Assembly (NCBI GenBank): GCA_903824785.1
Contig: CAIJYD010000091.1
Span: 1 to 64,000 of the forward strand
DNA: 64,000 nucleotides
Reading direction: 5' to 3'
Source of the DNA: an uncultured Bacteroidota bacterium
GTDB lineage: Bacteria; Bacteroidota; Bacteroidia; Bacteroidales; VadinHA17
The notes below the pieces were generated by a model. The model ran no database searches. It was not told the origin of the DNA and saw only the letters and a list, made by a program, of their open reading frames with translations. The position numbers and the translations under genes were made by a program. Shown one piece after another: positions 1-64,000 of the stretch (within the stretch, counting starts at the first letter, position 1; each line of letters starts with the position of its first letter).

Positions 1-327
1 CCTTCCTTTATTCAATGCAGCTAACAACAAACAACAAGAATCTTTTTATCTTTATCGAGTGATATATTATTTAACTGAAATGGTGGTATATAATTGAATT
101 GAAATTTACATCCCAGAGAATAATCCCGATAACTACAATTAAAAGAGGCAATTTTAAGCCTCATCTGCTTTAAAAATAACATGCTCTCGTCTGAAATAAT
201 TTCTACGAGATTGAAAAACGAATAATAAACTGTATGAAAAAAGGCGTAAAAATGCTCCTGAATGGGTGGTTTTAGTAAAACTGAATATCCTGCAAAGAAA
301 AATTAAAAGAAATAAATATAAATATTT
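1..327. other. AT-rich non-coding stretch at left edge
   Basis: No open reading frame of convincing length or composition is visible on either strand. The DNA is AT-rich with short A and T runs and no TAnnTTTG-type promoter that I can place. It ends at the parS-like palindrome beside mnmG. It may hold the upstream region of a gene lying to the left of the window. Confidence 0.5.
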
Positions 328-355
328 TAAAAATGTTCCACGTGGAACATTTTTA
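328..355. promoter_or_regulatory. parS: parS-like ParB-binding palindrome, possibly also the mnmG terminator
   Basis: Positions 334-349 read TGTTCCACGTGGAACA, a perfect 16-bp palindrome. The symmetry continues outward through A/T pairs to 28 bp (328-355) and takes in the mnmG stop codon. The core agrees with the parS sites bound by chromosomal ParB, including the Pseudomonas form with GTTCCACGTGGAAC. In the mnmG direction it is also a stem followed by a T run, so it could terminate transcription. Binding by ParB is inferred from the match; no parA or parB gene lies in the window. Confidence 0.8.
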
Positions 356-2227
356 TCTTCCTATATACATTAGTAAAATATTAACATCAGAAGGAGAAAC
401 CCCGCTAATCCTTCCTGCTTGTCCGATATTTGCCGGCCTGATCTTATTCAGCTTCTGACGTCCTTCAGTAGAAATAGAGACCAACTCATCATAAAATATA
501 TCGTCCGGGATTTTTAAATTCTCCAATCTCTTTATTTTGTCTGCAACAAGTTTCTCCCTTTGAATATAACCTTCATACTTTATTTTGATTTCTGCAGATT
601 CCGAAATCTCTTTATATCTCGGAGACCTTCCCGAAATTGGCTCCTTGGCTCCTTCCAAAACACTAAGCAATGACGAAAGTTCTATTTGTGGCCTCGACGC
701 AATTGTAATTGCCTTTACCTTTTGAGTGATTCCTGTTGTGCCTGCTTTTTCTAGATATTGATTTATCTCCTCCGGAGTAACACTTCTTTCATTTAAAAAA
801 GAGAGAAGCTCTGAGATTAACATCTCTTTTTCATCAAGTCTGCTAACTCTTTCTTCACTTACCGTTCCAATACCAAACGCCTTTCTTGTCAGCCTTTCAT
901 CAGCATTATCCTGCCTAAGCAATATCCTGTATTCAGCCCGAGAGGTAAACATCCTATACGGTTCATCTACTCCTTTGGTAACAAGGTCATCTATAAGAAC
1001 ACCTATATACGATTCGTCTCTCCCTAAAATAAATGGCTCCTGGTTCCTGCTTTTCATAACTGAATTAATTCCTGCCATCAATCCCTGCGCTGCCGCTTCC
1101 TCATATCCTGTTGTGCCATTAATCTGGCCTGCGAAATAAAGATTACTGACACGTTTAGTTTCCAGTGTATGTTTTAACTGAGTCGGCTGAAAGAAATCGT
1201 ACTCAATTGCATATCCCGGGCGAAAAATCACAACATTCTCGAGCCCTTCAACTTTACGGAGAGCCTTTAGCTGAACCTCCATCGGCAGGCTGCTCGAAAA
1301 ACCGTTTATATAATATTCTACCGTATCTGATCCTTCCGGTTCAATAAACAGCTGATGCGACGTCTTATCCTTAAAAGTTACGATCTTATCTTCCACGCTT
1401 GGACAATAACGTGGTCCCCTCCCCTTTATCCTTCCTGTAAAAAGCGGACTGAATTCAAGTCCTTTTCTTAACTCCTCGTGTACTTCTATATTTGTATGTG
1501 TTACAAAACAACTCTTTTGTTCAATCAAGTCCGGCTCATCATCAAGATAAGAAAATGTTCTACCCTCCTCATCACCCTTTTGTTCAGTCATACGAGAAAA
1601 GTCTATTGACCTTCCATCTATTCTAGCACTCGTTCCGGTTTTCATCCTTTCCACCGTAAACCCAATTTTTTCCAGTTGTTCGCTTAATCCTGTTGATGCT
1701 TCATCACCGGATCTACCCCCTTTAATATTTTGAAACCCGATGTGCATTAATCCATTCAGGAATGTACCATTAGTAAGAATTACCGCTTTTGCTGAAAACT
1801 TTGTACCGAATGAAGTTTCTACACCAATTACTCTATCATCTTCTATTAATAATGAGGTTGCCTGTTCCTGCCAGATACTTAGATTATTTGTCCTTTCCAG
1901 AACTTTTCTCCATTCTGAAGTAAACTTTTGTCTGTCACATTGCGCACGAGGACTCCACATAGCAGGACCTTTTGACCGGTTTAACATCCTGAACTGAATC
2001 ATACTTCTGTCAGTAACCAGTCCGCTCATTCCTCCCAACGAATCAATTTCCCTTACAATCTGACCTTTTGCTATTCCGCCCATTGCAGGATTACATGACA
2101 TCTGGGCAAGTTTGGTCATATCCATCGTAACAAGAAGTGTCCTTGCACCCATTACTGAAGCAATGCGAGCAGCTTCACATCCTGCATGCCCTCCTCCAAC
2201 AACAATAATATCGTATACAAAATCCAT
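353..2227 (-). CDS. mnmG: tRNA uridine-5-carboxymethylaminomethyl(34) synthesis enzyme MnmG
   Basis: FAD-dependent partner of MnmE that modifies U34 of tRNAs reading split codon boxes, in the cytoplasm. The protein is 624 residues, the usual length. The dinucleotide-binding [10 protein letters not shown] lies at residues 11-20. The two family signatures are present as [11 protein letters not shown] in the middle and [17 protein letters not shown] further on. I chose the ATG at 2227, not the one at 2242, because AGGAGGAA sits just upstream at normal spacing and translation would begin one base after the ybeY stop. It is the last gene of a leftward operon with ybeY and ends inside the parS-like palindrome. 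Confidence 0.97.
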
Positions 2228-2228
2228 T

Positions 2229-2651
2229 TTATTCCTCCTCAAGCCTCCTCAGCCAGTTATCTTCACTATTTCTCATTACCACTTTTTCCTGTTCTGTTTT
2301 ATCATCCAGACCTATCAAATGTAAAACCCCATGTAATATTACTCGATTTACTTCATTATTTAAACTAACTTCATAGTTGTTCGCGTTTATCCTTACTGTG
2401 TCTATACTGATATATACCTCTCCGTTTATAAGAGTACCATTACTATTATTAAAAGTAATAACATCAGTATAATAATCATGTCCTAAAAAACGGTTATTAA
2501 TTTCTCTTAAAATCGTATCATTTGTTATAATAAAATTAAGGTCACCTGAAATAAGCTGTTCACTTCCGATGACCTCTTTAATTATTCTTACAGTTTTCCT
2601 CCAGCCTTTCAGGCGAAATTCTGTTTCTTCATAAAAAATCCTTATACTCAA
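2229..2651 (-). CDS. ybeY: endoribonuclease YbeY
   Basis: Metal-dependent endoribonuclease used in 16S rRNA 3'-end maturation and ribosome quality control. At 140 residues it has the usual length. The metal site reads [11 protein letters not shown] near residues 106-116, against the common HGxLHLxGYDH, so the third ligand position is Asp where His is usual. I recall similar Asp forms in other Bacteroidetes. The start overlaps the stop of the upstream ATPase gene by four bases (ATGA), which points to translational coupling, and mnmG follows directly. Confidence 0.93.
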
Positions 2652-3052
2652 GTTTTGACGTTTTTAAATATCATGGTTACTTCATTACCAATTTTATTAT
2701 ATTTGATCTCATCGGCAAGCTTAGACATAAGAAACACACCTCTCCCATTAACTTCTTCTATATTTTCAGGAAAGGTAGGATCAGGTACATTCTCGGGTTT
2801 AAAGCCGTTTCCTTCATCTGTTACAATAATCTTCAAAGCATTATTCTCAAAAAATACTTCAATAGAAACAGATTTTTCGGGATTTGAATTGTTCCCATGC
2901 AAAATGGCGTTATTTACAGCTTCAAGGGAAGAGACCAGAATTTTCCCATAATTATCTGCTGTTATTCCGATTTCACCGGTAACTTCATCAATTATCTTTT
3001 CTACAATTCTAAGATTTGAAAGTCGTGATTCTATATTTAGCTTCTTATGCAT
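2648..3052 (-). CDS. RsbW-like ATP-binding anti-sigma or regulatory kinase
   Basis: A 134-residue single-domain GHKL/HATPase_c protein. The N box appears as NAILHGN, the G1 box as VTDEGNGF, and the G2-like segment as GRGVFLMSKLADE. Families of this kind (RsbW/SpoIIAB) phosphorylate an anti-sigma-factor antagonist and bind a sigma factor, or act in PP2C partner-switching. No partner anti-anti-sigma gene is adjacent, so the target is unknown. It sits between the EnvC-like gene and ybeY and overlaps ybeY by four bases, so it is probably expressed with the housekeeping operon. Confidence 0.82.
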   Translation of the reverse strand: MHKKLNIESRLSNLRIVEKIIDEVTGEIGITADNYGKILVSSLEAVNNAILHGNNSNPEKSVSIEVFFENNALKIIVTDEGNGFKPENVPDPTFPENIEEVNGRGVFLMSKLADEIKYNKIGNEVTMIFKNVKT

Positions 3053-3106
3053 AATATCCTGAAATCATTTATACTTAAATAATCCCTTTTTGTTACAAAA
3101 TTCCGA

Positions 3107-4291
3107 TTAATTTTTTGTAATCCACAATTCCGGATCCTGATACTTTTGGTTAGTTTCAAAAATCATAAATTTTAAAATAGAATTATCATTGTCTGATGGG
3201 TCTGAATAAACCTCGCCAATAACTTGTTTTGTAAAAACTTTATCCCCCGGTTTAACCCTTACATTTACAATATTGGCATAAACAGATAAATACTTTCCAT
3301 GCCTTACTATAATGGTCATATTTGCTCCGGGTATTGCAAACACCTTAACGACTTCTCCCTGAAATACGGTTCTTGCTGAAATTTTTCCCGAACTTGTAAT
3401 TTCTATCCCAATATTATCTTCTGTGAGATATTTAAGTACAGGATGTTTATGAACACCAAAACGGCTGGTAATAATACCTTTTTCCACAGGCCAAGGTAAC
3501 TTCCCTTTATTCTCAACAAAATTTTCTCCAATTAACCTCTGCTCCGGGGTGTTGTCTGATTTTATGCTCCGTTTCCTCTCCTCCTCGATAATTCTTGCAA
3601 TTTCGTTTTCTATTTTCGCTGCAATTCTTTTCTTCTCTTCTAAATCGGCTTTAAGCTGTTTCTCCTTGTTGGTCAAAGACTTAACCATGCTTTGCTTTTT
3701 TTCCTGTTCCCTTTGAAGTAACTCTTTCTGCTGTTCTTCTCTGGATTTTAAATCAGAAATTTTAAAAAGATCCCCCTGTAATTTGTCCTTAGTTGTTTGT
3801 ATCTGACTTTTCAACTCAAGAATTGTTTCTGCTTCTTTCCTTCTGAATTTCGTAACCTGCTTTAAATATTTAAGCCGTTTATAGCCCTGATTAAAATCTT
3901 TTGCTGACAAAATGTATATAATATCCGGGCTCCCCTTTTTCGCCCTGTAAGAATTAACCACTGCTCTGGAATAGTCTTCCCGCAAATTAATCAGATCCCT
4001 TTCCATCATATTAATTGCAGTAGTATTGAGGTTAATCCGCACAGTTATCAATGAAATTTCCTCTCCCATTCCATTAATAACCATCTCTCTAAGAATAAGT
4101 TTATTCCCAATTATCTTTATGGCATTCATACTCTCATTCTTCTTTATTGTTGTGGATTTCAACAGATTATCCACATAGGCTATCTCACTAAGAGTTTTAC
4201 TCCGCCTTTCCTCAAGCTCCGCTTTGCTTTGCCCGACTGTTCTGTGGCTGAAACCAACTAAAAATAAAACTATGAATAAAAGATATTTCAT
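3107..4291 (-). CDS. EnvC-like murein hydrolase activator (degenerate M23/LytM domain)
   Basis: A secreted protein of 394 residues. A signal peptide occupies about residues 1-20 and a long charged coiled coil about 22-240. A LytM/M23 fold lies at about 265-390. The zinc ligands are missing: the usual HxGxD position reads NIGIE and the usual YxH position reads YANI. As in EnvC and NlpD, it should therefore activate amidases and not cut peptidoglycan itself. It overlaps the DUF4292 gene by four bases. A role in cell separation is inferred from the family. Confidence 0.85.
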   Translation of the reverse strand: MKYLLFIVLFLVGFSHRTVGQSKAELEERRSKTLSEIAYVDNLLKSTTIKKNESMNAIKIIGNKLILREMVINGMGEEISLITVRINLNTTAINMMERDLINLREDYSRAVVNSYRAKKGSPDIIYILSAKDFNQGYKRLKYLKQVTKFRRKEAETILELKSQIQTTKDKLQGDLFKISDLKSREEQQKELLQREQEKKQSMVKSLTNKEKQLKADLEEKKRIAAKIENEIARIIEEERKRSIKSDNTPEQRLIGENFVENKGKLPWPVEKGIITSRFGVHKHPVLKYLTEDNIGIEITSSGKISARTVFQGEVVKVFAIPGANMTIIVRHGKYLSVYANIVNVRVKPGDKVFTKQVIGEVYSDPSDNDNSILKFMIFETNQKYQDPELWITKN

Positions 4292-5049
4292 AATAGTTGA
4301 ACTCTTTTGTAATCACTTCCCGGAATAAGATTTAGAGCTCCTTTCCAAGGAAGTAAAATTTTTTGAATAGAAATATCCAATATTACATTTTTTTCCTGAT
4401 CAGAAATCTCAATTCTCTCCGGAAATAACAAACCTGCTTGTGCTAAAAACTTACTAAAAAAAATCTTTATGTCTTGTCCGGAATATCCTTTTAAAACTGT
4501 AGAAACTTTAACCTTTTTATTTTGAACATCAATTTCATACAAAACCTGCTTACCGTAAACATTTTTTTGCAATTGTGCTCTGCCTTCTTTTATAGTTGAA
4601 TCTTTAATAACTTCGGCTTTTTCATCCAGAAAATCACCTAAAAACAATGGTAACAGATAAATACTAACACCATATTTTCTTTCAAAAGCTCCCGGATAAC
4701 CATAATAATGAACTCTGTTTACTCTGTCATTAATAAGTAAAGTATCCTTCGTAAGCAAAGCACGTACAACTTCAATTCCCGCCCTGGTTTTTAAACTTAC
4801 TAAAAACTTTTCAGGGGCTTCGAATTTAATACTTCCTATAAGCTTTTCTGATTTACCTTCTTCTATAAAACTGAACTCTGCCTTTTCAATGTAAAAACTA
4901 CTATTTGTTAGATTTCTGCTTCTTATGTCCGAAATTAATTCCGATTCTGAAATTTCTGAAGAAACCGTCGCTGTTTTAAAGTCGTTCTTAACAACAGAAC
5001 ATCCGTTTAAAAGAATAAGAAGAAAAAATATGAAATTTATCCTCCGCAA
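4288..5049 (-). CDS. DUF4292 family lipoprotein
   Basis: A 253-residue predicted lipoprotein. The signal peptide runs to the lipobox LLNGC with Cys at about residue 16. The mature part is beta-rich, with SIKFEAPEKFLVSLKTRAGIE and a C-terminal LLPWKG region, resembling DUF4292, a Bacteroidetes family with a LolA/LolB-like fold. The function is not established; lipid or lipoprotein handling at the outer membrane is suggested by the fold only. It overlaps the upstream TPR gene by 13 bases and the downstream EnvC-like gene by four, so the three are one translation-coupled unit. Confidence 0.8.
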   Translation of the reverse strand: MRRINFIFFLLILLNGCSVVKNDFKTATVSSEISESELISDIRSRNLTNSSFYIEKAEFSFIEEGKSEKLIGSIKFEAPEKFLVSLKTRAGIEVVRALLTKDTLLINDRVNRVHYYGYPGAFERKYGVSIYLLPLFLGDFLDEKAEVIKDSTIKEGRAQLQKNVYGKQVLYEIDVQNKKVKVSTVLKGYSGQDIKIFFSKFLAQAGLLFPERIEISDQEKNVILDISIQKILLPWKGALNLIPGSDYKRVQLL

Positions 5050-6764
5050 TTTTCTATTTCTTTTATCAAGTATGCTTTTGAACTATCTAATTCTTTTGCA
5101 ATATTCCAGTTCTTTATTGCTTCCTCACACCGTTTTTGCTCTTTAAGAATAAACCCATAATGCTCATACCACACAGCATCAGGAGTTTCCCCGCTCCCTA
5201 TTATTGATTCCATAACTTTTGCCGCCTCACTAAACTTACCCCTTTTAAAAAGTATCCAGCCGTAAGTATCAAGATACGTCGTATTCCCTTTTTCGTTATC
5301 TATTACTCTCTTTGCCATCTCTTCGGCTTCCTTAAGGTTCATATTCTGTTCAGCCAGATAGTATGCATAGTTATTCAAAATTGTATAGTCCGAATTATCT
5401 GTTTTAATTGCTTCTTCGAATAACTTAAATGCCTTATCATAATCCTTCATCCTGTAATAAATATCTGCACGCATCGTAAGTACCTGCATAATATATTCCT
5501 TATTTTCTCCCGCCAATATCTCTGCTTTCTTCAGCTCTCCAAGTGCAATCTCAAATTGTGAATTTTCCGCGGCACCGTTTGCATAAAGAATTTTCACGAC
5601 AAACGAAGTATTAAAAAGTGATGCACATTCCTCCCCTCTACTTTCAAGCTTCTTATAATCTTTCATTTGCAGATAAATAAAGAGCAATTTCTCCCATGCA
5701 TAGTAATTCTGGGGTGTAACCTTTACTATTTCTTCAAGCCTTTCTGAAGCATCCTGCATTCTATCCTGCTTAATAAATAAATCCGGCATAAGAAGAGGAA
5801 TAACCTTATCATCTTTATAAGTGGCTTCCAGAACCATCAAAGTAACAATAAGTTCATCTCCCCTTTCTTTTACGAATGAAGGAATTTCTAATAACCGAAC
5901 ATAGATGGATATCTTCTCTTCTCGTGTAATACCACTATTAAAATTGATTGTATTCAATAGATTAAATAATTCATCATAACTCTTTTCTGTTATTAGAAAA
6001 TCACAAAGAGATAGCTGGGTTTGAGAATTATCAGGATTTTTCTCCATCAAAGCTTTATAAACCTCAAGTGCCTTATCTTTTTCGCCAAGCGCACTATATA
6101 TTTCAGCCAGCAATCCGCTATAAACGATCTCCTCAGGATTAATAGCAAGCAGCTCCTTTGTTTTACTCAAAGCTTCTGAAAATCGGCCGGCTGTAATAAG
6201 ATTTTTAACCGCCGCAAGCTTAATATTTTCATTTACACTTCCTGCCACATCCAACTCACGAAAAACAGAATTTGCTTTTTCATAACTTTTGTTTTCTGAA
6301 TAAAGATTTCCTAAAGCTAACTTAAGATTCTCCTTCTCAGGATAAGACTTCACAGCATTCTCATAACAAACTATTGCACTATCGATATTTTTCTCCTGGT
6401 AATAAATCCCTGCAAGAATCATCAAATACCAGATGTTCGTACTATCTATCGAATGTGCTTTTAATGCATACGATTTCCCGTTTTTCAAATCCCCGTTTAT
6501 AATAACAATCTGGGCCATCTGATAGTATGAAGCATCACTTTCCGGATTTATTCCAACACATTGCTCAAAATACTTTAATGCATCTCCTCCATTACCCATG
6601 AGTTTCTGCTTAATTGCTTCCACATAAACATAATTAAATGCAGCCGCATCGAAATTTTTCCCGATTTTTGAACTAACAAAAGCCGGGGTCGTTTTTCGAC
6701 TGCATGCACTTATACTTAAAATAGAAATTAAAATGGCTAAGAATAAATACCCTGATGCTTTCAT
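5037..6764 (-). CDS. tetratricopeptide-repeat lipoprotein
   Basis: A 575-residue exported protein made almost wholly of TPR units, for example those containing GDALKYFEQCVGINPES and KDYDKAFKLFEEAIKTDNS. A lipobox-like SISACS follows the hydrophobic N-terminal segment, so it is probably membrane-anchored. The ATG at 6764 is preferred over 6788: it starts just after the dut stop and places the signal peptide at the very N terminus. TPR scaffolds of this type occur in Bacteroidetes envelope operons. The partner is unknown, but the coupling to the DUF4292 and EnvC-like genes suggests an envelope role. Confidence 0.85.
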   Translation of the reverse strand: MKASGYLFLAILISILSISACSRKTTPAFVSSKIGKNFDAAAFNYVYVEAIKQKLMGNGGDALKYFEQCVGINPESDASYYQMAQIVIINGDLKNGKSYALKAHSIDSTNIWYLMILAGIYYQEKNIDSAIVCYENAVKSYPEKENLKLALGNLYSENKSYEKANSVFRELDVAGSVNENIKLAAVKNLITAGRFSEALSKTKELLAINPEEIVYSGLLAEIYSALGEKDKALEVYKALMEKNPDNSQTQLSLCDFLITEKSYDELFNLLNTINFNSGITREEKISIYVRLLEIPSFVKERGDELIVTLMVLEATYKDDKVIPLLMPDLFIKQDRMQDASERLEEIVKVTPQNYYAWEKLLFIYLQMKDYKKLESRGEECASLFNTSFVVKILYANGAAENSQFEIALGELKKAEILAGENKEYIMQVLTMRADIYYRMKDYDKAFKLFEEAIKTDNSDYTILNNYAYYLAEQNMNLKEAEEMAKRVIDNEKGNTTYLDTYGWILFKRGKFSEAAKVMESIIGSGETPDAVWYEHYGFILKEQKRCEEAIKNWNIAKELDSSKAYLIKEIENCGG

Positions 6765-6765
6765 T

Positions 6766-7200
6766 TTATATACTCCCTGTATGTCCAAATCCTCCTAAAC
6801 CTCTCTCAGTATCCGTAAGACTTTCAACGTCAACCCACTCTGCTATATCATGTTTAGCGATAACCATCTGACAAATCCTTTCTCCATCTTTTATAACAAA
6901 CGTTTCTTCTGATAAATTTACAAGGATTATACAAACCTCTCCTCTGTAATCTGCGTCAATAGTACCCGGAGAATTTAAAACAGTAACCCCGCTTTTTATG
7001 GCCAGTCCACTTCTTGGACGAATCTGCGCTTCAAAGCCTACAGGAATCTCAAGATAAAGCCCCGTTTTTACAATGGTTCTTGCCCGAGGTAAAAGTATAA
7101 TATCATCCTCTATATTAGCCCTGATATCCATCCCTGCCGAAGATTTCGTTGAATATGAAGGTAATGGATGTTTCGACCTGTTTACTACTTTTATCTTCAT
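6766..7200 (-). CDS. dut: dUTP diphosphatase
   Basis: Hydrolyses dUTP to dUMP and diphosphate, keeping uracil out of DNA and supplying dTMP synthesis. The 144-residue protein shows all five trimeric dUTPase motifs: [31 protein letters not shown] and the C-terminal [10 protein letters not shown] arm. It is the first gene of the leftward operon. Only one base separates its stop from the TPR gene start. Confidence 0.96.
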
Positions 7201-7560
7201 TAATGCTTTATTGAGCCTTTAAAAAATAAACAATCCTTATCTCTGCAAAAACTAAATTCCTGTCAATCAGGATTTATTAGATTATTGTGTTTGTTATAAT
7301 AAAATCTATTACAGAAGCTTAATACAAAAGACAAAACAACAAATACATATTAATGCCTAAAAAATCCAGAATTAAAAATAAATCATAATTAAGTTAAACA
7401 AATAATTTGCAAATATACTTTTATTGAACCAATCAATTAATTCAGGAAGCTGATTAACTTAAAAAAAGTAAATTGAAATGCAATAATATCTTGTATCTTC
7501 CAAAGTTAAATATCTTTGCATTCACATTTGCAGAACGTTATTAACTTAAAATAAGTATTC
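7201..7560. other. divergent intergenic region between dut and the cyclophilin gene
   Basis: About 360 bp of AT-rich DNA between divergently transcribed genes. The right end carries the promoter described at 7491-7518. I find no clear matching promoter for dut, no open reading frame and no strong hairpin. Confidence 0.5.
7491..7518 (+). promoter_or_regulatory. Bacteroidetes-type promoter for the cyclophilin gene
   Basis: The -33 element TTG lies at 7491-7493 and the -7 element TATCTTTG at 7511-7518, 17 bases apart. They match the Bacteroidetes consensus TTG...TAnnTTTG. Transcription would start near 7522, leaving a leader of about 39 bases before the ATG at 7561. Confidence 0.5.
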
Positions 7561-8376
7561 ATGAACAGCAATTTCAAAAAATCAATACTCCTTCCTGCTT
7601 TTTTACTAATGATTTCCTGCTCCTCCCCCGCAGGCAATGATAATACAACTGTCTTAATAAAAACAACCCTCGGTGAAATCAAGATAAAACTATATGACGA
7701 AACGCCTCTTCATCGTGATAACTTCATAAAGCTCATAAATTCTGAAGTTTACGAGGGGATCTCTTTTCACAGAGTAATTAAAGACTTTATGATCCAGGCA
7801 GGGGATCCTGCCACAAAAAAAGCTTCTTCAAAAGCACTTCCTGATTCTCTGAATACCTATACGATTCCTGCAGAATTCCGTAAGCAGTATTTTCATAAAA
7901 GAGGAGCACTGGCCGCAGCCCGTGAAGGTAATAATGTAAATCCTGAAATGAAATCATCAGGAACACAATTTTATATTGTTCAGGGCGTAAAATACTCAGA
8001 CAGTGATTTAAACCTGGCCGAGCAACGCATAAACAGTAATATTAAGCAGGGTCTATTCAATAATCTTATTAAGGCAACTTCCGACAGTGTAAAACTATCA
8101 CCAAAGCCCCTTTCTGACTCGGAAATACAAGAAATTGCGTCAATGAAAATGTTCTCATATCTGACTAACAACCCTGATTACAAGATTTCAGAAGAACAGA
8201 GTAATGTCTATAAAACCATCGGAGGTGTTCCACGCCTTGATGGTACCTACACCGTTTTCGGAGAAGTAATTGAAGGTATTGAAATTGTTGATCGTATCGC
8301 TTCAGTAAGTACAGACAGCAATGACAAACCTGTAAATGATATTAAAATCCTCAAAATAAAAATCGTCCGTAACTAA
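7561..8376 (+). CDS. cyclophilin-type peptidyl-prolyl isomerase lipoprotein
   Basis: A 271-residue predicted lipoprotein with lipobox LMISCSS. The cyclophilin fold begins at about residue 30. The active-site segment YEGISFHRVIKDFMIQAGDP and the SSGTQFYIVQG strand are both present. An insertion of about 70 residues, rich in Lys and Ser, separates this strand from the C-terminal YTVFGEVIEGIEIVDRIA segment; I recall similar insertions in other Bacteroidetes members. It should catalyse prolyl isomerisation in exported proteins. pheS follows 26 bases later. Confidence 0.9.
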   Translation: MNSNFKKSILLPAFLLMISCSSPAGNDNTTVLIKTTLGEIKIKLYDETPLHRDNFIKLINSEVYEGISFHRVIKDFMIQAGDPATKKASSKALPDSLNTYTIPAEFRKQYFHKRGALAAAREGNNVNPEMKSSGTQFYIVQGVKYSDSDLNLAEQRINSNIKQGLFNNLIKATSDSVKLSPKPLSDSEIQEIASMKMFSYLTNNPDYKISEEQSNVYKTIGGVPRLDGTYTVFGEVIEGIEIVDRIASVSTDSNDKPVNDIKILKIKIVRN

Positions 8377-8402
8377 AAAAATTGACTTAAAATCTAATTT
8401 TA

Positions 8403-9443
8403 ATGCTTCAAAAAATATCCGACTTAATTAAAGAGGTATCTGCCTATTCAGTAAATAACGGTGAAGACCTTGAATTATTCCGCCTAAAATACTTAAGCAA
8501 AAAAGGAATTATTTCCGACCTTTTCGAAGATTTCAGAAATGTATCCGTTTCTGAAAAAAAGGAGGTTGGACAGAACCTTAACCAGTTAAAACAGAGTGCT
8601 CTTGAAAAGTACAATATCCTAAAATCCGAATTGCTCGATAAAGAAGATATTTCAGATATTCAGGATCTTACCAGACCTTCTGTCTCTTTTGGGTCAGGAT
8701 CGCGGCATCCAATTTCAATAGTCCGTAATGAGATAATAGATATATTTACCCGGATCGGATTTACTGTTTCCGAGGGACCGGAGATAGAAGATGATGACCA
8801 TGTTTTTACAAAATTAAACTTCGCTCCGGAGCATCCGGCCAGAGATATGCAGGATACTTTCTATGTCTCGAGAATCTCTTCTGAAGACTCTTCTCCTGAA
8901 GATATATTGCTTCGCACACACACATCTTCGGTTCAGGTAAGGGTAATGCAAAACCAAAAACCTCCTATAAGAACAATTTCTCCTGGAAGGGTATTTCGCA
9001 ATGAAGCAATTTCTGCCAGGGCCCACTGCATATTTCATCAGGTTGAAGGGTTATATATTGATGAAAATGTCTCATTTGCTGATCTTAAACAGACACTTCT
9101 TTTTTTCGCAAGAGAGATGTTCGGAAAAGAGACTGAAATAAGGCTAAGACCCTCTTACTTTCCTTTTACAGAACCCTCAGCTGAAGTGGATGTAAGCTGC
9201 AAAATATGCAACGGGAAGGGTTGCAACGTCTGTAAACATACCGGGTGGCTTGAGATCCTTGGCTGTGGAATGGTTCATCCCAATGTTCTTGATTCATGCA
9301 ATATAGACAGTAATAAATATACCGGGTTTGCCTTCGGTATGGGTATTGAGAGGTTAACAATGCTAAAATATCAGGTAAACGATTTGAGACTATATTTTGA
9401 AAACGACATTCGTTTTCTGGATCAGTTTAAAACAGCATTTTAA
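8403..9443 (+). CDS. pheS: phenylalanine--tRNA ligase alpha subunit
   Basis: Catalytic subunit of the alpha2-beta2 enzyme that charges tRNA-Phe. The 346-residue protein has the N-terminal coiled coil (1-90) followed by the class II core. Motif 2 lies around FRNEAISARAHCIFHQVEGL and motif 3 is GFAFGMGIERLTMLKY. A four-cysteine cluster (CKICNGKGCNVC) occurs before motif 3. pheT is not adjacent, which is common in Bacteroidetes. Confidence 0.97.
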   Translation: MLQKISDLIKEVSAYSVNNGEDLELFRLKYLSKKGIISDLFEDFRNVSVSEKKEVGQNLNQLKQSALEKYNILKSELLDKEDISDIQDLTRPSVSFGSGSRHPISIVRNEIIDIFTRIGFTVSEGPEIEDDDHVFTKLNFAPEHPARDMQDTFYVSRISSEDSSPEDILLRTHTSSVQVRVMQNQKPPIRTISPGRVFRNEAISARAHCIFHQVEGLYIDENVSFADLKQTLLFFAREMFGKETEIRLRPSYFPFTEPSAEVDVSCKICNGKGCNVCKHTGWLEILGCGMVHPNVLDSCNIDSNKYTGFAFGMGIERLTMLKYQVNDLRLYFENDIRFLDQFKTAF

Positions 9444-9504
9444 CCAATTTGAACAAAATAAATAAGGCTTTTGTTAATCTTTAGAATAATAATCATAAAA
9501 GAAA

Positions 9505-10215
9505 ATGAAGCAGCAGGATATTCAGGTACCGCTCTGTGAAAGATGTTCACTCGAATCTGGTTCTATTTTCAAACATCTGAAGCCAGATGAGATAGATTTA
9601 TTAAATTATGAAAAGGATTTTCGTCAATACAAGCGCGGTGATATTCTTTATCAGGAGGGAAACCGTATCAGTGGCTTCTTTTGTATTAACAGCGGAATAA
9701 TAAAGGTATTTAAAACCGGGCTCGATGGTAAAGAACAGATAATCCGGTTTGCAAAAAAAGGTGACATAATAGCTTACCGCAGTGTTTTGAGCAATGAACT
9801 TGCATGTACTTCAGCAAAAGTAATTGAGGATTGTCAGGTCTGTTTTATTCCGTCCGAAATCCTTATTTCCTTTATCAAAACAAATTCATCTTACGCCCTG
9901 GAACTACTAAAGCTGGCCTGTCATGAACTGGGGGAAGCAAATTCCTTTATAACAGATATTGCCCAAAAAACTGTCAGAGAGCGGCTTGCAGAAATTCTTC
10001 TCCTTCTTGTAAATGAATTTGGAGTTGATGATCAACAGTTTCTGCAGATATCACTTACCCGGGAAGAGCTTGCTAATATTGTGGGAACTGCAACAGAGTC
10101 TGTAATAAGACTATTATCAGAATTCAAATCCGATAAACTTGTTGAGTTAAACGGCAGAAAAATAAAACTTCTAAATAAGAAGGGCCTTGAAAAAATCAGT
10201 AACGTATTCAACTAA
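9505..10215 (+). CDS. Crp/Fnr-family transcriptional regulator
   Basis: A 236-residue regulator. A cyclic-nucleotide-binding-type beta-barrel covers about residues 20-140, then a dimerisation helix, then a winged helix around 165-225 (SLTREELANIVGTATESVIRLL). The N terminus carries a CERC pair at residues 10-13 and further cysteines follow in the barrel, so a redox or Fe-S role like FNR is possible but not shown. The effector and the target genes are unknown. It is convergent with ruvB. Confidence 0.88.
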   Translation: MKQQDIQVPLCERCSLESGSIFKHLKPDEIDLLNYEKDFRQYKRGDILYQEGNRISGFFCINSGIIKVFKTGLDGKEQIIRFAKKGDIIAYRSVLSNELACTSAKVIEDCQVCFIPSEILISFIKTNSSYALELLKLACHELGEANSFITDIAQKTVRERLAEILLLLVNEFGVDDQQFLQISLTREELANIVGTATESVIRLLSEFKSDKLVELNGRKIKLLNKKGLEKISNVFN

Positions 10216-10227
10216 TTGGCGGGTTAC

Positions 10228-10254
10228 ATTCTGATCAGGAGGACACATCAGAAT
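10228..10254. terminator. inverted repeat between convergent fnr-like gene and ruvB
   Basis: ATTCTGAT at 10228-10235 and ATCAGAAT at 10247-10254 form an 8-bp stem with an 11-base loop, exactly between two convergent genes. There is no strong T run on either side, so intrinsic termination is only a possibility. Confidence 0.3.
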
Positions 10255-11273
10255 AAAATTCCTGATACACTATTTCCAAATTGTTTCCCAAGATGTTTAT
10301 AGGCATGCTCTGTAGCTTCCCTTCCACGTGGAGTCCTTTTCAGGTAGCCTTCTTTAATCAGAAACGGTTCGTAAACCTCTTCAATCGTCCCACTCTCTTC
10401 TCCCACTGCTGTAGCTATTGTGGTTAATCCAACGGGGCCACCACTGAATTTATCAATTATAACCGAAAGAATCCTGTTATCCATTTCATCGAGACCATGC
10501 TGATCAATATTAAGAGCTTTGAGCCCGTATTTTGTTATCTCAAGATCAATATCTCCGCTTCCTTTTACCTGTGCAAAATCCCTTACACGCCTTAGCAGGG
10601 CATTTGCAATTCTTGGTGTTCCCCTGCTTCTTCGTGCAATTTCCACAGCTGCTACCTCATCTATTTTTACATTCAGGATACCGGCAGATCTTTTGACGAT
10701 CCCTGTAAGTACTTCATGATCATAGTATTCAAGATGAAACTTGATTCCGAACCTTGCCCGAAGAGGACTGGTAAGAAGTCCTGAGCGGGTTGTAGCTCCG
10801 ATAAGTGTGAAATTATTCAATGTAAGCTGAACCGATCGTGCGCTCGGTCCTTTGTCAATCATTATGTCTATCTGGAAATCTTCCATTGCCGAATAAAGAT
10901 ACTCTTCGACAACAGGACTAAGCCTGTGAATTTCATCAATAAAAAGAACATCACCTTCCTGAAGATTAGTAAGCAATCCGGCAAGATCGCCAGGTTTATC
11001 AAGTACCGGTCCCGAGGTAACACGCAGATTTACCTGTAGTTCATTCGCAATAATTGTGGCCAGAGTAGTTTTTCCCAAACCGGGAGGACCGTGCAACAGA
11101 ACATGGTCAAGCGACTCGCCTCTCTGTTTTGCAGCAGTTACAAAAACAACAAGATTTTCCATAACCTGCTTTTGACCCTTAAAGTCACCAAAACTTAATG
11201 GTCTAAGCTGTTTTTCAAACTCCTTGTCGTTAACCGGATTGTTATCCTTTCGGATGTTAAGATTATCTTCCAT
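10248..11273 (-). CDS. ruvB: Holliday junction branch migration helicase RuvB
   Basis: AAA+ motor of the RuvABC resolvasome, which drives branch migration during recombination and fork repair. Walker A is GPPGLGKTT and Walker B is LFIDEIHRL. Sensor 1 lies near [12 protein letters not shown], with the arginine-finger region next to it, and the C-terminal winged helix ends at [13 protein letters not shown]. The ATG at 11273 gives 341 residues and is preferred to an in-frame TTG at 11282. ruvA and ruvC are not adjacent. Confidence 0.97.
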
Positions 11274-11285
11274 AAAGCACAATAA

Positions 11286-12839
11286 CTATTTAATCAGCCT
11301 GGTATCGCTTTCAGGAAGCTTTATTCTGACACCGTTAATACTTACCTCCACATCATGTTTATATGCTATGACAATTTCGATCATTCCCTCTTCACTAAAT
11401 TTTTTCCAAATTTTTTCACGTATTCCCATCTGGAAATACTGCTCTTCTTTTACTTTTCCATTCTCATAAAAATAGGTTTGCTGACCATCCGGATTACCTT
11501 GAATAAAATTTCCCTTAAATTTTAATTTTCCGTCGATGTAGTATGCTTTCCACATACCATCTTTTAGTCCGAGAATATACTTTCCTTCTTCATTATAATC
11601 ACCTGTTTTGGCTTTCCATTCTCCGTTCTTCTCACCATCTGTATAGAGCCCTTGCGTAATAATTTCACCAGAAGGGGAATATTCGGTACATGTTCCGTCG
11701 CGCTGACCCTGGAAGTACTCTTCTTCTCTGATTAAATTACCGTTCTCATAATACCATTTCCATACTCCATCGGGACGTCCGTTGTTATAAGAGCCTGTCT
11801 GTTCAATCTTTTCCGAGATTTTATAGAACTTCCACAATCCCGAACGCCGGTTATCAGTAAATTGTCCCTGAGATTGAACTTTTCCATTTGAGTAGAGGTC
11901 TTTCCATTTCCCGTTACGGTTTCCGGCATCATCAACAACTCCTTCAGAAAGCATCAAACCATTATCGTTATAAATAAATGCATTTATAACTTTTCCGTCT
12001 TTTCCGTACTCCCTATGGATTCCAACAGGAACATTATTTCTGAAAGGTCCGCTATAAATCAGCTTACCATCAGTATCATATTTATTACTAATTTCAATAT
12101 CGGGTTCATCTTCAACTCTGGATTTTACTATTGAACCGTTCTCATAAAGCATTGTAAGTATTAGCTTTCCTCTGTTATCATACTCCTTATAATAGCCGTG
12201 TATCAAATCATCTTTAAATGTTTTTTCGCTCTTTATGCTTCCGTTGGGATAAAAATCCTTCCATCCACCCTGTTTTAAACCTTTATTATCTGACCGGTTG
12301 ATCTTTTCCCTGCTGACAAGGAAATCATTACTGTATTCCAGCAGTGTTATAACATTCCCATCAAAATCGAACTCTTTCGATAGCCCCACTTTTTTCCCGT
12401 TATTATAACCGACTGTCTGCTGTATTTTACCTCCCGGAAAATATACGTATCCCGTACCCTCTTTTTTATCACCCGAAAAAAGCTCCTTCGACCAAATATA
12501 TAGCCCTCTTGATGGATCCTTTTTGTATTTATAATACCATCCGTTCTTTTTACCAAACAGGTAATTAATTTTCTCTGTTGTATCACCAGCCTGATCAAAA
12601 AATATCCATATACTATCGAGAAGGAAATTAGTTCTTTTACCTTCTGATTTCTTAACTCCGGTTACATAATAACTCTTCCAGAATCCTTCCGGTTTTCCGC
12701 TTTTTATGAGACCTTCACTTGATACTGAACCATTTGGATATCTGAATACCTGATAACCATCTTTAAGATCACCGTTTTCCTGAGACCATGAGTATAAACA
12801 TATTGAAATAAAGAGAAAAAGGATAACAAGTTTTTTCAT
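11286..12839 (-). CDS. secreted MORN-type repeat protein (YwqK-like)
   Basis: A 517-residue protein with a signal peptide (about 1-20, cleavage near SWSQ) followed by roughly twenty MORN_2-type repeats. The repeat unit resembles Y-x-N-G-x5-G-x6-G-x-W-K-x-Y, for example DGVWKWYYENGNLIREEEY. Such proteins are often labelled YwqK-family antitoxin, but no toxin partner is visible and the size and signal peptide argue for an envelope or periplasmic role. The function is unknown. It lies between nadA and ruvB, four bases from each. Confidence 0.8.
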   Translation of the reverse strand: MKKLVILFLFISICLYSWSQENGDLKDGYQVFRYPNGSVSSEGLIKSGKPEGFWKSYYVTGVKKSEGKRTNFLLDSIWIFFDQAGDTTEKINYLFGKKNGWYYKYKKDPSRGLYIWSKELFSGDKKEGTGYVYFPGGKIQQTVGYNNGKKVGLSKEFDFDGNVITLLEYSNDFLVSREKINRSDNKGLKQGGWKDFYPNGSIKSEKTFKDDLIHGYYKEYDNRGKLILTMLYENGSIVKSRVEDEPDIEISNKYDTDGKLIYSGPFRNNVPVGIHREYGKDGKVINAFIYNDNGLMLSEGVVDDAGNRNGKWKDLYSNGKVQSQGQFTDNRRSGLWKFYKISEKIEQTGSYNNGRPDGVWKWYYENGNLIREEEYFQGQRDGTCTEYSPSGEIITQGLYTDGEKNGEWKAKTGDYNEEGKYILGLKDGMWKAYYIDGKLKFKGNFIQGNPDGQQTYFYENGKVKEEQYFQMGIREKIWKKFSEEGMIEIVIAYKHDVEVSINGVRIKLPESDTRLIK

Positions 12840-12842
12840 AAT

Positions 12843-13796
12843 TCAAAGACCAAGTTTTTCTGATATTTCCATCATCCTTCTGATAGGTTTTTGCGCTTTA
12901 AGAAGAATACTTTTATCTACAAAAATCTCCGGCTCCTCGTTTAACAGAGTATAATAAATTTTTTCTATAGTAATAAGCTTCATATAACTACATTCGCTGC
13001 ATGCACAAGTTGAATCCCGGGGAGGTGCAGGAATATATGTTTTATGAGGGTTTTCCTTTATCATCTGGTGTATTATACCTACCTCTGTTGCAACTATATA
13101 GCATTTTGCACTGTCTTTCCCTGTATAACTCAATAAGGCTGAAGTGGAACCGATATAATCTGCAACCATTCTCACTGGTAGTTCACATTCCGGATGTACT
13201 ATTATTTTTGAATCCGGATTTTCTCTTTTAAGTTTAAGAATTGCTTCGAGTGAAAATTCTTCGTGTACATGACAAGTTCCATTCCAGATAATGATATCTC
13301 TACCAGTTTTATTAAGAACATAATTTCCCAGATTACGATCCGGGGCAAAGATTATTTTTTCTTTAGCCGGCAATGATTCTACTATCTGAACAGCATTTGA
13401 GGAGGTACAAATAATATCAGATAAAGCCTTTATTTCAGCGGTTGTGTTTACATAAGAGACTACTGTTCTTCCAGGATTATTCTTAATAAATAACTCAAAA
13501 TCCACAGCTTTACAAGAATCTGCCAGCGAACATCCCGCATTCATATCGGGAAGAAGTACCTTCTTTTCTGGAGCAAGAATTTTTGCTGTTTCAGCCATAA
13601 ACTTAACTCCGGCAAACAATATTATATCAGCACTGTTGGATGCAGCTTTCTGAGAAAGAGCCAGACTATCTCCAATAAAATCGGCAATATCCTGAATATC
13701 ACCCGTCTGATAATAATGAGCAAGAATGATAGCATTTTTTTCTGCCTTCAATCGCTTTATCTCACTTAGAAAAAATTCTGTAGATTGCTTTTTCAT
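12843..13796 (-). CDS. nadA: quinolinate synthase
   Basis: 4Fe-4S enzyme that condenses iminoaspartate with dihydroxyacetone phosphate to quinolinate in de novo NAD synthesis. At 317 residues it has the usual length. Substrate-binding AHYYQTGDIQDIADFIGDS is near the N terminus. Candidate cluster cysteines occur in NAGCSLADSC, in HPECE and in the C-terminal CACSEC. nadB and nadC are not adjacent. Confidence 0.96.
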   Translation of the reverse strand: MKKQSTEFFLSEIKRLKAEKNAIILAHYYQTGDIQDIADFIGDSLALSQKAASNSADIILFAGVKFMAETAKILAPEKKVLLPDMNAGCSLADSCKAVDFELFIKNNPGRTVVSYVNTTAEIKALSDIICTSSNAVQIVESLPAKEKIIFAPDRNLGNYVLNKTGRDIIIWNGTCHVHEEFSLEAILKLKRENPDSKIIVHPECELPVRMVADYIGSTSALLSYTGKDSAKCYIVATEVGIIHQMIKENPHKTYIPAPPRDSTCACSECSYMKLITIEKIYYTLLNEEPEIFVDKSILLKAQKPIRRMMEISEKLGL

Positions 13797-14065
13797 TATT
13801 ATTTAAAAATTTCCATTCTGTAAACTTAATCAATAAAGTTTGTTTTGAAATTCCAACTTAAAATGCTTTTGTCAATGTTACTAACATCATAATATTCTTA
13901 ATAGTTTTAATTTAAATTTATTTATGATGATGATGATATGCTGTTAATAGTGTTGATATATAAAACAGAATTTTGTTGTTTTTTTCATCATAACAAATGG
14001 ATAAACATCTTTTCAACAACTCAAAAAGCATACCATTTTTGAATATCAGGCAATTAGTAAATCAA

Positions 14066-14079
14066 TTAACAATTGTTAA
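14066..14079. repeat. perfect 14-bp palindrome in nadA-rpiB intergenic region
   Basis: TTAACAATTGTTAA reads the same on both strands. It could be the operator of a dimeric regulator or a chance AT-rich palindrome. No gene start lies close to it: nadA starts 270 bases to the left and rpiB about 370 bases to the right. Confidence 0.4.
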
Positions 14080-14210
14080 GAATGAATTGTTGATATTGTC
14101 AATTAAGCAAAAGTAAAGTTTTTAAGGTTTATATAAGGTTCATATTTTGACTTTATTTATTTAAAACTTTATTATAACGACTCACTCAGGGTAAAAAACC
14201 GGAGAACCTA

Positions 14211-14356
14211 ATGACAAACCAGGAGATTTTAGAACTTATTTATCAATTGTGAGCATGTTATTAACAACTATTGAAGAGAGAATTGTTGAAAAGGATTGCG
14301 TTTTAATGTTATGGAAAGGGACCTTGAAAAAGAAGGAATTATTTTTTATTGAGTAA
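14211..14356 (+). other. possible small or frameshifted coding remnant
   Basis: A GGAG at 14201-14204 is well placed before an ATG at 14211 that opens a 13-codon frame ending at a TGA. A second frame, from ATG 14255 to TAA 14356 (33 codons), overlaps the gap in the next phase. It encodes a charged peptide with TTIEERIVEKD and ends in KKKELFFIE. Together they look like one small gene broken by a frameshift, or a short leader peptide followed by a second small ORF. No homology is recognised. Confidence 0.25.
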
Positions 14357-14452
14357 ATAAAAGATATTAGAATACTTTTTTCCTTTAATTAGCCAATTAT
14401 ATTAATTTGCGTTATATTAAGAGAAACAAAATTAAAATGTAACACGGTGAAA

Positions 14453-14893
14453 ATGAAAAAAATAGCATTAGTATCAGATCATGCAGGCTATTTCCTTAAG
14501 GAAAAAATATTAAAATTTCTTATAAAGGAAAAGTATGATGTGAAGGATTTTGGATGTTCTTCTGAGGAAGCTGTAGATTATCCGGACTTTGGTCATCCTC
14601 TGGCAAACGCTGTTTCTGCCGGTGAATATGAGACCGGAATATCTATTTGCGGTACAGGGAACGGAATTAATATGGTTGTTAACAAACATCCCGGAATAAG
14701 AAGCGCATTATGCTGGAATGAAGAAATAAGTAGATTGGCACGGGCGCATAATGATGCGAATGTTTGTGCATTGCCGGGAAGATATATTTCAGAGTCTGAA
14801 GCTTATCTGATAGTTAAAACATTTCTTGAAACCTCATTTGAAGGTGGCCGTCACGAGAGAAGAATTGACAAAATTTCATTAAAAATGTATTAG
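14453..14893 (+). CDS. rpiB: ribose-5-phosphate isomerase B
   Basis: Interconverts ribose-5-phosphate and ribulose-5-phosphate in the pentose phosphate pathway. The 146-residue protein shows SDHAGY near the N terminus, the CGTGNGINM segment with the catalytic Cys, and AHNDANVCALPGR. The ATG at 14453 is preferred to the in-frame GTG at 14447, two codons upstream. The Rrf2 gene begins two bases after its stop, so the two are co-transcribed. Confidence 0.95.
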   Translation: MKKIALVSDHAGYFLKEKILKFLIKEKYDVKDFGCSSEEAVDYPDFGHPLANAVSAGEYETGISICGTGNGINMVVNKHPGIRSALCWNEEISRLARAHNDANVCALPGRYISESEAYLIVKTFLETSFEGGRHERRIDKISLKMY

Positions 14894-14894
14894 G

Positions 14895-15335
14895 ATGCTT
14901 TCAAAATCATGCAGATACGGTATCAGAGCTGTAATATATCTGGCCAGCCGGCCGGTTTCAGAAGGAAAAACTGGAATAAAAAAAATAAGCAGCGAACTTG
15001 ATCTTCCTGCGCCATTTCTTGCGAAGATTCTCCAGCAGCTGGCCAAACAAAAAATTCTCAGTTCCACAAAAGGCCCGAATGGGGGATTTTCCATTTTGAA
15101 AGATTCAAGAAAAGTAACTTTATTTGATATTGTAAGGACAATTGACGGGAATGATATTTTTACAGATTGTGTAATGCATAACGGTTCGTGTCAGAATGTT
15201 GAAAAAGAAAAAAAACAATGCCCCCTTCATGACGACTACTCAAAAACCCGTACCAATCTTATTACTCTGTTCAGTAATACTACAATTTATGACCTTGTTA
15301 CAAGAGTAAATAATTCCGAATTAGTTAATATCTGA
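14895..15335 (+). CDS. Rrf2-family transcriptional regulator
   Basis: A 146-residue winged-helix regulator. The N terminus (LSKSCRYGIRAVIYLAS) and the LPAPFLAKILQQLAKQKIL recognition region are typical of the family. Three cysteines in about 20 residues (DCVMHNGSC...KKQCPLH, about 95-115) match the Fe-S ligand cluster of IscR/NsrR-type members, so it probably senses Fe-S status, nitric oxide or redox state. Its target is not evident. It is transcribed with rpiB and overlaps the convergent VanZ-like gene by 11 bases. Confidence 0.88.
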   Translation: MLSKSCRYGIRAVIYLASRPVSEGKTGIKKISSELDLPAPFLAKILQQLAKQKILSSTKGPNGGFSILKDSRKVTLFDIVRTIDGNDIFTDCVMHNGSCQNVEKEKKQCPLHDDYSKTRTNLITLFSNTTIYDLVTRVNNSELVNI

Positions 15336-15723
15336 AAATTTTCTTTATAAGGTTATTACACCAGGGCCATATCAAAATGGAAATAAGAATTCCGGATGAA
15401 TTGGCAAAAACATCGTAAATATTGCCGGAGCGGGTTTCGGTAAGAGAAAATTGCAAAACTTCCATAAGGATTCCATAAAAAAGAGGAAGAAGAGCAATAA
15501 GAAACAGATGTGAGGTGCCTCTCAATGATTTTCTGTTTTCAAAGAGAATAGCAGACATAAGTGTGAAATACATAATGCTGTGAACAATTTTATCGAGGAA
15601 AGGGATTTTGAATTCAGGAACCTTATCAAATGCATGAGAGTTTGCAAGACTCAGATACATTATAAGAAGAGAGACAAGAATTGATAATATATTCCGTTTA
15701 AACATTATTAATATATGTTGCAA
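15325..15723 (-). CDS. VanZ-like membrane protein
   Basis: A 132-residue integral membrane protein with four hydrophobic segments. The FLDKIVHSIMYFTLMSAIL stretch and the later GILMEVLQFSLTETRSGNIYDVFANSSG stretch are characteristic of VanZ. The family name comes from low-level teicoplanin resistance; most chromosomal members have no assigned role. Its 3' end overlaps the end of the Rrf2 gene. Confidence 0.8.
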   Translation of the reverse strand: MQHILIMFKRNILSILVSLLIMYLSLANSHAFDKVPEFKIPFLDKIVHSIMYFTLMSAILFENRKSLRGTSHLFLIALLPLFYGILMEVLQFSLTETRSGNIYDVFANSSGILISILIWPWCNNLIKKIFRY

Positions 15724-15861
15724 ACGTAATTAATCGCAGCTATATAAAAATAGTCTCTTTTTTTCATTTTCACGGATACATTAATATTTTATTGAAGATA
15801 ATTTTTAGTGAACAGGCAGAATGATTTTTAATTTGTAAATTACAGGATTACAATCTAATAA

Positions 15862-16998
15862 ATGGCAGGCATATATATTCACATACCGTTTTGTAAAAAG
15901 CTCTGTTATTACTGTGATTTCTATCATGTGCTTTCAAAAGAAGATAATTCTGAATTTACAGAAGTTTTAATAAAGGAAGCTCTGTTAAGAAAGGATTATC
16001 TTCATCAGGAAAGCGTATCGACAATCTATTTTGGCGGAGGGACCCCTTCTGTTTTGACAATTAATGATCTGCAAACCATTATTGATAATATAAAGAAGCA
16101 CTTCAGGGTAGAAGAATTGTGTGAAACGACAATTGAGTTAAATCCTGATGATGTTACCCCCGGTTATTTAGCAGGTCTGAAAAAGCTTAAAATTAACAGG
16201 ATTAGTCTGGGAATTCAATCGTGGCGCGATGCCGACCTGAAGAAGCTTCACAGGCGTCACGATGCGGCAAAGGCAGCTATTGCTCTTAAGGAAACGTTTG
16301 AAGCCGGATTTGAAAACGTAACAATAGACCTGATTTATGGTATTCCAGGGATGAGTAACAGTGAATGGGCTTCAAATCTTGATTTTTCCTTTTCCTTCGA
16401 CATTAAACATCTGTCGGCCTACCATCTTACTATTGAAAACGGAACAGTTTTCGGAAAGATGCTGGAGAAGGGGCTTATTAAAGAAATTGAAGAAGAGGAG
16501 AGTGCTTCACAGTTTAATCTTCTTATTGAAAAAGCGGAGGCGGCAGGATTTATTCATTATGAGATCTCTAACTTTGGTAAGCCGGGGTTTTTTTCAATTC
16601 ATAATTCAAACTACTGGAAGCAGGTTAATTATCTGGGACTTGGGCCTTCGGCACACTCATTCAACGGATTTTCCAGGCAGTGGAACGCGCGCAATCTGAA
16701 AGGATATATTAAATCGGTTAATGCAGGGAAGCCATTTTTCGAAAGTGAAGAGCTCGATACAAAAACCCGGTTCAATGAATATATTATGACCTCGCTGAGA
16801 ACAATGTGGGGCATTGATCTTGATTATGTTGAAAAAACATTTGAAAAAGAGGGGTACGATTATGTTGTAAACCTTTCAGGGAAATTCAGAGAATATGGAT
16901 TAATGAAGCTCGATAAAAAAACCCTGGTTCTGACAAACCAGGGGAAGATGATATCTGATAACATCATTTCTGAATTTATGATGCCGGGAAGCGAATAG
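15862..16998 (+). CDS. hemW: HemW-like radical SAM protein
   Basis: Radical SAM protein of the oxygen-independent coproporphyrinogen III oxidase-like family, now regarded as a heme chaperone. At 378 residues it fits HemW. The cluster motif is CKKLCYYC near residue 10, in the HemW context IHIPFCxxxCxYCDF. FGGGTPS follows for SAM binding. The C-terminal HemW domain is complete (GLGPSAHSF and later). It is convergent with the coiled-coil membrane protein gene, whose stop is adjacent. Confidence 0.9.
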   Translation: MAGIYIHIPFCKKLCYYCDFYHVLSKEDNSEFTEVLIKEALLRKDYLHQESVSTIYFGGGTPSVLTINDLQTIIDNIKKHFRVEELCETTIELNPDDVTPGYLAGLKKLKINRISLGIQSWRDADLKKLHRRHDAAKAAIALKETFEAGFENVTIDLIYGIPGMSNSEWASNLDFSFSFDIKHLSAYHLTIENGTVFGKMLEKGLIKEIEEEESASQFNLLIEKAEAAGFIHYEISNFGKPGFFSIHNSNYWKQVNYLGLGPSAHSFNGFSRQWNARNLKGYIKSVNAGKPFFESEELDTKTRFNEYIMTSLRTMWGIDLDYVEKTFEKEGYDYVVNLSGKFREYGLMKLDKKTLVLTNQGKMISDNIISEFMMPGSE

Positions 16999-17904
16999 TT
17001 ATTTTTTCGAAAGAAGGAATGCTGTACGACCGATAATATTGTTTTCAAGATAAAGCTCAACGCTGTAATTTCCTATAATGAAATCGCCGGTATTATCCAT
17101 GAAGATACACATCTCAATATCCTGATTTATATAATCGACAGAGCGGGTTGCCGAATAAATAATTTTTTTCTCTTTAAAATCAAACAGGTTATCGGGGCTG
17201 CTGGTAATTACCAGAGAATCAGGTCTTATAACTCTCATATATACTTCTTTCTGACCAGCCTTTGCCAATGGGTTCTCGCGAAGGGTGAAACAAATTCTGA
17301 GCTTATCAATGAGATTTATTTTTGTGGTCTCTTTTCTCTTCTTGTTAAGAGGAACAGCTACGATGTCTTTAGCCTGAACCACTGAAGCAATCTCAACTTT
17401 TGTGCTTAACTCCTCCTTGACTTTTGATAGCTCGGTATTGGAATTCCGAACCTGGGTTATCTGGTGGCGTATTTCAGTATTTTCGGAAACAAGTATTTTA
17501 TTTCTGGTATTAAGAGAATCAATCTGAACAATGTAGCTCTTCATAATTTCTCTCATTGTCTTTATCTCACTTTTATATTTTCTGATAAGCTGGCTGTTCG
17601 ATGCGTTTATTGATAACAAGCTGACAATCTTGCTTTTTTCTTTTTCGAGATTGGCATTCAGGGTGTCGTTGTTTGTTTTTAATTTATCGTAGCCGACGAC
17701 CATAAGTTTCAGCTCGTTCGCCAGAGAATCTTTTTCCTGTGTGAGGACAGATTCCATTTCGACCATTTTGCTTTTCTGATCGAAGTACATAACAACAAGA
17801 AAAATCAATGCACAGCCCAGAATAACAGAAATTGCTATCATATTTACCGGAGAGCCCTTTTTCTTGCCCGGATCAATTGGAGTTTTATTATCGCTGGTTG
17901 CCAT
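16999..17904 (-). CDS. single-span membrane coiled-coil protein of unknown function
   Basis: A 301-residue protein. A basic cytoplasmic N terminus is followed by one transmembrane segment (about 22-42), then a coiled coil of about 130 residues and a beta-rich C-terminal domain (about 195-300). In that domain, LRICFTLRENPLAKAGQKE and YSVELYLENNIIG stand out. I do not recognise a characterised family; the architecture is that of an anchored periplasmic sensor or structural protein. It has its own promoter at 17935-17963. Confidence 0.75.
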   Translation of the reverse strand: MATSDNKTPIDPGKKKGSPVNMIAISVILGCALIFLVVMYFDQKSKMVEMESVLTQEKDSLANELKLMVVGYDKLKTNNDTLNANLEKEKSKIVSLLSINASNSQLIRKYKSEIKTMREIMKSYIVQIDSLNTRNKILVSENTEIRHQITQVRNSNTELSKVKEELSTKVEIASVVQAKDIVAVPLNKKRKETTKINLIDKLRICFTLRENPLAKAGQKEVYMRVIRPDSLVITSSPDNLFDFKEKKIIYSATRSVDYINQDIEMCIFMDNTGDFIIGNYSVELYLENNIIGRTAFLLSKK

Positions 17905-17934
17905 TTTTTATAATTTTTTATGAGAATTTCGTGT

Positions 17935-17963
17935 CAAAAATAATAATATCCTGATAATTTCAA
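17935..17963 (-). promoter_or_regulatory. promoter for the coiled-coil membrane protein gene
   Basis: On the minus strand, TTG (17963-17961) is followed after 18 bases by TATTTTTG (17942-17935), an exact TAnnTTTG match. The predicted start site is near 17931, with a leader of about 27 bases before the ATG at 17904. Confidence 0.6.
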
Positions 17964-18031
17964 TAATATCCGATTCAATGATTAAATTTACATAGAGATC
18001 TCAGATAGTTAACTAATTAAAATACAGTAAT

Positions 18032-19435
18032 ATGGGTGGATTTTTTGGTGTAGTTTCTAAAACCCGTTGTGTTGAGGACGTTTTCTATGGTACGGATTAT
18101 CATTCCCATCTTGGAACAAAACGGGCAGGAATGGTTTTTATTGTACCTGAAAAAGGATTCAGGCGTTCAATACATAGCCTTGAAAACGCCTATTTCAGAA
18201 ATAAATTTGAAGATGAACTAAGTGGTTTTTCAGGAAATTCCGGACTCGGAGTAATAAGCGACACAGATCCCCAGCCAATATTATTCAATTCCCATCTTGG
18301 ACGTTTTGCAATAGTTACGGTTAGCCGTCTCGTTAACCTGTCTGATCTGGAAGATCGGTTTCTGAAGAAGAAAAAACATTTCACAGAGAATTTTGAAGGG
18401 AATATTAATCCAACGGAAGTTGTTGCAAACCTGATTTGCGAAAAGGATAGCTTTGTTTCCGGCATTGAGAATGTATTTGAAAACATAAAAGGTTCGTGTT
18501 CCATTCTTATACTTACTGATAATGGAATAATAGCTGCCCGCGACAAGCTGGGCAGAACACCTGTTGTTATCGGGAAAAGGGATGATGCATTTGCTGTGGC
18601 TTCGGAGTCCTGTTCGTTTCCAAATACCCGCTTCGAACTCAATTATTATCTTGGCCCCGGTGAGATAGTGCATGTTACCAGCGATGGATTTACCCAGCTC
18701 AGGAAACCGGGAGAAAAGATGCAGGTCTGTTCTTTCCTCTGGGTTTATTATGGCTATCCCCCGTCATATTACGAGGGAATCAATGTGGATGAATGCCGAT
18801 ACAGGTGTGGGGCGTCACTTGCCTGCAGAGATAATGTTGAGGCTGATTTTGTATGCGGTATTCCCGATTCGGGCGTGGGGCACGCAATTGGTTATAGCAA
18901 TGAAAAGAAGATTCCTCAAAAAAGAGCATATTCAAAATATACACCAACATGGCCACGCAGTTTTATGCCACAGAATCAGGGTCAGCGTGACCTTGTTGCA
19001 AAGATGAAACTCATTCCCAACAAGGCGGTTATTGAAGGGAAAAGCATGGTTTTTCTTGACGACAGCATTGTGCGGGGCACCCAGTTGAAAGACAGTACAA
19101 TTGATCTGAGGGAGTCGGGCGCTGCAGAAGTTCATATGCGAATCGCCTGCCCACCGCTTCTGTTTGCCTGCAATTTTCTTAACTTTTCAGAATCAAGATC
19201 AATATTTGAGCTTGCTGGCCGAAAAGCAATAAGCCAGCTCGGTGGAGATGAAAAGGATCTTAGTGAGTACGCTGATCCGGATTCGGAAAAATATTCAGAA
19301 ATGGTGGCCCAGATTGCTAAAAATCTTGATCTGGATTCACTTATATATCAACGGCTTGACGATCTGGTGGAAGCAATCGGACTGCCAAAGGAAAGATTAT
19401 GTACACATTGCTGGGACGGAACAAGTTATTATTAG
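18032..19435 (+). CDS. PurF-like amidophosphoribosyltransferase lacking the catalytic cysteine
   Basis: A 467-residue homologue of PurF, which makes phosphoribosylamine from PRPP and glutamine at the first step of purine synthesis. The PRPP loop is intact (VFLDDSIVRGTQ). Cysteines equivalent to the Bacillus 4Fe-4S cluster are visible (QVCSFLWVYYG, LLFACNF, and the C-terminal CTHC). The N terminus reads MGGFFG, however, where active enzymes have MCGI with Cys as the glutaminase nucleophile. It may therefore use free ammonia or have another role; a second, standard purF elsewhere is likely. nfo follows 80 bases later. Confidence 0.85.
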   Translation: MGGFFGVVSKTRCVEDVFYGTDYHSHLGTKRAGMVFIVPEKGFRRSIHSLENAYFRNKFEDELSGFSGNSGLGVISDTDPQPILFNSHLGRFAIVTVSRLVNLSDLEDRFLKKKKHFTENFEGNINPTEVVANLICEKDSFVSGIENVFENIKGSCSILILTDNGIIAARDKLGRTPVVIGKRDDAFAVASESCSFPNTRFELNYYLGPGEIVHVTSDGFTQLRKPGEKMQVCSFLWVYYGYPPSYYEGINVDECRYRCGASLACRDNVEADFVCGIPDSGVGHAIGYSNEKKIPQKRAYSKYTPTWPRSFMPQNQGQRDLVAKMKLIPNKAVIEGKSMVFLDDSIVRGTQLKDSTIDLRESGAAEVHMRIACPPLLFACNFLNFSESRSIFELAGRKAISQLGGDEKDLSEYADPDSEKYSEMVAQIAKNLDLDSLIYQRLDDLVEAIGLPKERLCTHCWDGTSYY

Positions 19436-19515
19436 GCAACAGGAATTATGCAGATTCCGGATGTGTGTGAAACCGGAATCAGAACACTTTTGATATAAAC
19501 AAATATCTCCTTATT

Positions 19516-20361
19516 ATGAAATATATTGGTGCACATGTTAGTGCTTCCGGAGGTGTTGATAACGCTCCGGTTAACGCAAACGCAATAGGAGCGAGGGCTT
19601 TTGCTCTCTTTACAAAAAATCAGAGACAATGGTTTTCCAATCCCCTTACCCTGGCGACCATTTCACTTTTCCGTGGAAACTGTGAGAAGTTTGATTATAA
19701 GCCATTTCAGATCCTGCCTCACGACAGTTACCTTATTAATTTAGGCCATCCTGAAGAGGAGCCTCTGGAAAAATCGAGAGCCGCATTTCTTGACGAGATG
19801 CAGAGATGTGAGCAACTGGGTCTTGACAGGCTTAATTTTCATCCCGGGAGCCATCTGAATTCGATCGGAATAGAAGAGTGTCTTAAAAGAATTGCAGAAT
19901 CGATTAACATTGTTCTTGACAAAACAAAGGGCGTTACTGCAGTAATTGAAAACACTGCCGGCCAGGGAACAAATCTTGGTCATACATTTGAGCAGCTTAG
20001 AGAGATAATTGATAATGTTGAAGATAAATCAAGAGTAGGTGTTTGTATAGATACCTGCCATGCCTTTACTTCGGGGTATGATGTAAAAACAGCAGAAGGA
20101 TTTAAAAAGACATTTGAACAATTCAGTGAAGTTGTCGGTTTTGAATACCTGAAAGGAATGCACCTGAATGACTCAAAAAAAGATCTGGGAACCAGGGTAG
20201 ACAGACATGATAACATTGGAGCCGGCTTTGTCGGAGAAGAGACCTTCAGAATTCTGATGAACGACCCCAGGTTCGATAATATCCCGCTGATACTTGAAAC
20301 ACCGGAAGAATCACTATGGGAGGCAGAGATAAAAAAACTCTATTCCTTTATTGAAAAGTAA
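19516..20361 (+). CDS. nfo: endonuclease IV (AP endonuclease)
   Basis: Zinc-dependent apurinic/apyrimidinic endonuclease of base-excision repair. The 281-residue TIM barrel shows the metal-binding segments [34 protein letters not shown] and [20 protein letters not shown], all with the expected His/Asp/Glu residues. It is probably co-transcribed with the PurF-like gene. Confidence 0.96.
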
Positions 20362-20398
20362 CCACCCGGAAACAGAGAGGAAAACGGATCCCGATAGA

Positions 20399-21175
20399 TC
20401 ATGGGTTAAGAAAAAGATGTTTTTCTTTTATCTTTTCTGCTGTTGCTTCATATCCGACAGTAAAAAGTTCATCTGCTTTTTCCGGATCGAGAATACCATA
20501 ATTCCTTAATACCAGCGGATCAATAAAAAGGTCGAATTTCTTAGCCTTTTCGCTGATCTCTTCCGACATCCTGAGAAGGAATGCCCGTTCTGCAATATTT
20601 ATAAGGCCACTGACTTTTTCCATATAACCAACAGGATTAACGAACGATCCGATAACAAAACTGCAGCTGTTTTCAATGGGATGAAGAGGCAGATTATCCA
20701 GGACACCACCATCGACATAACAGATATTATTTATTATTACAGGTTGAAAAAGTACCGGAATACTTGCCGAGGCAATAACCGGATTAAGCAGCTCACCCGA
20801 AGAAAAATAGACTGCCTTTCCATTATTCATATCAGTGGCAGTTACAAATAATGGAATTTTCAACTCTTCAAATGATGAGGCTCTTAAGCTGGCTTTTAAG
20901 ATCTTAATAATTCCCCCAAGCTGAAGCAGCCCTTCCCGCGGAAGCGCAGGGCGCATAAAGTCGAGCCGGCTGTGGGTATTCAGCAGCTTCATTATCTCAT
21001 TTGGGGAGTGGCCGTCGGCATATAAAACACCAATCAGGGCTCCTGCGCTGGTCCCGGATATTACATCAGGAAAGATACCGGCATCATTTAGTGCCTGAAT
21101 CACACCAAGGTGGGCAAATCCTCTGGCACCGCCACCACTCAATACGAGACCGGTTTTATACTTTTTGAGAGACAT
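20399..21175 (-). CDS. patatin-like phospholipase (RssA-type)
   Basis: Serine lipid acyl hydrolase of the patatin/RssA group, 258 residues from the ATG at 21175 (a GTG lies five codons upstream). The oxyanion hole is SGGGARG, the nucleophile elbow is GTSAG, and the catalytic Asp lies in DGG. The enzyme has no signal peptide and is probably cytoplasmic or peripheral. The physiological substrate is unknown. Confidence 0.9.
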   Translation of the reverse strand: MSLKKYKTGLVLSGGGARGFAHLGVIQALNDAGIFPDVISGTSAGALIGVLYADGHSPNEIMKLLNTHSRLDFMRPALPREGLLQLGGIIKILKASLRASSFEELKIPLFVTATDMNNGKAVYFSSGELLNPVIASASIPVLFQPVIINNICYVDGGVLDNLPLHPIENSCSFVIGSFVNPVGYMEKVSGLINIAERAFLLRMSEEISEKAKKFDLFIDPLVLRNYGILDPEKADELFTVGYEATAEKIKEKHLFLNP

Positions 21176-21320
21176 TATGTTGGTTTTCACAATTAGTTAC
21201 ACGAATAGAGCAATTCACAAATTTAATTAAAACCTTCTGTTCACCACAGGGCTAATAAAAAACTTAATACCCCAGGGAGAGTCATTGATAATATGCGTGT
21301 TATGAGAATGACCGGATTGG

Positions 21321-22607
21321 TTAAACCAATTCAACCAGCAATTTAATATTCAGAAAAGTAACAATAGCGGCAATAACCAACAGAACCACAGTAAGGAAAG
21401 GGCCATTGGCATATTTTCCCATAACCCTTTTTGATGATGTGAGATATATCTGGATTGCTACTGTGAACGGAAGTTGTATGCCGAGAAATACTTGTGATAG
21501 AATGAGACCTTTAAATGGATTTCCCACAAAGAAAATCAATAATAAAGCGCCAGCGAGGGAGATAATAATGCCAATCCGTGAGTGGTTATCCTTAACATCA
21601 TAAGGCTCCTTATACATTCCAGACACGATAGACCCGCCAGCCATTCCGGAAGTAATGGATGAAGCGACACCGGCAAGAAGAAGGGCAAACGCAAAAACAA
21701 CAACAGCATTTTTGCCGAGCAATGGCTCCAATAGTCTTTCTGCCTGTCCGAGCTCACTAACATTAATGCTTTGTTTAAAAAATGTTGCAGCAGCAAGGAT
21801 GATCATTGCGCTATTGATAGCCCAGCCGATTATCATTGAAAACAGAGTGTCGGCAAATTCAAATTTCAGCTGCTTTTTGATTATATTTTCATTCTGCAGA
21901 TTCCATTGGCGGCTTTGTATAACTTCTGAATGAAGGAAAAGATTATGGGGCATTACCACAGCACCAAGAACACTCATTATCAGTAACATTGAACCTTCCG
22001 GGATAGACGGTTTTACCCAGCATATTCCGGCAGCAACCCAATCAACATCAACCAGAAACAATTCATAAAGAAACGAGAGACCTATTATTGAAACAAAACC
22101 AATAATCCACTTCTCTGTTTTTTGGTATGAATTGGTTAATAATATTATTAATACAAAAACAGTTACAAGAATAGCGCCGGCATTAACAGGGATATCAAAA
22201 AGCATGTTTAAAGCAATTGCTCCACCAAGGATTTCTGCCAGTGATGTAGAAACTGAGGCAAGAACGGCAAAAGAGAGAATGGTTTTTGAGATCTTAGGAT
22301 GAATGTATATTGTTGCTGCCTCAGACAGACAAAGACCCGTTGCGATACCTAAATGAGCTACGTTGTGTTGAAGAACGATGAGCATAATTGTAGATAATGT
22401 TACAATCCACAGAAGAGTATAACCATATCCGGAACCGGTTGCAATATTTGCAGCCCAGTTGCCCGGATCGATAAACCCCACAGTTACAAGAAGCCCGGGA
22501 CCAATATATTTAAAAATGTCGAGCGCTCCGTAAGCGGGAGTGTGATCTTTTCGTTTCAGATCTTTTAATAACCCGAATGAGTTAAATAAATTCTTAATAT
22601 TCAACAT
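21321..22607 (-). CDS. Nramp-family divalent metal transporter
   Basis: Proton-coupled importer of Mn2+ or Fe2+ in the inner membrane, 428 residues with about 11 hydrophobic segments. The metal-binding TM1 motif is IDPGNWAANIATGSGYGY and the TM6 motif is MPHNLFLHSEV, both intact. A -7-like element (CAAATATA on the plus strand, 22664-22671) lies about 55 bases upstream. No MntR or Fur-type regulator is adjacent. Confidence 0.92.
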   Translation of the reverse strand: MLNIKNLFNSFGLLKDLKRKDHTPAYGALDIFKYIGPGLLVTVGFIDPGNWAANIATGSGYGYTLLWIVTLSTIMLIVLQHNVAHLGIATGLCLSEAATIYIHPKISKTILSFAVLASVSTSLAEILGGAIALNMLFDIPVNAGAILVTVFVLIILLTNSYQKTEKWIIGFVSIIGLSFLYELFLVDVDWVAAGICWVKPSIPEGSMLLIMSVLGAVVMPHNLFLHSEVIQSRQWNLQNENIIKKQLKFEFADTLFSMIIGWAINSAMIILAAATFFKQSINVSELGQAERLLEPLLGKNAVVVFAFALLLAGVASSITSGMAGGSIVSGMYKEPYDVKDNHSRIGIIISLAGALLLIFFVGNPFKGLILSQVFLGIQLPFTVAIQIYLTSSKRVMGKYANGPFLTVVLLVIAAIVTFLNIKLLVELV

Positions 22608-22731
22608 ACTGGATATCTACAAATCTTATTTGGTTGTTCCTGCATTGATGAAAAAAGCAAGAACAAATATAAACAATGCAATTGAAAATTATTAAGGGCT
22701 TTAATTTGCAGCATTTATTATCTATTAGTTT

Positions 22732-22739
22732 TAAATTTG
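22732..22739 (+). promoter_or_regulatory. -7 element for the creatininase-family gene
   Basis: TAAATTTG is an exact TAnnTTTG match 27 bases before the ATG at 22766. The nearest TTTG upstream (22705-22708) leaves a 23-base spacer, longer than the usual 17-20, so the -33 part is uncertain. Confidence 0.4.
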
Positions 22740-22765
22740 TTTAAAAGTGTAAACCAAAACATAAA

Positions 22766-23650
22766 ATGAAAAATACAAAAAACAGGTTTTTAGCTCTCGT
22801 CCTTGCAACCGCTGTTTTTGCTCAGCTCAACAGCCAGCAGGGTCTGCCATTTAAAATGGAAGAATTAACCTCACCGAAATTTCCCAAAGCAGTAAGCCTC
22901 TCAGGAGGTGTATGCGTATTACCGCTAGGGATAATTGAAAAACACGGACCCCATTTGCCAATCGGAACAGATTTATTTGAAGCCAGGGAGATATCATTTA
23001 CTGCTGCAAAGCAGGAATATGCTGTGGTTTTTCCTCCCTATTTTGTCGGGCAGATTTTTGAGGCGAAGCATCAGCCGGGGACTATTGCCTACAGTACTGA
23101 GCTGATGTGGAAAATGCTTGAAGAGACCTGCGGAGAACTGTCAAGAAACGGATTAAAAAAGATTATTCTTGTAAACGGACATGGAGGCAACACCAGTTTC
23201 CTTCAGTATTTCTGTCAGGCTCAGCTTGCAAGCCAGCATGATTATGTTGTTGTGCTGTTCCGTCCGGAAAGCGATCCTGCCACAGAAAAGGAGATTAAAT
23301 CCCTGAAGAAGGCGACACTTGACAGCCATGCCGGAGAGGAGGAGACCTCAATGATGTATTACCTTTATCCGGCTCTTGTTGATCAGGAAGCATTAAAAAA
23401 TGAATCAGGTCTTGATCAGGACCGGCTGAGTAAGTTACCTTTTGGTTATACCGGCATCTGGTGGTATGCAAAATTCCCGAACCATTTCGCAAGCGACATA
23501 AACACACCAAATAAAAGATTAGGAGAATTGCTGGTGAACAGTGATGCCGGCCAGCTTGCACAGCTTATAGCATTTCTGAAAAAAGATAACACCATACAAC
23601 AACTTCAGGAAGAGTTTATAAAAAAGACGCAAAACCCAATACAGAAATAG
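22766..23650 (+). CDS. exported creatininase-family amidohydrolase
   Basis: A 294-residue protein with a signal peptide (about 1-22, ending near QLNSQQ) and a creatininase/formamide-hydrolase fold. Metal-site motifs are PLGIIEKHGPHLPIGTD, NGHGGN and DSHAGEEETSMM. The family cleaves cyclic or linear amides (creatinine, formylated pterins or flavins), usually in the cytosol. An exported member acts on an unknown extracytoplasmic substrate. It is convergent with pdxH. Confidence 0.85.
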   Translation: MKNTKNRFLALVLATAVFAQLNSQQGLPFKMEELTSPKFPKAVSLSGGVCVLPLGIIEKHGPHLPIGTDLFEAREISFTAAKQEYAVVFPPYFVGQIFEAKHQPGTIAYSTELMWKMLEETCGELSRNGLKKIILVNGHGGNTSFLQYFCQAQLASQHDYVVVLFRPESDPATEKEIKSLKKATLDSHAGEEETSMMYYLYPALVDQEALKNESGLDQDRLSKLPFGYTGIWWYAKFPNHFASDINTPNKRLGELLVNSDAGQLAQLIAFLKKDNTIQQLQEEFIKKTQNPIQK

Positions 23651-23701
23651 ATTCCAGAACTGAATGTTTGGTTGAGAATAAAGATAAAGTGAATGAGCTC
23701 T

Positions 23702-24313
23702 TTACGGAGCAAGACGGTCAATAACCCATTGGCCGTTTTTCTTTGTAAAAATCAATCGGTCATGCAGCCTGAATTCTCCTGCCTGCCAGAACTCAAACCA
23801 GTCGGGAGAGAGTCTGTATCCGCCCCACTGCTTTGGCCTGTCAACAGGTTTATTGTTAAAAGAGTCTTTGTAGTAAAGATATTTTTTTTCAAGATGCTGC
23901 CGGTCCGGGATGACGGAGCTTTGTTCGCTTGCCCAGGCTCCGAGCTGACTCTCGCGAGGTCTTGTTCTGAAATATGAATCAGATTCATTTTCCGGAATTT
24001 TAAAGGCAACGCCCTCGATACGGACCTGTCTGTCTGATCCGGGCCAGTAAAACAGTAATGCAGCCCGAGAATTCTCTGATAACTGGGATCCTTTCTTGCT
24101 GTTATAATTGGTGAAGAAGACAAAACCGGCTTCATCGAACTCTTTTAACAAAACAGTCCTGACCGAAACCCGGCCGTCTGCAAAGGCGGTTCCAAGGCTT
24201 ACAGAATCAGCGTTTGCCGTTCCCGATGCAAGATGTTCTTTATACCATAAATCAAACTGAATAAACGGATTCGGATTTATACTCCTGCGGGAAAAGCTTT
24301 TATTATCTGGCAT
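23702..24313 (-). CDS. pdxH: pyridoxamine 5'-phosphate oxidase
   Basis: FMN enzyme that oxidises pyridoxamine or pyridoxine 5'-phosphate to PLP. I start at the ATG at 24313 (203 residues); an upstream in-frame extension to 24445 adds 44 hydrophobic, unlike-family residues. FMN/PLP-binding segments are RTVLLKEFDEAGFVFFTNYNS, SRAALLFYWP and the C-terminal RLAP. RPKQWGGYRLSP near the end is the family signature. Confidence 0.93.
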   Translation of the reverse strand: MPDNKSFSRRSINPNPFIQFDLWYKEHLASGTANADSVSLGTAFADGRVSVRTVLLKEFDEAGFVFFTNYNSKKGSQLSENSRAALLFYWPGSDRQVRIEGVAFKIPENESDSYFRTRPRESQLGAWASEQSSVIPDRQHLEKKYLYYKDSFNNKPVDRPKQWGGYRLSPDWFEFWQAGEFRLHDRLIFTKKNGQWVIDRLAP

Positions 24314-24417
24314 CTGGTTTTGTAAAAGATTACCTTGATAAAACAATAGAATAATATCAATGTTCTGTGAAGGACAAAATAAAATATATATCTTAACTGC
24401 CCAAAATTTAACGAACC

Positions 24418-25992
24418 ATGATAAACAGAAACCATTCAGGAGCAATCAAAACAGTCATTATCATTGCAATGACAGTATTACAGATGTCGTGTACCACAAA
24501 AACGCCATCAGATCTTTCAGAAGAAAGCATTATTCCCAAACCTGTTTCGATTACATCAACATGTGATTATTTTACATTGAATGCAAAAACAGCCATTTAT
24601 GTGAAGGGAGAGACCGCTGATATTATACGGATTGGCGGATTTCTTTCCGCTATTCTGAAACCGGCAACCGGTTTCCCCTTGAATGTAAAATCAACCATTG
24701 AAGCTCCCGGATCGGGCAATATTTTTCTGATGCTGTCAGATTCAGCTGAAACCAGGGGAGATGAAGGATACCTTCTGACTGTCACAAAAAAGCAGCTTAA
24801 ACTGGTTGCAAAAAGTCCGGCAGGTCTATTCCGGGGCATCCAGACGATAAGGCAGATTCTTCCTTCAGATATTGAACGCGATTCAATAGTTGAAAGGCCA
24901 TGGGAAATTGCCACAGGAACAATTGTTGATTATCCTGAATATTCCTATCGGGGAGCGATGCTTGATGTAGCCCGCCATTTTTTTGGTGTTGATGATGTTA
25001 AGCGGTTTATCGATTTCCTGGCCTGCTATAAGATGAATGTACTTCACCTTCACCTGTCCGATGACCAGGGCTGGAGGATAGAAATCAAATCGTGGCCAAA
25101 CCTTACAATACATGGCGGCTCCACCGAAGTGGGAGGGGGCACGGGAGGTTTTTATACACAGGAACAATATTCTGATTTTGTGAAATATGCAAGCGACCGT
25201 TATATCACACTAGTACCTGAAATTGATATGCCGGGCCACATAAATGCTGCACTTGCCTCATATCCTGAACTGAATTCCAATGGAAAGGCAACAGAACTTT
25301 ACACAGGAACCGAAGTGGGATTCAGCACACTTAGTACAAAAAAGGAGATCACATATAAATTTGTTGATGATGTTTTCAGAGAGCTGGCAACCCTGACACC
25401 GGGGCCGTATATCCATATCGGGGGAGATGAGTCGCACGTTACTAAAAAAGAAGATTATATTCCTTTCGTGGAAAGGGTACAGGATATTGTGATTGCTCAC
25501 GGGAAGCAGATAATCGGATGGGATGAGATCTCTCTTTCAACCTTAAGACCTAACGCAACAGCACAGTTTTGGGCAAATGCTGCAAATGCAAACAGGGCTG
25601 TTAGTCAGGGAGCAAAAATCCTTATGTCGCCCGCAGCAAGGACCTATATCGACATGAAATATGATTCAACGACCGTATTAGGATTAAGCTGGGCAGGTTA
25701 TGTTGAAATAGATAGTTCATATATCTGGGATCCGGCAAATTATGTTCCGGGAATCGGGCGGGAAAAAATTACCGGCATCGAAGCTCCGTTATGGACAGAG
25801 ACTATCACCAATATGAAAGAGCTGGAGTATATGGTTTTTCCACGGCTTCCGGGGCTGGCTGAAATCGGATGGACTACCTCCTCAGAAAGAAGCTGGGAGG
25901 AGTATAAAGTACGTCTGGGCAAACAAGGTGCCCGCTTAAAAGCGATGGATATTAATTTTTACCGCTCAAAGCAGGTCCCCTGGGTTGAATGA
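24418..25992 (+). CDS. GH20 beta-N-acetylhexosaminidase lipoprotein
   Basis: Removes terminal beta-linked GlcNAc or GalNAc from chito-oligosaccharides or glycans. The 524-residue protein has a lipobox LQMSC near residue 24, a GH20b N-terminal domain (about 35-150) and a catalytic barrel (about 155-500). HLHLSDDQGWRIEIKSWP and the catalytic HIGGDESH pair are present, as is the late WAGYVEIDSSYIWDP strand. It is probably attached to the outer or cytoplasmic membrane. Chitin or mucin-like glycan is the likely substrate, given GH18 and GH9 genes nearby. Confidence 0.93.
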   Translation: MINRNHSGAIKTVIIIAMTVLQMSCTTKTPSDLSEESIIPKPVSITSTCDYFTLNAKTAIYVKGETADIIRIGGFLSAILKPATGFPLNVKSTIEAPGSGNIFLMLSDSAETRGDEGYLLTVTKKQLKLVAKSPAGLFRGIQTIRQILPSDIERDSIVERPWEIATGTIVDYPEYSYRGAMLDVARHFFGVDDVKRFIDFLACYKMNVLHLHLSDDQGWRIEIKSWPNLTIHGGSTEVGGGTGGFYTQEQYSDFVKYASDRYITLVPEIDMPGHINAALASYPELNSNGKATELYTGTEVGFSTLSTKKEITYKFVDDVFRELATLTPGPYIHIGGDESHVTKKEDYIPFVERVQDIVIAHGKQIIGWDEISLSTLRPNATAQFWANAANANRAVSQGAKILMSPAARTYIDMKYDSTTVLGLSWAGYVEIDSSYIWDPANYVPGIGREKITGIEAPLWTETITNMKELEYMVFPRLPGLAEIGWTTSSERSWEEYKVRLGKQGARLKAMDINFYRSKQVPWVE

Positions 25993-25994
25993 AA

Positions 25995-27347
25995 TTAAAA
26001 AATCACTTCACCGGATCCCTTTTCCAGATCAAAACAGAGGATAGAGCCGGTTTTATCTGAATACCAGGTATCAGACTTAAGCTCCTTCAGGGATTTAACT
26101 CTTAACAGAGGCTTAAGTTCTTTACTGCCATTTTTTATTCCCGGGTTCCGTACAGAGGAGCTCAGTTTTAGCGTGAATCCGGGAGTGGCAAATGGTGCGT
26201 TCAGGACAATTCTCCCCGGATTAACGGTAATCGTTGTCAACTCTTTTGCAGCCCAGTATCTTGCAATTTCGCTCAGCTTCATCCAGACAAGATGGTCGTA
26301 TTTTCTGTCAAGCCTCGCTTTAACCTCTTTCAGTATATTGAATCCGGTATGTTCGCCATTATAATAAACCCCCGGCCAGTGGCATACAATAATTGCCGGT
26401 TCCCCGCTGTCAATTACATCAATCATCCTTCCCGAACCAAGATCTTCAGTAATGAATTTATCTGCGCTTCCTGGTACCATCCCGTCCCATCCGCCAAACC
26501 AGTCGCCGGTACAGCCAATGATGGATACAACACATTTCGGATCGGAGCCATTCAGCCCCGACGGATGCAAAACCTTAGGGGATACGCTGACCCCTTTTTC
26601 GGTGAAAAGGTCGCGGAAATAATGGGGGATTTCAGCCTTATAAACATCGCGTAAAGCATCCAGGGAGCCAAGGGCTAAATTGTTCTGGTTCTGACCGCCG
26701 TAACCACCGGGAGTTGTAAGCCCTTCGCACGGAAGTCCGGCTTCTTTTAAGATATTAAGGGCATATACCTGATATGCAGCAAGTTCATCAGCGCTTTTTT
26801 TCTGGCTCCATTCCCAGTTTTCCATATATTCAGGGGTCGGGAAAGGAAAAGGTTTTCCGGTTTTAATATCAATAACCCTGGTGTGGCTCACCATTTCAGG
26901 ATGAATGTCCCAGTCAGGAACCATTAATTCGCGGACAAGGTTCAGACTATCTTCCAGTTCCCGTTTGGTCCATCCAGGAATAAAACGATTAACCCAGCCG
27001 GTACAGGCAGGGTAAGGGACAATACTATATTTTCCTTTTACACCGTTCTCGTGGCACCATTCTCCAAATTCCCTGACGAAGCTGTCGGGTATTTCCCGTG
27101 GCAGCTTTCTCCAGTCTTGTTTATACTGATCTGGAAATACCTCTGCAAATTGTGGGATGCCATAGTGGGCCATATTTACAAGACAAGTTGAATCGTCTAT
27201 AATAAGACTTACAGGAACCCGGTTGTATGGGTTCAATACCTCTGCTTTGAGAGGCATTTCAGACATAAGGTTAACGCCGGGATAAGTGGCAAGTGCCGCT
27301 CCTCCGATTCCTGCCGTTTTAACGAATGATCGCCTTGTGTATTTCAT
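25995..27347 (-). CDS. Tat-exported polysaccharide-deacetylase-like protein
   Basis: A 450-residue protein. The N terminus TRRSFVKTAGIGGAALA fits a Tat signal. The core resembles a NodB-type fold: VPVSLIIDDSTCLVN holds the two Asp of motif 1, and HPEMVSHTRVI could be the metal-binding His motif. A long C-terminal beta segment follows (about 370-450). Deacetylation of a carbohydrate or another ester/amide is inferred from the fold; the assignment is moderate because conserved residues are spaced unusually. The stop is only three bases from the GH20 stop (convergent). Confidence 0.6.
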   Translation of the reverse strand: MKYTRRSFVKTAGIGGAALATYPGVNLMSEMPLKAEVLNPYNRVPVSLIIDDSTCLVNMAHYGIPQFAEVFPDQYKQDWRKLPREIPDSFVREFGEWCHENGVKGKYSIVPYPACTGWVNRFIPGWTKRELEDSLNLVRELMVPDWDIHPEMVSHTRVIDIKTGKPFPFPTPEYMENWEWSQKKSADELAAYQVYALNILKEAGLPCEGLTTPGGYGGQNQNNLALGSLDALRDVYKAEIPHYFRDLFTEKGVSVSPKVLHPSGLNGSDPKCVVSIIGCTGDWFGGWDGMVPGSADKFITEDLGSGRMIDVIDSGEPAIIVCHWPGVYYNGEHTGFNILKEVKARLDRKYDHLVWMKLSEIARYWAAKELTTITVNPGRIVLNAPFATPGFTLKLSSSVRNPGIKNGSKELKPLLRVKSLKELKSDTWYSDKTGSILCFDLEKGSGEVIF

Positions 27348-27531
27348 GGTTATATTGTTTTGATGGGGAAAGATACTTAAAATATGAATAGTGCAACCCC
27401 GGGGAAAAGAGAAAGAATAATAAAGAGGTTGAATAATGGTAGCAAATTCCGATAATGAGAGCTAACTTAGCACATCAAATGCGTGATTTGAAATCATAGC
27501 CTTTCCGGACTTTCGCCTGTAAAAAAAGATA

Positions 27532-28674
27532 GTGAGAACAACAAAATATATATTGTCATTATGTTTTTTTAATATGTTATCTGTGTATTGTTACACACAG
27601 GACAGCCTGAGCCTTAAAGGACAACTCTCGGCCTGGATGCTTTATAATGGAGCAAACGATCTTCCTTTTTACGCCGGGGGAAGATACATTCCGCAATTGA
27701 ACTATAACATGCGGCAAAAAAAGGAAACCCATATTGATTTTGAAGCTTCAGTCAACATTAATGGCAGTGCCGGTTTTCATCCTTTCGATACGATAGTCAC
27801 CACCGGGCGGATAAAACCTTACAGATTGTGGGCACGATATTCGACACAGCAATTTGAGGTTCGCGTAGGGCTTCAGAAAATAAACTTTGGCTCAGCCTCT
27901 CTTTTGAGGCCCCTTATGTGGTTCGATCAGGTTGATTCCCGCGATCCGCTAAGGCTTACTGATGGTGTCTGGGGTGTTCTGGGAAGATATTACTTCCTCA
28001 ATAATGCAAATATCTGGTTATGGGGTCTTTATGGCAATAAAGATCCAAAAGGGTGGGAACTTTCGGGCACTAACAGCCATTTTCCGGAGGCAGGCGGGAG
28101 GATCCAGCTACCGGTACCTGCAGGTGAAGCTGCACTATCATATCATTACCGGATAGCTGATACCAGAAACATGACAGGTATTGTTCCGCAATACAGTGAG
28201 GTAAAGGAAAACAGAATAGGATTCGATATTAAATTAGACCTGATTGTCGGATTATGGTTCGAAGCTTCCTGGGTAACAAAAGAGAGGAACCTGGGAATGT
28301 TCACTAATCAGGAAACAATTAATGCCGGACTGGACTATACCTTTGATATCGGCAACGGATTATATGCTGTTTATGAACAATTGTTTGCTGCCAATGATGG
28401 AAGGGCGTTCACATTTCAGAATACCTCCTCATTTTCTCTCCTCTCCCTTTCTTATCCGGCAGGCCTTTCTGACAATATCAGCGGAATAGTTTATTATGAC
28501 TGGAAGAATAACTGTTCCTATAATTTTCTGAACTGGCAAAAACAAATCAAAAACATAACATTATATTTTATGGGATACTGGAACCCCGAAGTTTACAATA
28601 TACCCTCACAGGGCACAGATCAAAACCTGTTTGGAGGAAGGGGAGTTCAGGTTATGGTTGTGCTGAATCATTAA
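27532..28674 (+). CDS. outer-membrane beta-barrel protein of an ABC envelope operon
   Basis: A 380-residue protein with a signal peptide (about 1-23, ending YCYTQ). The rest has alternating polar and hydrophobic residues with many Trp and Tyr, and it ends in a beta strand (GVQVMVVLNH) as a barrel should. It begins at a GTG at 27532; the signal peptide requires this start. It resembles porin-like or alginate-export-like barrels but I cannot name a family. It is the first gene of a five-gene operon with ABC transporter and LolA-like genes. Confidence 0.7.
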   Translation: MRTTKYILSLCFFNMLSVYCYTQDSLSLKGQLSAWMLYNGANDLPFYAGGRYIPQLNYNMRQKKETHIDFEASVNINGSAGFHPFDTIVTTGRIKPYRLWARYSTQQFEVRVGLQKINFGSASLLRPLMWFDQVDSRDPLRLTDGVWGVLGRYYFLNNANIWLWGLYGNKDPKGWELSGTNSHFPEAGGRIQLPVPAGEAALSYHYRIADTRNMTGIVPQYSEVKENRIGFDIKLDLIVGLWFEASWVTKERNLGMFTNQETINAGLDYTFDIGNGLYAVYEQLFAANDGRAFTFQNTSSFSLLSLSYPAGLSDNISGIVYYDWKNNCSYNFLNWQKQIKNITLYFMGYWNPEVYNIPSQGTDQNLFGGRGVQVMVVLNH

Positions 28675-28685
28675 TACAGAATAAT

Positions 28686-29411
28686 ATGGAAAACGATTCA
28701 ATTATTAAAATTGAAAAACTTATCAAACGTTTCCCGGTAGGCAAGACCGAATTTACTGCACTTAACGGCATAAGTGCAAGTTTTGGCAGGGGAGAGTTTG
28801 CCGGGCTTGCAGGGCCTAGCGGATCAGGAAAAACAACACTCCTGAATATTATCGGTTCTCTTGATTCCCCTTCCGAAGGAGATGTGGATGTGCTCGGCAA
28901 TTCAGTCAGCTCTCTCACTCATAAACAATCTGCAAAACTCAGGAACCGGCATATCGGGTTCATCTTTCAGACTTACAACCTTCTGCCTGTTTATACTGTT
29001 TTTGAGAATGTTGAGTTTGCACTGTTATTGCAAAAGCTTTCCAGGTCAGAAAGAAAAAAGGCAGTTATGGATGCCCTTGAGTGGGTCGGACTGACAGACA
29101 AGGTGAAGTCAAGACCTTCAATGCTTTCGGGAGGTGAATGTCAGCGTGTGGCAATTGCACGCGCTATGGTAAAGCGTCCCGACATTGTACTTGCTGACGA
29201 GCCAACTGCAAACCTCGACTCAAAAAACTCCCATCATATAATTCAGACTATGAAAAATCTGAGCAGGGAGCTTAAAACGACATTTATTTTTGCCACACAC
29301 GATGAAAAGGTAATGCAGTATCTTGATCGTATTATCTCACTTGAAGATGGTAAAATAGTTAAGGATGATGTTAAAACTGATTCAAAACCCCAAGATCATG
29401 TTAGCATTTAA
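28686..29411 (+). CDS. LolD/MacB-type ABC transporter ATPase
   Basis: A 241-residue ATP-binding subunit. Walker A is GPSGSGKTT, the Q loop is in FIFQTYNLLPVYT, the signature is LSGGECQRVAIARA and Walker B is DIVLADEPTANLD. This subgroup powers mechanotransmission transporters (LolCDE, MacB, FtsEX) that extract or move envelope substrates and do not transport across the membrane in the usual way. It begins 11 bases after the barrel gene and overlaps the next permease gene by 14 bases. Confidence 0.93.
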   Translation: MENDSIIKIEKLIKRFPVGKTEFTALNGISASFGRGEFAGLAGPSGSGKTTLLNIIGSLDSPSEGDVDVLGNSVSSLTHKQSAKLRNRHIGFIFQTYNLLPVYTVFENVEFALLLQKLSRSERKKAVMDALEWVGLTDKVKSRPSMLSGGECQRVAIARAMVKRPDIVLADEPTANLDSKNSHHIIQTMKNLSRELKTTFIFATHDEKVMQYLDRIISLEDGKIVKDDVKTDSKPQDHVSI

Positions 29412-30564
29412 ACTGGCTTTTAAAAACCTGATGGGAGCAGGGTTGAGGACCTGGCTGAATGTATCGGTTCTATCTCTGGCCTTTGTAATTATCCTCTTTT
29501 ATAATGGGATGATCGACGGATGGAACAGGCAAAGTCGCCGCGACACGATAGAATGGGAAACAGGAAAAGGACAATTCTGGCTTCCTGAGTATGACCGTTA
29601 TGATGCCTATACTATCAAAGATGCTCACTCACCTCTTTCGGAAGAAATTCAGGCTGAAGTGAAAAAGAAAACCCTGGCACCCGTTCTGATAGCTCAGGCC
29701 ACCGCATTTCCGCAGGGACGAATGCAGGGAGTCATTCTCAGGGGTGTCGATCCGGAGCAGACAGTCCTTAAACTTCCGGCTTCTGCTTTAGCCGCTTCCG
29801 GGGATACTGATTATGCCATTATAGGAAAGAGAATGGCCGAAACGGCTAAGCTTGGCGTTGGCGACAGGTTGCTTATACGGTGGCGCGACAAGAATGGGAC
29901 CTTTGATGCACGCGAGATTCAGATCGCTTCAATATTCAAATGTGATGTCCCGATGGTTGACAAAGGACAGATCTATCTTCGTCTGGATGTACTTCAGAAA
30001 ATGATGGGAATGGAAAATGAGGCGACCCTGCTGGTTGCAGGCAGCGGCTTCGGGAACAAAACTTTACAGAACTGGGAATTCAAAGACACAGGATTTCTCC
30101 TTTCAGACATTGACAAGATTATCCAGACTAAAAAGGGAGGAGGATCAATAATTGAAGGGCTGTTACTGATTATTGCCCTGATCGCAATTTTCGACACACA
30201 GGTTTTATCTATTTTTCGCCGTCAGAAAGAGATTGGAACCTATATTGCTTTAGGTATGACAAGAACAGAGGTTGTAGGGATTTTTACTGTTGAAGGAGCT
30301 GCCCACAGTATTCTGGCAACCCTCCTTGGAGCCGTTTATGGGATTCCATTTTTTTTGCTGCTCGGCAATGTTGGCATCTCAATGAAAGCAGCTCAGATGA
30401 CCGATATTCCCATATCTGAAACTATCTATCCCTACTATAGCTTAAGCCTCATCCTTGTAACAATAATCCTCGTGGTAATATCTGCAACAATTGTCAGTTA
30501 TCTTCCAGCCAGGAGAATTTCGAAAATGAAACCAACAGATGCACTTAAAGGTAAACTGCAATGA
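29398..30564 (+). CDS. FtsX/MacB-type ABC permease, first of pair
   Basis: A 388-residue permease from the ATG at 29398; an upstream ATG at 29365 would add 11 unlikely residues. One N-terminal transmembrane segment, a periplasmic MacB_PCD-type domain (about 45-240) and three C-terminal segments (about 255-380) give the FtsX topology. It pairs with the next permease, which it overlaps by four bases, as LolC pairs with LolE. Confidence 0.88.
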   Translation: MLAFKLAFKNLMGAGLRTWLNVSVLSLAFVIILFYNGMIDGWNRQSRRDTIEWETGKGQFWLPEYDRYDAYTIKDAHSPLSEEIQAEVKKKTLAPVLIAQATAFPQGRMQGVILRGVDPEQTVLKLPASALAASGDTDYAIIGKRMAETAKLGVGDRLLIRWRDKNGTFDAREIQIASIFKCDVPMVDKGQIYLRLDVLQKMMGMENEATLLVAGSGFGNKTLQNWEFKDTGFLLSDIDKIIQTKKGGGSIIEGLLLIIALIAIFDTQVLSIFRRQKEIGTYIALGMTRTEVVGIFTVEGAAHSILATLLGAVYGIPFFLLLGNVGISMKAAQMTDIPISETIYPYYSLSLILVTIILVVISATIVSYLPARRISKMKPTDALKGKLQ

Positions 30565-31835
30565 TAAAATTTCTGATTAAAGGGATCCTCAGAGACAGAA
30601 GCCGGAGCCTGCTACCGGTATTGGTTGTGGCAACCGGAGTGTTTCTTACTGTATTCATGAGTGCTTTTTTGAAAGGTATTTTTAATGATATAACTGATAT
30701 TAATGCCAGATTTACTACGGGCCATGTTAAAATACTTACCCGGGCTTACGCTGAAAATAAAGATCAGGTACCCAACGACCTGGCTTTGATGGATGTTGGG
30801 AAACTGTTAACCAGGCTCCAGGCCGATTATCCTTATATGGAATGGGTTGAGCGGATTCACACAGGCGGACTGATTGATGTTCCCGATTCTCTGGGAGAAA
30901 CAAGAGGACAGGGTCAGGCAATAGGGACAGCTGTTGACCTTCTCTCTCCCGGCACAATTGAGCCTGACAGGATGAACATAAAGAAATCCAACGTAAAAGG
31001 CTCAATGCCGGCAAAACATGGAGAAGCACTTATTAGCGATGATTTTGCTGAAAGATTCAATGTGTCGGCAGGGGATAACGTAACACTGTTTGGCGCTACC
31101 ATGAATGGGAGTATGATGTTTAAGACATTTACGGTTAGCGGTACCCTGAAATTCGGCAATACAATTCTCGACCGTGGTGCAATTTTTATGGACATACGCG
31201 ATGCCCGTCAGGCTCTTGATATGGATGATGCAGCAAGTGAAGTTCTGGGATATTTCAAGGATGGGATTTACGATGATATTAAAGCACAGCAACTTCAAGC
31301 TTCGTTCGTTTCAAAATATACAGTGGAAGGAGATGATTTTTCCCCTCAGATGTTCAGGCTTGCAGAGCAGGACGGATTGGGAGATTATCTCAAGCTGGCG
31401 GAGAGCGCCGGCTCTGTTATGGCCTTTATTTTTGTTATTGCAATGTCGATCGTACTTTGGAATACGGGCCTTCTTGGTGGTTTAAGAAGGTATAGTGAAT
31501 TTGGAATCCGGCTTGCTTTGGGTGAAGAGAAAAAACATATTTACAAAACAACGATTTATGAAGCAATAGTAATTGGTGTTATCGGTTCCGGTATCGGTAC
31601 AGGAGTTGGTCTGGGAGCGGCCTTCTATATGCAGAGATATGGGCTGGATATATCGGGCATCACCAATAATATAGGCATGATGCTGCCATCGGTGTACAGG
31701 GCTGAAGTAACACCGGCTTTGTTTTATATCGGCTTTTTCCCGGGATTGATTGCAACTGTACTAGGAAGTGCCCTGGCCGGTTTTGCCATCTATAAAAGAA
31801 AAACAGCGCAATTGTTTCATGAGCTGGAGGTATAG
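30561..31835 (+). CDS. FtsX/MacB-type ABC permease, second of pair
   Basis: A 424-residue protein with the same architecture as its neighbour: N-terminal segment, large periplasmic domain and three C-terminal segments (LAESAGSVMAFIFVIAMSIV and later). It should form a heterodimer with the first permease and the LolD-like ATPase. The ATGA overlap shows translational coupling. The cargo is unknown; the LolA-like protein downstream suggests lipid or lipoprotein. Confidence 0.88.
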   Translation: MIKFLIKGILRDRSRSLLPVLVVATGVFLTVFMSAFLKGIFNDITDINARFTTGHVKILTRAYAENKDQVPNDLALMDVGKLLTRLQADYPYMEWVERIHTGGLIDVPDSLGETRGQGQAIGTAVDLLSPGTIEPDRMNIKKSNVKGSMPAKHGEALISDDFAERFNVSAGDNVTLFGATMNGSMMFKTFTVSGTLKFGNTILDRGAIFMDIRDARQALDMDDAASEVLGYFKDGIYDDIKAQQLQASFVSKYTVEGDDFSPQMFRLAEQDGLGDYLKLAESAGSVMAFIFVIAMSIVLWNTGLLGGLRRYSEFGIRLALGEEKKHIYKTTIYEAIVIGVIGSGIGTGVGLGAAFYMQRYGLDISGITNNIGMMLPSVYRAEVTPALFYIGFFPGLIATVLGSALAGFAIYKRKTAQLFHELEV

Positions 31836-31892
31836 GGCTATTCCCCGGAAAATAATTATCAACTCAAAGCAGGTAAAAATAAACAGAGAATT

Positions 31893-32624
31893 ATGAAAAA
31901 AATATTTTTGATGGTCGCTTCTGCATTATTATTGAGTTTCTCCCTCCCCGATGCAAATATGATCCTCGACAAGGTTGATAAGAACATGTCGTCTAAGAAC
32001 AGGATTTTTGAATCGGAGATGATTATCCACGGACGCCGGACCAGCCGGACTATAACTTCGATATCTTATTCGGCAGGCAACAAACAATCTTTTACGGAGT
32101 ACCTCTCTCCTCCCCGCGAACAGGGAACAAAGATGCTTAAGCTGGATAATCAGTTGTGGATCTATTCCCCTTCAACAGACAGGATAATCCAGATCTCGGG
32201 GCATATGTTGAGGCAGTCGGTTATGGGTTCTGATTTGTCGTATGAAGATATGATGGACGACCGGAAGCTTACAGAGATCTATTCAGCTAAAGTCACAGGT
32301 AATGAGACTATTGATGGTAGAAATACATACATCCTGGAATTAGTAGCCAAAGTAGAGGATGTTGCGTATCATTCCCAGAAGATCTGGGTGGATACAGAAC
32401 GATTTGTACCGCTGAGGCAGGAGATGTTTGCAAAGAGCGGTCAGTTGCTAAAGCAGACAACACTGTCGGATGTTAAACAGGTGCAGGGGCGCTGGTTCCC
32501 GATGAGGATGGTTTACAAAGATGTATTAAAGGAGGGAAGCGGAACTGAATTCCGGATTACAAGTGCCAAATTCGATCAGGTTATCCCCGAATATATCTTT
32601 AGCAAGGCTGCTTTAAAACAATAG
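31893..32624 (+). CDS. LolA-like outer membrane lipoprotein-sorting protein
   Basis: A 243-residue exported protein of the COG2834 family. A short signal peptide (about 1-18) is followed by the half-barrel fold with FTEYLSPPREQGTKMLKLDNQLWIYSP in segments and SDLSYEDMMDDRKL, both typical. Such proteins carry lipid-like cargo across the periplasm. With the ABC pair and the barrel it would complete a path from inner to outer membrane. It ends the operon. Confidence 0.88.
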   Translation: MKKIFLMVASALLLSFSLPDANMILDKVDKNMSSKNRIFESEMIIHGRRTSRTITSISYSAGNKQSFTEYLSPPREQGTKMLKLDNQLWIYSPSTDRIIQISGHMLRQSVMGSDLSYEDMMDDRKLTEIYSAKVTGNETIDGRNTYILELVAKVEDVAYHSQKIWVDTERFVPLRQEMFAKSGQLLKQTTLSDVKQVQGRWFPMRMVYKDVLKEGSGTEFRITSAKFDQVIPEYIFSKAALKQ

Positions 32625-32759
32625 AGTCAGCCTTATTTACAGGAGACACGAAAAGATCTGTTGTGAACCAAATAACAGATTAACGTGTTGTAATAAAAGA
32701 TTCTGCCAGCTTATCAATCCATGACAATAATATAAATTTATGACTTAATACTACTTAAA

Positions 32760-33407
32760 ATGAAAGCAATAATAATAGGAGCAACCGGGTTAGTCGGAAA
32801 CCTGATTTTGAAAGAAGTGCTGAATGACCCCGATTTTTCAGAAGTGAGAATTTTTGTGAGAAAAGAGACAGGAATAACCGATCCCAAGCTGAAAGAAATT
32901 GTGAGTCCCATGAATGACATTGTTTCCCTGGCTTCTGAAATTCATGGAGATGTGCTTTTTAATGCCTTGGGAACAACGATAAAAAAAGCCGGTAGCCAGT
33001 CAGAACAGCAACGAATAGACAGAGATTTACCTGTGACTTTTGCCAGAATTGCTTCAGAAAACGGCGCTAAAATCATGTTGAATGTTTCAAGTGTAGGTGC
33101 AAGTATTAAGGGGGGATTCTATTTAAAAACGAAAGCGGAGATGGAACAAGGAACAGAGAAATTCTTCCCTCAATCCACGTTCCATTTCAGACCGGGATTT
33201 TTGATTGGGAAAAGGAAAGAATTCAGATTTGCTGAGAAAATGGCTTTCGGAGTGATGAAAGCCATAGATCCGATTCTGTCGGGATCGTCCAAGAAATACA
33301 GAAGCATGCCAGCAGATTTATTGGCAAAAGCAATGGTTGGGCTAAGTAAAAACCCTTCCGGCAAGTCAACTGTTTTATATTATCCGGAAATAATGGAGTG
33401 TATCTGA
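32760..33407 (+). CDS. NAD(P)-binding short-chain oxidoreductase-like protein
   Basis: A 215-residue Rossmann-fold protein. The nucleotide-binding loop is GATGLVGNLIL near the N terminus, and NALGTTIKKAGS and a YLKTKAEME segment follow. It belongs with the small NAD(P)H-binding or HTATIP2-like group, whose members act as reductases or as redox-linked regulators. The substrate is unknown. It is convergent with the RidA-like gene, 13 bases away. Confidence 0.8.
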   Translation: MKAIIIGATGLVGNLILKEVLNDPDFSEVRIFVRKETGITDPKLKEIVSPMNDIVSLASEIHGDVLFNALGTTIKKAGSQSEQQRIDRDLPVTFARIASENGAKIMLNVSSVGASIKGGFYLKTKAEMEQGTEKFFPQSTFHFRPGFLIGKRKEFRFAEKMAFGVMKAIDPILSGSSKKYRSMPADLLAKAMVGLSKNPSGKSTVLYYPEIMECI

Positions 33408-33420
33408 TCTGAAACGCCGT

Positions 33421-33915
33421 TTAATCAATATAGGCAATACAATCAATCTGAACCAGAATACCATCGCGGCCCATCTGATCAGCACCGGCTCCGCTATAGG
33501 AACGAACCGGTTTGGGATCAGGAAAAAAAGCGCCATAAACCTCATTAAGGGGTGCAATATTTTTATTCGGGTCAACAAGGGTCATATGCACTTTCAGAAC
33601 ATTTGCCATTGATGTTCCGGCTTTTTCCAGCATATTTTTCATGTCTGTGAGGGCACTGTTAATCTGAATTTTAATATCGCCTGGCTCAGTACGCCGGTTT
33701 GCATACCAGCCGCCAATTCCACTTACAAAAACAAGATGTCCCGATCTGATGCATAATGATAAGGGGCTCGTTGTTGGATATGTTCCGGGGATAGCAACTT
33801 TTTTCGGAGTCCATTCCTCATCCAGTTTTTCTGCTTTTTTTTCAGGAATAATAGTTCCCATAGCACCTCCTATTGGAAGCACAGCTAAATTTTTCAATAT
33901 TTCTCGGCGTTTCAT
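33421..33915 (-). CDS. exported RidA/YjgF-family protein
   Basis: A 164-residue protein whose last 125 residues form a RidA/L-PSP fold (GHLVFVSGIGG, DMKNMLEKAGTSMANVLKVHMTL, and QIDCIAYI at the end). RidA enzymes hydrolyse reactive enamine/imine intermediates. The N-terminal extension begins KRREILKNLAVLPIGGAMG, which looks like a Tat signal, unusual for a family that is normally cytosolic. The catalytic Arg near the C terminus is not obvious (KPVRSYSGAGADQM may hold it). Confidence 0.8.
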   Translation of the reverse strand: MKRREILKNLAVLPIGGAMGTIIPEKKAEKLDEEWTPKKVAIPGTYPTTSPLSLCIRSGHLVFVSGIGGWYANRRTEPGDIKIQINSALTDMKNMLEKAGTSMANVLKVHMTLVDPNKNIAPLNEVYGAFFPDPKPVRSYSGAGADQMGRDGILVQIDCIAYID

Positions 33916-34237
33916 ATTAATGATTTTAAAAAAATAACAGGTTTAAAAATTTTAATCAACCTCACCAAATCGCCCCCATCCCAACAAGACTTGTCTGCTG
34001 GGAGTAGCCTTTCCCGCAAAGTCAATCCCTTGTGGTTCCATCATACCATAAAAATCAAAATTAATCCATGATGAAATTACAAAGAATTAAGATTCGAATT
34101 GCATCAACTCTTTTTTTCATGATCATTCCATTATACAGCAAATTAGATTATCTTGTTATGTGAAAAAAGCAACAAGAACAGGAGCATGATATGTTCTTAA
34201 ATGGCAGGCAGTTAATCATTATAACATCAATATAATT
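33916..34237. other. divergent intergenic region
   Basis: About 320 bp between the RidA-like and the enolase-superfamily genes. I see no open reading frame, promoter match or stable hairpin that I can support. Confidence 0.4.
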
Positions 34238-35530
34238 ATGAAAACAACCCGGCGCAAATTCATTTCAACTACCATTGCTGGTGGTCTGGCAGCAGCAGTA
34301 TTACCATTATCATCTTGCGGAGCAGAAGCCCAAACCAAAAGTTCTTTTACAGATCTGAAATCAAGGTATGCAAAGCTTGATGAAATACTTAAAACGCCGG
34401 TACTTAAAACGCAGCTGTTTACTGCTCCGGTAATCATAGAGACCCTTGAACTTCTGCGCTTTGAAAACAGTTTTTTATGCAGGGTCCGTTCAAAAGATGG
34501 TGCTGTGGGAATCTCGGTTGGTCATAGTGACCTTTCTTCTCTTTTTCCGGTGTTTCTTAAAAAGCTGCAACCTTTTTTTATTGGTCAGGATGCCCGGGAA
34601 CTTGACCTAATTCTGGAAAAGGTTTATATCTATGGATTCAATTTCAGATATAATGGCATTACACTTGGGTTACCGCTGGCAACAATAGAATTTGCCATTC
34701 TCGATATGCTCGGACATATTGCCGATAAACCGGTAGGAGAGTTAATAGGAGAAATACATAATCCTGAAGTTGCTGTATATGTGGCTACTGAGTTCCGTGA
34801 AAAACCTCTTGAGGAGCATTTCGACCTGATAAAAAAAGCGGTAGCGGAATATGATACCAATGCACTTAAAATAAAGATAGGTTACCAGTATTCTTCCACG
34901 ACCGATATCCATTATGGTGGTATTCCCGGGAAGAGTGAAAAACTAATCCCTCTTCTTCGGCAGAACTATGGCGATAAAATGGCACTATATGCTGATTCAA
35001 ACGGTTACTATAGCGTAAATGAGGCCATACAAATTGGTAAACTTCTTGAAGAATATAAATACAGATATTTTGAAGAGCCTGTTATGTATGACCATTTTGA
35101 AGAGATCAAAGAGGTGGCAGATGCTCTTACTATACCTATTGCAAATGGTGAGCAGGATCAGAGTTTTGTCCATTTTCGATGGGCTATCGCAAATGATGGC
35201 CTTGACATCGTTCAGCCGGATATTTATTATTTCGGCGGCATGATCCGTGCAATTAAAGTAGCATTAATGGCCGATGCATTCGGGAAAACTATTGTTCCTC
35301 ATATGTCAGGCGGGGGGCTGGGATTTCTTTACAATTATATACTTGTTTCTGTCCTTCCCAATGCCGGTGAACATCACGAATTTAAGGGACTCGATACTTC
35401 AGTAATATTTGAGTGTCCGACATCGCCACTAAAAATTAAAGCAGGAAAGATTAAGGTTCCTACCGGCCCGGGGATGGGTGTTATAATTGACCCTGATTTT
35501 ATTAAAAAGCACCAAGTTTTAAAAATGTAA
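34238..35530 (+). CDS. Tat-exported enolase-superfamily protein (mandelate racemase/muconate lactonizing type)
   Basis: A 430-residue protein with the Tat-type start [15 protein letters not shown] and Cys at about residue 28. The barrel carries the KxK catalytic pair ([11 protein letters not shown]). Metal ligands follow in LYADSNGYY (Asp), FEEPV (Glu) and ANGEQ (Glu), and a late PHMSG segment. Family members abstract a proton alpha to a carboxylate (dehydratases, racemases, dipeptide epimerases). The substrate cannot be told from this sequence; export is unusual. Confidence 0.85.
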
Positions 35531-35662
35531 TACGAACCTGATTAATAAACTTCGTTGAGGGCTTCGTCTTTCAGCCCTGCACTATACGCCCTATGCTCTC
35601 TGCCCTGCGCTTTCAGCCCTGAGCTCATACCATCTTCTGCAGGAATAATGACGGATAGAGAG

Positions 35663-36844
35663 TTATTCAGTTTTATACTTCTGTTTTTCAGCAAAGATTG
35701 CATCAACCAGACCGTCCTGTGGTGCATCGGCTCCCAGCTGCCAGAACATAATACCACCAAGGCCCAGCCCGGCTGCATATTTTGTTTTAAGCCGGACCGA
35801 CATCGTGTCATCATAAGTAATGAAAACACTGTCTTTTGCACTATAGAGATACGGGGCTTTTGCAATGGGATCCCAGTAACGGACATAACCATTTTTGTTC
35901 TCAATTTCCTCCCTGATTCTGGAATAACCTGCACGACCTCTCCACCGGCCCCTGTTAAGCTGGTACAGACCGTTGTTTTCAGGAGGCACACCCTGCCATG
36001 CTCTGCCGGAAAAGTTTGAACCAATTACAATCTGGGATGGTTTCACTCCTTTATTAATAAGGTATGTTACAATCTTCTCTGTCGAAAAAGGTTTTGTTGA
36101 ATCGCCTTCCTCAATAATTTTGGCAGCAGCCGGAGTTCCCTGCAGATCTTCCATCTTTATCAGCCCAAGGTTTGTATGATGTGAAGTATAAGGATCATTG
36201 CCTCCTGCGAGATCGTACGACATAACATTTACATAATTCAGGCATTGCATCACTTTATCGAGTTCAATATGATCAAAAGCCTTTTCCCATCCGGCTCCGG
36301 CGAACGTCAGCACCAGGTTGTCGCAGATGGTATTCATCCCTTGGCGGAGGTCGCACATCAGGGCTGTGAAATTCTCCTTATCCTCAGGGATGTATGGATT
36401 GCCCATGCCCGACAGTCCGGGGTATTCCCAATCTATATCAATTCCGTCAATTTTATATTGCTTAATGAACTTAACCACGCTCTCTACAAACTTCTTCCTG
36501 GTTTCCGGAGTCCTGGCCATCTCTGAAAAGCCGCCCGATCCGGCCCAGCCACCACATGCTACCATGACCTTAAGATCAGGATTCTTTTTTTTCTGTTTGA
36601 CAAGTATTTTCAGCATCATGCCCAAAGTATCAACGGGGAATTTCATTTCACCATCAATCACCTCGGTAAAGGAGAAGATAATGTGAGTAAGCTTGTCGTA
36701 AGGAAGCGTTTCGGGCTTGAAATTTTGCCAGCGGGTGTAATAATAAGCCATTACCTGAACTCCTTTTTCATCTGGTTTGCGTCTGTGACAAGAGAGGAAA
36801 AGAACAGAGATAAGAACAATTGATAAAATGACGGATCTTTTCAT
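35663..36844 (-). CDS. GH18 chitinase-like lipoprotein
   Basis: A 393-residue protein with lipobox VLFLSC near residue 19 and a GH18 barrel. The catalytic motif is DGIDIDWEYPG (DxxDxDxE intact), preceded by KVMVACGGW and followed by NVMSYDLAG and a late GGIMFWQLGADAP. It should cleave chitin or a related beta-1,4-GlcNAc polymer, or the core of N-glycans. It is 17 bases downstream of the GH9 gene on the same strand and probably co-expressed. Confidence 0.93.
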   Translation of the reverse strand: MKRSVILSIVLISVLFLSCHRRKPDEKGVQVMAYYYTRWQNFKPETLPYDKLTHIIFSFTEVIDGEMKFPVDTLGMMLKILVKQKKKNPDLKVMVACGGWAGSGGFSEMARTPETRKKFVESVVKFIKQYKIDGIDIDWEYPGLSGMGNPYIPEDKENFTALMCDLRQGMNTICDNLVLTFAGAGWEKAFDHIELDKVMQCLNYVNVMSYDLAGGNDPYTSHHTNLGLIKMEDLQGTPAAAKIIEEGDSTKPFSTEKIVTYLINKGVKPSQIVIGSNFSGRAWQGVPPENNGLYQLNRGRWRGRAGYSRIREEIENKNGYVRYWDPIAKAPYLYSAKDSVFITYDDTMSVRLKTKYAAGLGLGGIMFWQLGADAPQDGLVDAIFAEKQKYKTE

Positions 36845-36861
36845 TTGGTTAAACGTTTAAA

Positions 36862-39567
36862 TTATTGATTTAAAGATGTTTCAATTAAGGAACCAACAAC
36901 TTCCATCCTGGATACCTGATCATTATCAAGTGTTACTAAGGCAACGTATGGTTTATTTCTGTCGGTTACTTTCAGTTTAAAAATGGTTTCTGCAGTACTG
37001 TTGCCGGAGAGTTCAAATTTCTGGCTTTCATTATTGGTTTTTGCATTAAATGTTCTCAAATCAATTTTGTGGCTGCCGGAACCGGTAATAACTACTTTTA
37101 AACTTACTGTTCCATCGTCAGCAATCGATTTTTCAATTTTAAAGACGGCATCTTTAGGTTGCTCATTGCCTCCCGGCTTCATATTGTCGTAATTTGCATA
37201 GACAGAGACTGCTCCAAGGAAACGGTTTACCGGTTCTACCCAGATCTCTTTGCTTGTTGCTGTGTTTGTGGCACACCAGTGTGGCATGTCGCCGTTCATA
37301 CAATCCATTCCAACAGGTAATGAGCCTACAATATCTTTCAGGCAATAAGCAAATTGCGGGGCAAAACCGTAACCGGCACCATACATAAGACTTTGTCCGA
37401 ATGGATTGGCCCCCAATACCCATTCAAGCTGTTTGCCAACCAATTGCATTCCGGCACTGTCTTGACGGAGGCGGGAGGCTTCGGCCAGGGCCCATGTTGA
37501 GGACATATGGATATTTGTATTTCCATGGAACAACCCATCACGGTAAATCGGGAATGTTCTTAAAACATATTCTCCTTTTAGCGGAGTTCCATCTTTGAAC
37601 TGTCTGAGCATATCTGCACGAACCAGCGTATCTTTTTCAGCCATTATATCAGACTTTTTCCAGACGGAATTTGGAAGATTGAAATAAGGGGCTGCAATAA
37701 GACTTCCTTGTTTCATGAAGTATTCTGAATGAAGAACTGCTGCACCATACCATTCCATCCAGTTCTGGTTATCAGGAAGCTCTTTGCAGAGCATGGCAAG
37801 GGCGATGAGAGGAGCCTCCTCAAAAGCTGCATGCAGGTTATGAATTACTTTTTCGCGACCGGTATTTTCATAGAAATAGCCGGTGACAGGGATCCCATCC
37901 AGAAAACTCTGTTCCTGGCAGCTAATTAGCAGTTTCCCAAAACTAACTGCATATTCCCGGTATTTTTCCTCACCGGTCATCCTGGCCAGAAGCAATGAGG
38001 AGGTAACTCCCCACGAAGCTTCTTTGTAATCAGCTTTTTCCCATTTCTTCTGGGAATCAACTGCAGCCTGCCAGTCTTCAATTGCCGCTGTACGCGATTT
38101 CGTTGCAAGTTCAGGATGAGATTTTTCAAGCATCATGGCAGCCTTACACTGTACTGCAGCTGCCAGAAAATTCTCCCATGGCACATTGCGGGCCGGAGTT
38201 ACTATATCATCAATTGTTCCGACTTTGTTATCGGTATACATTCTTGTCACGCTGAAACTCATGTGATAGCCATCTCCGAAACGGGTTTTGAGCAGCCACT
38301 CAAGCCCCCAGACAATTTCCTCACGGATACGGGTGGCAAGCACGGTTGCGTCGCTTTTTTCCTGAATAGATTCCAGGTTATTCATCATTGCCAGGGTAGA
38401 CATTGCTGTACGCCACGAACCCTGTGAAAGATCACCGGCATCATGCCAGCCGCCATTGATAATTTTCTTTTCTTCACCTTTGAATCCCTGCAAGTCCTTA
38501 TGGCATTCAAGGTGTATACCAGGCACATTATATCCGCAACGTTCGCACCAGAAAAAATTAATTGCTTTGAAAACCGGTTGCAGCCAGATGTTTTCATCAA
38601 TCCGGAACATGCCTGATCTGATCTCCCCGGTTTGAATAGTGTAAATGCCACTTTTAGTAAGTTCGGAGAAATTGAGCTGTTGAAACACCCCGTTTTTGTT
38701 ATTTATGATATTGACGTTACCTGAAAAAACAGTATTGCCTGACTTGTCAATAACTTTGAAAGTATTTCCGGCACCTTTTCCGGCCATTGCAACTTTTGGA
38801 TCTCCAGGCCTGTAACCGGCATGGCTGAATGAGATCTTTCCGGGAATAACATTCCATCCTTCAAAAGGGTCAGTTTCTACTTTCTGAAGTTCAATCTTAT
38901 CAATATCATATGTTACAACTCCTTTTTCTTCAGGATTGTGTCCGGTCAGCATCTGGTTTATCTTAATAGCAGTAATCCGGTCTCTCTTAATATGAGGAAT
39001 TTCAAAAAGAACATTATTCCACTCCCCGGGCTTCAGATCCTGTATGAAATGGCCATTACGAGGTGTTGTGGCAGTGTAAACAGTTCCTTCATTATCTAAA
39101 TTGAGATTAAGGCAATAGGTCATAATATCAGAGGGGTGAACATAGACCCAGAATGATAGTCTGTTGTAATCTGACCAGTTCTGTGGTTCATTGAACTTTA
39201 GCTGGACTGAGGCATTTCCTCCCTGTGTTCCTCCAAATGATCCCCATTCTGTCCGGTTCTTTCTGTAATGTTCTTCATCGCGCAGGGAGGTGCGGAAACG
39301 AAGTGACTTTTTCCCATCCTTTGAGCGCTCTGAGGTAAAGCTCATCTCTCCGATTCCGGTAACTATCCAGCCTGATTCTTTTTCCATGTTATCAACCAGC
39401 CTGGTATCAAGAACAGGTTTCTTTGCCCATTCCGACATAAGTGAATTCTGCTCAGGTACCGCCAGCGGGAAAGGGCTGAAGGTTAGCAGGTTTTCTTCTG
39501 CAACCTCTTTGCCTGCCTGACAGGATATCAGAGTCGCTGTTAAAAAAGTGACAAGGAATTTCTTCAT
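36862..39567 (-). CDS. large GH9 glycoside hydrolase lipoprotein
   Basis: A 901-residue protein with a lipobox (TLISC). An N-terminal carbohydrate-binding-like beta domain (about 60-235) is followed by a CelD_N Ig-like domain (about 240-330) and a GH9 (alpha/alpha)6 barrel (about 335-790). GGWHDAGDLSQG carries the catalytic-base Asp. A C-terminal beta segment ends the protein. Family 9 includes endoglucanases and exo-beta-glucosaminidases of chitin/chitosan pathways. It is the first gene of a two-gene unit with GH18. Confidence 0.88.
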   Translation of the reverse strand: MKKFLVTFLTATLISCQAGKEVAEENLLTFSPFPLAVPEQNSLMSEWAKKPVLDTRLVDNMEKESGWIVTGIGEMSFTSERSKDGKKSLRFRTSLRDEEHYRKNRTEWGSFGGTQGGNASVQLKFNEPQNWSDYNRLSFWVYVHPSDIMTYCLNLNLDNEGTVYTATTPRNGHFIQDLKPGEWNNVLFEIPHIKRDRITAIKINQMLTGHNPEEKGVVTYDIDKIELQKVETDPFEGWNVIPGKISFSHAGYRPGDPKVAMAGKGAGNTFKVIDKSGNTVFSGNVNIINNKNGVFQQLNFSELTKSGIYTIQTGEIRSGMFRIDENIWLQPVFKAINFFWCERCGYNVPGIHLECHKDLQGFKGEEKKIINGGWHDAGDLSQGSWRTAMSTLAMMNNLESIQEKSDATVLATRIREEIVWGLEWLLKTRFGDGYHMSFSVTRMYTDNKVGTIDDIVTPARNVPWENFLAAAVQCKAAMMLEKSHPELATKSRTAAIEDWQAAVDSQKKWEKADYKEASWGVTSSLLLARMTGEEKYREYAVSFGKLLISCQEQSFLDGIPVTGYFYENTGREKVIHNLHAAFEEAPLIALAMLCKELPDNQNWMEWYGAAVLHSEYFMKQGSLIAAPYFNLPNSVWKKSDIMAEKDTLVRADMLRQFKDGTPLKGEYVLRTFPIYRDGLFHGNTNIHMSSTWALAEASRLRQDSAGMQLVGKQLEWVLGANPFGQSLMYGAGYGFAPQFAYCLKDIVGSLPVGMDCMNGDMPHWCATNTATSKEIWVEPVNRFLGAVSVYANYDNMKPGGNEQPKDAVFKIEKSIADDGTVSLKVVITGSGSHKIDLRTFNAKTNNESQKFELSGNSTAETIFKLKVTDRNKPYVALVTLDNDQVSRMEVVGSLIETSLNQ

Positions 39568-39759
39568 AGGTGCAAAGGTTTATGTATAGTTATATTATGA
39601 TGAAATTTACACAATTTTTTTTTTGGAATTAAGAATCACAATTATAAACCACTTAAAAAAAAAGTTAAAAAACATTAAAATCACCATTTCTACAGTACGT
39701 AAGGAAGAATTATCTTAAATTTAATTACTGAACAATATTATAAACCTGAATCCTTGATT

Positions 39760-42174
39760 ATGAAAACCAAACCAGTTCTTTTACTTGTGTGTTTCTTTTT
39801 ATTTTCATGTTTGTCCTCACTGAGCACTATAAACGGGCAGGACAAATTAACTATTAATGATCAGGGCTATTTTGAAATGCCCGGATTTGATGTGATGGTC
39901 TTTGACGATTACTATCCAATGGGTCACCAGAGCGGAGTAACGATAATACAGAACGGAGTAAGGGTGGCTGCTAATGGTGATATTCGTTTCGGATTGGCCG
40001 CACCCCCGAAAAATGTTAAAAAGGTTGATAAGAATGCCGGAACAATAGAAGCTGAGGTAAATTATCCGGAGATCTCTTTCAAATATACCATTAAGGTTAA
40101 AGCAGCCGGAAAAAAAATAATCATTACTGCCGATCTGGGCAGCGCTCTCCCTTCCGATCTTGCAGGTAAAGCATGGTTTAATCTTGAACTTTTCCCTGCA
40201 ATTCTTTTTGGAAAGAGCTGGAACATGGATAATAAGACCGGATTTTTTCCAACAGATTCTTACGGACCTGTTTCCGGCCCCGATCTTATTCCTTATGCTG
40301 TAGGTAAAGTCCTTACAGTTGCCCCTGAAGTTGAGGCTCAGCGTTTAGTTGTTAAATCTCTTAAAGGAGATATTGAGCTTGTTGATGGCAGGAATAGTGG
40401 AAAAGCTGGCTGGTTTATAATCAGAACCTCAATTCCATCAGACGAAACGGCAAATGTTATTGAATTGGAGATTGAAGCAAATACGATTAAAAATTTTGTT
40501 TACCAGCCTGTCATTCATATTAGCCAGGTGGGATACCTTCCAGGAGAACCTAAAAAAGCGGTAATTGAATTTGACAAAAAGACATCCATCTCCGGGAAAG
40601 TCAATGTGTTAAAGCTCAGCGCTGATGGTTCAATGAAAAGTGTTCTGTCAGTGGCTCCTGTCATGTGGGGCAAGTTCCTGAAATACAATTATGCGGTTTG
40701 TGATTTCACAAATCTTAAAGAAGATGGCATATATATAATAAAGTATGGTGATGTTTCTTCAAACCTGTTCAGGATTGACAAAGATATTTATAACAGGTAT
40801 GTCTGGCAGCCAACACTTGAGTATTTTCTTCCTGTTCAGATGTGTCATATGCGCATTGAACAGGGATCGAGGGTCTGGCACGACTATTGCCATCTCGATG
40901 ACGCAATAATGGCTCCGACCAATCTTACCCACTTTGATGGCTATTCACAGGGACCTGAAACATTTACATCATTCAAAAACCCCGATCATGTTCCTAATCT
41001 TGATCGTGGCGGCTGGCACGACGCAGGTGATTACGACCTTCGCATAGAGTCGCAGGCAGTCACAACATGGAGACTGGCAATGATGTATGAATATTTTGGA
41101 ATTGATTTCGATGCTACTACTGTCGATCAGCCATCCAGGATTGTAACGATTCACAAACCCGATGGTATTGCTGATGCACTTCAGCAGGTTGAGCACGGTG
41201 TCCTGACCATTCTGGGGGGATATAAGGGATTGGGCAGATTGTACGACGGAATGATAAGTCCGACCCGCAAGCAATACAGCCTTATGGGTGATGCAAGCTC
41301 TCAGACCGACAACCTTAACTATAGCCGAGACCTTCCGGAAGGAGCCAAAACAACATATCAGTCATCGGTAATGGACGACAACTGGGTTTTTACCGAGGAT
41401 CATCCGGGCCATGAGATGCTTGGTGCTGCAACACTTGCCTCATCATCGCGTGTTCTGAAAAAATGGAAACCTGAAATGTCATTAGAATGTCTCAATGCTG
41501 CGGAAGATATCTACGCAACTGCGGCAAAGAAGAGAATGGTTGGTGAGAGAATTGCTGCAGCGGCAGAACTGTTCATGACAACAGGAAAGAGTCAATATCT
41601 GGCAGATATAATATCACAGAAAGAATATATCCTGGCAAATATGGGGAGAACTGCATGGGCAGTTGGAATGGTTTATAGCAAGATAACTGATCAGGTGTTC
41701 CGTAAAGATATGGACAAGGCAGTCAGAGATTATGCTGTTCTGCTCGAGAAGGAAGCTGCCTCAACACCGTTCGGGGTACCTTATAAACCCGATGTATGGG
41801 GCGATGGCTGGACAATACAATCATCAGGCGTCAGATATTATTTTCTGGTGACAGGTTTTCCCGGGGTATTCACACCCGATAGAATATTTAGCTCTGTACA
41901 GTTTGTTTTGGGTTGTCATCCCGGTGAGAATACTGCATCGTTTGCCTCAGGGGTAGGTGTGAAATCATTAACAGCAGCTTATGGCACAAGCCGTGCCGAC
42001 CTTTCTTATATTCCAGGTGGAGTTGCTTCAGGAACAGCTGTAATAAGACCGGATTTTCCTGAGCTGAAAGATAACTGGCCTTTCCTTTGGCAGCAGACAG
42101 AATATGTTATGGGAGGTGGTGAAACAGACTTTATGTTCCTTGTTCTGGCTACAAACAAGTTGCTTGGAAAGTAG
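39760..42174 (+). CDS. exported GH9 glycoside hydrolase
   Basis: An 804-residue protein from the ATG at 39760 (a TTG two codons upstream is less likely). The signal peptide is about 1-27 (ending INGQ), with a Cys in FLFSCLSSL that could be a lipobox. A N-terminal beta domain (about 30-240), Ig-like CelD_N domain (about 250-345) and GH9 barrel follow; GGWHDAGDYDLR holds the catalytic base and QQTEYVMGG the probable acid. It is paralogous to the GH9 at 43994 along its length (DDYYPMGHQSG against HDYYPSGHQGG). Confidence 0.88.
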   Translation: MKTKPVLLLVCFFLFSCLSSLSTINGQDKLTINDQGYFEMPGFDVMVFDDYYPMGHQSGVTIIQNGVRVAANGDIRFGLAAPPKNVKKVDKNAGTIEAEVNYPEISFKYTIKVKAAGKKIIITADLGSALPSDLAGKAWFNLELFPAILFGKSWNMDNKTGFFPTDSYGPVSGPDLIPYAVGKVLTVAPEVEAQRLVVKSLKGDIELVDGRNSGKAGWFIIRTSIPSDETANVIELEIEANTIKNFVYQPVIHISQVGYLPGEPKKAVIEFDKKTSISGKVNVLKLSADGSMKSVLSVAPVMWGKFLKYNYAVCDFTNLKEDGIYIIKYGDVSSNLFRIDKDIYNRYVWQPTLEYFLPVQMCHMRIEQGSRVWHDYCHLDDAIMAPTNLTHFDGYSQGPETFTSFKNPDHVPNLDRGGWHDAGDYDLRIESQAVTTWRLAMMYEYFGIDFDATTVDQPSRIVTIHKPDGIADALQQVEHGVLTILGGYKGLGRLYDGMISPTRKQYSLMGDASSQTDNLNYSRDLPEGAKTTYQSSVMDDNWVFTEDHPGHEMLGAATLASSSRVLKKWKPEMSLECLNAAEDIYATAAKKRMVGERIAAAAELFMTTGKSQYLADIISQKEYILANMGRTAWAVGMVYSKITDQVFRKDMDKAVRDYAVLLEKEAASTPFGVPYKPDVWGDGWTIQSSGVRYYFLVTGFPGVFTPDRIFSSVQFVLGCHPGENTASFASGVGVKSLTAAYGTSRADLSYIPGGVASGTAVIRPDFPELKDNWPFLWQQTEYVMGGGETDFMFLVLATNKLLGK

Positions 42175-42197
42175 CACATAACTTACATTTTATTACC

Positions 42198-43133
42198 ATG
42201 TCAATGAAAATCAATCGCAGAAAATTCATTGCCAGCACTTCATTATCAGCAACAGGAATTGTTCTTGGTAGCGCAATTATTCCCGGTTGTTCACAAGGGA
42301 AGAGCGACGTCAGAATTTCATACGACATAATGAAGGATGTCATGAAATACAGGAAGATCGATGCTCATGCACATCCCGGTCCGGACCTGGCCAGACAACT
42401 TGAAATTGCTGACAGGCTTGGCATAGAGAAGGTGCAGATCTCAAATCCGGTTACCAACTTCTCGGGAAAGGAGTCTGAAGGGCCGGAAGTGGTTCGGAAA
42501 AACAATGATGTTATTGTAAATGCAGTAAAGAAATACCCTGACAGGTTCATTGGGTTTTTTACTCTTAATCCGTTGTTTCAGAAGGAATCAATGGAAGAGA
42601 TTAAAAGATGCGTTGATCTTGGCTTGGTTGGTTATAAGGGATATACCCAGGCGAAAATCAACAACCCGGTTTATTACCCTATTATAGAAAAGCTCATTGA
42701 GCAGAAGATGATAGTTTTTATGCACACCTTCTGTCAGCTCGGAATGGGTGGTTATCGGATGAAATACGATACAGGAAGATTTCCGTTTACTACTCTTGCA
42801 GAAGATATGGTTGATTCTGCCACAAGATACCCTGAAGCGATCTTCCATTTTGCCCATATCGGAGGTGGTGGCGACTGGGAATATGAGTGCAAGATGCTTA
42901 AGCAGTGTCAGAATATCTATGTAGACACAGGGGGCAGCAACAATGAGGAGAATATAGTCGATTTTGCAATCAGTCATCTTGGAGAGGAGAGAATCTTTTT
43001 TGGTACTGACGGAGCTTATATTCATGGTGTTGGCAGGGTGCTGTCATCTGGTGCTACTGAAGATCAGAAGAGAAAAATCTTTTATGGCAACTATGCCCGG
43101 GTTTTAAAGAAAGGGGGTTACAATGTTGGTTGA
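42198..43133 (+). CDS. Tat-exported amidohydrolase-family protein
   Basis: A 311-residue protein with Tat signal NRRKFIASTSLSATG and a following PGC that may be lipidated. The amidohydrolase_2-type barrel shows IDAHAHPGPD near residue 55, FMHTFCQ, FHFAHIGGGG and FGTDG, the expected metal-binding His/Asp positions. This group includes decarboxylases and lactone hydrolases. It is encoded between two GH9 genes and overlaps the next amidohydrolase gene by 11 bases, so a carbohydrate-acid or lactone substrate is plausible. Confidence 0.82.
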   Translation: MSMKINRRKFIASTSLSATGIVLGSAIIPGCSQGKSDVRISYDIMKDVMKYRKIDAHAHPGPDLARQLEIADRLGIEKVQISNPVTNFSGKESEGPEVVRKNNDVIVNAVKKYPDRFIGFFTLNPLFQKESMEEIKRCVDLGLVGYKGYTQAKINNPVYYPIIEKLIEQKMIVFMHTFCQLGMGGYRMKYDTGRFPFTTLAEDMVDSATRYPEAIFHFAHIGGGGDWEYECKMLKQCQNIYVDTGGSNNEENIVDFAISHLGEERIFFGTDGAYIHGVGRVLSSGATEDQKRKIFYGNYARVLKKGGYNVG

Positions 43134-43947
43134 CATCAATGCATATGTAGGACACTGGCCTTTTAAACAGCTTCAGCATAATAACTGCCTGAAGCTCCTC
43201 GCCCGGATGAATAGCTATTCCGTTGATGCATCCGTAGTAAGTAACCTGAACGGGATTTTTTATAATAACACCCAGCCGGCAAATGAGGAACTTTACGAAG
43301 AGCTGAAATCAGATAAACGATTTTCCGGGAGGCTCTTTCCATTTGCGGTTATCAATCCTATATATGCAGGATGGCGGGAAGATTTTGATATATGTACAAC
43401 CAGATTTGGAATGAAGGGAGTAAGGGTATTTCCGCAATATCACGACTACGAAATAACTGATCCTTCGTTTATTGAGCTTGTTAACCTTGCCCGGGAAAGA
43501 GGATTGCCAGTGGCGATCGATATCAGGATGGTCGACAGCAGGCAACGTTCATGGATGGATATTCCGGTCTTTGAAAAAAGGGAAGAGAAATCCGATATCA
43601 TAACAAAAGAGTGGCAGCTGAAGAATGTTGTCCCGATAATTAAAGCGGTGCCGGATGCGAAATTCATAATAGTAAATATTGCCAATGGCTTAAAGTTAAA
43701 TGATGATGAGTTTGAGGTAATAAGGAAGGCAGATGTGCTCTTTGATACTTCCGGAAGATCAATGTCTGATCTGCCGGAGCTTATTTTAAAATTCGGGAAG
43801 GAGAAGTTTGCTTTTGGCTCTCATGCTCCAATACTCGATTACCTTTCCGGCCACCTTCGGATAGAATATATGAATGATTCGGAGGCTGATGAGGCAGTTA
43901 AGGAGTTGCTCAGATCGGGAAATGCAAGGCGAATGCTTGGAATCTGA
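43123..43947 (+). CDS. amidohydrolase-family protein without signal peptide
   Basis: A 274-residue TIM-barrel protein beginning DINAYVGHWPF, where the family usually has the metal-binding DxHxH; here the pattern is DINAYVGH, so the metal site is altered. Later segments KGVRVFPQYHDYEITD and FGSHAP are family-like. It overlaps the Tat-exported amidohydrolase gene and the two may act together, although only one carries an export signal. Confidence 0.75.
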   Translation: MLVDINAYVGHWPFKQLQHNNCLKLLARMNSYSVDASVVSNLNGIFYNNTQPANEELYEELKSDKRFSGRLFPFAVINPIYAGWREDFDICTTRFGMKGVRVFPQYHDYEITDPSFIELVNLARERGLPVAIDIRMVDSRQRSWMDIPVFEKREEKSDIITKEWQLKNVVPIIKAVPDAKFIIVNIANGLKLNDDEFEVIRKADVLFDTSGRSMSDLPELILKFGKEKFAFGSHAPILDYLSGHLRIEYMNDSEADEAVKELLRSGNARRMLGI

Positions 43948-43993
43948 ACGGGGAAATGGAATTAAGAAAATAATATTTTAAAACTTCTCAACT

Positions 43994-46471
43994 ATGAAAA
44001 ACAGAACAGTATCAGCACTTAGTTTAATCGTTGTTCTATTTATCTTTCTGACAGGATGTAATCAGAATCAATCCGGGAAGAAAATGGTAATCAACGATAA
44101 GGAATATCTTACTAAACCAGGCCTCTCGGTAATGGCTTTTCACGATTATTATCCATCCGGCCATCAGGGAGGAATTGTTATCATCCAGCATGGCGAAAGG
44201 ATAGCAACAAATGGGTTTATCAGAATGCAACCGGTTGATGGAAAACGAATTCCCGACCCGTTAGGGGCAAAACGTGAAATAGATTCTGTTAAACAGGTAA
44301 TTAAATCAGTTGTAGCTTACGATGATTTCGGATTTAAATATGCCGTAAGGGTATGGTCGGAAGGTGATAACATAAAGCTGGCTGTCGACCTCGATAAACC
44401 TCTTCCGAAAGAGTGGGAAAAGAAACTGACTTTTGAAATGGAGTTTTATCCACCTCTTTACAGGGGAAAGTCTTATCATATTGGAGAATCATTCGGATAT
44501 ATCCCTCACCAGACGCTTGGTACAAAAATGATGGGGGCGGATAGCACTTACAAGCCTGTTCCAATGGGGCATGGTAATAAATTTATCCTTGCCGCAGAGG
44601 ATCCCTTGAGGAAAGTAGTTATTGAAAGTCCTAAAACAGAAATGGTTGTGACAGATCAGCGGATCACATCCTATGGAGGCTGGATCATTGTAAAATCTGA
44701 GGTTCCTGCCGGAGTAACTGAAAATGCAATTGAATGGACAATAACACCCAATGTGATACCCGGCTGGAAAAGAGAACCGGTTATCGCCATCTCACAGGTG
44801 GGCTATGATCCCGATCAGGTAAAAAAAGCTATTCTTGAACTTGATCCGCAGACAAAAAAACTTGAAAAGGCCACTCTTCTTAAGATAACAGGAGATGGCA
44901 AAACCACTACTGTATTATCAGATGTACCGGAGAAATGGGGCAGTTTTCTCTGTTATAATTACGCCATTTTTGATTTCTCATCTGTGAAGGATCCGGGAAT
45001 GTATATGGTTACCTATGGGAAAACAAAGTCATATCCGTTTTCAATTAAGAGTGGAATTTTCAGTGCAGGGGTATGGCAGCCCACTCTTGAGGCCTATTTC
45101 CCTGTTCAGATGTGCCATGTAAAAGTGAAAGACAGGTCACAGATCTGGCATGGGGCTTGTCATCTCGATGATGCACTTCAGGCACCACTTGATATTCAGC
45201 ATATTGATCAGTACCGGCAGTACCCGGCCAAGGAGACCAATTATCCTGTTCAGACAACCATACCATATCTGAATGTTGGCGGCTGGCACGATGCAGGTGA
45301 TGACGATCTTGCTGCAGGTTCTCAGGCAAGTACAACACACTACCTGGTTCTTGCCTATGAGTTATCGAAGAACCAGTCTGATCAAACCTCTGTAAATTTT
45401 GAAGAAAAGTATGTGGAGATGTATAAGCCTGACGGCATTCCTGACTTTCTGCAACAGATTAAACAGGGAGCTTTGAATCTGCTTTCCGGATACCGTGCGG
45501 CAGGACATAGTTTCCATGGGATAATTGCAAACCGAGAAGGACGTAACATAACCGGTGACTGGGCTTCTCAGACAGATCAGCTTTTTTATGAATCAAAACT
45601 GAAGCCGAACCAAAAAACGATGACCACTTCTGGAGTAAGTGATGACAGATGGGCGTTCACCAACAGGGACACAGGCCTTGAATATAAGGTGGCAGCGGCA
45701 CTTACTGCTGCAAGCCGCGCTCTTGCCGGGTTTGATGATAAGCTCTCAAAGGAGTGTCTTGAAACAGCAAAAAAGGCTTGGGAATATGAACAGACACATG
45801 AACCGGTACGTACTCCTGCCGAATATGTGCCAAGAGACACCAAGGTTCAGGAGATCATTGCCACATCTGAGCTTTTATATACAACAGGAGAAGATAAATA
45901 TGCTTTCCATCTGAAGGCTCTTCAGCCTGATATTGAAAAAAGTGCAGCCAGAAGCGCATGGAGTGTGGCACGAGTCACTGACAAGCTAAAGGATGAGGCA
46001 TTCAATACAGGTATCAGGAGAGCTTTGGAAGCTTATAAGCCTAAATTAGATTCAGCATTGGCATCAACCCCTTTTGGTATTCAATGGAGACCCGCAGTAT
46101 GGGGAGTTGGATGGAGCATTCAGGAATTTGCTTTGCAGCATTATTATCTGGTAAAGAAATATCCTGATCTCTTTAATCGTGAGCCTATCATAAATGTGGT
46201 TAACTATGTTCTTGGCTGCCATCCGGCTTCAAATACATCTCTGGTTTCAGGAGTAGGGTCGCATTCCATTACAGTTGCTTTTGGGGTAAACAGGTCGATG
46301 GAAGGGTATATCCCGGGAGGAATGGTTTCAGGAACAGCGCTTATCAGGCCGGATTTTCCTGAACTCAAGGAGACAACTCCTTATCTTTACCAGCAGTCAG
46401 AATATGTTATGACTGGTGCGGCAACATATATCTTCTGTGTAATGGCCGCAGATTTGTTGCTCGGCAAATAA
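43994..46471 (+). CDS. GH9 glycoside hydrolase lipoprotein
   Basis: An 825-residue predicted lipoprotein (lipobox FLTGC near residue 22). It has the same three-part architecture as the GH9 at 39760: N-terminal beta domain, Ig-like CelD_N domain and GH9 barrel. GGWHDAGDDDLAAG carries the base Asp and YQQSEYVMTG the probable acid. The two genes arose by duplication and flank the amidohydrolase pair, so the four form a unit. A hairpin terminator follows. Confidence 0.88.
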   Translation: MKNRTVSALSLIVVLFIFLTGCNQNQSGKKMVINDKEYLTKPGLSVMAFHDYYPSGHQGGIVIIQHGERIATNGFIRMQPVDGKRIPDPLGAKREIDSVKQVIKSVVAYDDFGFKYAVRVWSEGDNIKLAVDLDKPLPKEWEKKLTFEMEFYPPLYRGKSYHIGESFGYIPHQTLGTKMMGADSTYKPVPMGHGNKFILAAEDPLRKVVIESPKTEMVVTDQRITSYGGWIIVKSEVPAGVTENAIEWTITPNVIPGWKREPVIAISQVGYDPDQVKKAILELDPQTKKLEKATLLKITGDGKTTTVLSDVPEKWGSFLCYNYAIFDFSSVKDPGMYMVTYGKTKSYPFSIKSGIFSAGVWQPTLEAYFPVQMCHVKVKDRSQIWHGACHLDDALQAPLDIQHIDQYRQYPAKETNYPVQTTIPYLNVGGWHDAGDDDLAAGSQASTTHYLVLAYELSKNQSDQTSVNFEEKYVEMYKPDGIPDFLQQIKQGALNLLSGYRAAGHSFHGIIANREGRNITGDWASQTDQLFYESKLKPNQKTMTTSGVSDDRWAFTNRDTGLEYKVAAALTAASRALAGFDDKLSKECLETAKKAWEYEQTHEPVRTPAEYVPRDTKVQEIIATSELLYTTGEDKYAFHLKALQPDIEKSAARSAWSVARVTDKLKDEAFNTGIRRALEAYKPKLDSALASTPFGIQWRPAVWGVGWSIQEFALQHYYLVKKYPDLFNREPIINVVNYVLGCHPASNTSLVSGVGSHSITVAFGVNRSMEGYIPGGMVSGTALIRPDFPELKETTPYLYQQSEYVMTGAATYIFCVMAADLLLGK

Positions 46472-46483
46472 AACTTTCCTGTG

Positions 46484-46515
46484 GGGCCTTGCCATGGCTT
46501 GGCCCTGCTTTTTTT
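46484..46515 (+). terminator. rho-independent terminator after the GH9/amidohydrolase unit
   Basis: GGGCC (46484-46488) pairs with GGCCC (46501-46505), and the loop contains a further GCCATGGC self-complementary segment. Seven T residues follow at 46509-46515. It sits just after the GH9 stop at 46471. Confidence 0.7.
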
Positions 46516-46568
46516 AAGCTGCTACTGATTATAAGGGAGATCCCGGGTTGTTTCTGTGAGAAGATGGT

Positions 46569-47894
46569 TTATTTGCCTTTGATATTAAAAGCAAACAGTT
46601 TATCGGCTTGTCTCAGATATAGCCTGCCTCCGCAAACAACAGGATGAGCCCAGCAAGGACCTTCACCTCCCTTTGGTATTTTAAATTCACCTGCTTTTTC
46701 AAATTTTTCAGGTGAAGATTTTATCAGTTTAACAGAACCTTTTTCATCATAAAGGTACAGCATCCCGTCAGCATAAGTGAGCGACCCGTTTCCCTGGGTT
46801 TTCCACATCTGTTTTCCGGTAAGGAAATCAATACAGAACCAGCTTTTTGAGGAAGATCCCGAACCATATACATACCCGTTGTTGAATAATATTCCTCCAT
46901 GATAGTTATCAAGTAGTTCAGTTTGCCATACCGTTTCAGTTAATATGTTTTTACCTGAAGATTTAAGTCTAACCAGCATACATCCCTTTCCTTCGCCACT
47001 TGAAAGAAATACATACTCATTGAAAGTCACAGCATCGGAGCAGTTAACCTTATACTGATTCTCAAAATCGACTTTCCAAAGGAGCTTCCCGGTTTTGGTA
47101 TCAAGGCTGTAAAAACAGCATGAGCTGGCCCCAATAACCTGATGATATCCACCGAAATCTTTAACTATCAAAGAGTTGTATCCATAGGTTCCCGGAATTT
47201 CACTGTTTGTCCAGATGATTTCTCCGGTCATTTTATTCAGACAAACCTGATATCCTTTCTGTCCGGCAGCTCTTACAAACAGGTTGTTTCCATCTATAAG
47301 AACCGACTCGGTATAACCGTATTCAGGGATCTCAGCCTTGAAATCCTTTGTCAGTTCCTTAGACCAGATTACATCACCGGTTTTTGCTTTATATGCCGTC
47401 AGTTTGCCTGCCTCACTCAGATGATAGACTACTCCATTATCGTATGTTGGTGTACTTCTTGGACCGTTATATGAACTTGCCCAGGATACTTTAACTGTCC
47501 AGGCAATACCGTTTGGCTTTTTCCACAGGATATTACCTTTAAGGTCATAGGCAAAGAGATATGTCTGATTTTCAATTTTCCCTGCGGTATATAAGCTACC
47601 ACCGCCAATAGCTACAGAACAATATCCTTCACCCAGTCCGGAAATTGTCCATAATAATCCGGGCCCGTTAGAAGGCCAGGTATTCAATAATCCGGTTTCA
47701 TTTGATCTGTTCTGCCGGTCTGATCCATGAAAGCATTGCCATTCAGAATTGTTCTGGGCCTTAACTTCCTGAATACTAAAAGCTAAAATGGTAAAGAGAA
47801 TAATTAAAAAATAAACGGGACCTGCTTTTTTACAGGCGGCAAAGCATATTACCGACTGAAATGAATCTAATGTGGAATTAAGATTTTTCTTCAT
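46569..47894 (-). CDS. exported PQQ-like beta-propeller protein
   Basis: A 441-residue protein. The N terminus has a long hydrophilic region before the hydrophobic core (VYFLIILFTILAFSIQ), with cleavage near VKAQ. The rest is a beta-propeller of PQQ/WD-like repeats, such as GDVIWSKELTKDF, GEIIWTNSEIPG, GKLLWKVDFENQ and GKQMWKTQGNG. PQQ ligands for a dehydrogenase are not evident, so it may be a binding or scaffold protein of the BamB kind. A -7-like element lies at 47931-47938. Confidence 0.82.
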   Translation of the reverse strand: MKKNLNSTLDSFQSVICFAACKKAGPVYFLIILFTILAFSIQEVKAQNNSEWQCFHGSDRQNRSNETGLLNTWPSNGPGLLWTISGLGEGYCSVAIGGGSLYTAGKIENQTYLFAYDLKGNILWKKPNGIAWTVKVSWASSYNGPRSTPTYDNGVVYHLSEAGKLTAYKAKTGDVIWSKELTKDFKAEIPEYGYTESVLIDGNNLFVRAAGQKGYQVCLNKMTGEIIWTNSEIPGTYGYNSLIVKDFGGYHQVIGASSCCFYSLDTKTGKLLWKVDFENQYKVNCSDAVTFNEYVFLSSGEGKGCMLVRLKSSGKNILTETVWQTELLDNYHGGILFNNGYVYGSGSSSKSWFCIDFLTGKQMWKTQGNGSLTYADGMLYLYDEKGSVKLIKSSPEKFEKAGEFKIPKGGEGPCWAHPVVCGGRLYLRQADKLFAFNIKGK

Positions 47895-48101
47895 AATTGC
47901 AGAATTTTCAGGTTTATCTGATTAATAATTCAAATATAGCAAACCATTGGGTCAAAACCATGCGGATTATTGATAATGGATCTTTTAAGCTTATGTTGAA
48001 ATAGTTCTTATGAAATGCGCATTAATGATTGCAGCAACAAAAGCAGGTTTATTTTATTTTCAATCAAGCAACATAATATTACCAAACTGGTAACTTTTTT
48101 C

Positions 48102-48109
48102 TATCTTTG
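48102..48109 (+). promoter_or_regulatory. -7 element for the HigBA-type operon
   Basis: TATCTTTG is an exact TAnnTTTG match. Transcription would begin near 48113, upstream of the ATG at 48129 but downstream of the more distal ATG at 48015. This supports the shorter toxin reading frame. Confidence 0.5.
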
Positions 48110-48128
48110 CTTAAATATTGAGAACACG

Positions 48129-48479
48129 ATGAGAGTAATTGCAAAAAGGATCCTTCGGGAATTCTGGGATATACAGAATGATTCTGCAGAGCAACTCAAA
48201 ACATGGCATAAAGAGGCATCAAAGGCTAAATGGACTTCTCCAAATGACATAAAATCGGAATATCCAAAAGCAAGTATACTAAAAAACGGGAGGGTTGTTT
48301 TTAACATTTGCGGAAATAAATACAGGTTAATTGTTAAGATTAACTATTTAAGAAGCTGGGTTTTTATACGTTTCATTGGGAGTCACAAAGAATATGATAA
48401 AATTGATGCAGATAAATTATATGGACATGAAAACCACTTGATTGTGATCAATCATGAGCGGGTTAATCATACCTTTTAA
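48129..48479 (+). CDS. HigB-type mRNA interferase toxin
   Basis: A 116-residue HigB-like RelE-superfamily toxin, expected to cut mRNA on the ribosome. ILKNGRVVFNICGNKYRLIVKINY and WVFIRFIGSHKEYDKID, in segments, are the family hallmarks. I start at 48129 because the promoter element lies between this ATG and an upstream in-frame ATG. The toxin gene precedes the antitoxin gene, the typical order for HigBA. Confidence 0.88.
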   Translation: MRVIAKRILREFWDIQNDSAEQLKTWHKEASKAKWTSPNDIKSEYPKASILKNGRVVFNICGNKYRLIVKINYLRSWVFIRFIGSHKEYDKIDADKLYGHENHLIVINHERVNHTF

Positions 48480-48496
48480 ATCAAAATTATATTATC

Positions 48497-48856
48497 ATGA
48501 AATTAAAAATTATAAAAACGGAAGAGGATTACACTCAAGCCTTAAAGCGACTTGAATTAATATTTGATTCTCCTGTAAATTCACCTGATGGTGATGAAGC
48601 TGATATATTAGGATTGCTTATTGAGAAATATGAAGAAGAACACTATCCGATTGAATCACCGGATCCAATAGAGGCAATTAAATTCAGGATGGAGCAGATG
48701 GGTATGGATAATAGTGATTTAGCTGAAGTGATAGGTTACAAGAGCAGGGTGTCAGAGATTTTTAGTCATAAAAGGAAATTAAATCTAAAGATGATAAGGA
48801 ACCTTCACGAAAAAATGAAGATCCCATATGAATCATTATTATCCGATTATAAATAG
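48497..48856 (+). CDS. HigA-type XRE-family antitoxin
   Basis: A 119-residue protein. The N-terminal half (ILGLLIEKYEEEHYPIESPDP) is of the kind found in HigA partners of HigB2-like toxins, and the C-terminal half is an XRE helix-turn-helix (MGMDNSDLAEVIGYKSRVSEI). It should neutralise the toxin and autoregulate the operon. It starts 17 bases after the toxin stop. Confidence 0.88.
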   Translation: MKLKIIKTEEDYTQALKRLELIFDSPVNSPDGDEADILGLLIEKYEEEHYPIESPDPIEAIKFRMEQMGMDNSDLAEVIGYKSRVSEIFSHKRKLNLKMIRNLHEKMKIPYESLLSDYK

Positions 48857-48949
48857 AAAAACACTTTTGCCAACACGATGGTACAATGAAAAGAATAGCT
48901 GTTGTGTAGTTTTAAATTAATATTCAGGAATTATTTGGCGCTTATCCGG

Positions 48950-50584
48950 TTAATCCATTATACAACGGACAGAATATCCATTGATTTTTTTATCATATCC
49001 ATTTCCAAAATCGGTGGACATGTAGAATAAACCGCGATAATTGCAAGATGGACCTCCATTGTATTCTGTCGAACTCCACCAAAAACCATATCCTCCCATG
49101 GCACTGAACTTTCCGTTAAATATCCGATATCCTCCGGGGAGAGCAGTAAATCCACTTTCATTTGTTGCACCTGTATTCGTATTTGGGACAACCTGATAGC
49201 TCCAGTGTAATGACCCCGATTCTTTCAATTTACTGCCGGCAATTGCATATCCCCCGAGATCAGTTGCAAGCGTTGACCAGTCTGATGAAGAAGGAACACG
49301 CCAGCCTTTTGGACAAAGTTTTCCTGTATTTACCGTGTACCAGTTATATAATTTCCCATATACAGTATTATATGAAGATGAATCATTATTGTACCAGCAG
49401 GAGCCGGGAGTTGTTAACAGCGACCATTCCGTTTCATTTGTTACCAGGGGAATAGGTGTAAGATCATTATAAGTTCCTGTTTTCAGGTTTTCAGCCATCC
49501 AGAGATGTGTTCCGATCAGAATAGTCTTATATCTGTTTCCTTCAATATCAGCAACAGAGCCATAAGAAAGAATAGTATTAAAAGCGATACCACCAGAACT
49601 GGTGTAGAATTGCATATCGCTCCCGTAATAGTTCTTTCCGGAACTTGATGATTTTAACCTGAAATGATATAATGTATTTGGCGTTAAGTTGCTCAGGTTT
49701 GCAGTTACGGTTGTGTAGGTGTTTCCGACAACCTCATTTGGAGCAGCATTTATTATTTGTCCATAAGATGTTGAAGCGCCATATTCAAAAGATACTTTCG
49801 CGATTTCGTTGTTTGCATTTACTGTTCCATTCAGAGTGGTGCTCGTCTCAGTCATTTTTGTTGCGGCATCGGTCATTGTTATAATTGGCGGAGGATAATC
49901 CTGCATGCAACGAATGGAATAACCTTCGCTTTTCAGGTCGAAGCGGATATCAACATAAGGGGAGTAACCACCCAGGCCAATTGACCCCGCTGTAAGTTTA
50001 TCCTCAGTAGCGGACCACCATTTTGCGCCAAACCAGGAATAGTTTCCATAAGTAAGGAATAATCCATCCTTATCCCTGTAGCCACCCGGAAGGGCAGTAA
50101 ATCCACTCTCATTTGTTGAAGAAGTGTTATTCTCATCCCAATGTGCGGTCCCTGTCTCTTTCAGACCGGGGCCGGCAAAGTACTTTCCTCCAAGCTCGTA
50201 GACAAGTTCATTCCATTCGGAATAGGATGGGACATGCCATCCCACAGGACAAAGATTGCCCGTGTTTACTGCATACCAGTTATATAAGGCCCCATAAACA
50301 GCTTTATTTTTTGAGGCATCGTTATTGAACCAGCAATAACCATCTGTGGTTAAGGATGACCATTCAGATGGATCCGGCACTAAAGGTATTTTAGTCCCAT
50401 CGTTATATCTGGTGGTTTTAAGGTTTTCCACCAGCCATACATATTCACCTATCGTAACAGAAGAATAGCCATTACCATCACCATCTCTTATCCCTGAGCT
50501 ATCATCTTTTTTACAGGAATGAATCAGAATAATCAGAAGAACTATACCTGAAAACTTTATTTTAGATTTTAATAAGTATTTCAT
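48950..50584 (-). CDS. FISUMP-domain lipoprotein with two repeats
   Basis: A 544-residue lipoprotein (lipobox ILIHSC). Two copies of the Fibrobacter succinogenes major paralogous domain (about 40-230 and 335-544) share W-x-x-x-N-L-K-T-x-x-Y-N-D, LYNWYAVNTGNLCPVGW-type and TNESGFTALPGGYR segments. A fibronectin-like beta region (about 235-330) lies between them. The role is unknown; surface binding or adhesion has been proposed for relatives. Confidence 0.88.
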   Translation of the reverse strand: MKYLLKSKIKFSGIVLLIILIHSCKKDDSSGIRDGDGNGYSSVTIGEYVWLVENLKTTRYNDGTKIPLVPDPSEWSSLTTDGYCWFNNDASKNKAVYGALYNWYAVNTGNLCPVGWHVPSYSEWNELVYELGGKYFAGPGLKETGTAHWDENNTSSTNESGFTALPGGYRDKDGLFLTYGNYSWFGAKWWSATEDKLTAGSIGLGGYSPYVDIRFDLKSEGYSIRCMQDYPPPIITMTDAATKMTETSTTLNGTVNANNEIAKVSFEYGASTSYGQIINAAPNEVVGNTYTTVTANLSNLTPNTLYHFRLKSSSSGKNYYGSDMQFYTSSGGIAFNTILSYGSVADIEGNRYKTILIGTHLWMAENLKTGTYNDLTPIPLVTNETEWSLLTTPGSCWYNNDSSSYNTVYGKLYNWYTVNTGKLCPKGWRVPSSSDWSTLATDLGGYAIAGSKLKESGSLHWSYQVVPNTNTGATNESGFTALPGGYRIFNGKFSAMGGYGFWWSSTEYNGGPSCNYRGLFYMSTDFGNGYDKKINGYSVRCIMD

Positions 50585-50872
50585 GAAGGTAATTTCAATA
50601 ATCTAAGGCAGATATACTTACAGGATATAAAGGTAATACAATTTTTGATCTGATAAAAAAGAAAGATCTGTTCTGTTTCCTGCCGCTAAACATTCTCACC
50701 CCTCATGAAAAAAATAAATTGTCATTATAAAGGCAGGCGGGGAATCCCCTGATCTCATAAGTGAATTTACAGAGAGAAAGATTGCGAAAATGAATCAGAT
50801 ATTAGTTATTTTTATGCTATCTGTTTAATTCTGACCAGAGAAACGTTTATTTCTGTAATCTAAGGTATTAGG

Positions 50873-52123
50873 ATGAGAGTTCTGAAAAGAATGTTAGCAT
50901 TTTTATTATTAATTGCTGCAGGATCGTGCATTGAGCCATACATACCTAATCTCAGAAACTACAAATCACTTCTGGTTGTCGAGGGTCTTATCTCTAATGA
51001 AGAGAGCTCTTACAGAATAAAATTAGGCCGGACATTCTACGAGCAAAAAGCGGGACCGGAAATGGTCACCGATGCTGATGTTTTTATTACTGATGGTGAT
51101 GGAATAAGGACAGATCTTAGGAATGGCGGCGACGGATATTACAGAACAGACAGCACTTCATTCAGAGGTGTCATTGGTCAGAAGTATACTCTGGAGATTC
51201 TTACGAGTGACGGGAAGAAATACCGGTCCGAAGAATGCACAATGTTGCCTGTTGCAGGGATTGATAAACTATATTATGAGAAAGGTGAAAAAATTTCAGG
51301 GAACAATGGAGAAACGTTTACCGGATTAAGAATACTGGTGAAATCAGCTGATTCCGAGGGGGAGGATCAGTACTTCCGCTGGACATTTGAAGAAGTATGG
51401 AAGACTATTATGCCAGGCTACCAGAAATACACTTATACAAAAATAGACGATTCGACATGTACTTTTCGGGGAGTTCCTTCGGGAAAAGAGATCTGCTGGA
51501 AGCGGAACCGGTCGGGAGACATCATAACCAACTCATACACCTCCGGCGAAGGGATTTTTATTCCGGATCAGGAGATTCAGTTTATTAGTCCTGTTTTATC
51601 GGACAGGCTGACTCAGGAATACAGTATTCTGGTAAAGCAATATTCCATTTCAAATAATGAATATGATTTCTGGAGGAATCTTAAAAAAGTTGGTGATGCA
51701 GGAGGAGATATATTCGCATCTCAGCCCTACACAGTAATAAGCAATATCCATAATGTGAATAATGCGGATGAACTGGTGCTCGGGTATTTTGAAGTTTCAG
51801 CCGTAAGTCAGAAAAGGATCTTCATTACAGCAAGCGAACTCGATCCGTTGCTTCTCCCTCATTATAAAACCGATTGTGTTTTAATTGCAATGTCTCCTCT
51901 TGATTATCCACCGCCAAGGCCAACATGGGATGGATTATATCATATGTTTATGGATATTGACCGATATACTTTTGTGGGGCCTATAGTCGTAGATGGTACT
52001 ATCCTTGAAGGTAGTGTTAATATCAGGAATCTTGTTAAGTTTGTTTTTTCGACAAAGGCTTGTGCCTTATGTGATTACGTGGGCTTTACTACAAAGCCAG
52101 ATTTCTGGTTTGATTCGAAATAA
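50873..52123 (+). CDS. DUF4249 lipoprotein
   Basis: A 416-residue lipoprotein with lipobox AAGSC near residue 19. The N-terminal YKSLLVVEGLISNEE segment and a later GDIITNSYTSGEGI region match DUF4249, a Bacteroidetes family usually encoded beside a TonB-dependent receptor. No receptor gene is present here, so this may be an orphan or relocated member. The C-terminal CALCDY is a cysteine pair in a region common in the family. A decayed radical SAM fragment starts directly after the stop. Confidence 0.85.
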   Translation: MRVLKRMLAFLLLIAAGSCIEPYIPNLRNYKSLLVVEGLISNEESSYRIKLGRTFYEQKAGPEMVTDADVFITDGDGIRTDLRNGGDGYYRTDSTSFRGVIGQKYTLEILTSDGKKYRSEECTMLPVAGIDKLYYEKGEKISGNNGETFTGLRILVKSADSEGEDQYFRWTFEEVWKTIMPGYQKYTYTKIDDSTCTFRGVPSGKEICWKRNRSGDIITNSYTSGEGIFIPDQEIQFISPVLSDRLTQEYSILVKQYSISNNEYDFWRNLKKVGDAGGDIFASQPYTVISNIHNVNNADELVLGYFEVSAVSQKRIFITASELDPLLLPHYKTDCVLIAMSPLDYPPPRPTWDGLYHMFMDIDRYTFVGPIVVDGTILEGSVNIRNLVKFVFSTKACALCDYVGFTTKPDFWFDSK

Positions 52124-52128
52124 ATGCA

Positions 52129-52293
52129 GCTCAAAGCCTCCCGGTACTTGGAAAAGACATGAAAAGGCTGAGGGCTCTCCTTAAAAATATTGAGGCGATA
52201 AGATTTTTGGGTGGCGAACCGTTGTTGCATCCGGAGACTGAAACAATAAATGAAACTGTTTCTACCCAATCCAACACGGGATTTAGGCAGTAA
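52129..52293 (+). pseudogene. radical SAM protein fragment
   Basis: In the frame containing the ATG at 52159 and ending at the TAA at 52291, the translation contains IEAIRFLGGEPLLHPE. This is the GGEPLLHP segment (SAM methionine contact) of radical SAM/SPASM proteins. The CxxxCxxC cluster motif that should lie upstream and the rest of the barrel downstream are missing. It is best read as a short remnant of a maturase-type gene. Confidence 0.7.
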
Positions 52294-52384
52294 GTTCATG
52301 TCTGACAATAGTACCCCAAATAATTTCATTATCAATTTTATCATAACCGTGAATCAGCCTGTTACTCAGACTGATGATTTGATT
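52283..52384 (-). pseudogene. C-terminal remnant of a HepT-like nuclease
   Basis: A 33-codon frame reads QIISLSNRLIHGYDKIDNE and ends soon after WGTIV. The RLIHGY motif with its Arg and His is the catalytic RX4-6H-type centre of HepT (MNT/HepT toxins). There is an in-frame stop immediately upstream. The matching N-terminal half lies at 52903-53190, on the other side of the RelE-type pair. Confidence 0.65.
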
Positions 52385-52418
52385 TTATCAAATAGTCGAA
52401 AATCTTCATGGTCCATAT

Positions 52419-52685
52419 TTATAAGTTGTGGTTTTTATAAATCTGTCCTCTTGGTAAAAATCTTTTTAATGTAACCGTTGTCCCATCATATTGTAAGGTA
52501 ATCCTGTAAAGGCCTCTTCTAATTCGATACATATCCTCTACTCCTTTTAGTTTAGAACAACCATGAATTTCACCTGGCACTTTGGCTGATTGAATCTCTT
52601 TTATTACTTCCAGTATAACCAACTTGTTTTTTTGGGGTAACGGTTCGGTATCTTTAACAAATGCTTTAGAAATTTCAAATTTCAT
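52419..52685 (-). CDS. RelE/ParE-superfamily toxin
   Basis: An 88-residue toxin. MKFEISKAFVKDTEPLPQK at the start, GCSKLKGVEDMYRIRRGLYRI and the C-terminal VTLKRFLPRGQIYK place it in the RelE superfamily. It is expected to cleave mRNA or to inhibit gyrase (ParE-like). The start overlaps the antitoxin stop by four bases. The pair lies between two HepT fragments and appears intact. Confidence 0.88.
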   Translation of the reverse strand: MKFEISKAFVKDTEPLPQKNKLVILEVIKEIQSAKVPGEIHGCSKLKGVEDMYRIRRGLYRITLQYDGTTVTLKRFLPRGQIYKNHNL

Positions 52686-52915
52686 ATTGATAAAGATTTT
52701 AAAAATTCAGTTTTTTCAGTTTGGTTTAAAATTTCATCTGTCCCGGGAGCTTTGGATAATGCAATTAACATTTCATCCTCATTTGCTAATTCTTCTAATA
52801 CACTTTCAATGTATGATTTTAAATTATGGCCATAGTTAACTGCTATTAATCTTAAATTCTTCTCTGTTTCAGGCCTCAGGTTAATAATTTTACGTTTTGT
52901 TTTTATTGGTTGCAT
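52682..52915 (-). CDS. antitoxin of the RelE/ParE-type pair
   Basis: A 77-residue protein with a basic N terminus and a ribbon-helix-helix-like segment (KRKIINLRPETEKNLRLIAV), then an acidic C-terminal tail (ELANEDEMLIALSKAPGTDE) suited to bind the toxin. A -7-like element on the minus strand (CAAATATA on plus, 52949-52956), among repeated ATATAC words, may be the autoregulated promoter. Confidence 0.85.
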   Translation of the reverse strand: MQPIKTKRKIINLRPETEKNLRLIAVNYGHNLKSYIESVLEELANEDEMLIALSKAPGTDEILNQTEKTEFLKSLSI

Positions 52916-53190
52916 AGTTTCTGTTTTAACGTTTTATATTTAATTAAGCAAATATATACAATATACATTATATATACGATATGCATTTGTTTATTTTTCC
53001 ATTTGATGAAGCACTCAATTGCAAAAGCCGGAGTGATTTTGCCGATAATCTCAAATTCACGCTCAATTGCCCGGCGCAACATTTTATTGGGCTCATAGAT
53101 ACTAAAGTCTCGTTTTTCTTCAGGATATTTCTCTATTGAATCAATCGATTCCTGATTATCAAACAGATACTTCTTAATAACAAGATCCAT
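52903..53190 (-). pseudogene. N-terminal remnant of a HepT-like nuclease
   Basis: From the ATG at 53190 the translation reads like the start of Bacteroidetes HepT: IKKYLFDNQESIDSIEKY and MLRRAIEREFEIIGK. After EIIGK the similarity stops, and the remaining codons run into low-complexity MHIVYIMYIVYIC. The C-terminal HepT motif is found separately at 52283-52384. An upstream in-frame ATG at 53250 exists. Confidence 0.65.
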
Positions 53191-53361
53191 ATAATAATTT
53201 TTTTGTCTGATTGAGTCGATAAAAGAGGGGTTTGAAAAAGATTTATTCAACCACTTTCATTTGTTCCTGTCTCTCGGAAACCAATCTGACACCCCAAACC
53301 GGAACAAGATAAAGATATCCGGCAATACCGGAAAGAAACCCCGGCGTGGTTTATCTCCCTT

Positions 53362-53934
53362 TTAAATCTGGCTGAATGCGTCAGCGAAACCGGCTGCATT
53401 TATATCGAAATGATATACAGATGATGAATCGCCCAGGATCTCAACATTGATAACCCCTTCACTCTGAAGTATGAAGATCCTGAACTGACTGTAATCATTG
53501 TTATTCTGTTCTATTAAGATCCCTCCCGATTTATTCCATCCTCTGGAAGAGGTCATCTCTAATTCTTTTCCTGATGCGTTTTTCATTTTAATCCGGGCCA
53601 TACCGGTAAATTTCTCTGCAGGATTTGATTTCTTAAACTGGTGCAAAAGTATTCCTGCATTCTCCTTGTTAACAAGGAAGACGGTATGGAGGTAATTGTT
53701 TGACACAGTTAAATCTGAAAAGGTACCATCTGCATCGAGGCGCACATATTTTCTTGAGGAGGGCACACCATTGGCGTCAACATACGTCTTTACAACCCAG
53801 GGACTAAGTGATGGTTTGGAAGTAACTGCTTTCGGTTTTGACGGCGTTTTGACTTTTGCATTATTTGCCGGCGGTGTGGGTGCATTACAACTGACCAGGA
53901 TCAATAACAATGGGAATAATAGTTTTCTTATCAT
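53362..53934 (-). CDS. lipoprotein of unknown function
   Basis: A 190-residue predicted lipoprotein. The ATG at 53934 gives a clean signal peptide MIRKLLFPLLLILVSC; an upstream ATG at 53964 adds 10 residues. A Pro/Lys-rich linker (residues 18-45) precedes a beta-rich domain of about 140 residues. I do not recognise a family. No gene neighbours on the same strand are close. Confidence 0.7.
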   Translation of the reverse strand: MIRKLLFPLLLILVSCNAPTPPANNAKVKTPSKPKAVTSKPSLSPWVVKTYVDANGVPSSRKYVRLDADGTFSDLTVSNNYLHTVFLVNKENAGILLHQFKKSNPAEKFTGMARIKMKNASGKELEMTSSRGWNKSGGILIEQNNNDYSQFRIFILQSEGVINVEILGDSSSVYHFDINAAGFADAFSQI

Positions 53935-54130
53935 ACTAATACTTTGTTTTTGCAGACTTTTCAATTTTTTAATAAGTCTTAATGTAAGAGATCGAACCTA
54001 TCTTTAACTTTTTTAATGTCAGACAAATATTCCTCCGGCTTCACATAATGAACAATGATCTGGATGCATAAAACAGGAGGGCATAAATATACTCTTATTT
54101 AAAAAAACTGTAACAATTTACAGGACCGAT

Positions 54131-55111
54131 TTACAGATTTTGCTCAGGAAAGTGCAGTGCATTATTAGCAGTTTCGCTGTATATTATCTGCTTAACCACT
54201 TCCCGGTACACACTTATACTCCGGGCCTTTTTAATTTTTTTAAGATATTTCGGAGAGTTGGGAAATGATTGAATAAAGAACTCCCAGAAAGAATACATTT
54301 TCATCAGAAGATGTCCCTGACCCGATAAAGCCTCTTCATAGGAAGAGAAGAGGGCATCATGAAAAGAGTTAATTACTTCGTATCTGTTTTCAGGATAGAG
54401 AGGATTATCAGCTTTAATCATTGCAGGTAAAAAGGGGTCAGCAATCAGACCTCTCCCTATCATCCAATGGTTGATGGATGGGAAGCGCTCTTTCATTTCC
54501 CGAAAGCTCCGGACTGAAGTAATATCGCCATTATAAAAAATTTTATGAGAGGTTTGCCGCAGGCACTCTTCAAAGGCTTTAAGATCAACTTCGCCCCTGT
54601 ATAGCTGCTTCCCGATCCGAGGGTGTATTGTGATATTTGCCAGACGGTATTTCTCCAGTACAGGCAAGACAGAAAATATCTCCTGCGGACTTTCGTAGCC
54701 CAATCGCATTTTTACCGATACCTGAATATTTGTCTCAGCAGATACCCTGGTTAGAATTTCGTCAATCTTCTCAGGCATACTCAGCAAACCGGACCCCATT
54801 CCTTTTTTTGCAACCATAGGATATGGACATCCCAGATTCCAGTTCAGCTCAGTGTATCCAAGTTTTTGAATAAACTTAGCAACAAGACAAAATTCATCGG
54901 CATCCTTTGTAATTATCTGAGGAATAAGATTAAGCGACCGGTTATTTGCGGGTAATATATCGCGTTCATTGACTGGTTTTATCTCATGTTTTCCATTTAA
55001 CCGGATATATGGAGCAATATATTTGTCGATCCCTCCAAAAAACTGTTGAAAGGCATTACGAAACCGGAAATCAGTAAACCCCTGCAGCGGCGATGAATAA
55101 ATGGTACGCAT
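54131..55111 (-). CDS. tRNA-dihydrouridine synthase
   Basis: FMN enzyme that reduces uridine to dihydrouridine in tRNA. The 326-residue protein has the N-terminal YSSPLQGFTDFRFR, NWNLGCPYPMVAKKGMGSGLL with the catalytic Cys, VKMRLGYES and ITIHPRIGKQLYRGEVD, and MIGRGLIADPFL near the end. The exact Dus subfamily (and so the tRNA position) cannot be fixed from this sequence. Confidence 0.93.
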   Translation of the reverse strand: MRTIYSSPLQGFTDFRFRNAFQQFFGGIDKYIAPYIRLNGKHEIKPVNERDILPANNRSLNLIPQIITKDADEFCLVAKFIQKLGYTELNWNLGCPYPMVAKKGMGSGLLSMPEKIDEILTRVSAETNIQVSVKMRLGYESPQEIFSVLPVLEKYRLANITIHPRIGKQLYRGEVDLKAFEECLRQTSHKIFYNGDITSVRSFREMKERFPSINHWMIGRGLIADPFLPAMIKADNPLYPENRYEVINSFHDALFSSYEEALSGQGHLLMKMYSFWEFFIQSFPNSPKYLKKIKKARSISVYREVVKQIIYSETANNALHFPEQNL

Positions 55112-55160
55112 AGTTTTTAAATCCGGTCAGACTTAATTCACGTTATGATCCGGATAGGGG

Positions 55161-55168
55161 CAAAAATA
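55161..55168 (-). promoter_or_regulatory. -7 element for the dihydrouridine synthase gene
   Basis: CAAAAATA on the plus strand is the reverse complement of TATTTTTG, an exact TAnnTTTG match about 50 bases before the gene's ATG at 55111. The -33 position has CCA where CAA is expected. Confidence 0.35.
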
Positions 55169-55314
55169 GTAAATCCGGAGGGATTGACCACTGAAAGGCA
55201 GTTAAACTGAGAATTTCAACTTACATATAATTTCATGCATTCTCAGAGAACATGGCGGGTTTTGATGATCGGGCTTTCGCTCTTCTAATGAGGATCATCA
55301 TTTTGGATAATAGA

Positions 55315-55344
55315 TTGTTTTAGCACTCATTTTTACTAATTTTG
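55315..55344 (+). promoter_or_regulatory. promoter of kinase-sulfotransferase module 1
   Basis: TTG (55315-55317) and TAATTTTG (55337-55344) are 19 bases apart, an excellent Bacteroidetes sigma-factor match. The expected start site, about four bases after the -7 element, falls at the ATG (55349), so the mRNA would be leaderless or nearly so. Confidence 0.75.
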
Positions 55345-55348
55345 CTCA

Positions 55349-56248
55349 ATGTACAAATACACCGCTTTTGGCTTGCAAATAGCCTCCGAACCCGAACTGC
55401 CCGGTTTAATGCCCGGCACCGGAAACCCTGATGTAACTATCAGGTTCGGAGTGGTTCCTGTTAACCTCCCCGAACCGATTAAAGGGAAAGGAGTGGCATA
55501 CGAATTAAACGACAAAAGCTTTCTGTTAAAAGTTCCAGGTATTGCCCGTTTTCTGGTAACCATGGGGAATGAAATTACGATTGAGAGAGATCCAGGTTCA
55601 GATGATATAGACCTCAGTTTCTTTACCATCAATACCCCGATAGGCGCACTATTGTACCAACGAGGTTATTTACCCATGCATGCCAGTGCCATTGAAATAA
55701 ATGGTGGGTGTGTCATATTTACAGGGGTTTCCGGTGTGGGAAAATCAACCATCCTTGCCTCCTTTCATCAGCACGGATATCCTGTTCTTGCTGACGAAAT
55801 TTGCGCGATCTCCCTATCTGACACGGGTGTACCCTTTGTCAATCCGGGAGCGGCATACACCTATCTGTGGAGGGATGTACTTGACCATTTTAAAAAGGAT
55901 GCCAGTACATTAAAACACCGGCAAAATAACCCTGAAAAATACAAGGTTCCTATTGATGAAAGGTTTTACAGCATGCCATTGCCATTAAAGAGAATTTATG
56001 TACTCGCCACAAAAAACACACCTGGTATCGAGATAGAGGAAATTAAAGGAAAGGAGAAGTTCCTCCCGATTAAATTAAATTCCTACCGACAGCGGATCGG
56101 AACTGCCATAAGTAATCCGGCCGCCTCCTTTTTGATGCACGCAAGCATAGGCAAACATACTGTTGTAAAGCAGATTTCGAGACCACATGATATCATCAAT
56201 ATTGATCATTTGCGCGAGATGATCATCAATGACATGAATCCCGAATGA
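55349..56248 (+). CDS. HprK-like peptide serine kinase, copy 1
   Basis: A 299-residue kinase with the P-loop GVSGVGKST near residue 128, ADEICAIS as the Walker B-like segment, and a C-terminal HPr-kinase-type domain. In lasso-peptide clusters such as that of paeninodin, kinases of this type phosphorylate the C-terminal Ser of the precursor. Both precursor candidates here end in Ser. The N-terminal half (about 1-155) is almost identical to copy 2, whereas the C-terminal part has diverged. The gene overlaps the sulfotransferase by four bases. Confidence 0.85.
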   Translation: MYKYTAFGLQIASEPELPGLMPGTGNPDVTIRFGVVPVNLPEPIKGKGVAYELNDKSFLLKVPGIARFLVTMGNEITIERDPGSDDIDLSFFTINTPIGALLYQRGYLPMHASAIEINGGCVIFTGVSGVGKSTILASFHQHGYPVLADEICAISLSDTGVPFVNPGAAYTYLWRDVLDHFKKDASTLKHRQNNPEKYKVPIDERFYSMPLPLKRIYVLATKNTPGIEIEEIKGKEKFLPIKLNSYRQRIGTAISNPAASFLMHASIGKHTVVKQISRPHDIINIDHLREMIINDMNPE

Positions 56249-57108
56249 AAAAAATTATCTGGCTGGCATCCTATCCTAAATCTGGCAATACCTGGTTCAG
56301 GATTTTTCTATCCAACCTGTTCGATGACAAAGAAGATCCTGCCGATATAAATAAAATTACCAGCACACAAGGCATAGCAAGTGCCCGACATATATTCGAT
56401 GAGACTACAGGCATTGAGGCCTCCGACCTTTCACATGATGAGGTGGATATTTTGCGCCCTGGGTTATATAACAGTATTTCAGACGAAGCCAAAGAAACCC
56501 TTTTTATAAAGGTTCACGATGCCTATACTTTTTTGCCTGATAGAAGTCCGCTGTTCCCTGCTTCAGCAACCAAAGGCATTATTTACATTATCCGTAACCC
56601 GCTGGACGTGGCAGTCTCCAATTCCAATCATAACAGATGTACTGTGCAAAAGAGCATTGAAAGGATGGGGGATGGAAGTTATGGTTTATGTGGAAAAAAC
56701 AAACGGCTGAAAGATCAGCTCCGGCAGAAAATAGGATCCTGGAGCGATCATGTGATGAGCTGGACCAATGCTCCCGATCAAAAGATTCATATCATCCGTT
56801 ACGAAGACATGAAACAAGCGCCGGCTGAATCTTTTACAGCAGCAATTCAATTTGCAGGGTTGCATTTTGACCCTGAGGCAGTTGAGGCAGCTATCAAAAA
56901 TAGCAGTTTCGAGGAGATGCAAAAGCAGGAAAAGGAGAAAGGGTTTAAAGAGAGACCGTCCGGAGCACTATCCTTTTTTCGCAAAGGAGAAGCAGGCTCC
57001 TGGCGTGAGCAGTTGACCCCGGAGCAGGTGAAGCAAATTTTACATGACCATGGCCGGGTGATGCAGTCATATGGTTATTTAACGCCTGAAGGCGAAATAG
57101 TTTATTAA
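56245..57108 (+). CDS. PAPS-dependent sulfotransferase, copy 1
   Basis: A 287-residue sulfotransferase. The PAPS 5'-phosphosulfate loop is ASYPKSGNTWFRIFLSNL near the N terminus, the 3'-phosphate-binding segment is YIIRNPLDVAVSNSNHN, and RKGEAGSWREQLTPEQ is the C-terminal PAPS motif. It probably transfers sulfate to a hydroxyl of the RiPP product; a Tyr in an acidic context is present in one precursor. It is co-transcribed with the kinase, and the B1 gene follows 32 bases later. Confidence 0.9.
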   Translation: MKKIIWLASYPKSGNTWFRIFLSNLFDDKEDPADINKITSTQGIASARHIFDETTGIEASDLSHDEVDILRPGLYNSISDEAKETLFIKVHDAYTFLPDRSPLFPASATKGIIYIIRNPLDVAVSNSNHNRCTVQKSIERMGDGSYGLCGKNKRLKDQLRQKIGSWSDHVMSWTNAPDQKIHIIRYEDMKQAPAESFTAAIQFAGLHFDPEAVEAAIKNSSFEEMQKQEKEKGFKERPSGALSFFRKGEAGSWREQLTPEQVKQILHDHGRVMQSYGYLTPEGEIVY

Positions 57109-57140
57109 CAGAATCATTAACAGTTAAATAGAACCGAAAT

Positions 57141-57440
57141 ATGAAAGCAGAAAGTAAGGTGACTTTAAAATCGGCTATCTCCAGGAACCCGGAGATCATT
57201 CACAGTGTCATGGACGACGAAATTGTGATGATGAGTGTGGATCAGGGGCTGTTTTTTGGGATAGATAAAATCGGCACTCATATCTGGAACCTGCTGGAAA
57301 CCCCGATAATAGTTGAAGAGCTGATTGAAAAACTGGTGGCTCACTACACCGTTGAAAGGGAAGTTTGCGAAATTGACACATTGCTTTTTCTCAACGATAT
57401 GTTGCTGAAAAAGGTCATTATGGTCGAAGAGGCACATTAA
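57141..57440 (+). CDS. PqqD-like RiPP recognition protein (B1), copy 1
   Basis: A 99-residue single-domain PqqD family protein. DEIVMMSVDQGLFFGIDKIG and IWNLLETPIIVEELIEKL, then FLNDMLLKKVIMV, follow the family pattern. In lasso and other RiPP systems this RRE domain binds the leader peptide and hands it to the B2 protease. It is the third gene of the kinase-sulfotransferase operon. Confidence 0.9.
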   Translation: MKAESKVTLKSAISRNPEIIHSVMDDEIVMMSVDQGLFFGIDKIGTHIWNLLETPIIVEELIEKLVAHYTVEREVCEIDTLLFLNDMLLKKVIMVEEAH

Positions 57441-57746
57441 TTATAAATGAAACGAAACATTGTACGGCTTTATGAGCAAAATACAAGCAATGAACATATT
57501 GGATGGCATTTTAAACATTGTAGCAGGTCATCTAATTCGTCGGATGTCTGGATTTTAGGTGAAACAACCGTTCAAGCTTTTCAAACCGCATATTCCCGTT
57601 TAAAGAATGTTAAGGATTACAATATAGATATCCACTTACAGCATATTTATATGTCCGGACAAGTGAATGTTTGAAGGTTATTGCAATAGGGTTAACCAAA
57701 TTATCAGAGATTAGGCTAATCGTTTTACTGGTAATTTCCCAATAAC
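57441..57746. other. intergenic region with one short unassigned frame
   Basis: A stretch between the B1 gene and the first precursor gene, which is on the opposite strand. Apart from the short ORF at 57447-57674 I see no further gene. A strong hairpin terminator is not evident. Confidence 0.35.
57447..57674 (+). pseudogene. short unassigned ORF after the B1 gene, perhaps a remnant
   Basis: A 75-codon frame begins seven bases after the B1 stop. It contains LYEQNTSNEHIGWHF and SSDVWILGETTVQAFQT. Shifting frame near 57640 would extend it by about 35 codons (YLYVRTSECLKVIAIGL) to a stop near 57760. The position fits a cyclase or peptidase gene in a lasso operon, but no motif of either is present. 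Unknown and possibly decayed. Confidence 0.35.
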
Positions 57747-57896
57747 TCAGGAGGTATATAAAGTATCCGGATCTCCTAAAATAAATAAACTTTCCACTTC
57801 TTCCGTCCCTAAAATAACAATGCCAGGGCAAATCCACATAGTTTTTAATTCCGAATTAATCCCGTTTTTATTGTCCTGTTGTTCTGTATTATTCAT
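57747..57896 (-). CDS. RiPP precursor peptide candidate A1
   Basis: A 49-residue peptide from the ATG at 57896; a longer frame to 57932 is less likely. The leader ends in WICPGIVILGTEEVES, which fits the lasso leader pattern [YW]xxPx[IL]xxLG(T). The C-terminal part is LFILGDPDTLYTS, with Asp residues that could close a ring and a terminal Ser. It shares length and leader motif with the second candidate, 105 bases upstream on the same strand. The cleavage site is not certain, and the core has no Gly in a suitable first position. Confidence 0.65.
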   Translation of the reverse strand: MNNTEQQDNKNGINSELKTMWICPGIVILGTEEVESLFILGDPDTLYTS

Positions 57897-58000
57897 AAAT
57901 ATTTTATTTAATTGTGTAAAATAGATGCACATTCATTAGCAAAAACAGATAAGATAATTTTATATTCAACGATACTGCGAGAGACTTGTTCCTCCATCCC

Positions 58001-58150
58001 TCAACTGGCATTTTTTGCATCGTCATAAGGATCTACCAATCCATATCCCTGGGCACTGTCATCTGTTAACTCCACCAATTCAGGCCGCACCCATTTAATA
58101 ACTTCTTGTTCCTGATTCACATCTTCCGAATTTGTTTGCTTGCTAGTCAT
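58001..58150 (-). CDS. RiPP precursor peptide candidate A2
   Basis: A 49-residue peptide from the ATG at 58150; the frame extends to 58225 but without leader-like sequence. The leader has WVRPELVELTDD, a close lasso-type [YW]xxPxLxxL motif. A likely core is GYGLVDPYDDAKNAS, with Gly first, Asp at position 9 (and 6 or 10) for a macrolactam, Tyr in an acidic DPYDD context and a terminal Ser. It lies upstream of A1 on the same strand, between the B1 and B2 genes on the other strand. Confidence 0.7.
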   Translation of the reverse strand: MTSKQTNSEDVNQEQEVIKWVRPELVELTDDSAQGYGLVDPYDDAKNAS

Positions 58151-58596
58151 AATTATCAATTTTTCGTGAAAAATACTTATACGAATCAATTTGGTAATGT
58201 AGTAATTTTTCTGAATAAAGGCCAAAACTTTTGCATTTTCTTTAAATTTAATATGATATCATTCCTATGCTCTTTATTATAATTACAGTAAATATAGCCA
58301 GAACACAATTGCTAGTAAGAGCTATTGAAATTGAAGTATTGCTATAACCATCATTAAGATCTATAACGTTACTTTTTTGACACTGGGAGTATTTCCCGGG
58401 AATCAAGATACTATATCCTGCCCTCGGGCAACTTGTGCAGAGAAGATGTTTTTTGTTCTCTATATTTGCCACTGAGACGAAAGAGACCTGGTAATGCACC
58501 GCAAATATGTTCATTGTATACACTATTTGAACTGTTTGCAGTTAGGGTCGAATTTCCATTATCTTTAGCAGAAATTGAAAAACTCAAGAACAGAGA
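58151..58596. other. divergent regulatory region between precursor and B2 genes
   Basis: About 450 bp with no convincing gene. A minus-strand frame at 58248-58523 has a hydrophobic end but no recognised features. On the plus strand, TTTG (58535-58538) and TATCTTTA (58560-58567), 21 bases apart, may be the B2 promoter. I see no exact -7 match for the precursor operon. Confidence 0.4.
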
Positions 58597-59034
58597 ATGC
58601 CTTCATTTTATTCAAAAATAAGAAAAGTAAGCGGGAGGGATTGGTGGCTTTTCTTTCGTGCCATATACTGGACCGGAATAGCCCGGATATTAATTGTTTT
58701 TGTTCCGTTAAAAAGGTTTTCATTCCTGTTGGGAACTCACATGAAGGTGACACCTGAATCGGATGTCTCTGAAAACATGGTATTGCTAAGAGCTGTTGGG
58801 GTTGCCGTAATCAGGGCAAGTCGTTTTGTGCCCTGGCGGTGCAAATGTTATGAACAGGCCATTGCAGCCAAAATGATCCTTCGTGGATACGGTCTTCAAA
58901 CCACCCTGTATTACGGAGTAGCAAAAGACCATGATAAAAAATTGATTGCCCACGCCTGGGTTCGATGTGGGAATTATATTGTTACTGGACGACCAGGGAT
59001 GGAACGGTTTACCATTGTTGGTACTTTTGCCTGA
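58597..59034 (+). CDS. lasso-type leader peptidase B2, copy 1
   Basis: A 145-residue transglutaminase-like cysteine protease of the lasso B2 family. A hydrophobic N-terminal segment (WWLFFRAIYWTGIARILI) is followed by the catalytic Cys in RCKCYEQAIAAKMILRG, LYYGVAK, and the catalytic His in AHAWVRCGNY. B2 cuts the leader, guided by B1. It is transcribed separately from B1. The kinase-sulfotransferase copy 2 follows 257 bases downstream with its own promoter. Confidence 0.88.
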   Translation: MPSFYSKIRKVSGRDWWLFFRAIYWTGIARILIVFVPLKRFSFLLGTHMKVTPESDVSENMVLLRAVGVAVIRASRFVPWRCKCYEQAIAAKMILRGYGLQTTLYYGVAKDHDKKLIAHAWVRCGNYIVTGRPGMERFTIVGTFA

Positions 59035-59257
59035 TTCATTTTCTATAAACATGCAAATCTGCAGGATCATAAAAACCACGATTAATTAGTTCTGGAATAA
59101 ATATGAGGCATATTGGTGTAGCAAAGATGCCGATCCGATTGTCCAGAATATTCCATGCAAAAAAAAGGATTTTATTCCGAAGGGAGGTCAAAATTCTTTA
59201 TCTTTTACGAAACAAACAACAGACATTACAAAGAAGCGATACCATTTGAATAATTGA

Positions 59258-59287
59258 TTGTTTTAGCACTCATTTTTACTAATTTTG
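59258..59287 (+). promoter_or_regulatory. promoter of kinase-sulfotransferase module 2
   Basis: TTG (59258-59260) and TAATTTTG (59280-59287) are 19 bases apart, as in copy 1. The predicted start site coincides with the ATG at 59292. Confidence 0.75.
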
Positions 59288-59291
59288 CTCA

Positions 59292-60191
59292 ATGTACAAA
59301 TACACCGCTTTTGGTTTGCAAATAGCCTCCGAACCCGAACTCCCAGGTTTGATGCCAGGAACAGGAAACCCTGATGTAATTATCAGGTTCGGAGTGGTCC
59401 CTGTTAACCTCCCCGAACCGATTAAAGGGAGAGGAGTGGCATACGAATTAAACGACAACAGCTTTCTGTTAAAAGTTCCAGGTATTGCCCGTTTTTTGGT
59501 AACCATGGGGAATGAAATTACGATTGAAAGAGATTCCGGATCAGATGATATAGACCTCAGCTTGTTTACCATTAATACCCCGATAGGCGCACTATTGTAT
59601 CAGCGAGGTTATTTCCCGATGCATGCCAGCGCCATTGAAATAAATGGCGGTTGTGCTATTTTTACAGGTGTTTCAGGAGTTGGAAAATCAACCATCCTGG
59701 CCTCCCTTCATCAGCAGGGCTACCATGTGGTCGCAGACGAAATCTGCGCCATTTCACTTTCAGGTAACGGCGAGCCTCATGTGCATCCGGGAGCGGCATA
59801 TACCTGGCTGTGGCGCGATGTGCTGGACCATTTCGGAACGGACACTGCAACGTTGACACATCGCCATAATAATCCGGAAAAGTACAAGTTACCTATTGAC
59901 GCGCGGTTTTTCAACACTAATCTGCCCTTAAAAAGAGTCTATATCCTCGATACCAAGAATACTCCTGGAATAGAAATGGTGGAGATTAAGGGTTCTGAAA
60001 AGTTAAAACAGATCATTCCCAATGCATACCGTTACCGTATCGGCAATACCATACACAATCCGATGGTCTTCTTTAACCTGAGTGCGAGTATCAGTAAATA
60101 TCCCATTGTCAGGAAGATTACCCGCCCTCCTGGTAATCAAAATATTGATTTATTACGGGAGTATATCATCAACGACCTGGAGAGCGAATGA
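59292..60191 (+). CDS. HprK-like peptide serine kinase, copy 2
   Basis: A 299-residue paralogue of the kinase at 55349. The P-loop GVSGVGKST and VADEICAIS are conserved. The first 155 residues differ from copy 1 at only about a dozen positions, but the C-terminal half differs much more (SGNGEPHVHPGAAYTWLWRD and later). The pattern suggests a common ATP-binding part and changed substrate recognition, perhaps one kinase for each precursor. It overlaps the sulfotransferase by four bases. Confidence 0.85.
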   Translation: MYKYTAFGLQIASEPELPGLMPGTGNPDVIIRFGVVPVNLPEPIKGRGVAYELNDNSFLLKVPGIARFLVTMGNEITIERDSGSDDIDLSLFTINTPIGALLYQRGYFPMHASAIEINGGCAIFTGVSGVGKSTILASLHQQGYHVVADEICAISLSGNGEPHVHPGAAYTWLWRDVLDHFGTDTATLTHRHNNPEKYKLPIDARFFNTNLPLKRVYILDTKNTPGIEMVEIKGSEKLKQIIPNAYRYRIGNTIHNPMVFFNLSASISKYPIVRKITRPPGNQNIDLLREYIINDLESE

Positions 60192-61051
60192 GAAATATCA
60201 TCTGGCTGGCATCCTATCCTAAATCGGGCAATACCTGGTTAAGGATTTTTTTATCTAACCTGCTTGATGACAAAGAAGATCCTGCCGATATAAATAATAT
60301 TACCAGCACACAAGGCATCGCCAGTGCCCGCCATATCTTCGATGAGATTACAGGTATTGAGTCTTCTGATCTGTCACACGAAGAGGTCGATATGTTGCGA
60401 TCCGGATTGTATGACATCATTTCAGAAGAAGCCAAAGATACCCTTTTTATAAAGGTTCATGATGCCTATACTTTTTTGCCGGATAAAAGCCCGCTTTTCC
60501 CTGCTTCAGCCACCAAAGGCATTATATACATTATACGTAACCCACTGGATGTAGCAGTCTCTTATTCCAATCACAACAGCTGCACGGTTCAGCATAGTAT
60601 TGAATTTATGAATGATGGGAGTTATGGATGGGGTACCCGGAACAATAGGCTTAAGGAGCAGCTCCGACAGAAAACAGGAACCTGGAGCAATCATGTGATG
60701 AGTTGGGCCAATGCTCCTCAACAAAAGGTTCATATCATCCGCTACGAAGACATGAAACAAGCACCGGTTGAATCTTTTACGGCAGCAATTCAGTTTGCAG
60801 GGTTGCATTTTGACCCGAAGTCAGTGGAGGCAGCGATCAAAAAGAGCAGCTTCGAAGAGATGCAAAAGCAGGAAAAGGAGAAAGGTTTTAAAGAGAGACC
60901 GATAGGCTCAGCCTCTTTTTTCCGTAAAGGTGAAGCAGGCTCCTGGCGGGAGCAGTTGACCCCGGAACAGGTGAAGCAAATCATAAATGACCATGGTCGG
61001 GTGATGCAGGCGTATGGTTATTTAACTCCAGAAGGCGAGATAGTGTATTGA
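60188..61051 (+). CDS. PAPS-dependent sulfotransferase, copy 2
   Basis: A 287-residue paralogue of the enzyme at 56245, with ASYPKSGNTWLRIFLSNL, YIIRNPLDVAVSYSNHN and RKGEAGSWREQLTPEQ conserved. Differences from copy 1 are scattered, with a cluster in the middle (SIEFMNDGSYGWGTRNNRLK). Same inferred role: sulfation of the peptide product. No B1 gene follows this copy. Confidence 0.9.
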   Translation: MRNIIWLASYPKSGNTWLRIFLSNLLDDKEDPADINNITSTQGIASARHIFDEITGIESSDLSHEEVDMLRSGLYDIISEEAKDTLFIKVHDAYTFLPDKSPLFPASATKGIIYIIRNPLDVAVSYSNHNSCTVQHSIEFMNDGSYGWGTRNNRLKEQLRQKTGTWSNHVMSWANAPQQKVHIIRYEDMKQAPVESFTAAIQFAGLHFDPKSVEAAIKKSSFEEMQKQEKEKGFKERPIGSASFFRKGEAGSWREQLTPEQVKQIINDHGRVMQAYGYLTPEGEIVY

Positions 61052-61210
61052 AATAATTATCATAATACAAATCACAACAAATAAATTGTATTATTCCTTC
61101 GGATGTAATTGTAAGACACAGTTTGTTTTCCTAATAAAATCAAGTAGGTTTCCTGACCACCTTGTGTTATTCAAAACTGTAGAACGGTCTCTCTTCTAAT
61201 TCGCTTCAGA

Positions 61211-62509
61211 TCATATTTCAGGTGGTAATTGAGTAAATAAATTTGCCGGATAGTTCTTTTGATATTTCCGGCGAAGGATCTTCTGAAATTTATCCAGATT
61301 CCTTGAATACTGTTTTGTGTTCAGAATTGACTGTATGCGTGTGGCTATAATATCTGATGAGTCCTCAAAAGAGGCCTTTTCACCCAATCCATGAAAGACA
61401 ATTCTGGCAGCATGTCCGTTATAATCGTAATTTGAGGCAGGTGGGAAAACCAGCATGGGTATTTTCAAAAACATGGCTTCATATACCGAACTCCCGCCGT
61501 GGGTTATAAAGAGGTGTGCTTTTTTCATGAATGCAAGCTGAGGACAAAAAGGGAAAATGAATACATTCAGCGACAGAGGCTTTACAATATTAATTAATCT
61601 ACTAGGGATGGAAATGAAGAAAAACCAATCCGGATGCCCGGCGCCAATAGTAATCAGGTTGTTGTAGAAATTGAGTAAAACTTCCTGGCTTAACATTTGT
61701 TCTATCACAGTTCCCATGGAAACATAAATACAAACACTCGATTCAGTTCGTTTCGCTAATTTAAGAAATAGTTCATGCAATGGTTCCAGGTTAACTTGTG
61801 TATTCAGGTTAAGCATCGGACCGACATATCTTTCCCAGGGTTTTAGTTCTTGTTTTTTAAAATCAAATTCTTCCGGAATCAGGTACCATTTTGATATGTT
61901 TGAAAAGGAAGGATGTATTGCATTGTAATTCCAGATAGCGTATTTATCAGGAAGCTTTTGCATGGAGAAGAGTAATTCGATCACTGCCTTTTTTCTTGAT
62001 TGTGACAGATTCTCTTCCTTAATTCCATCAGGGAAGGATCTTTTTTTCCACAACTCCGCAACATGTTCTCCCGGGAATTCAAATTGATTATGAGGCGGAA
62101 TCGTCTGGTTTGGGAAGGATGGAATAAATGTTGATAAGACAATTATATTCAATGTATTGAAGTGTTTTTTTAAGTGCAGAATATCAGTAGAACAAAACTC
62201 GTCAATAAAAACATATTCCGGCTTATATTTTTCTAGAAGCTGTCGTAACTCCCTTCCTCTTTGTTTGAATTGGGCTTTAATTTCATCCACTTCTATCTCG
62301 CTTCCTTTCCTCTTTTTACTAAGGATTGTGGAAAGTGAAAAAGTATTTAATGGCAGAATATTAAATTCTGCAATAAGATGACTCTGAATACCCTTGGGGT
62401 TGATACAATAGTGAACATCATAGCCATTTCGCCGGAAATATTTGGCTAACAGTAGAGATTTTACCAGATGACTCGTTAAAGGAGGATAAATAAAGAGGAC
62501 ATTTTTCAT
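61211..62509 (-). CDS. GT1-type glycosyltransferase
   Basis: A 432-residue protein of the UDP-glycosyltransferase/MGT group with GT-B fold. The N-terminal domain begins MKNVLFIYPPLTSHLVKSLL and the C-terminal donor-binding domain has VCIYVSMGTVIEQML and LFITHGGSSVYEAMFLKIPML. Members glycosylate small molecules or natural products. Its location between two sets of RiPP genes makes a tailoring role possible. Same strand as the second B2 gene, which is upstream. Confidence 0.85.
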   Translation of the reverse strand: MKNVLFIYPPLTSHLVKSLLLAKYFRRNGYDVHYCINPKGIQSHLIAEFNILPLNTFSLSTILSKKRKGSEIEVDEIKAQFKQRGRELRQLLEKYKPEYVFIDEFCSTDILHLKKHFNTLNIIVLSTFIPSFPNQTIPPHNQFEFPGEHVAELWKKRSFPDGIKEENLSQSRKKAVIELLFSMQKLPDKYAIWNYNAIHPSFSNISKWYLIPEEFDFKKQELKPWERYVGPMLNLNTQVNLEPLHELFLKLAKRTESSVCIYVSMGTVIEQMLSQEVLLNFYNNLITIGAGHPDWFFFISIPSRLINIVKPLSLNVFIFPFCPQLAFMKKAHLFITHGGSSVYEAMFLKIPMLVFPPASNYDYNGHAARIVFHGLGEKASFEDSSDIIATRIQSILNTKQYSRNLDKFQKILRRKYQKNYPANLFTQLPPEI

Positions 62510-62698
62510 TGAAAGTTTATTCTATTGTAAAGGTATAATTTGAATGTTAAGTAAACTCTTTAGAGCTGACCTTATCACATTTGGTAATATTAATAATTTC
62601 TAATTAGAGTCGAATGCCCGAAAAGTCAGAAATAAGATTAGAGCAAACACCTGTCTCTCAAGGAATGTTATAGCTGATGATAATAATACTCGATCCAG

Positions 62699-62779
62699 TT
62701 AATTAATGGGAATATTCCACAGCGGTACTGTTAATTGCTTCGAAAAAAGATTATGTCCATCCTTCGTTAATTTGTTCAT
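62699..62779 (-). other. 26-codon ORF overlapping the B2 stop
   Basis: An ATG at 62779 overlaps the TGA of the B2 gene (ATGA) and opens a 26-codon frame with LTVPLWNIPIN at its end. The overlap would allow coupled translation. One frameshift would extend it with WIEYYYHQL. It may be a small peptide or the start of a decayed gene. Confidence 0.25.
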
Positions 62780-63234
62780 GTCCTTTCTTTAGGTGATGAA
62801 ATGATCCGGTACTCCTCGACATTGCACCTGCCGCAAACAAAGTAGTTCCCAACTGTGACCCACGAATGGCCGACAGTTTCTTCAACAGATTTTTTCATAC
62901 CAATATAGAGGTTGAAAGGGATCTGATAATATTGCAGTAACACGGCTGCCTGCCATGATTGTTGCCGGCAGCTGTTTTGCCATGGGATATATCTTGCGGC
63001 AAGTGAAATAGCAAAGTTGATATCTCTGGCGATCGATAATTGTACAGAATTCGGGGTGCCTGAAGCATCAAGATTGCTAAAAGACCATTTTGTATTTTTA
63101 ATGAAAAACTTCATTTTAGCTGCTGTGTAGTGGTAAAAGGCAAGAATTAAAACGAAACAAAAGAATTTTTTTCTTCTGAATGGGATTCTGGAGAATGAAA
63201 TGACATTTTGGAAATTTTTTTGCAAAGAAACCAT
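62776..63234 (-). CDS. lasso-type leader peptidase B2, copy 2
   Basis: A 152-residue B2-like protease from the ATG at 63234; the open frame runs to 63414 but the extra 60 residues do not look like B2. The catalytic Cys is in NSCRQQSWQAAVLLQYY, then FNLYIGM, and the catalytic His is in VGHSWVTVGNYFVCG. It is only distantly similar to copy 1, so it is probably not a recent duplicate. A -7-like CAAAGTTA (63319-63326, minus-strand TAACTTTG) lies upstream. Confidence 0.82.
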   Translation of the reverse strand: MVSLQKNFQNVISFSRIPFRRKKFFCFVLILAFYHYTAAKMKFFIKNTKWSFSNLDASGTPNSVQLSIARDINFAISLAARYIPWQNSCRQQSWQAAVLLQYYQIPFNLYIGMKKSVEETVGHSWVTVGNYFVCGRCNVEEYRIISSPKERT

Positions 63235-63429
63235 GAAATGTTTATGTTTGATGCGGTTTTGCTTGAAGTCCTTGTGCGATGGAATAAATGACCAGTTCAA
63301 GCATTTACATTCAAAGTCCAAAGTTAACAATCCTTCAGACAATGAAAAACACAGCAAATCAAACCTTAGCATTATCTTGAAGTTATTTTTTTTCCTGTAA
63401 AACAGAAACCACATTAATTATTTGCCAAA

Positions 63430-63702
63430 ATGAAAGAAGAGCACTATAAAGTAAATACAGAGAGGATCCTTTTTACTAATCTGGATGATGAGGGAGTGAT
63501 CTTTGATATAGAAAAAAACACCTATTTCAATCTTAATCCGACATTTTGCCTCATTTTTTCGCTGCTAACCGAAGGCCGATCTGTCGAAGAGGTTAAAACC
63601 CAGCTTATGGTTGATTATAATGTTAATGAAGAGATCTGCGAATCCTCGCTTACAGAAAGCATTCAGACTTTAATACAGAAAGGTTTTATATCCCCTGTCT
63701 GA
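63430..63702 (+). CDS. PqqD-like RiPP recognition protein (B1), copy 2
   Basis: A 90-residue PqqD family protein (DDEGVIFDIEKNTYFNLNPT, LIFSLLTEGRSVEEVKTQL and IQTLIQKGFISPV). It is divergent from the second B2 gene across about 195 bp. The pair probably belongs to a second RiPP gene set that may continue to the right of the window. It differs clearly in sequence from the first B1. Confidence 0.88.
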   Translation: MKEEHYKVNTERILFTNLDDEGVIFDIEKNTYFNLNPTFCLIFSLLTEGRSVEEVKTQLMVDYNVNEEICESSLTESIQTLIQKGFISPV

Positions 63703-64000
63703 GAAGGTCAAATTGAATAATTAGTAGGGCAAAAGAATTATCCTAAAAATTGATGAATTCTGATATACAGGCCAATTGGAATTTTCGAAAGATTATGAGG
63801 TATAAAACCACAACGACCTTATCTACAGCTTGAAAATCAGTATTGGGTTGATTGAGGATACTCTCAATTGCCTACTTCTGAGGACTAAAATATTCGATTG
63901 CAGAATAGACCAGACTTTGCAAACCTGAAAGAAATTGCAACTTTAATAAATTATTACTATTATTGCACTTGTAATGAATTTCATCCCAAAAATAAACAAT
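63703..64000. other. non-coding right edge
   Basis: I see no gene, precursor-like short ORF or clear promoter between the second B1 gene and the window edge. A cyclase or transporter gene, if present, would lie further right. Confidence 0.4.

Follow-up and report, generated by a model that had tools for sequence, protein, structure and literature searches.

A composite, paeninodin-like lasso peptide cluster with kinase–sulfotransferase pairs that may phosphorylate and sulfate its products

What is made by a locus in which HprK-like kinases, PAPS-type sulfotransferases, PqqD-like B1 proteins and B2 leader peptidases are each present twice, together with a GT1-type glycosyltransferase? A preliminary description of the window (the whole stretch of 64,000 nucleotides analysed here, probably from a Bacteroidota bacterium) had proposed all of these, and profile searches located every one of them (Table 1), with both B1 proteins above the PqqD cut-off and both B2 proteins above that of lasso_biosyn_B2. 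The two 49-residue precursor candidates are likewise present, on the minus strand. Beyond the window, the same contig (C91) carries a lasso-type cyclase, a third precursor candidate, a degraded B2, an NTP_transf_5 protein and an ABC exporter. The cyclase rules out a cluster lacking this enzyme, and the proposed lasso-type RiPP locus, equipped with both kinases and sulfotransferases, is supported. On the best reading of the sequence, the cluster would extend for about 15–16 kb, from the first kinase gene, K1 (55349), past the end of the window to the ABC exporter (C91 position 70335). The reading favoured here, with a probability of roughly two in three, is that of a composite paeninodin-like lasso cluster that would turn two or three precursors into lasso peptides bearing phosphate and probably sulfate.

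Table 1. Features of the cluster (positions in the window, or on contig C91 where so marked)
Feature	Position	Strand	Evidence or remark
Kinase–sulfotransferase block, copy 1	55301-57116	+	Duplication, 82% identical to copy 2 (DNA)
K1, HprK-like peptide kinase, 299 aa	55349-56248	+	Profile match, alignment residues
ST1, PAPS-type sulfotransferase, 287 aa	56245-57108	+	PF00685 121.8 bits (cut-off 22)
B1a, PqqD-like leader-binding protein	57141-57440	+	PqqD PF05402 48.3 bits (cut-off 23.4); lasso_PqqD_Bac NF033536 77 (cut-off 80)
A2, precursor candidate, 49 aa	57747-57896	minus	W(-15), V(-2), predicted core SLFILGDPDTLYTS, C-terminal Ser
A1, precursor candidate, 49 aa	58001-58150	minus	W(-15), A(-2), predicted core GYGLVDPYDDAKNAS, C-terminal Ser
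B2a, lasso leader peptidase, 145 aa	58597-59034	+	lasso_biosyn_B2 NF033537 101.5 bits (cut-off 33)
Kinase–sulfotransferase block, copy 2	59245-61060	+	82% identical to copy 1
K2, second HprK-like kinase	59292-60191	+	Profile match, alignment, AlphaFold2 model
ST2, second sulfotransferase	60188-61051	+	PF00685 120.2 bits (cut-off 22)
GT1-type glycosyltransferase	61211-62509	minus	UDPGT 31.3 bits (cut-off 19.5)
B2b, second lasso leader peptidase	62776-63414	minus	NF033537 46.9 bits (cut-off 33)
B1b, second PqqD-like protein	63430-63702	+	PqqD PF05402 43.7 bits (cut-off 23.4); lasso_PqqD_Bac NF033536 47.6 (cut-off 80)
A3, third precursor candidate, 36 aa	C91:64002-64112		Just outside the window; C-terminal Ser
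Cyclase, asparagine-synthetase-like	C91:64740-66647		Outside the window; PF00733 80 bits (cut-off 21)

Against Pfam Hpr_kinase_C, K1 and K2 score 21.6 and 24.1 bits, respectively, under the cut-off of 33.3 and in a match that spans only 46 residues. The AlphaFold2 model of K2 has a pLDDT of 94; the 50 PDB matches listed for it consist of PEPCK entries and one HprK/P chain, with query-length TM-scores of about 0.5–0.6 (one of 0.34) and an rmsd of at least 5.6. In relatives, according to the available part of the source, the kinase acts on the C-terminal Ser and carries a His-Lys-Asp-Asp motif (PMC9266682). K1 and K2 both keep His111, Lys132 and Asp149, and in both Asp150 of the catalytic set is replaced by Glu. 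Two alignments place Asp at this position in 42 of 43 other kinases, the exception being the first kinase of locus L067 (L numbers denote loci collected for comparison).

ST2 is 85% identical to ST1, and K2 matches K1 at 92% of residues 1–160 and 61% of residues 161–299. Between the copies, dN/dS is 0.15/0.86 (~0.17) for the kinases and 0.08/0.61 (~0.13) for the sulfotransferases, values not expected from decay since duplication; as judged from these sequence comparisons, both copies of each gene are under constraint. Such divergence, together with the open frames of the other main genes, speaks against a decaying cluster in which duplications and fusions have accumulated and from which no finished product comes any longer. 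Glu150 in both kinases and the lack of Thr(-2) in every precursor nevertheless keep altered or decaying function a live rival, to which may be added the third B2 copy, a pseudogene with a stop and a frameshift 3' of the cyclase, and the opposite orientation of A1 and A2 with respect to B1a and B2a. Residues other than Thr at -2 have precedent, however: the accessible text of one study gives a proven case of Ile in a lasso precursor and predicted cases of Val or Ala (PMC10368454). Decay is considered unlikely.

Each sulfotransferase gene overlaps the end of its kinase gene by 4 bp, and the two are the only PF00685 matches of the genome, which for PAPS supply has one APS kinase gene. The motifs SYPKSGNTW, KxHD and RNP, which we take to be the PAPS and catalytic motifs, are invariant in 20 aligned sulfotransferase rows, and ST1 conserves SYPKSGNTW and RNPLD.

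The coupling of a kinase and a sulfotransferase to B1 and B2 had been put forward as an arrangement not known to be characterised. A sulfotransferase was found within 1.5 kb of 43 of 93 collected kinases of the K1/K2 family, on the same strand in every case (43/43), a fraction that should not be extended to lasso clusters in general, because sampling was anchored on kinase and B2. The 43 paired kinases represent 40 loci and 41 distinct sulfotransferases, two kinases sharing one in each of L067 and L068. In 38 of the 43 the sulfotransferase overlapped the kinase or lay up to 160 bp downstream (37 at 120 bp), gaps being approximate since reading-frame starts were assigned mechanically. Among the matches listed in the public-genome scan, the pair recurs across the order Bacteroidales and in Pseudomonadota; these cases and the 43 paired kinases rule out uniqueness. 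Within the order, 24 of 37 genomes with a lasso B2 match carry the pair, and the phylum sample comprised 36 B2-bearing genomes, four of them not fetched; a Fisher test, with genomes and regions mixed and kinship ignored, gave P 0.007. The literature search, in the parts of the sources available, found no report characterising lasso sulfation. It did find mention of lasso clusters that include kinase and/or sulfotransferase genes, in some Firmicutes and some anaerobes (PMC8498205, PMC4289311). Those clusters, likened here by description, are known in that available text by gene presence only and without a product.

By sequence, kinase and sulfotransferase have also diversified together. Their distances are correlated across 45 pairs (Mantel r 0.70, 0/5000 permutations), and when kinases are placed on a quickly built tree, presence of the pair is clustered (11 changes vs a shuffled mean of 31). 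The tree has long branches, 29 of its 90 branches are open, and the well-supported ones force only four label changes. The row nearest K1/K2 by path, L071, is without a sulfotransferase, and no well-supported group of this tree unites K1/K2 with paired kinases. Kinase relatives were also searched for in viral contigs, and none was confirmed.

These data bear on whether the kinases and sulfotransferases could instead belong to a glycan or lipid pathway and lie beside lasso genes by chance. The GT1 gene sits between the modules, and many bacterial sulfotransferases act on non-peptides, but the neighbourhood survey found same-strand kinase–sulfotransferase linkage beside B1/B2 in many families, and with a profile built from the ST1/ST2-type family only, none of the 25 lasso B2 loci surveyed had a sulfotransferase without a kinase. 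A chance neighbourhood is very improbable. GT1 itself is without relatives in the fetched lasso loci and is an uncertain member of the cluster.

Duplicated maturation genes had also been proposed. Duplication holds for the kinase–sulfotransferase block, which on sequence grounds is the only recent duplication among the paired genes; B1a and B1b, like B2a and B2b, are only 22–23% identical and have different nearest relatives, so that the copying of a single maturation set is rejected. NF033536 is the top NCBIfam model for both B1 proteins, yet both fall under its cut-off. The five top relatives of B1a are in L159, L044, L067, L042 and L062, four of the five in genomes with the pair; that of B1b is in L232 (43% identity). 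B2a has Cys84 and His119, both invariant among 18 aligned B2s, and B2b, which probably starts near 63234, is nearest to L232/L233. Among NCBIfam models the cyclase matches the lasso cyclase NF033535 best, at 227 bits under a cut-off of 525 that the L041 cyclase also misses (372 bits), and identity is 44–48% to the cyclases of L233/L232, which are without a sulfotransferase, vs 28% to those accompanying kinase–sulfotransferase pairs. The locus looks composite, its kinases and sulfotransferases resembling one lasso lineage and B1b, B2b and the cyclase another that lacks the sulfotransferase.

A W-x-x-P leader motif is present in all three precursor candidates. Their predicted cores offer candidate ring acids at Asp9 (A1), Asp7 and Asp9 (A2), and Asp7 (A3, if its Trp is at -15; this candidate has no clear core start), and the position aligned with Thr(-2) is Ala, Val or Gly. 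In the 16-kb cluster, three reading frames have W..P.[LIV] 20–36 residues before a C-terminal Ser; the remaining 60 kb of the contig have none, and a set of 300 Markov sequences gave a mean of 0.03 (maximum 1). This test is partly circular, because the motif was fixed after the candidates had been viewed.

The differing relatives of cyclase, B1b and B2b, and the resemblance by eye of A3 to the L232 precursor (W.KPEI..F.V..GKT), would also suit two separate products: a linear phospho- and sulfo-peptide made from A1/A2 by kinase, sulfotransferase, B1a and B2a without the cyclase, and a lasso made from A3 by B1b, B2b and the cyclase. A RiPP family with RRE, HprK-like kinase and NTP transferase, in which lasso enzymes occur in only ~1/3 of loci according to the available text (PMC13381572), favours such a division. 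Nevertheless, 15 of 22 kinase–sulfotransferase stretches include a cyclase (some of the other seven are cut by contig ends), Asp stands at predicted core position 9 in both A1 and A2, and 22 of 26 precursors beside pairs have Asp or Glu at core position 7–9. Two separate products are considered unlikely.

These 26 precursors, which resemble those of lasso peptides, are the motif-recognisable ones, loci without one being dropped and the non-canonical L216 candidate left out; precursors were looked for and none identified in several loci (e.g. L044, L048, L051, L233). The clusters of L041 and L042 are canonical, each with a clear precursor and a single cyclase. The C-terminal residue is Ser in 21 of the 26. 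Tyr is absent from 10 of the 26 predicted cores, which rules it out as universal sulfate acceptor, and every core has Tyr, a C-terminal Ser or both (26/26). One could imagine that kinase and then sulfotransferase act at one place, the C-terminal Ser or what is built on it, so that the phosphate or an added hexose is sulfated to give a phospho-sulfo or phospho-sugar-sulfate tail. The absence of sulfotransferases without a kinase from the surveyed B2 loci is consistent with this, as are two cores (L080b and L076, the latter less sure, being without a ring acid) in which hydroxyl residues past position 9 are confined to the C-terminal Ser. Five of the 26 cores are without a C-terminal Ser, however, and modification at a single site is distinctly doubtful.

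Returning to the favoured reading of a phosphorylated, probably sulfated lasso peptide, we infer sulfation and its acceptor, the assignment of precursors to B1/B2 sets and the order of steps as follows. B1 would bind the leader through W-x-x-P, and the kinase would phosphorylate a core Ser, most likely the C-terminal one, on the linear precursor; the sulfotransferase, encoded by the gene overlapping that of the kinase, would use PAPS to place a sulfo group on a hydroxyl. B2 would then cut off the leader, the cyclase form the ring, the NTP_transf_5 protein, perhaps with GT1, attach a sugar, and the ABC transporter carry the product out. Hexosylation in relatives depends on a nucleotidyltransferase, as described in the available parts of published reports. 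Glu150, the absent Thr(-2), the unclear core start of A3, the pseudogene B2, a cyclase of the non-pair kind, the placement of K1/K2 on the kinase tree and the lack of a known product count against this scheme.

With paeninodin-type systems (PadeK, ThcoK, SyanK) the cluster shares the kinase family, precursors ending in Ser and the B1/B2/C enzymes. It is set apart by its composite maturation enzymes, its two kinases with paired sulfotransferases, Glu as the last of the four motif residues and the absence of Thr(-2). Since the His-Lys-Asp-Asp motif of HprK-family lasso kinases ends in Glu in K1 and K2, the cluster is not filed as a member of this type, though it would work like one. Sulfatyrotides, which are tyrosine-sulfated RiPPs, are not lasso peptides, and PsmN of pseudomycoidin presumably belongs to NTP_transf_5. 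Pseudomycoidin resembles the present case in that its kinase and lasso genes are accompanied by one for a nucleotidyltransferase; it is a phosphoglycosylated lasso, and the available portions of the reports describe no sulfotransferase step (PMC8498205, PMC9266682). The Bradymonas Bsf lasso is likewise kinase-tailored, BsfK acting on Ser3, and has a non-Thr penultimate leader residue, Ile(-2), which differs from those of A1–A3; its source, in the part available, mentions no sulfotransferase (PMC10368454). The lpp RiPPs of Bacillota combine a discrete RRE, an HprK-like kinase and an NTP transferase, but in the accessible text their leader is removed by a signal-peptidase-like SpI protein and not by a lasso B2 (PMC13381572). 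For sulfatyrotides, sulfation is named as a RiPP modification in the part of the source at hand (PMC9484694), in contrast to the pair-bearing lasso clusters, where tyrosine cannot be the universal acceptor.

If the favoured reading is true, lasso peptides with both phosphate and sulfate would be a widespread, unseen group. Expression of so small a pair should pose little difficulty, making lasso sulfation and its site directly testable, and two B1/B2 sets with three precursor candidates around one cyclase would provide a natural test of B1 keeping pathways apart. Among solved chains matching the sulfotransferase profile, TEG12 and TEG14 score best and StaL lower; all three act on nonribosomal glycopeptides. 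Relatives of the sulfotransferases were also seen on plasmids, in four records.

The locus put forward in the preliminary description is real; that it is of lasso type and carries kinase and sulfotransferase genes is well supported by Pfam and NCBIfam scans of 10 reading frames of the cluster stretch and by a cyclase gene lying past the window end on the same contig (75829 bases, the window being its first 64000; the genome is 4.69 Mb and 97.8% complete). DUF4249 and Fib_succ_major genes, families associated with Bacteroidota, are among the cluster's neighbours; together with a named Bacteroidales genome among the kinase relatives (L073) they point to Bacteroidota as the likely host phylum. 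A 75-aa frame (57447-57674) that begins 6 bases 3' of B1a gave no Pfam or NCBIfam match (E 0.001), and the CxxCxxCC (PF03692) protein encoded 3' of the cyclase has relatives between the B1 and cyclase genes of three lasso comparison loci from other genomes (L166, L171 and L225). Further upstream, window positions 52419-52915 hold two adjoining short minus-strand frames (88 and 77 aa) that look toxin-antitoxin-like by eye, and a 44-aa frame at 52159-52293 contains FLGGEPLLHPE, recalling a radical SAM enzyme fragment; neither region has a Pfam match.

Genes and precursor candidates of the cluster, in contig coordinates
Feature	Position	Strand	Product or remark
K1	55349-56248	+	kinase
ST1	56245-57108	+	sulfotransferase
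B1a	57141-57440	+	PqqD-like
A2	57747-57896	minus	precursor candidate
A1	58001-58150	minus	precursor candidate
B2a	58597-59034	+	leader peptidase
K2	59292-60191	+	kinase
ST2	60188-61051	+	sulfotransferase
GT1	61211-62509	minus	glycosyltransferase
B2b	62776-63414	minus	leader peptidase
B1b	63430-63702	+	PqqD-like
A3	64002-64112		precursor candidate, past window end
Cyclase	64740-66647		lasso-type, past window end
Degraded B2 copy	from 66651		stop and frameshift, past window end
CxxCxxCC protein	67014-67538		PF03692, past window end
NTP_transf_5	67550-68629		past window end
ABC exporter	68614-70335		past window end

The maturation genes had been described as duplicated, a view that has to be narrowed. 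The two B1 proteins are 22% identical and the two B2 proteins 23%, and so are not recent duplicates; the recent duplication comprises the kinase and sulfotransferase only. When the contig from 54001 onward is compared with itself, it appears as 55301-57116 versus 59245-61060 (82% identical), and a second duplication joins B2a to the degraded B2 copy in two pieces (81 and 77%). The low dN relative to dS (NG86) in K1/K2 (0.15 and 0.86) and ST1/ST2 (0.08 and 0.61) indicates sustained constraint on both copies. The kinases are mosaic, residues 1-160 being 92% identical (dS 0.48) and residues 161-299 only 61% (dS 2.4), a pattern that suggests either gene conversion in the first part or replacement of the second by exchange.

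Each gene was compared with all reading frames of loci L041-L128, L159-L173 and L203-L234, taking the best five matches per query. On that basis the nearest loci to both kinases and both sulfotransferases have a kinase-sulfotransferase pair, and B1a is closest to L159, L044, L067, L042 and L062, of which L062 lacks a sulfotransferase. The cyclase shares 44-48% identity with those of L233 and L232 versus 28% with cyclases of paired-type loci; L232 is also the nearest relative of B1b (43%) and B2b (40%), and by eye its precursor resembles A3. Both L232 and L233 have a kinase and no sulfotransferase within the 14.5 kb fetched. GT1 had no relative in the same loci at E 0.001. From these sequence relationships we take the locus to be a probable composite, assembled from two or more lasso clusters. 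Some results are less tidy. For the NTP_transf_5 protein and the exporter the closest loci are L069, L165 and L205, of which two carry the pair. A clean split into two modules is further contradicted by B2a, which has its best match in L160 (43%), whose B2 has no lasso neighbours in its stretch, and by the kinase tree, where the closest row to the window kinases by path is L071, which lacks a sulfotransferase (1.95-2.04 changes per column), with paired L085, L042 and L044 next (2.0-2.3).

The kinase-sulfotransferase arrangement had been regarded as unfamiliar; the neighbourhood survey finds it commoner than thought. A kinase match occurs in 39 of 295 genomes of the order, the window's own included, and by-eye counting found a sulfotransferase in the same cluster in 22 of 30 stretches fetched around the best other matches. 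The matches listed from public genomes add at least 58 loci that encode relatives of the kinase, from Pseudomonadota, Bacillota, Bacteroidales (L073, a named genome) and other groups; at least 15 of these loci carry the pair, including Pseudomonas, Novosphingobium, Erythrobacter and Methylomonas. Among the 93 kinases collected (each >100 bits; the public-genome part being the matches listed), a sulfotransferase lies within 1.5 kb of 43, none lies that close to 48, and 2 are cut; the strand is shared in 43/43 pairs, and in 38/43 the two genes overlap or the sulfotransferase begins ≤160 bp after the kinase. In L067 (8552-9448) and L068 (8506-9426) two kinases flank the sulfotransferase.

With B2 as the anchor, a match occurs in 37 of the order's 295 genomes, 35 of them above the family cut-off. 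Tallied by hand, 21 of the 37 have the pair in the stretch that holds B2, 3 have it on another contig, 11 have a kinase only (4 on another contig) and 2 have no kinase. In one genome, G147 (L044 and L162), kinase, B1 and sulfotransferase lie on a 151-kb contig and the only B2 found on a 193-kb contig, perhaps a split lasso pathway. A phylum-wide sample gave B2 in 36/395 genomes; the 32 regions fetched, from 30 genomes, hold a kinase in 24 and a sulfotransferase in one (L216, kinase beside it). Across the lasso B2 loci surveyed a sulfotransferase occurs 25 times with a kinase and never without (Fisher P 0.007, without correction for kinship). Mapped onto the kinase tree, the sulfotransferase label takes 11 changes where shuffled labels average 31, and well-supported branches force 4 of them. 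Distances between kinases are correlated with those between sulfotransferases (Mantel r 0.70, 0/5000 permutations, 45 pairs, including four from L067 and L068 that have only two sulfotransferases between them). Together these suggest that the two genes have mostly been inherited together and that gain or loss has occurred repeatedly.

In the parts of the papers available, HPr kinase and sulfotransferase are mentioned in some anaerobe lasso clusters (PMC4289311), some Firmicutes clusters begin with a putative sulfotransferase gene, and the hexoses of pseudomycoidin depend on a nucleotidyltransferase (both PMC8498205). A review of unusual lasso modifications has no 'sulf-' word in its main text (PMC9266682), a rumen lasso survey no 'sulfo-' word (PMC7533575), and 'sulfotransferase' is absent from a study of Bacteroidales RiPP mining (PMC10352776). 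In a literature search over partly available sources, no account of lasso peptide sulfation was found.

Searched against the PDB, the kinase profile matched HprK/P chains best and then PEPCK, across the P-loop region. A K2 model (pLDDT 94, pTM 0.91) matched PEPCK entries and one HprK/P chain among the 50 matches listed, which, at moderate TM-scores, fits the HprK/P-PEPCK superfamily for the whole chain. The sulfotransferase profile scored highest among solved chains with TEG12 and TEG14, and lower with StaL; all three are glycopeptide antibiotic enzymes. PF00685 had no match outside the cluster in the 97.8%-complete genome, which encodes one APS kinase, making PAPS supply plausible. The catalytic set of lasso kinases is given as His-Lys-Asp-Asp in the portion available of PMC9266682. 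Mapped onto the alignment, both window kinases have His111, Lys132, Asp149 and Glu150, and because of this departure the locus is kept out of the paeninodin type, though it probably works in a similar way. Asp150 is present in 42 of 43 other kinases in two alignments; the remaining one, which is the first of the two L067 kinases, also lacks His111 and looks like a pseudokinase.

What sets the locus apart is its probable composite make-up: it combines two maturation sets with three precursor candidates, its kinase motif is altered, and Thr(-2) is absent. Sulfation and its acceptor form the part of the predicted pathway that lends itself to testing. Beside pairs, 26 recognisable precursors were found at 25 loci; Asp/Glu occupies core position 7-9 in 22, Ser is C-terminal in 21 and Tyr occurs in 16, and none lacks both Tyr and C-terminal Ser. 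L076 and L080b have no Ser/Thr/Tyr beyond core position 9 other than the C-terminal Ser, the core of L076 being less sure since it has no ring acid. Thr(-2), present in all 26 by construction because the cores were placed by it, falls 13 residues after the motif Trp/Tyr in 19 and 14 after in 7. Thr(-2) is found in none of A1-A3. Placed on the 13-residue spacing, their cores are GYGLVDPYDDAKNAS with Ala(-2) for A1, SLFILGDPDTLYTS with Val(-2) for A2 and TLLSTEDFAYHLS with Gly(-2) for A3, for which GGKTLLSTEDFAYHLS with Val(-2) is a possible alternative start. According to the part available of PMC10368454, one lasso precursor has a proven Ile(-2), and Ile, Val or Ala at this position is predicted for others. 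All three window precursors end in Ser.
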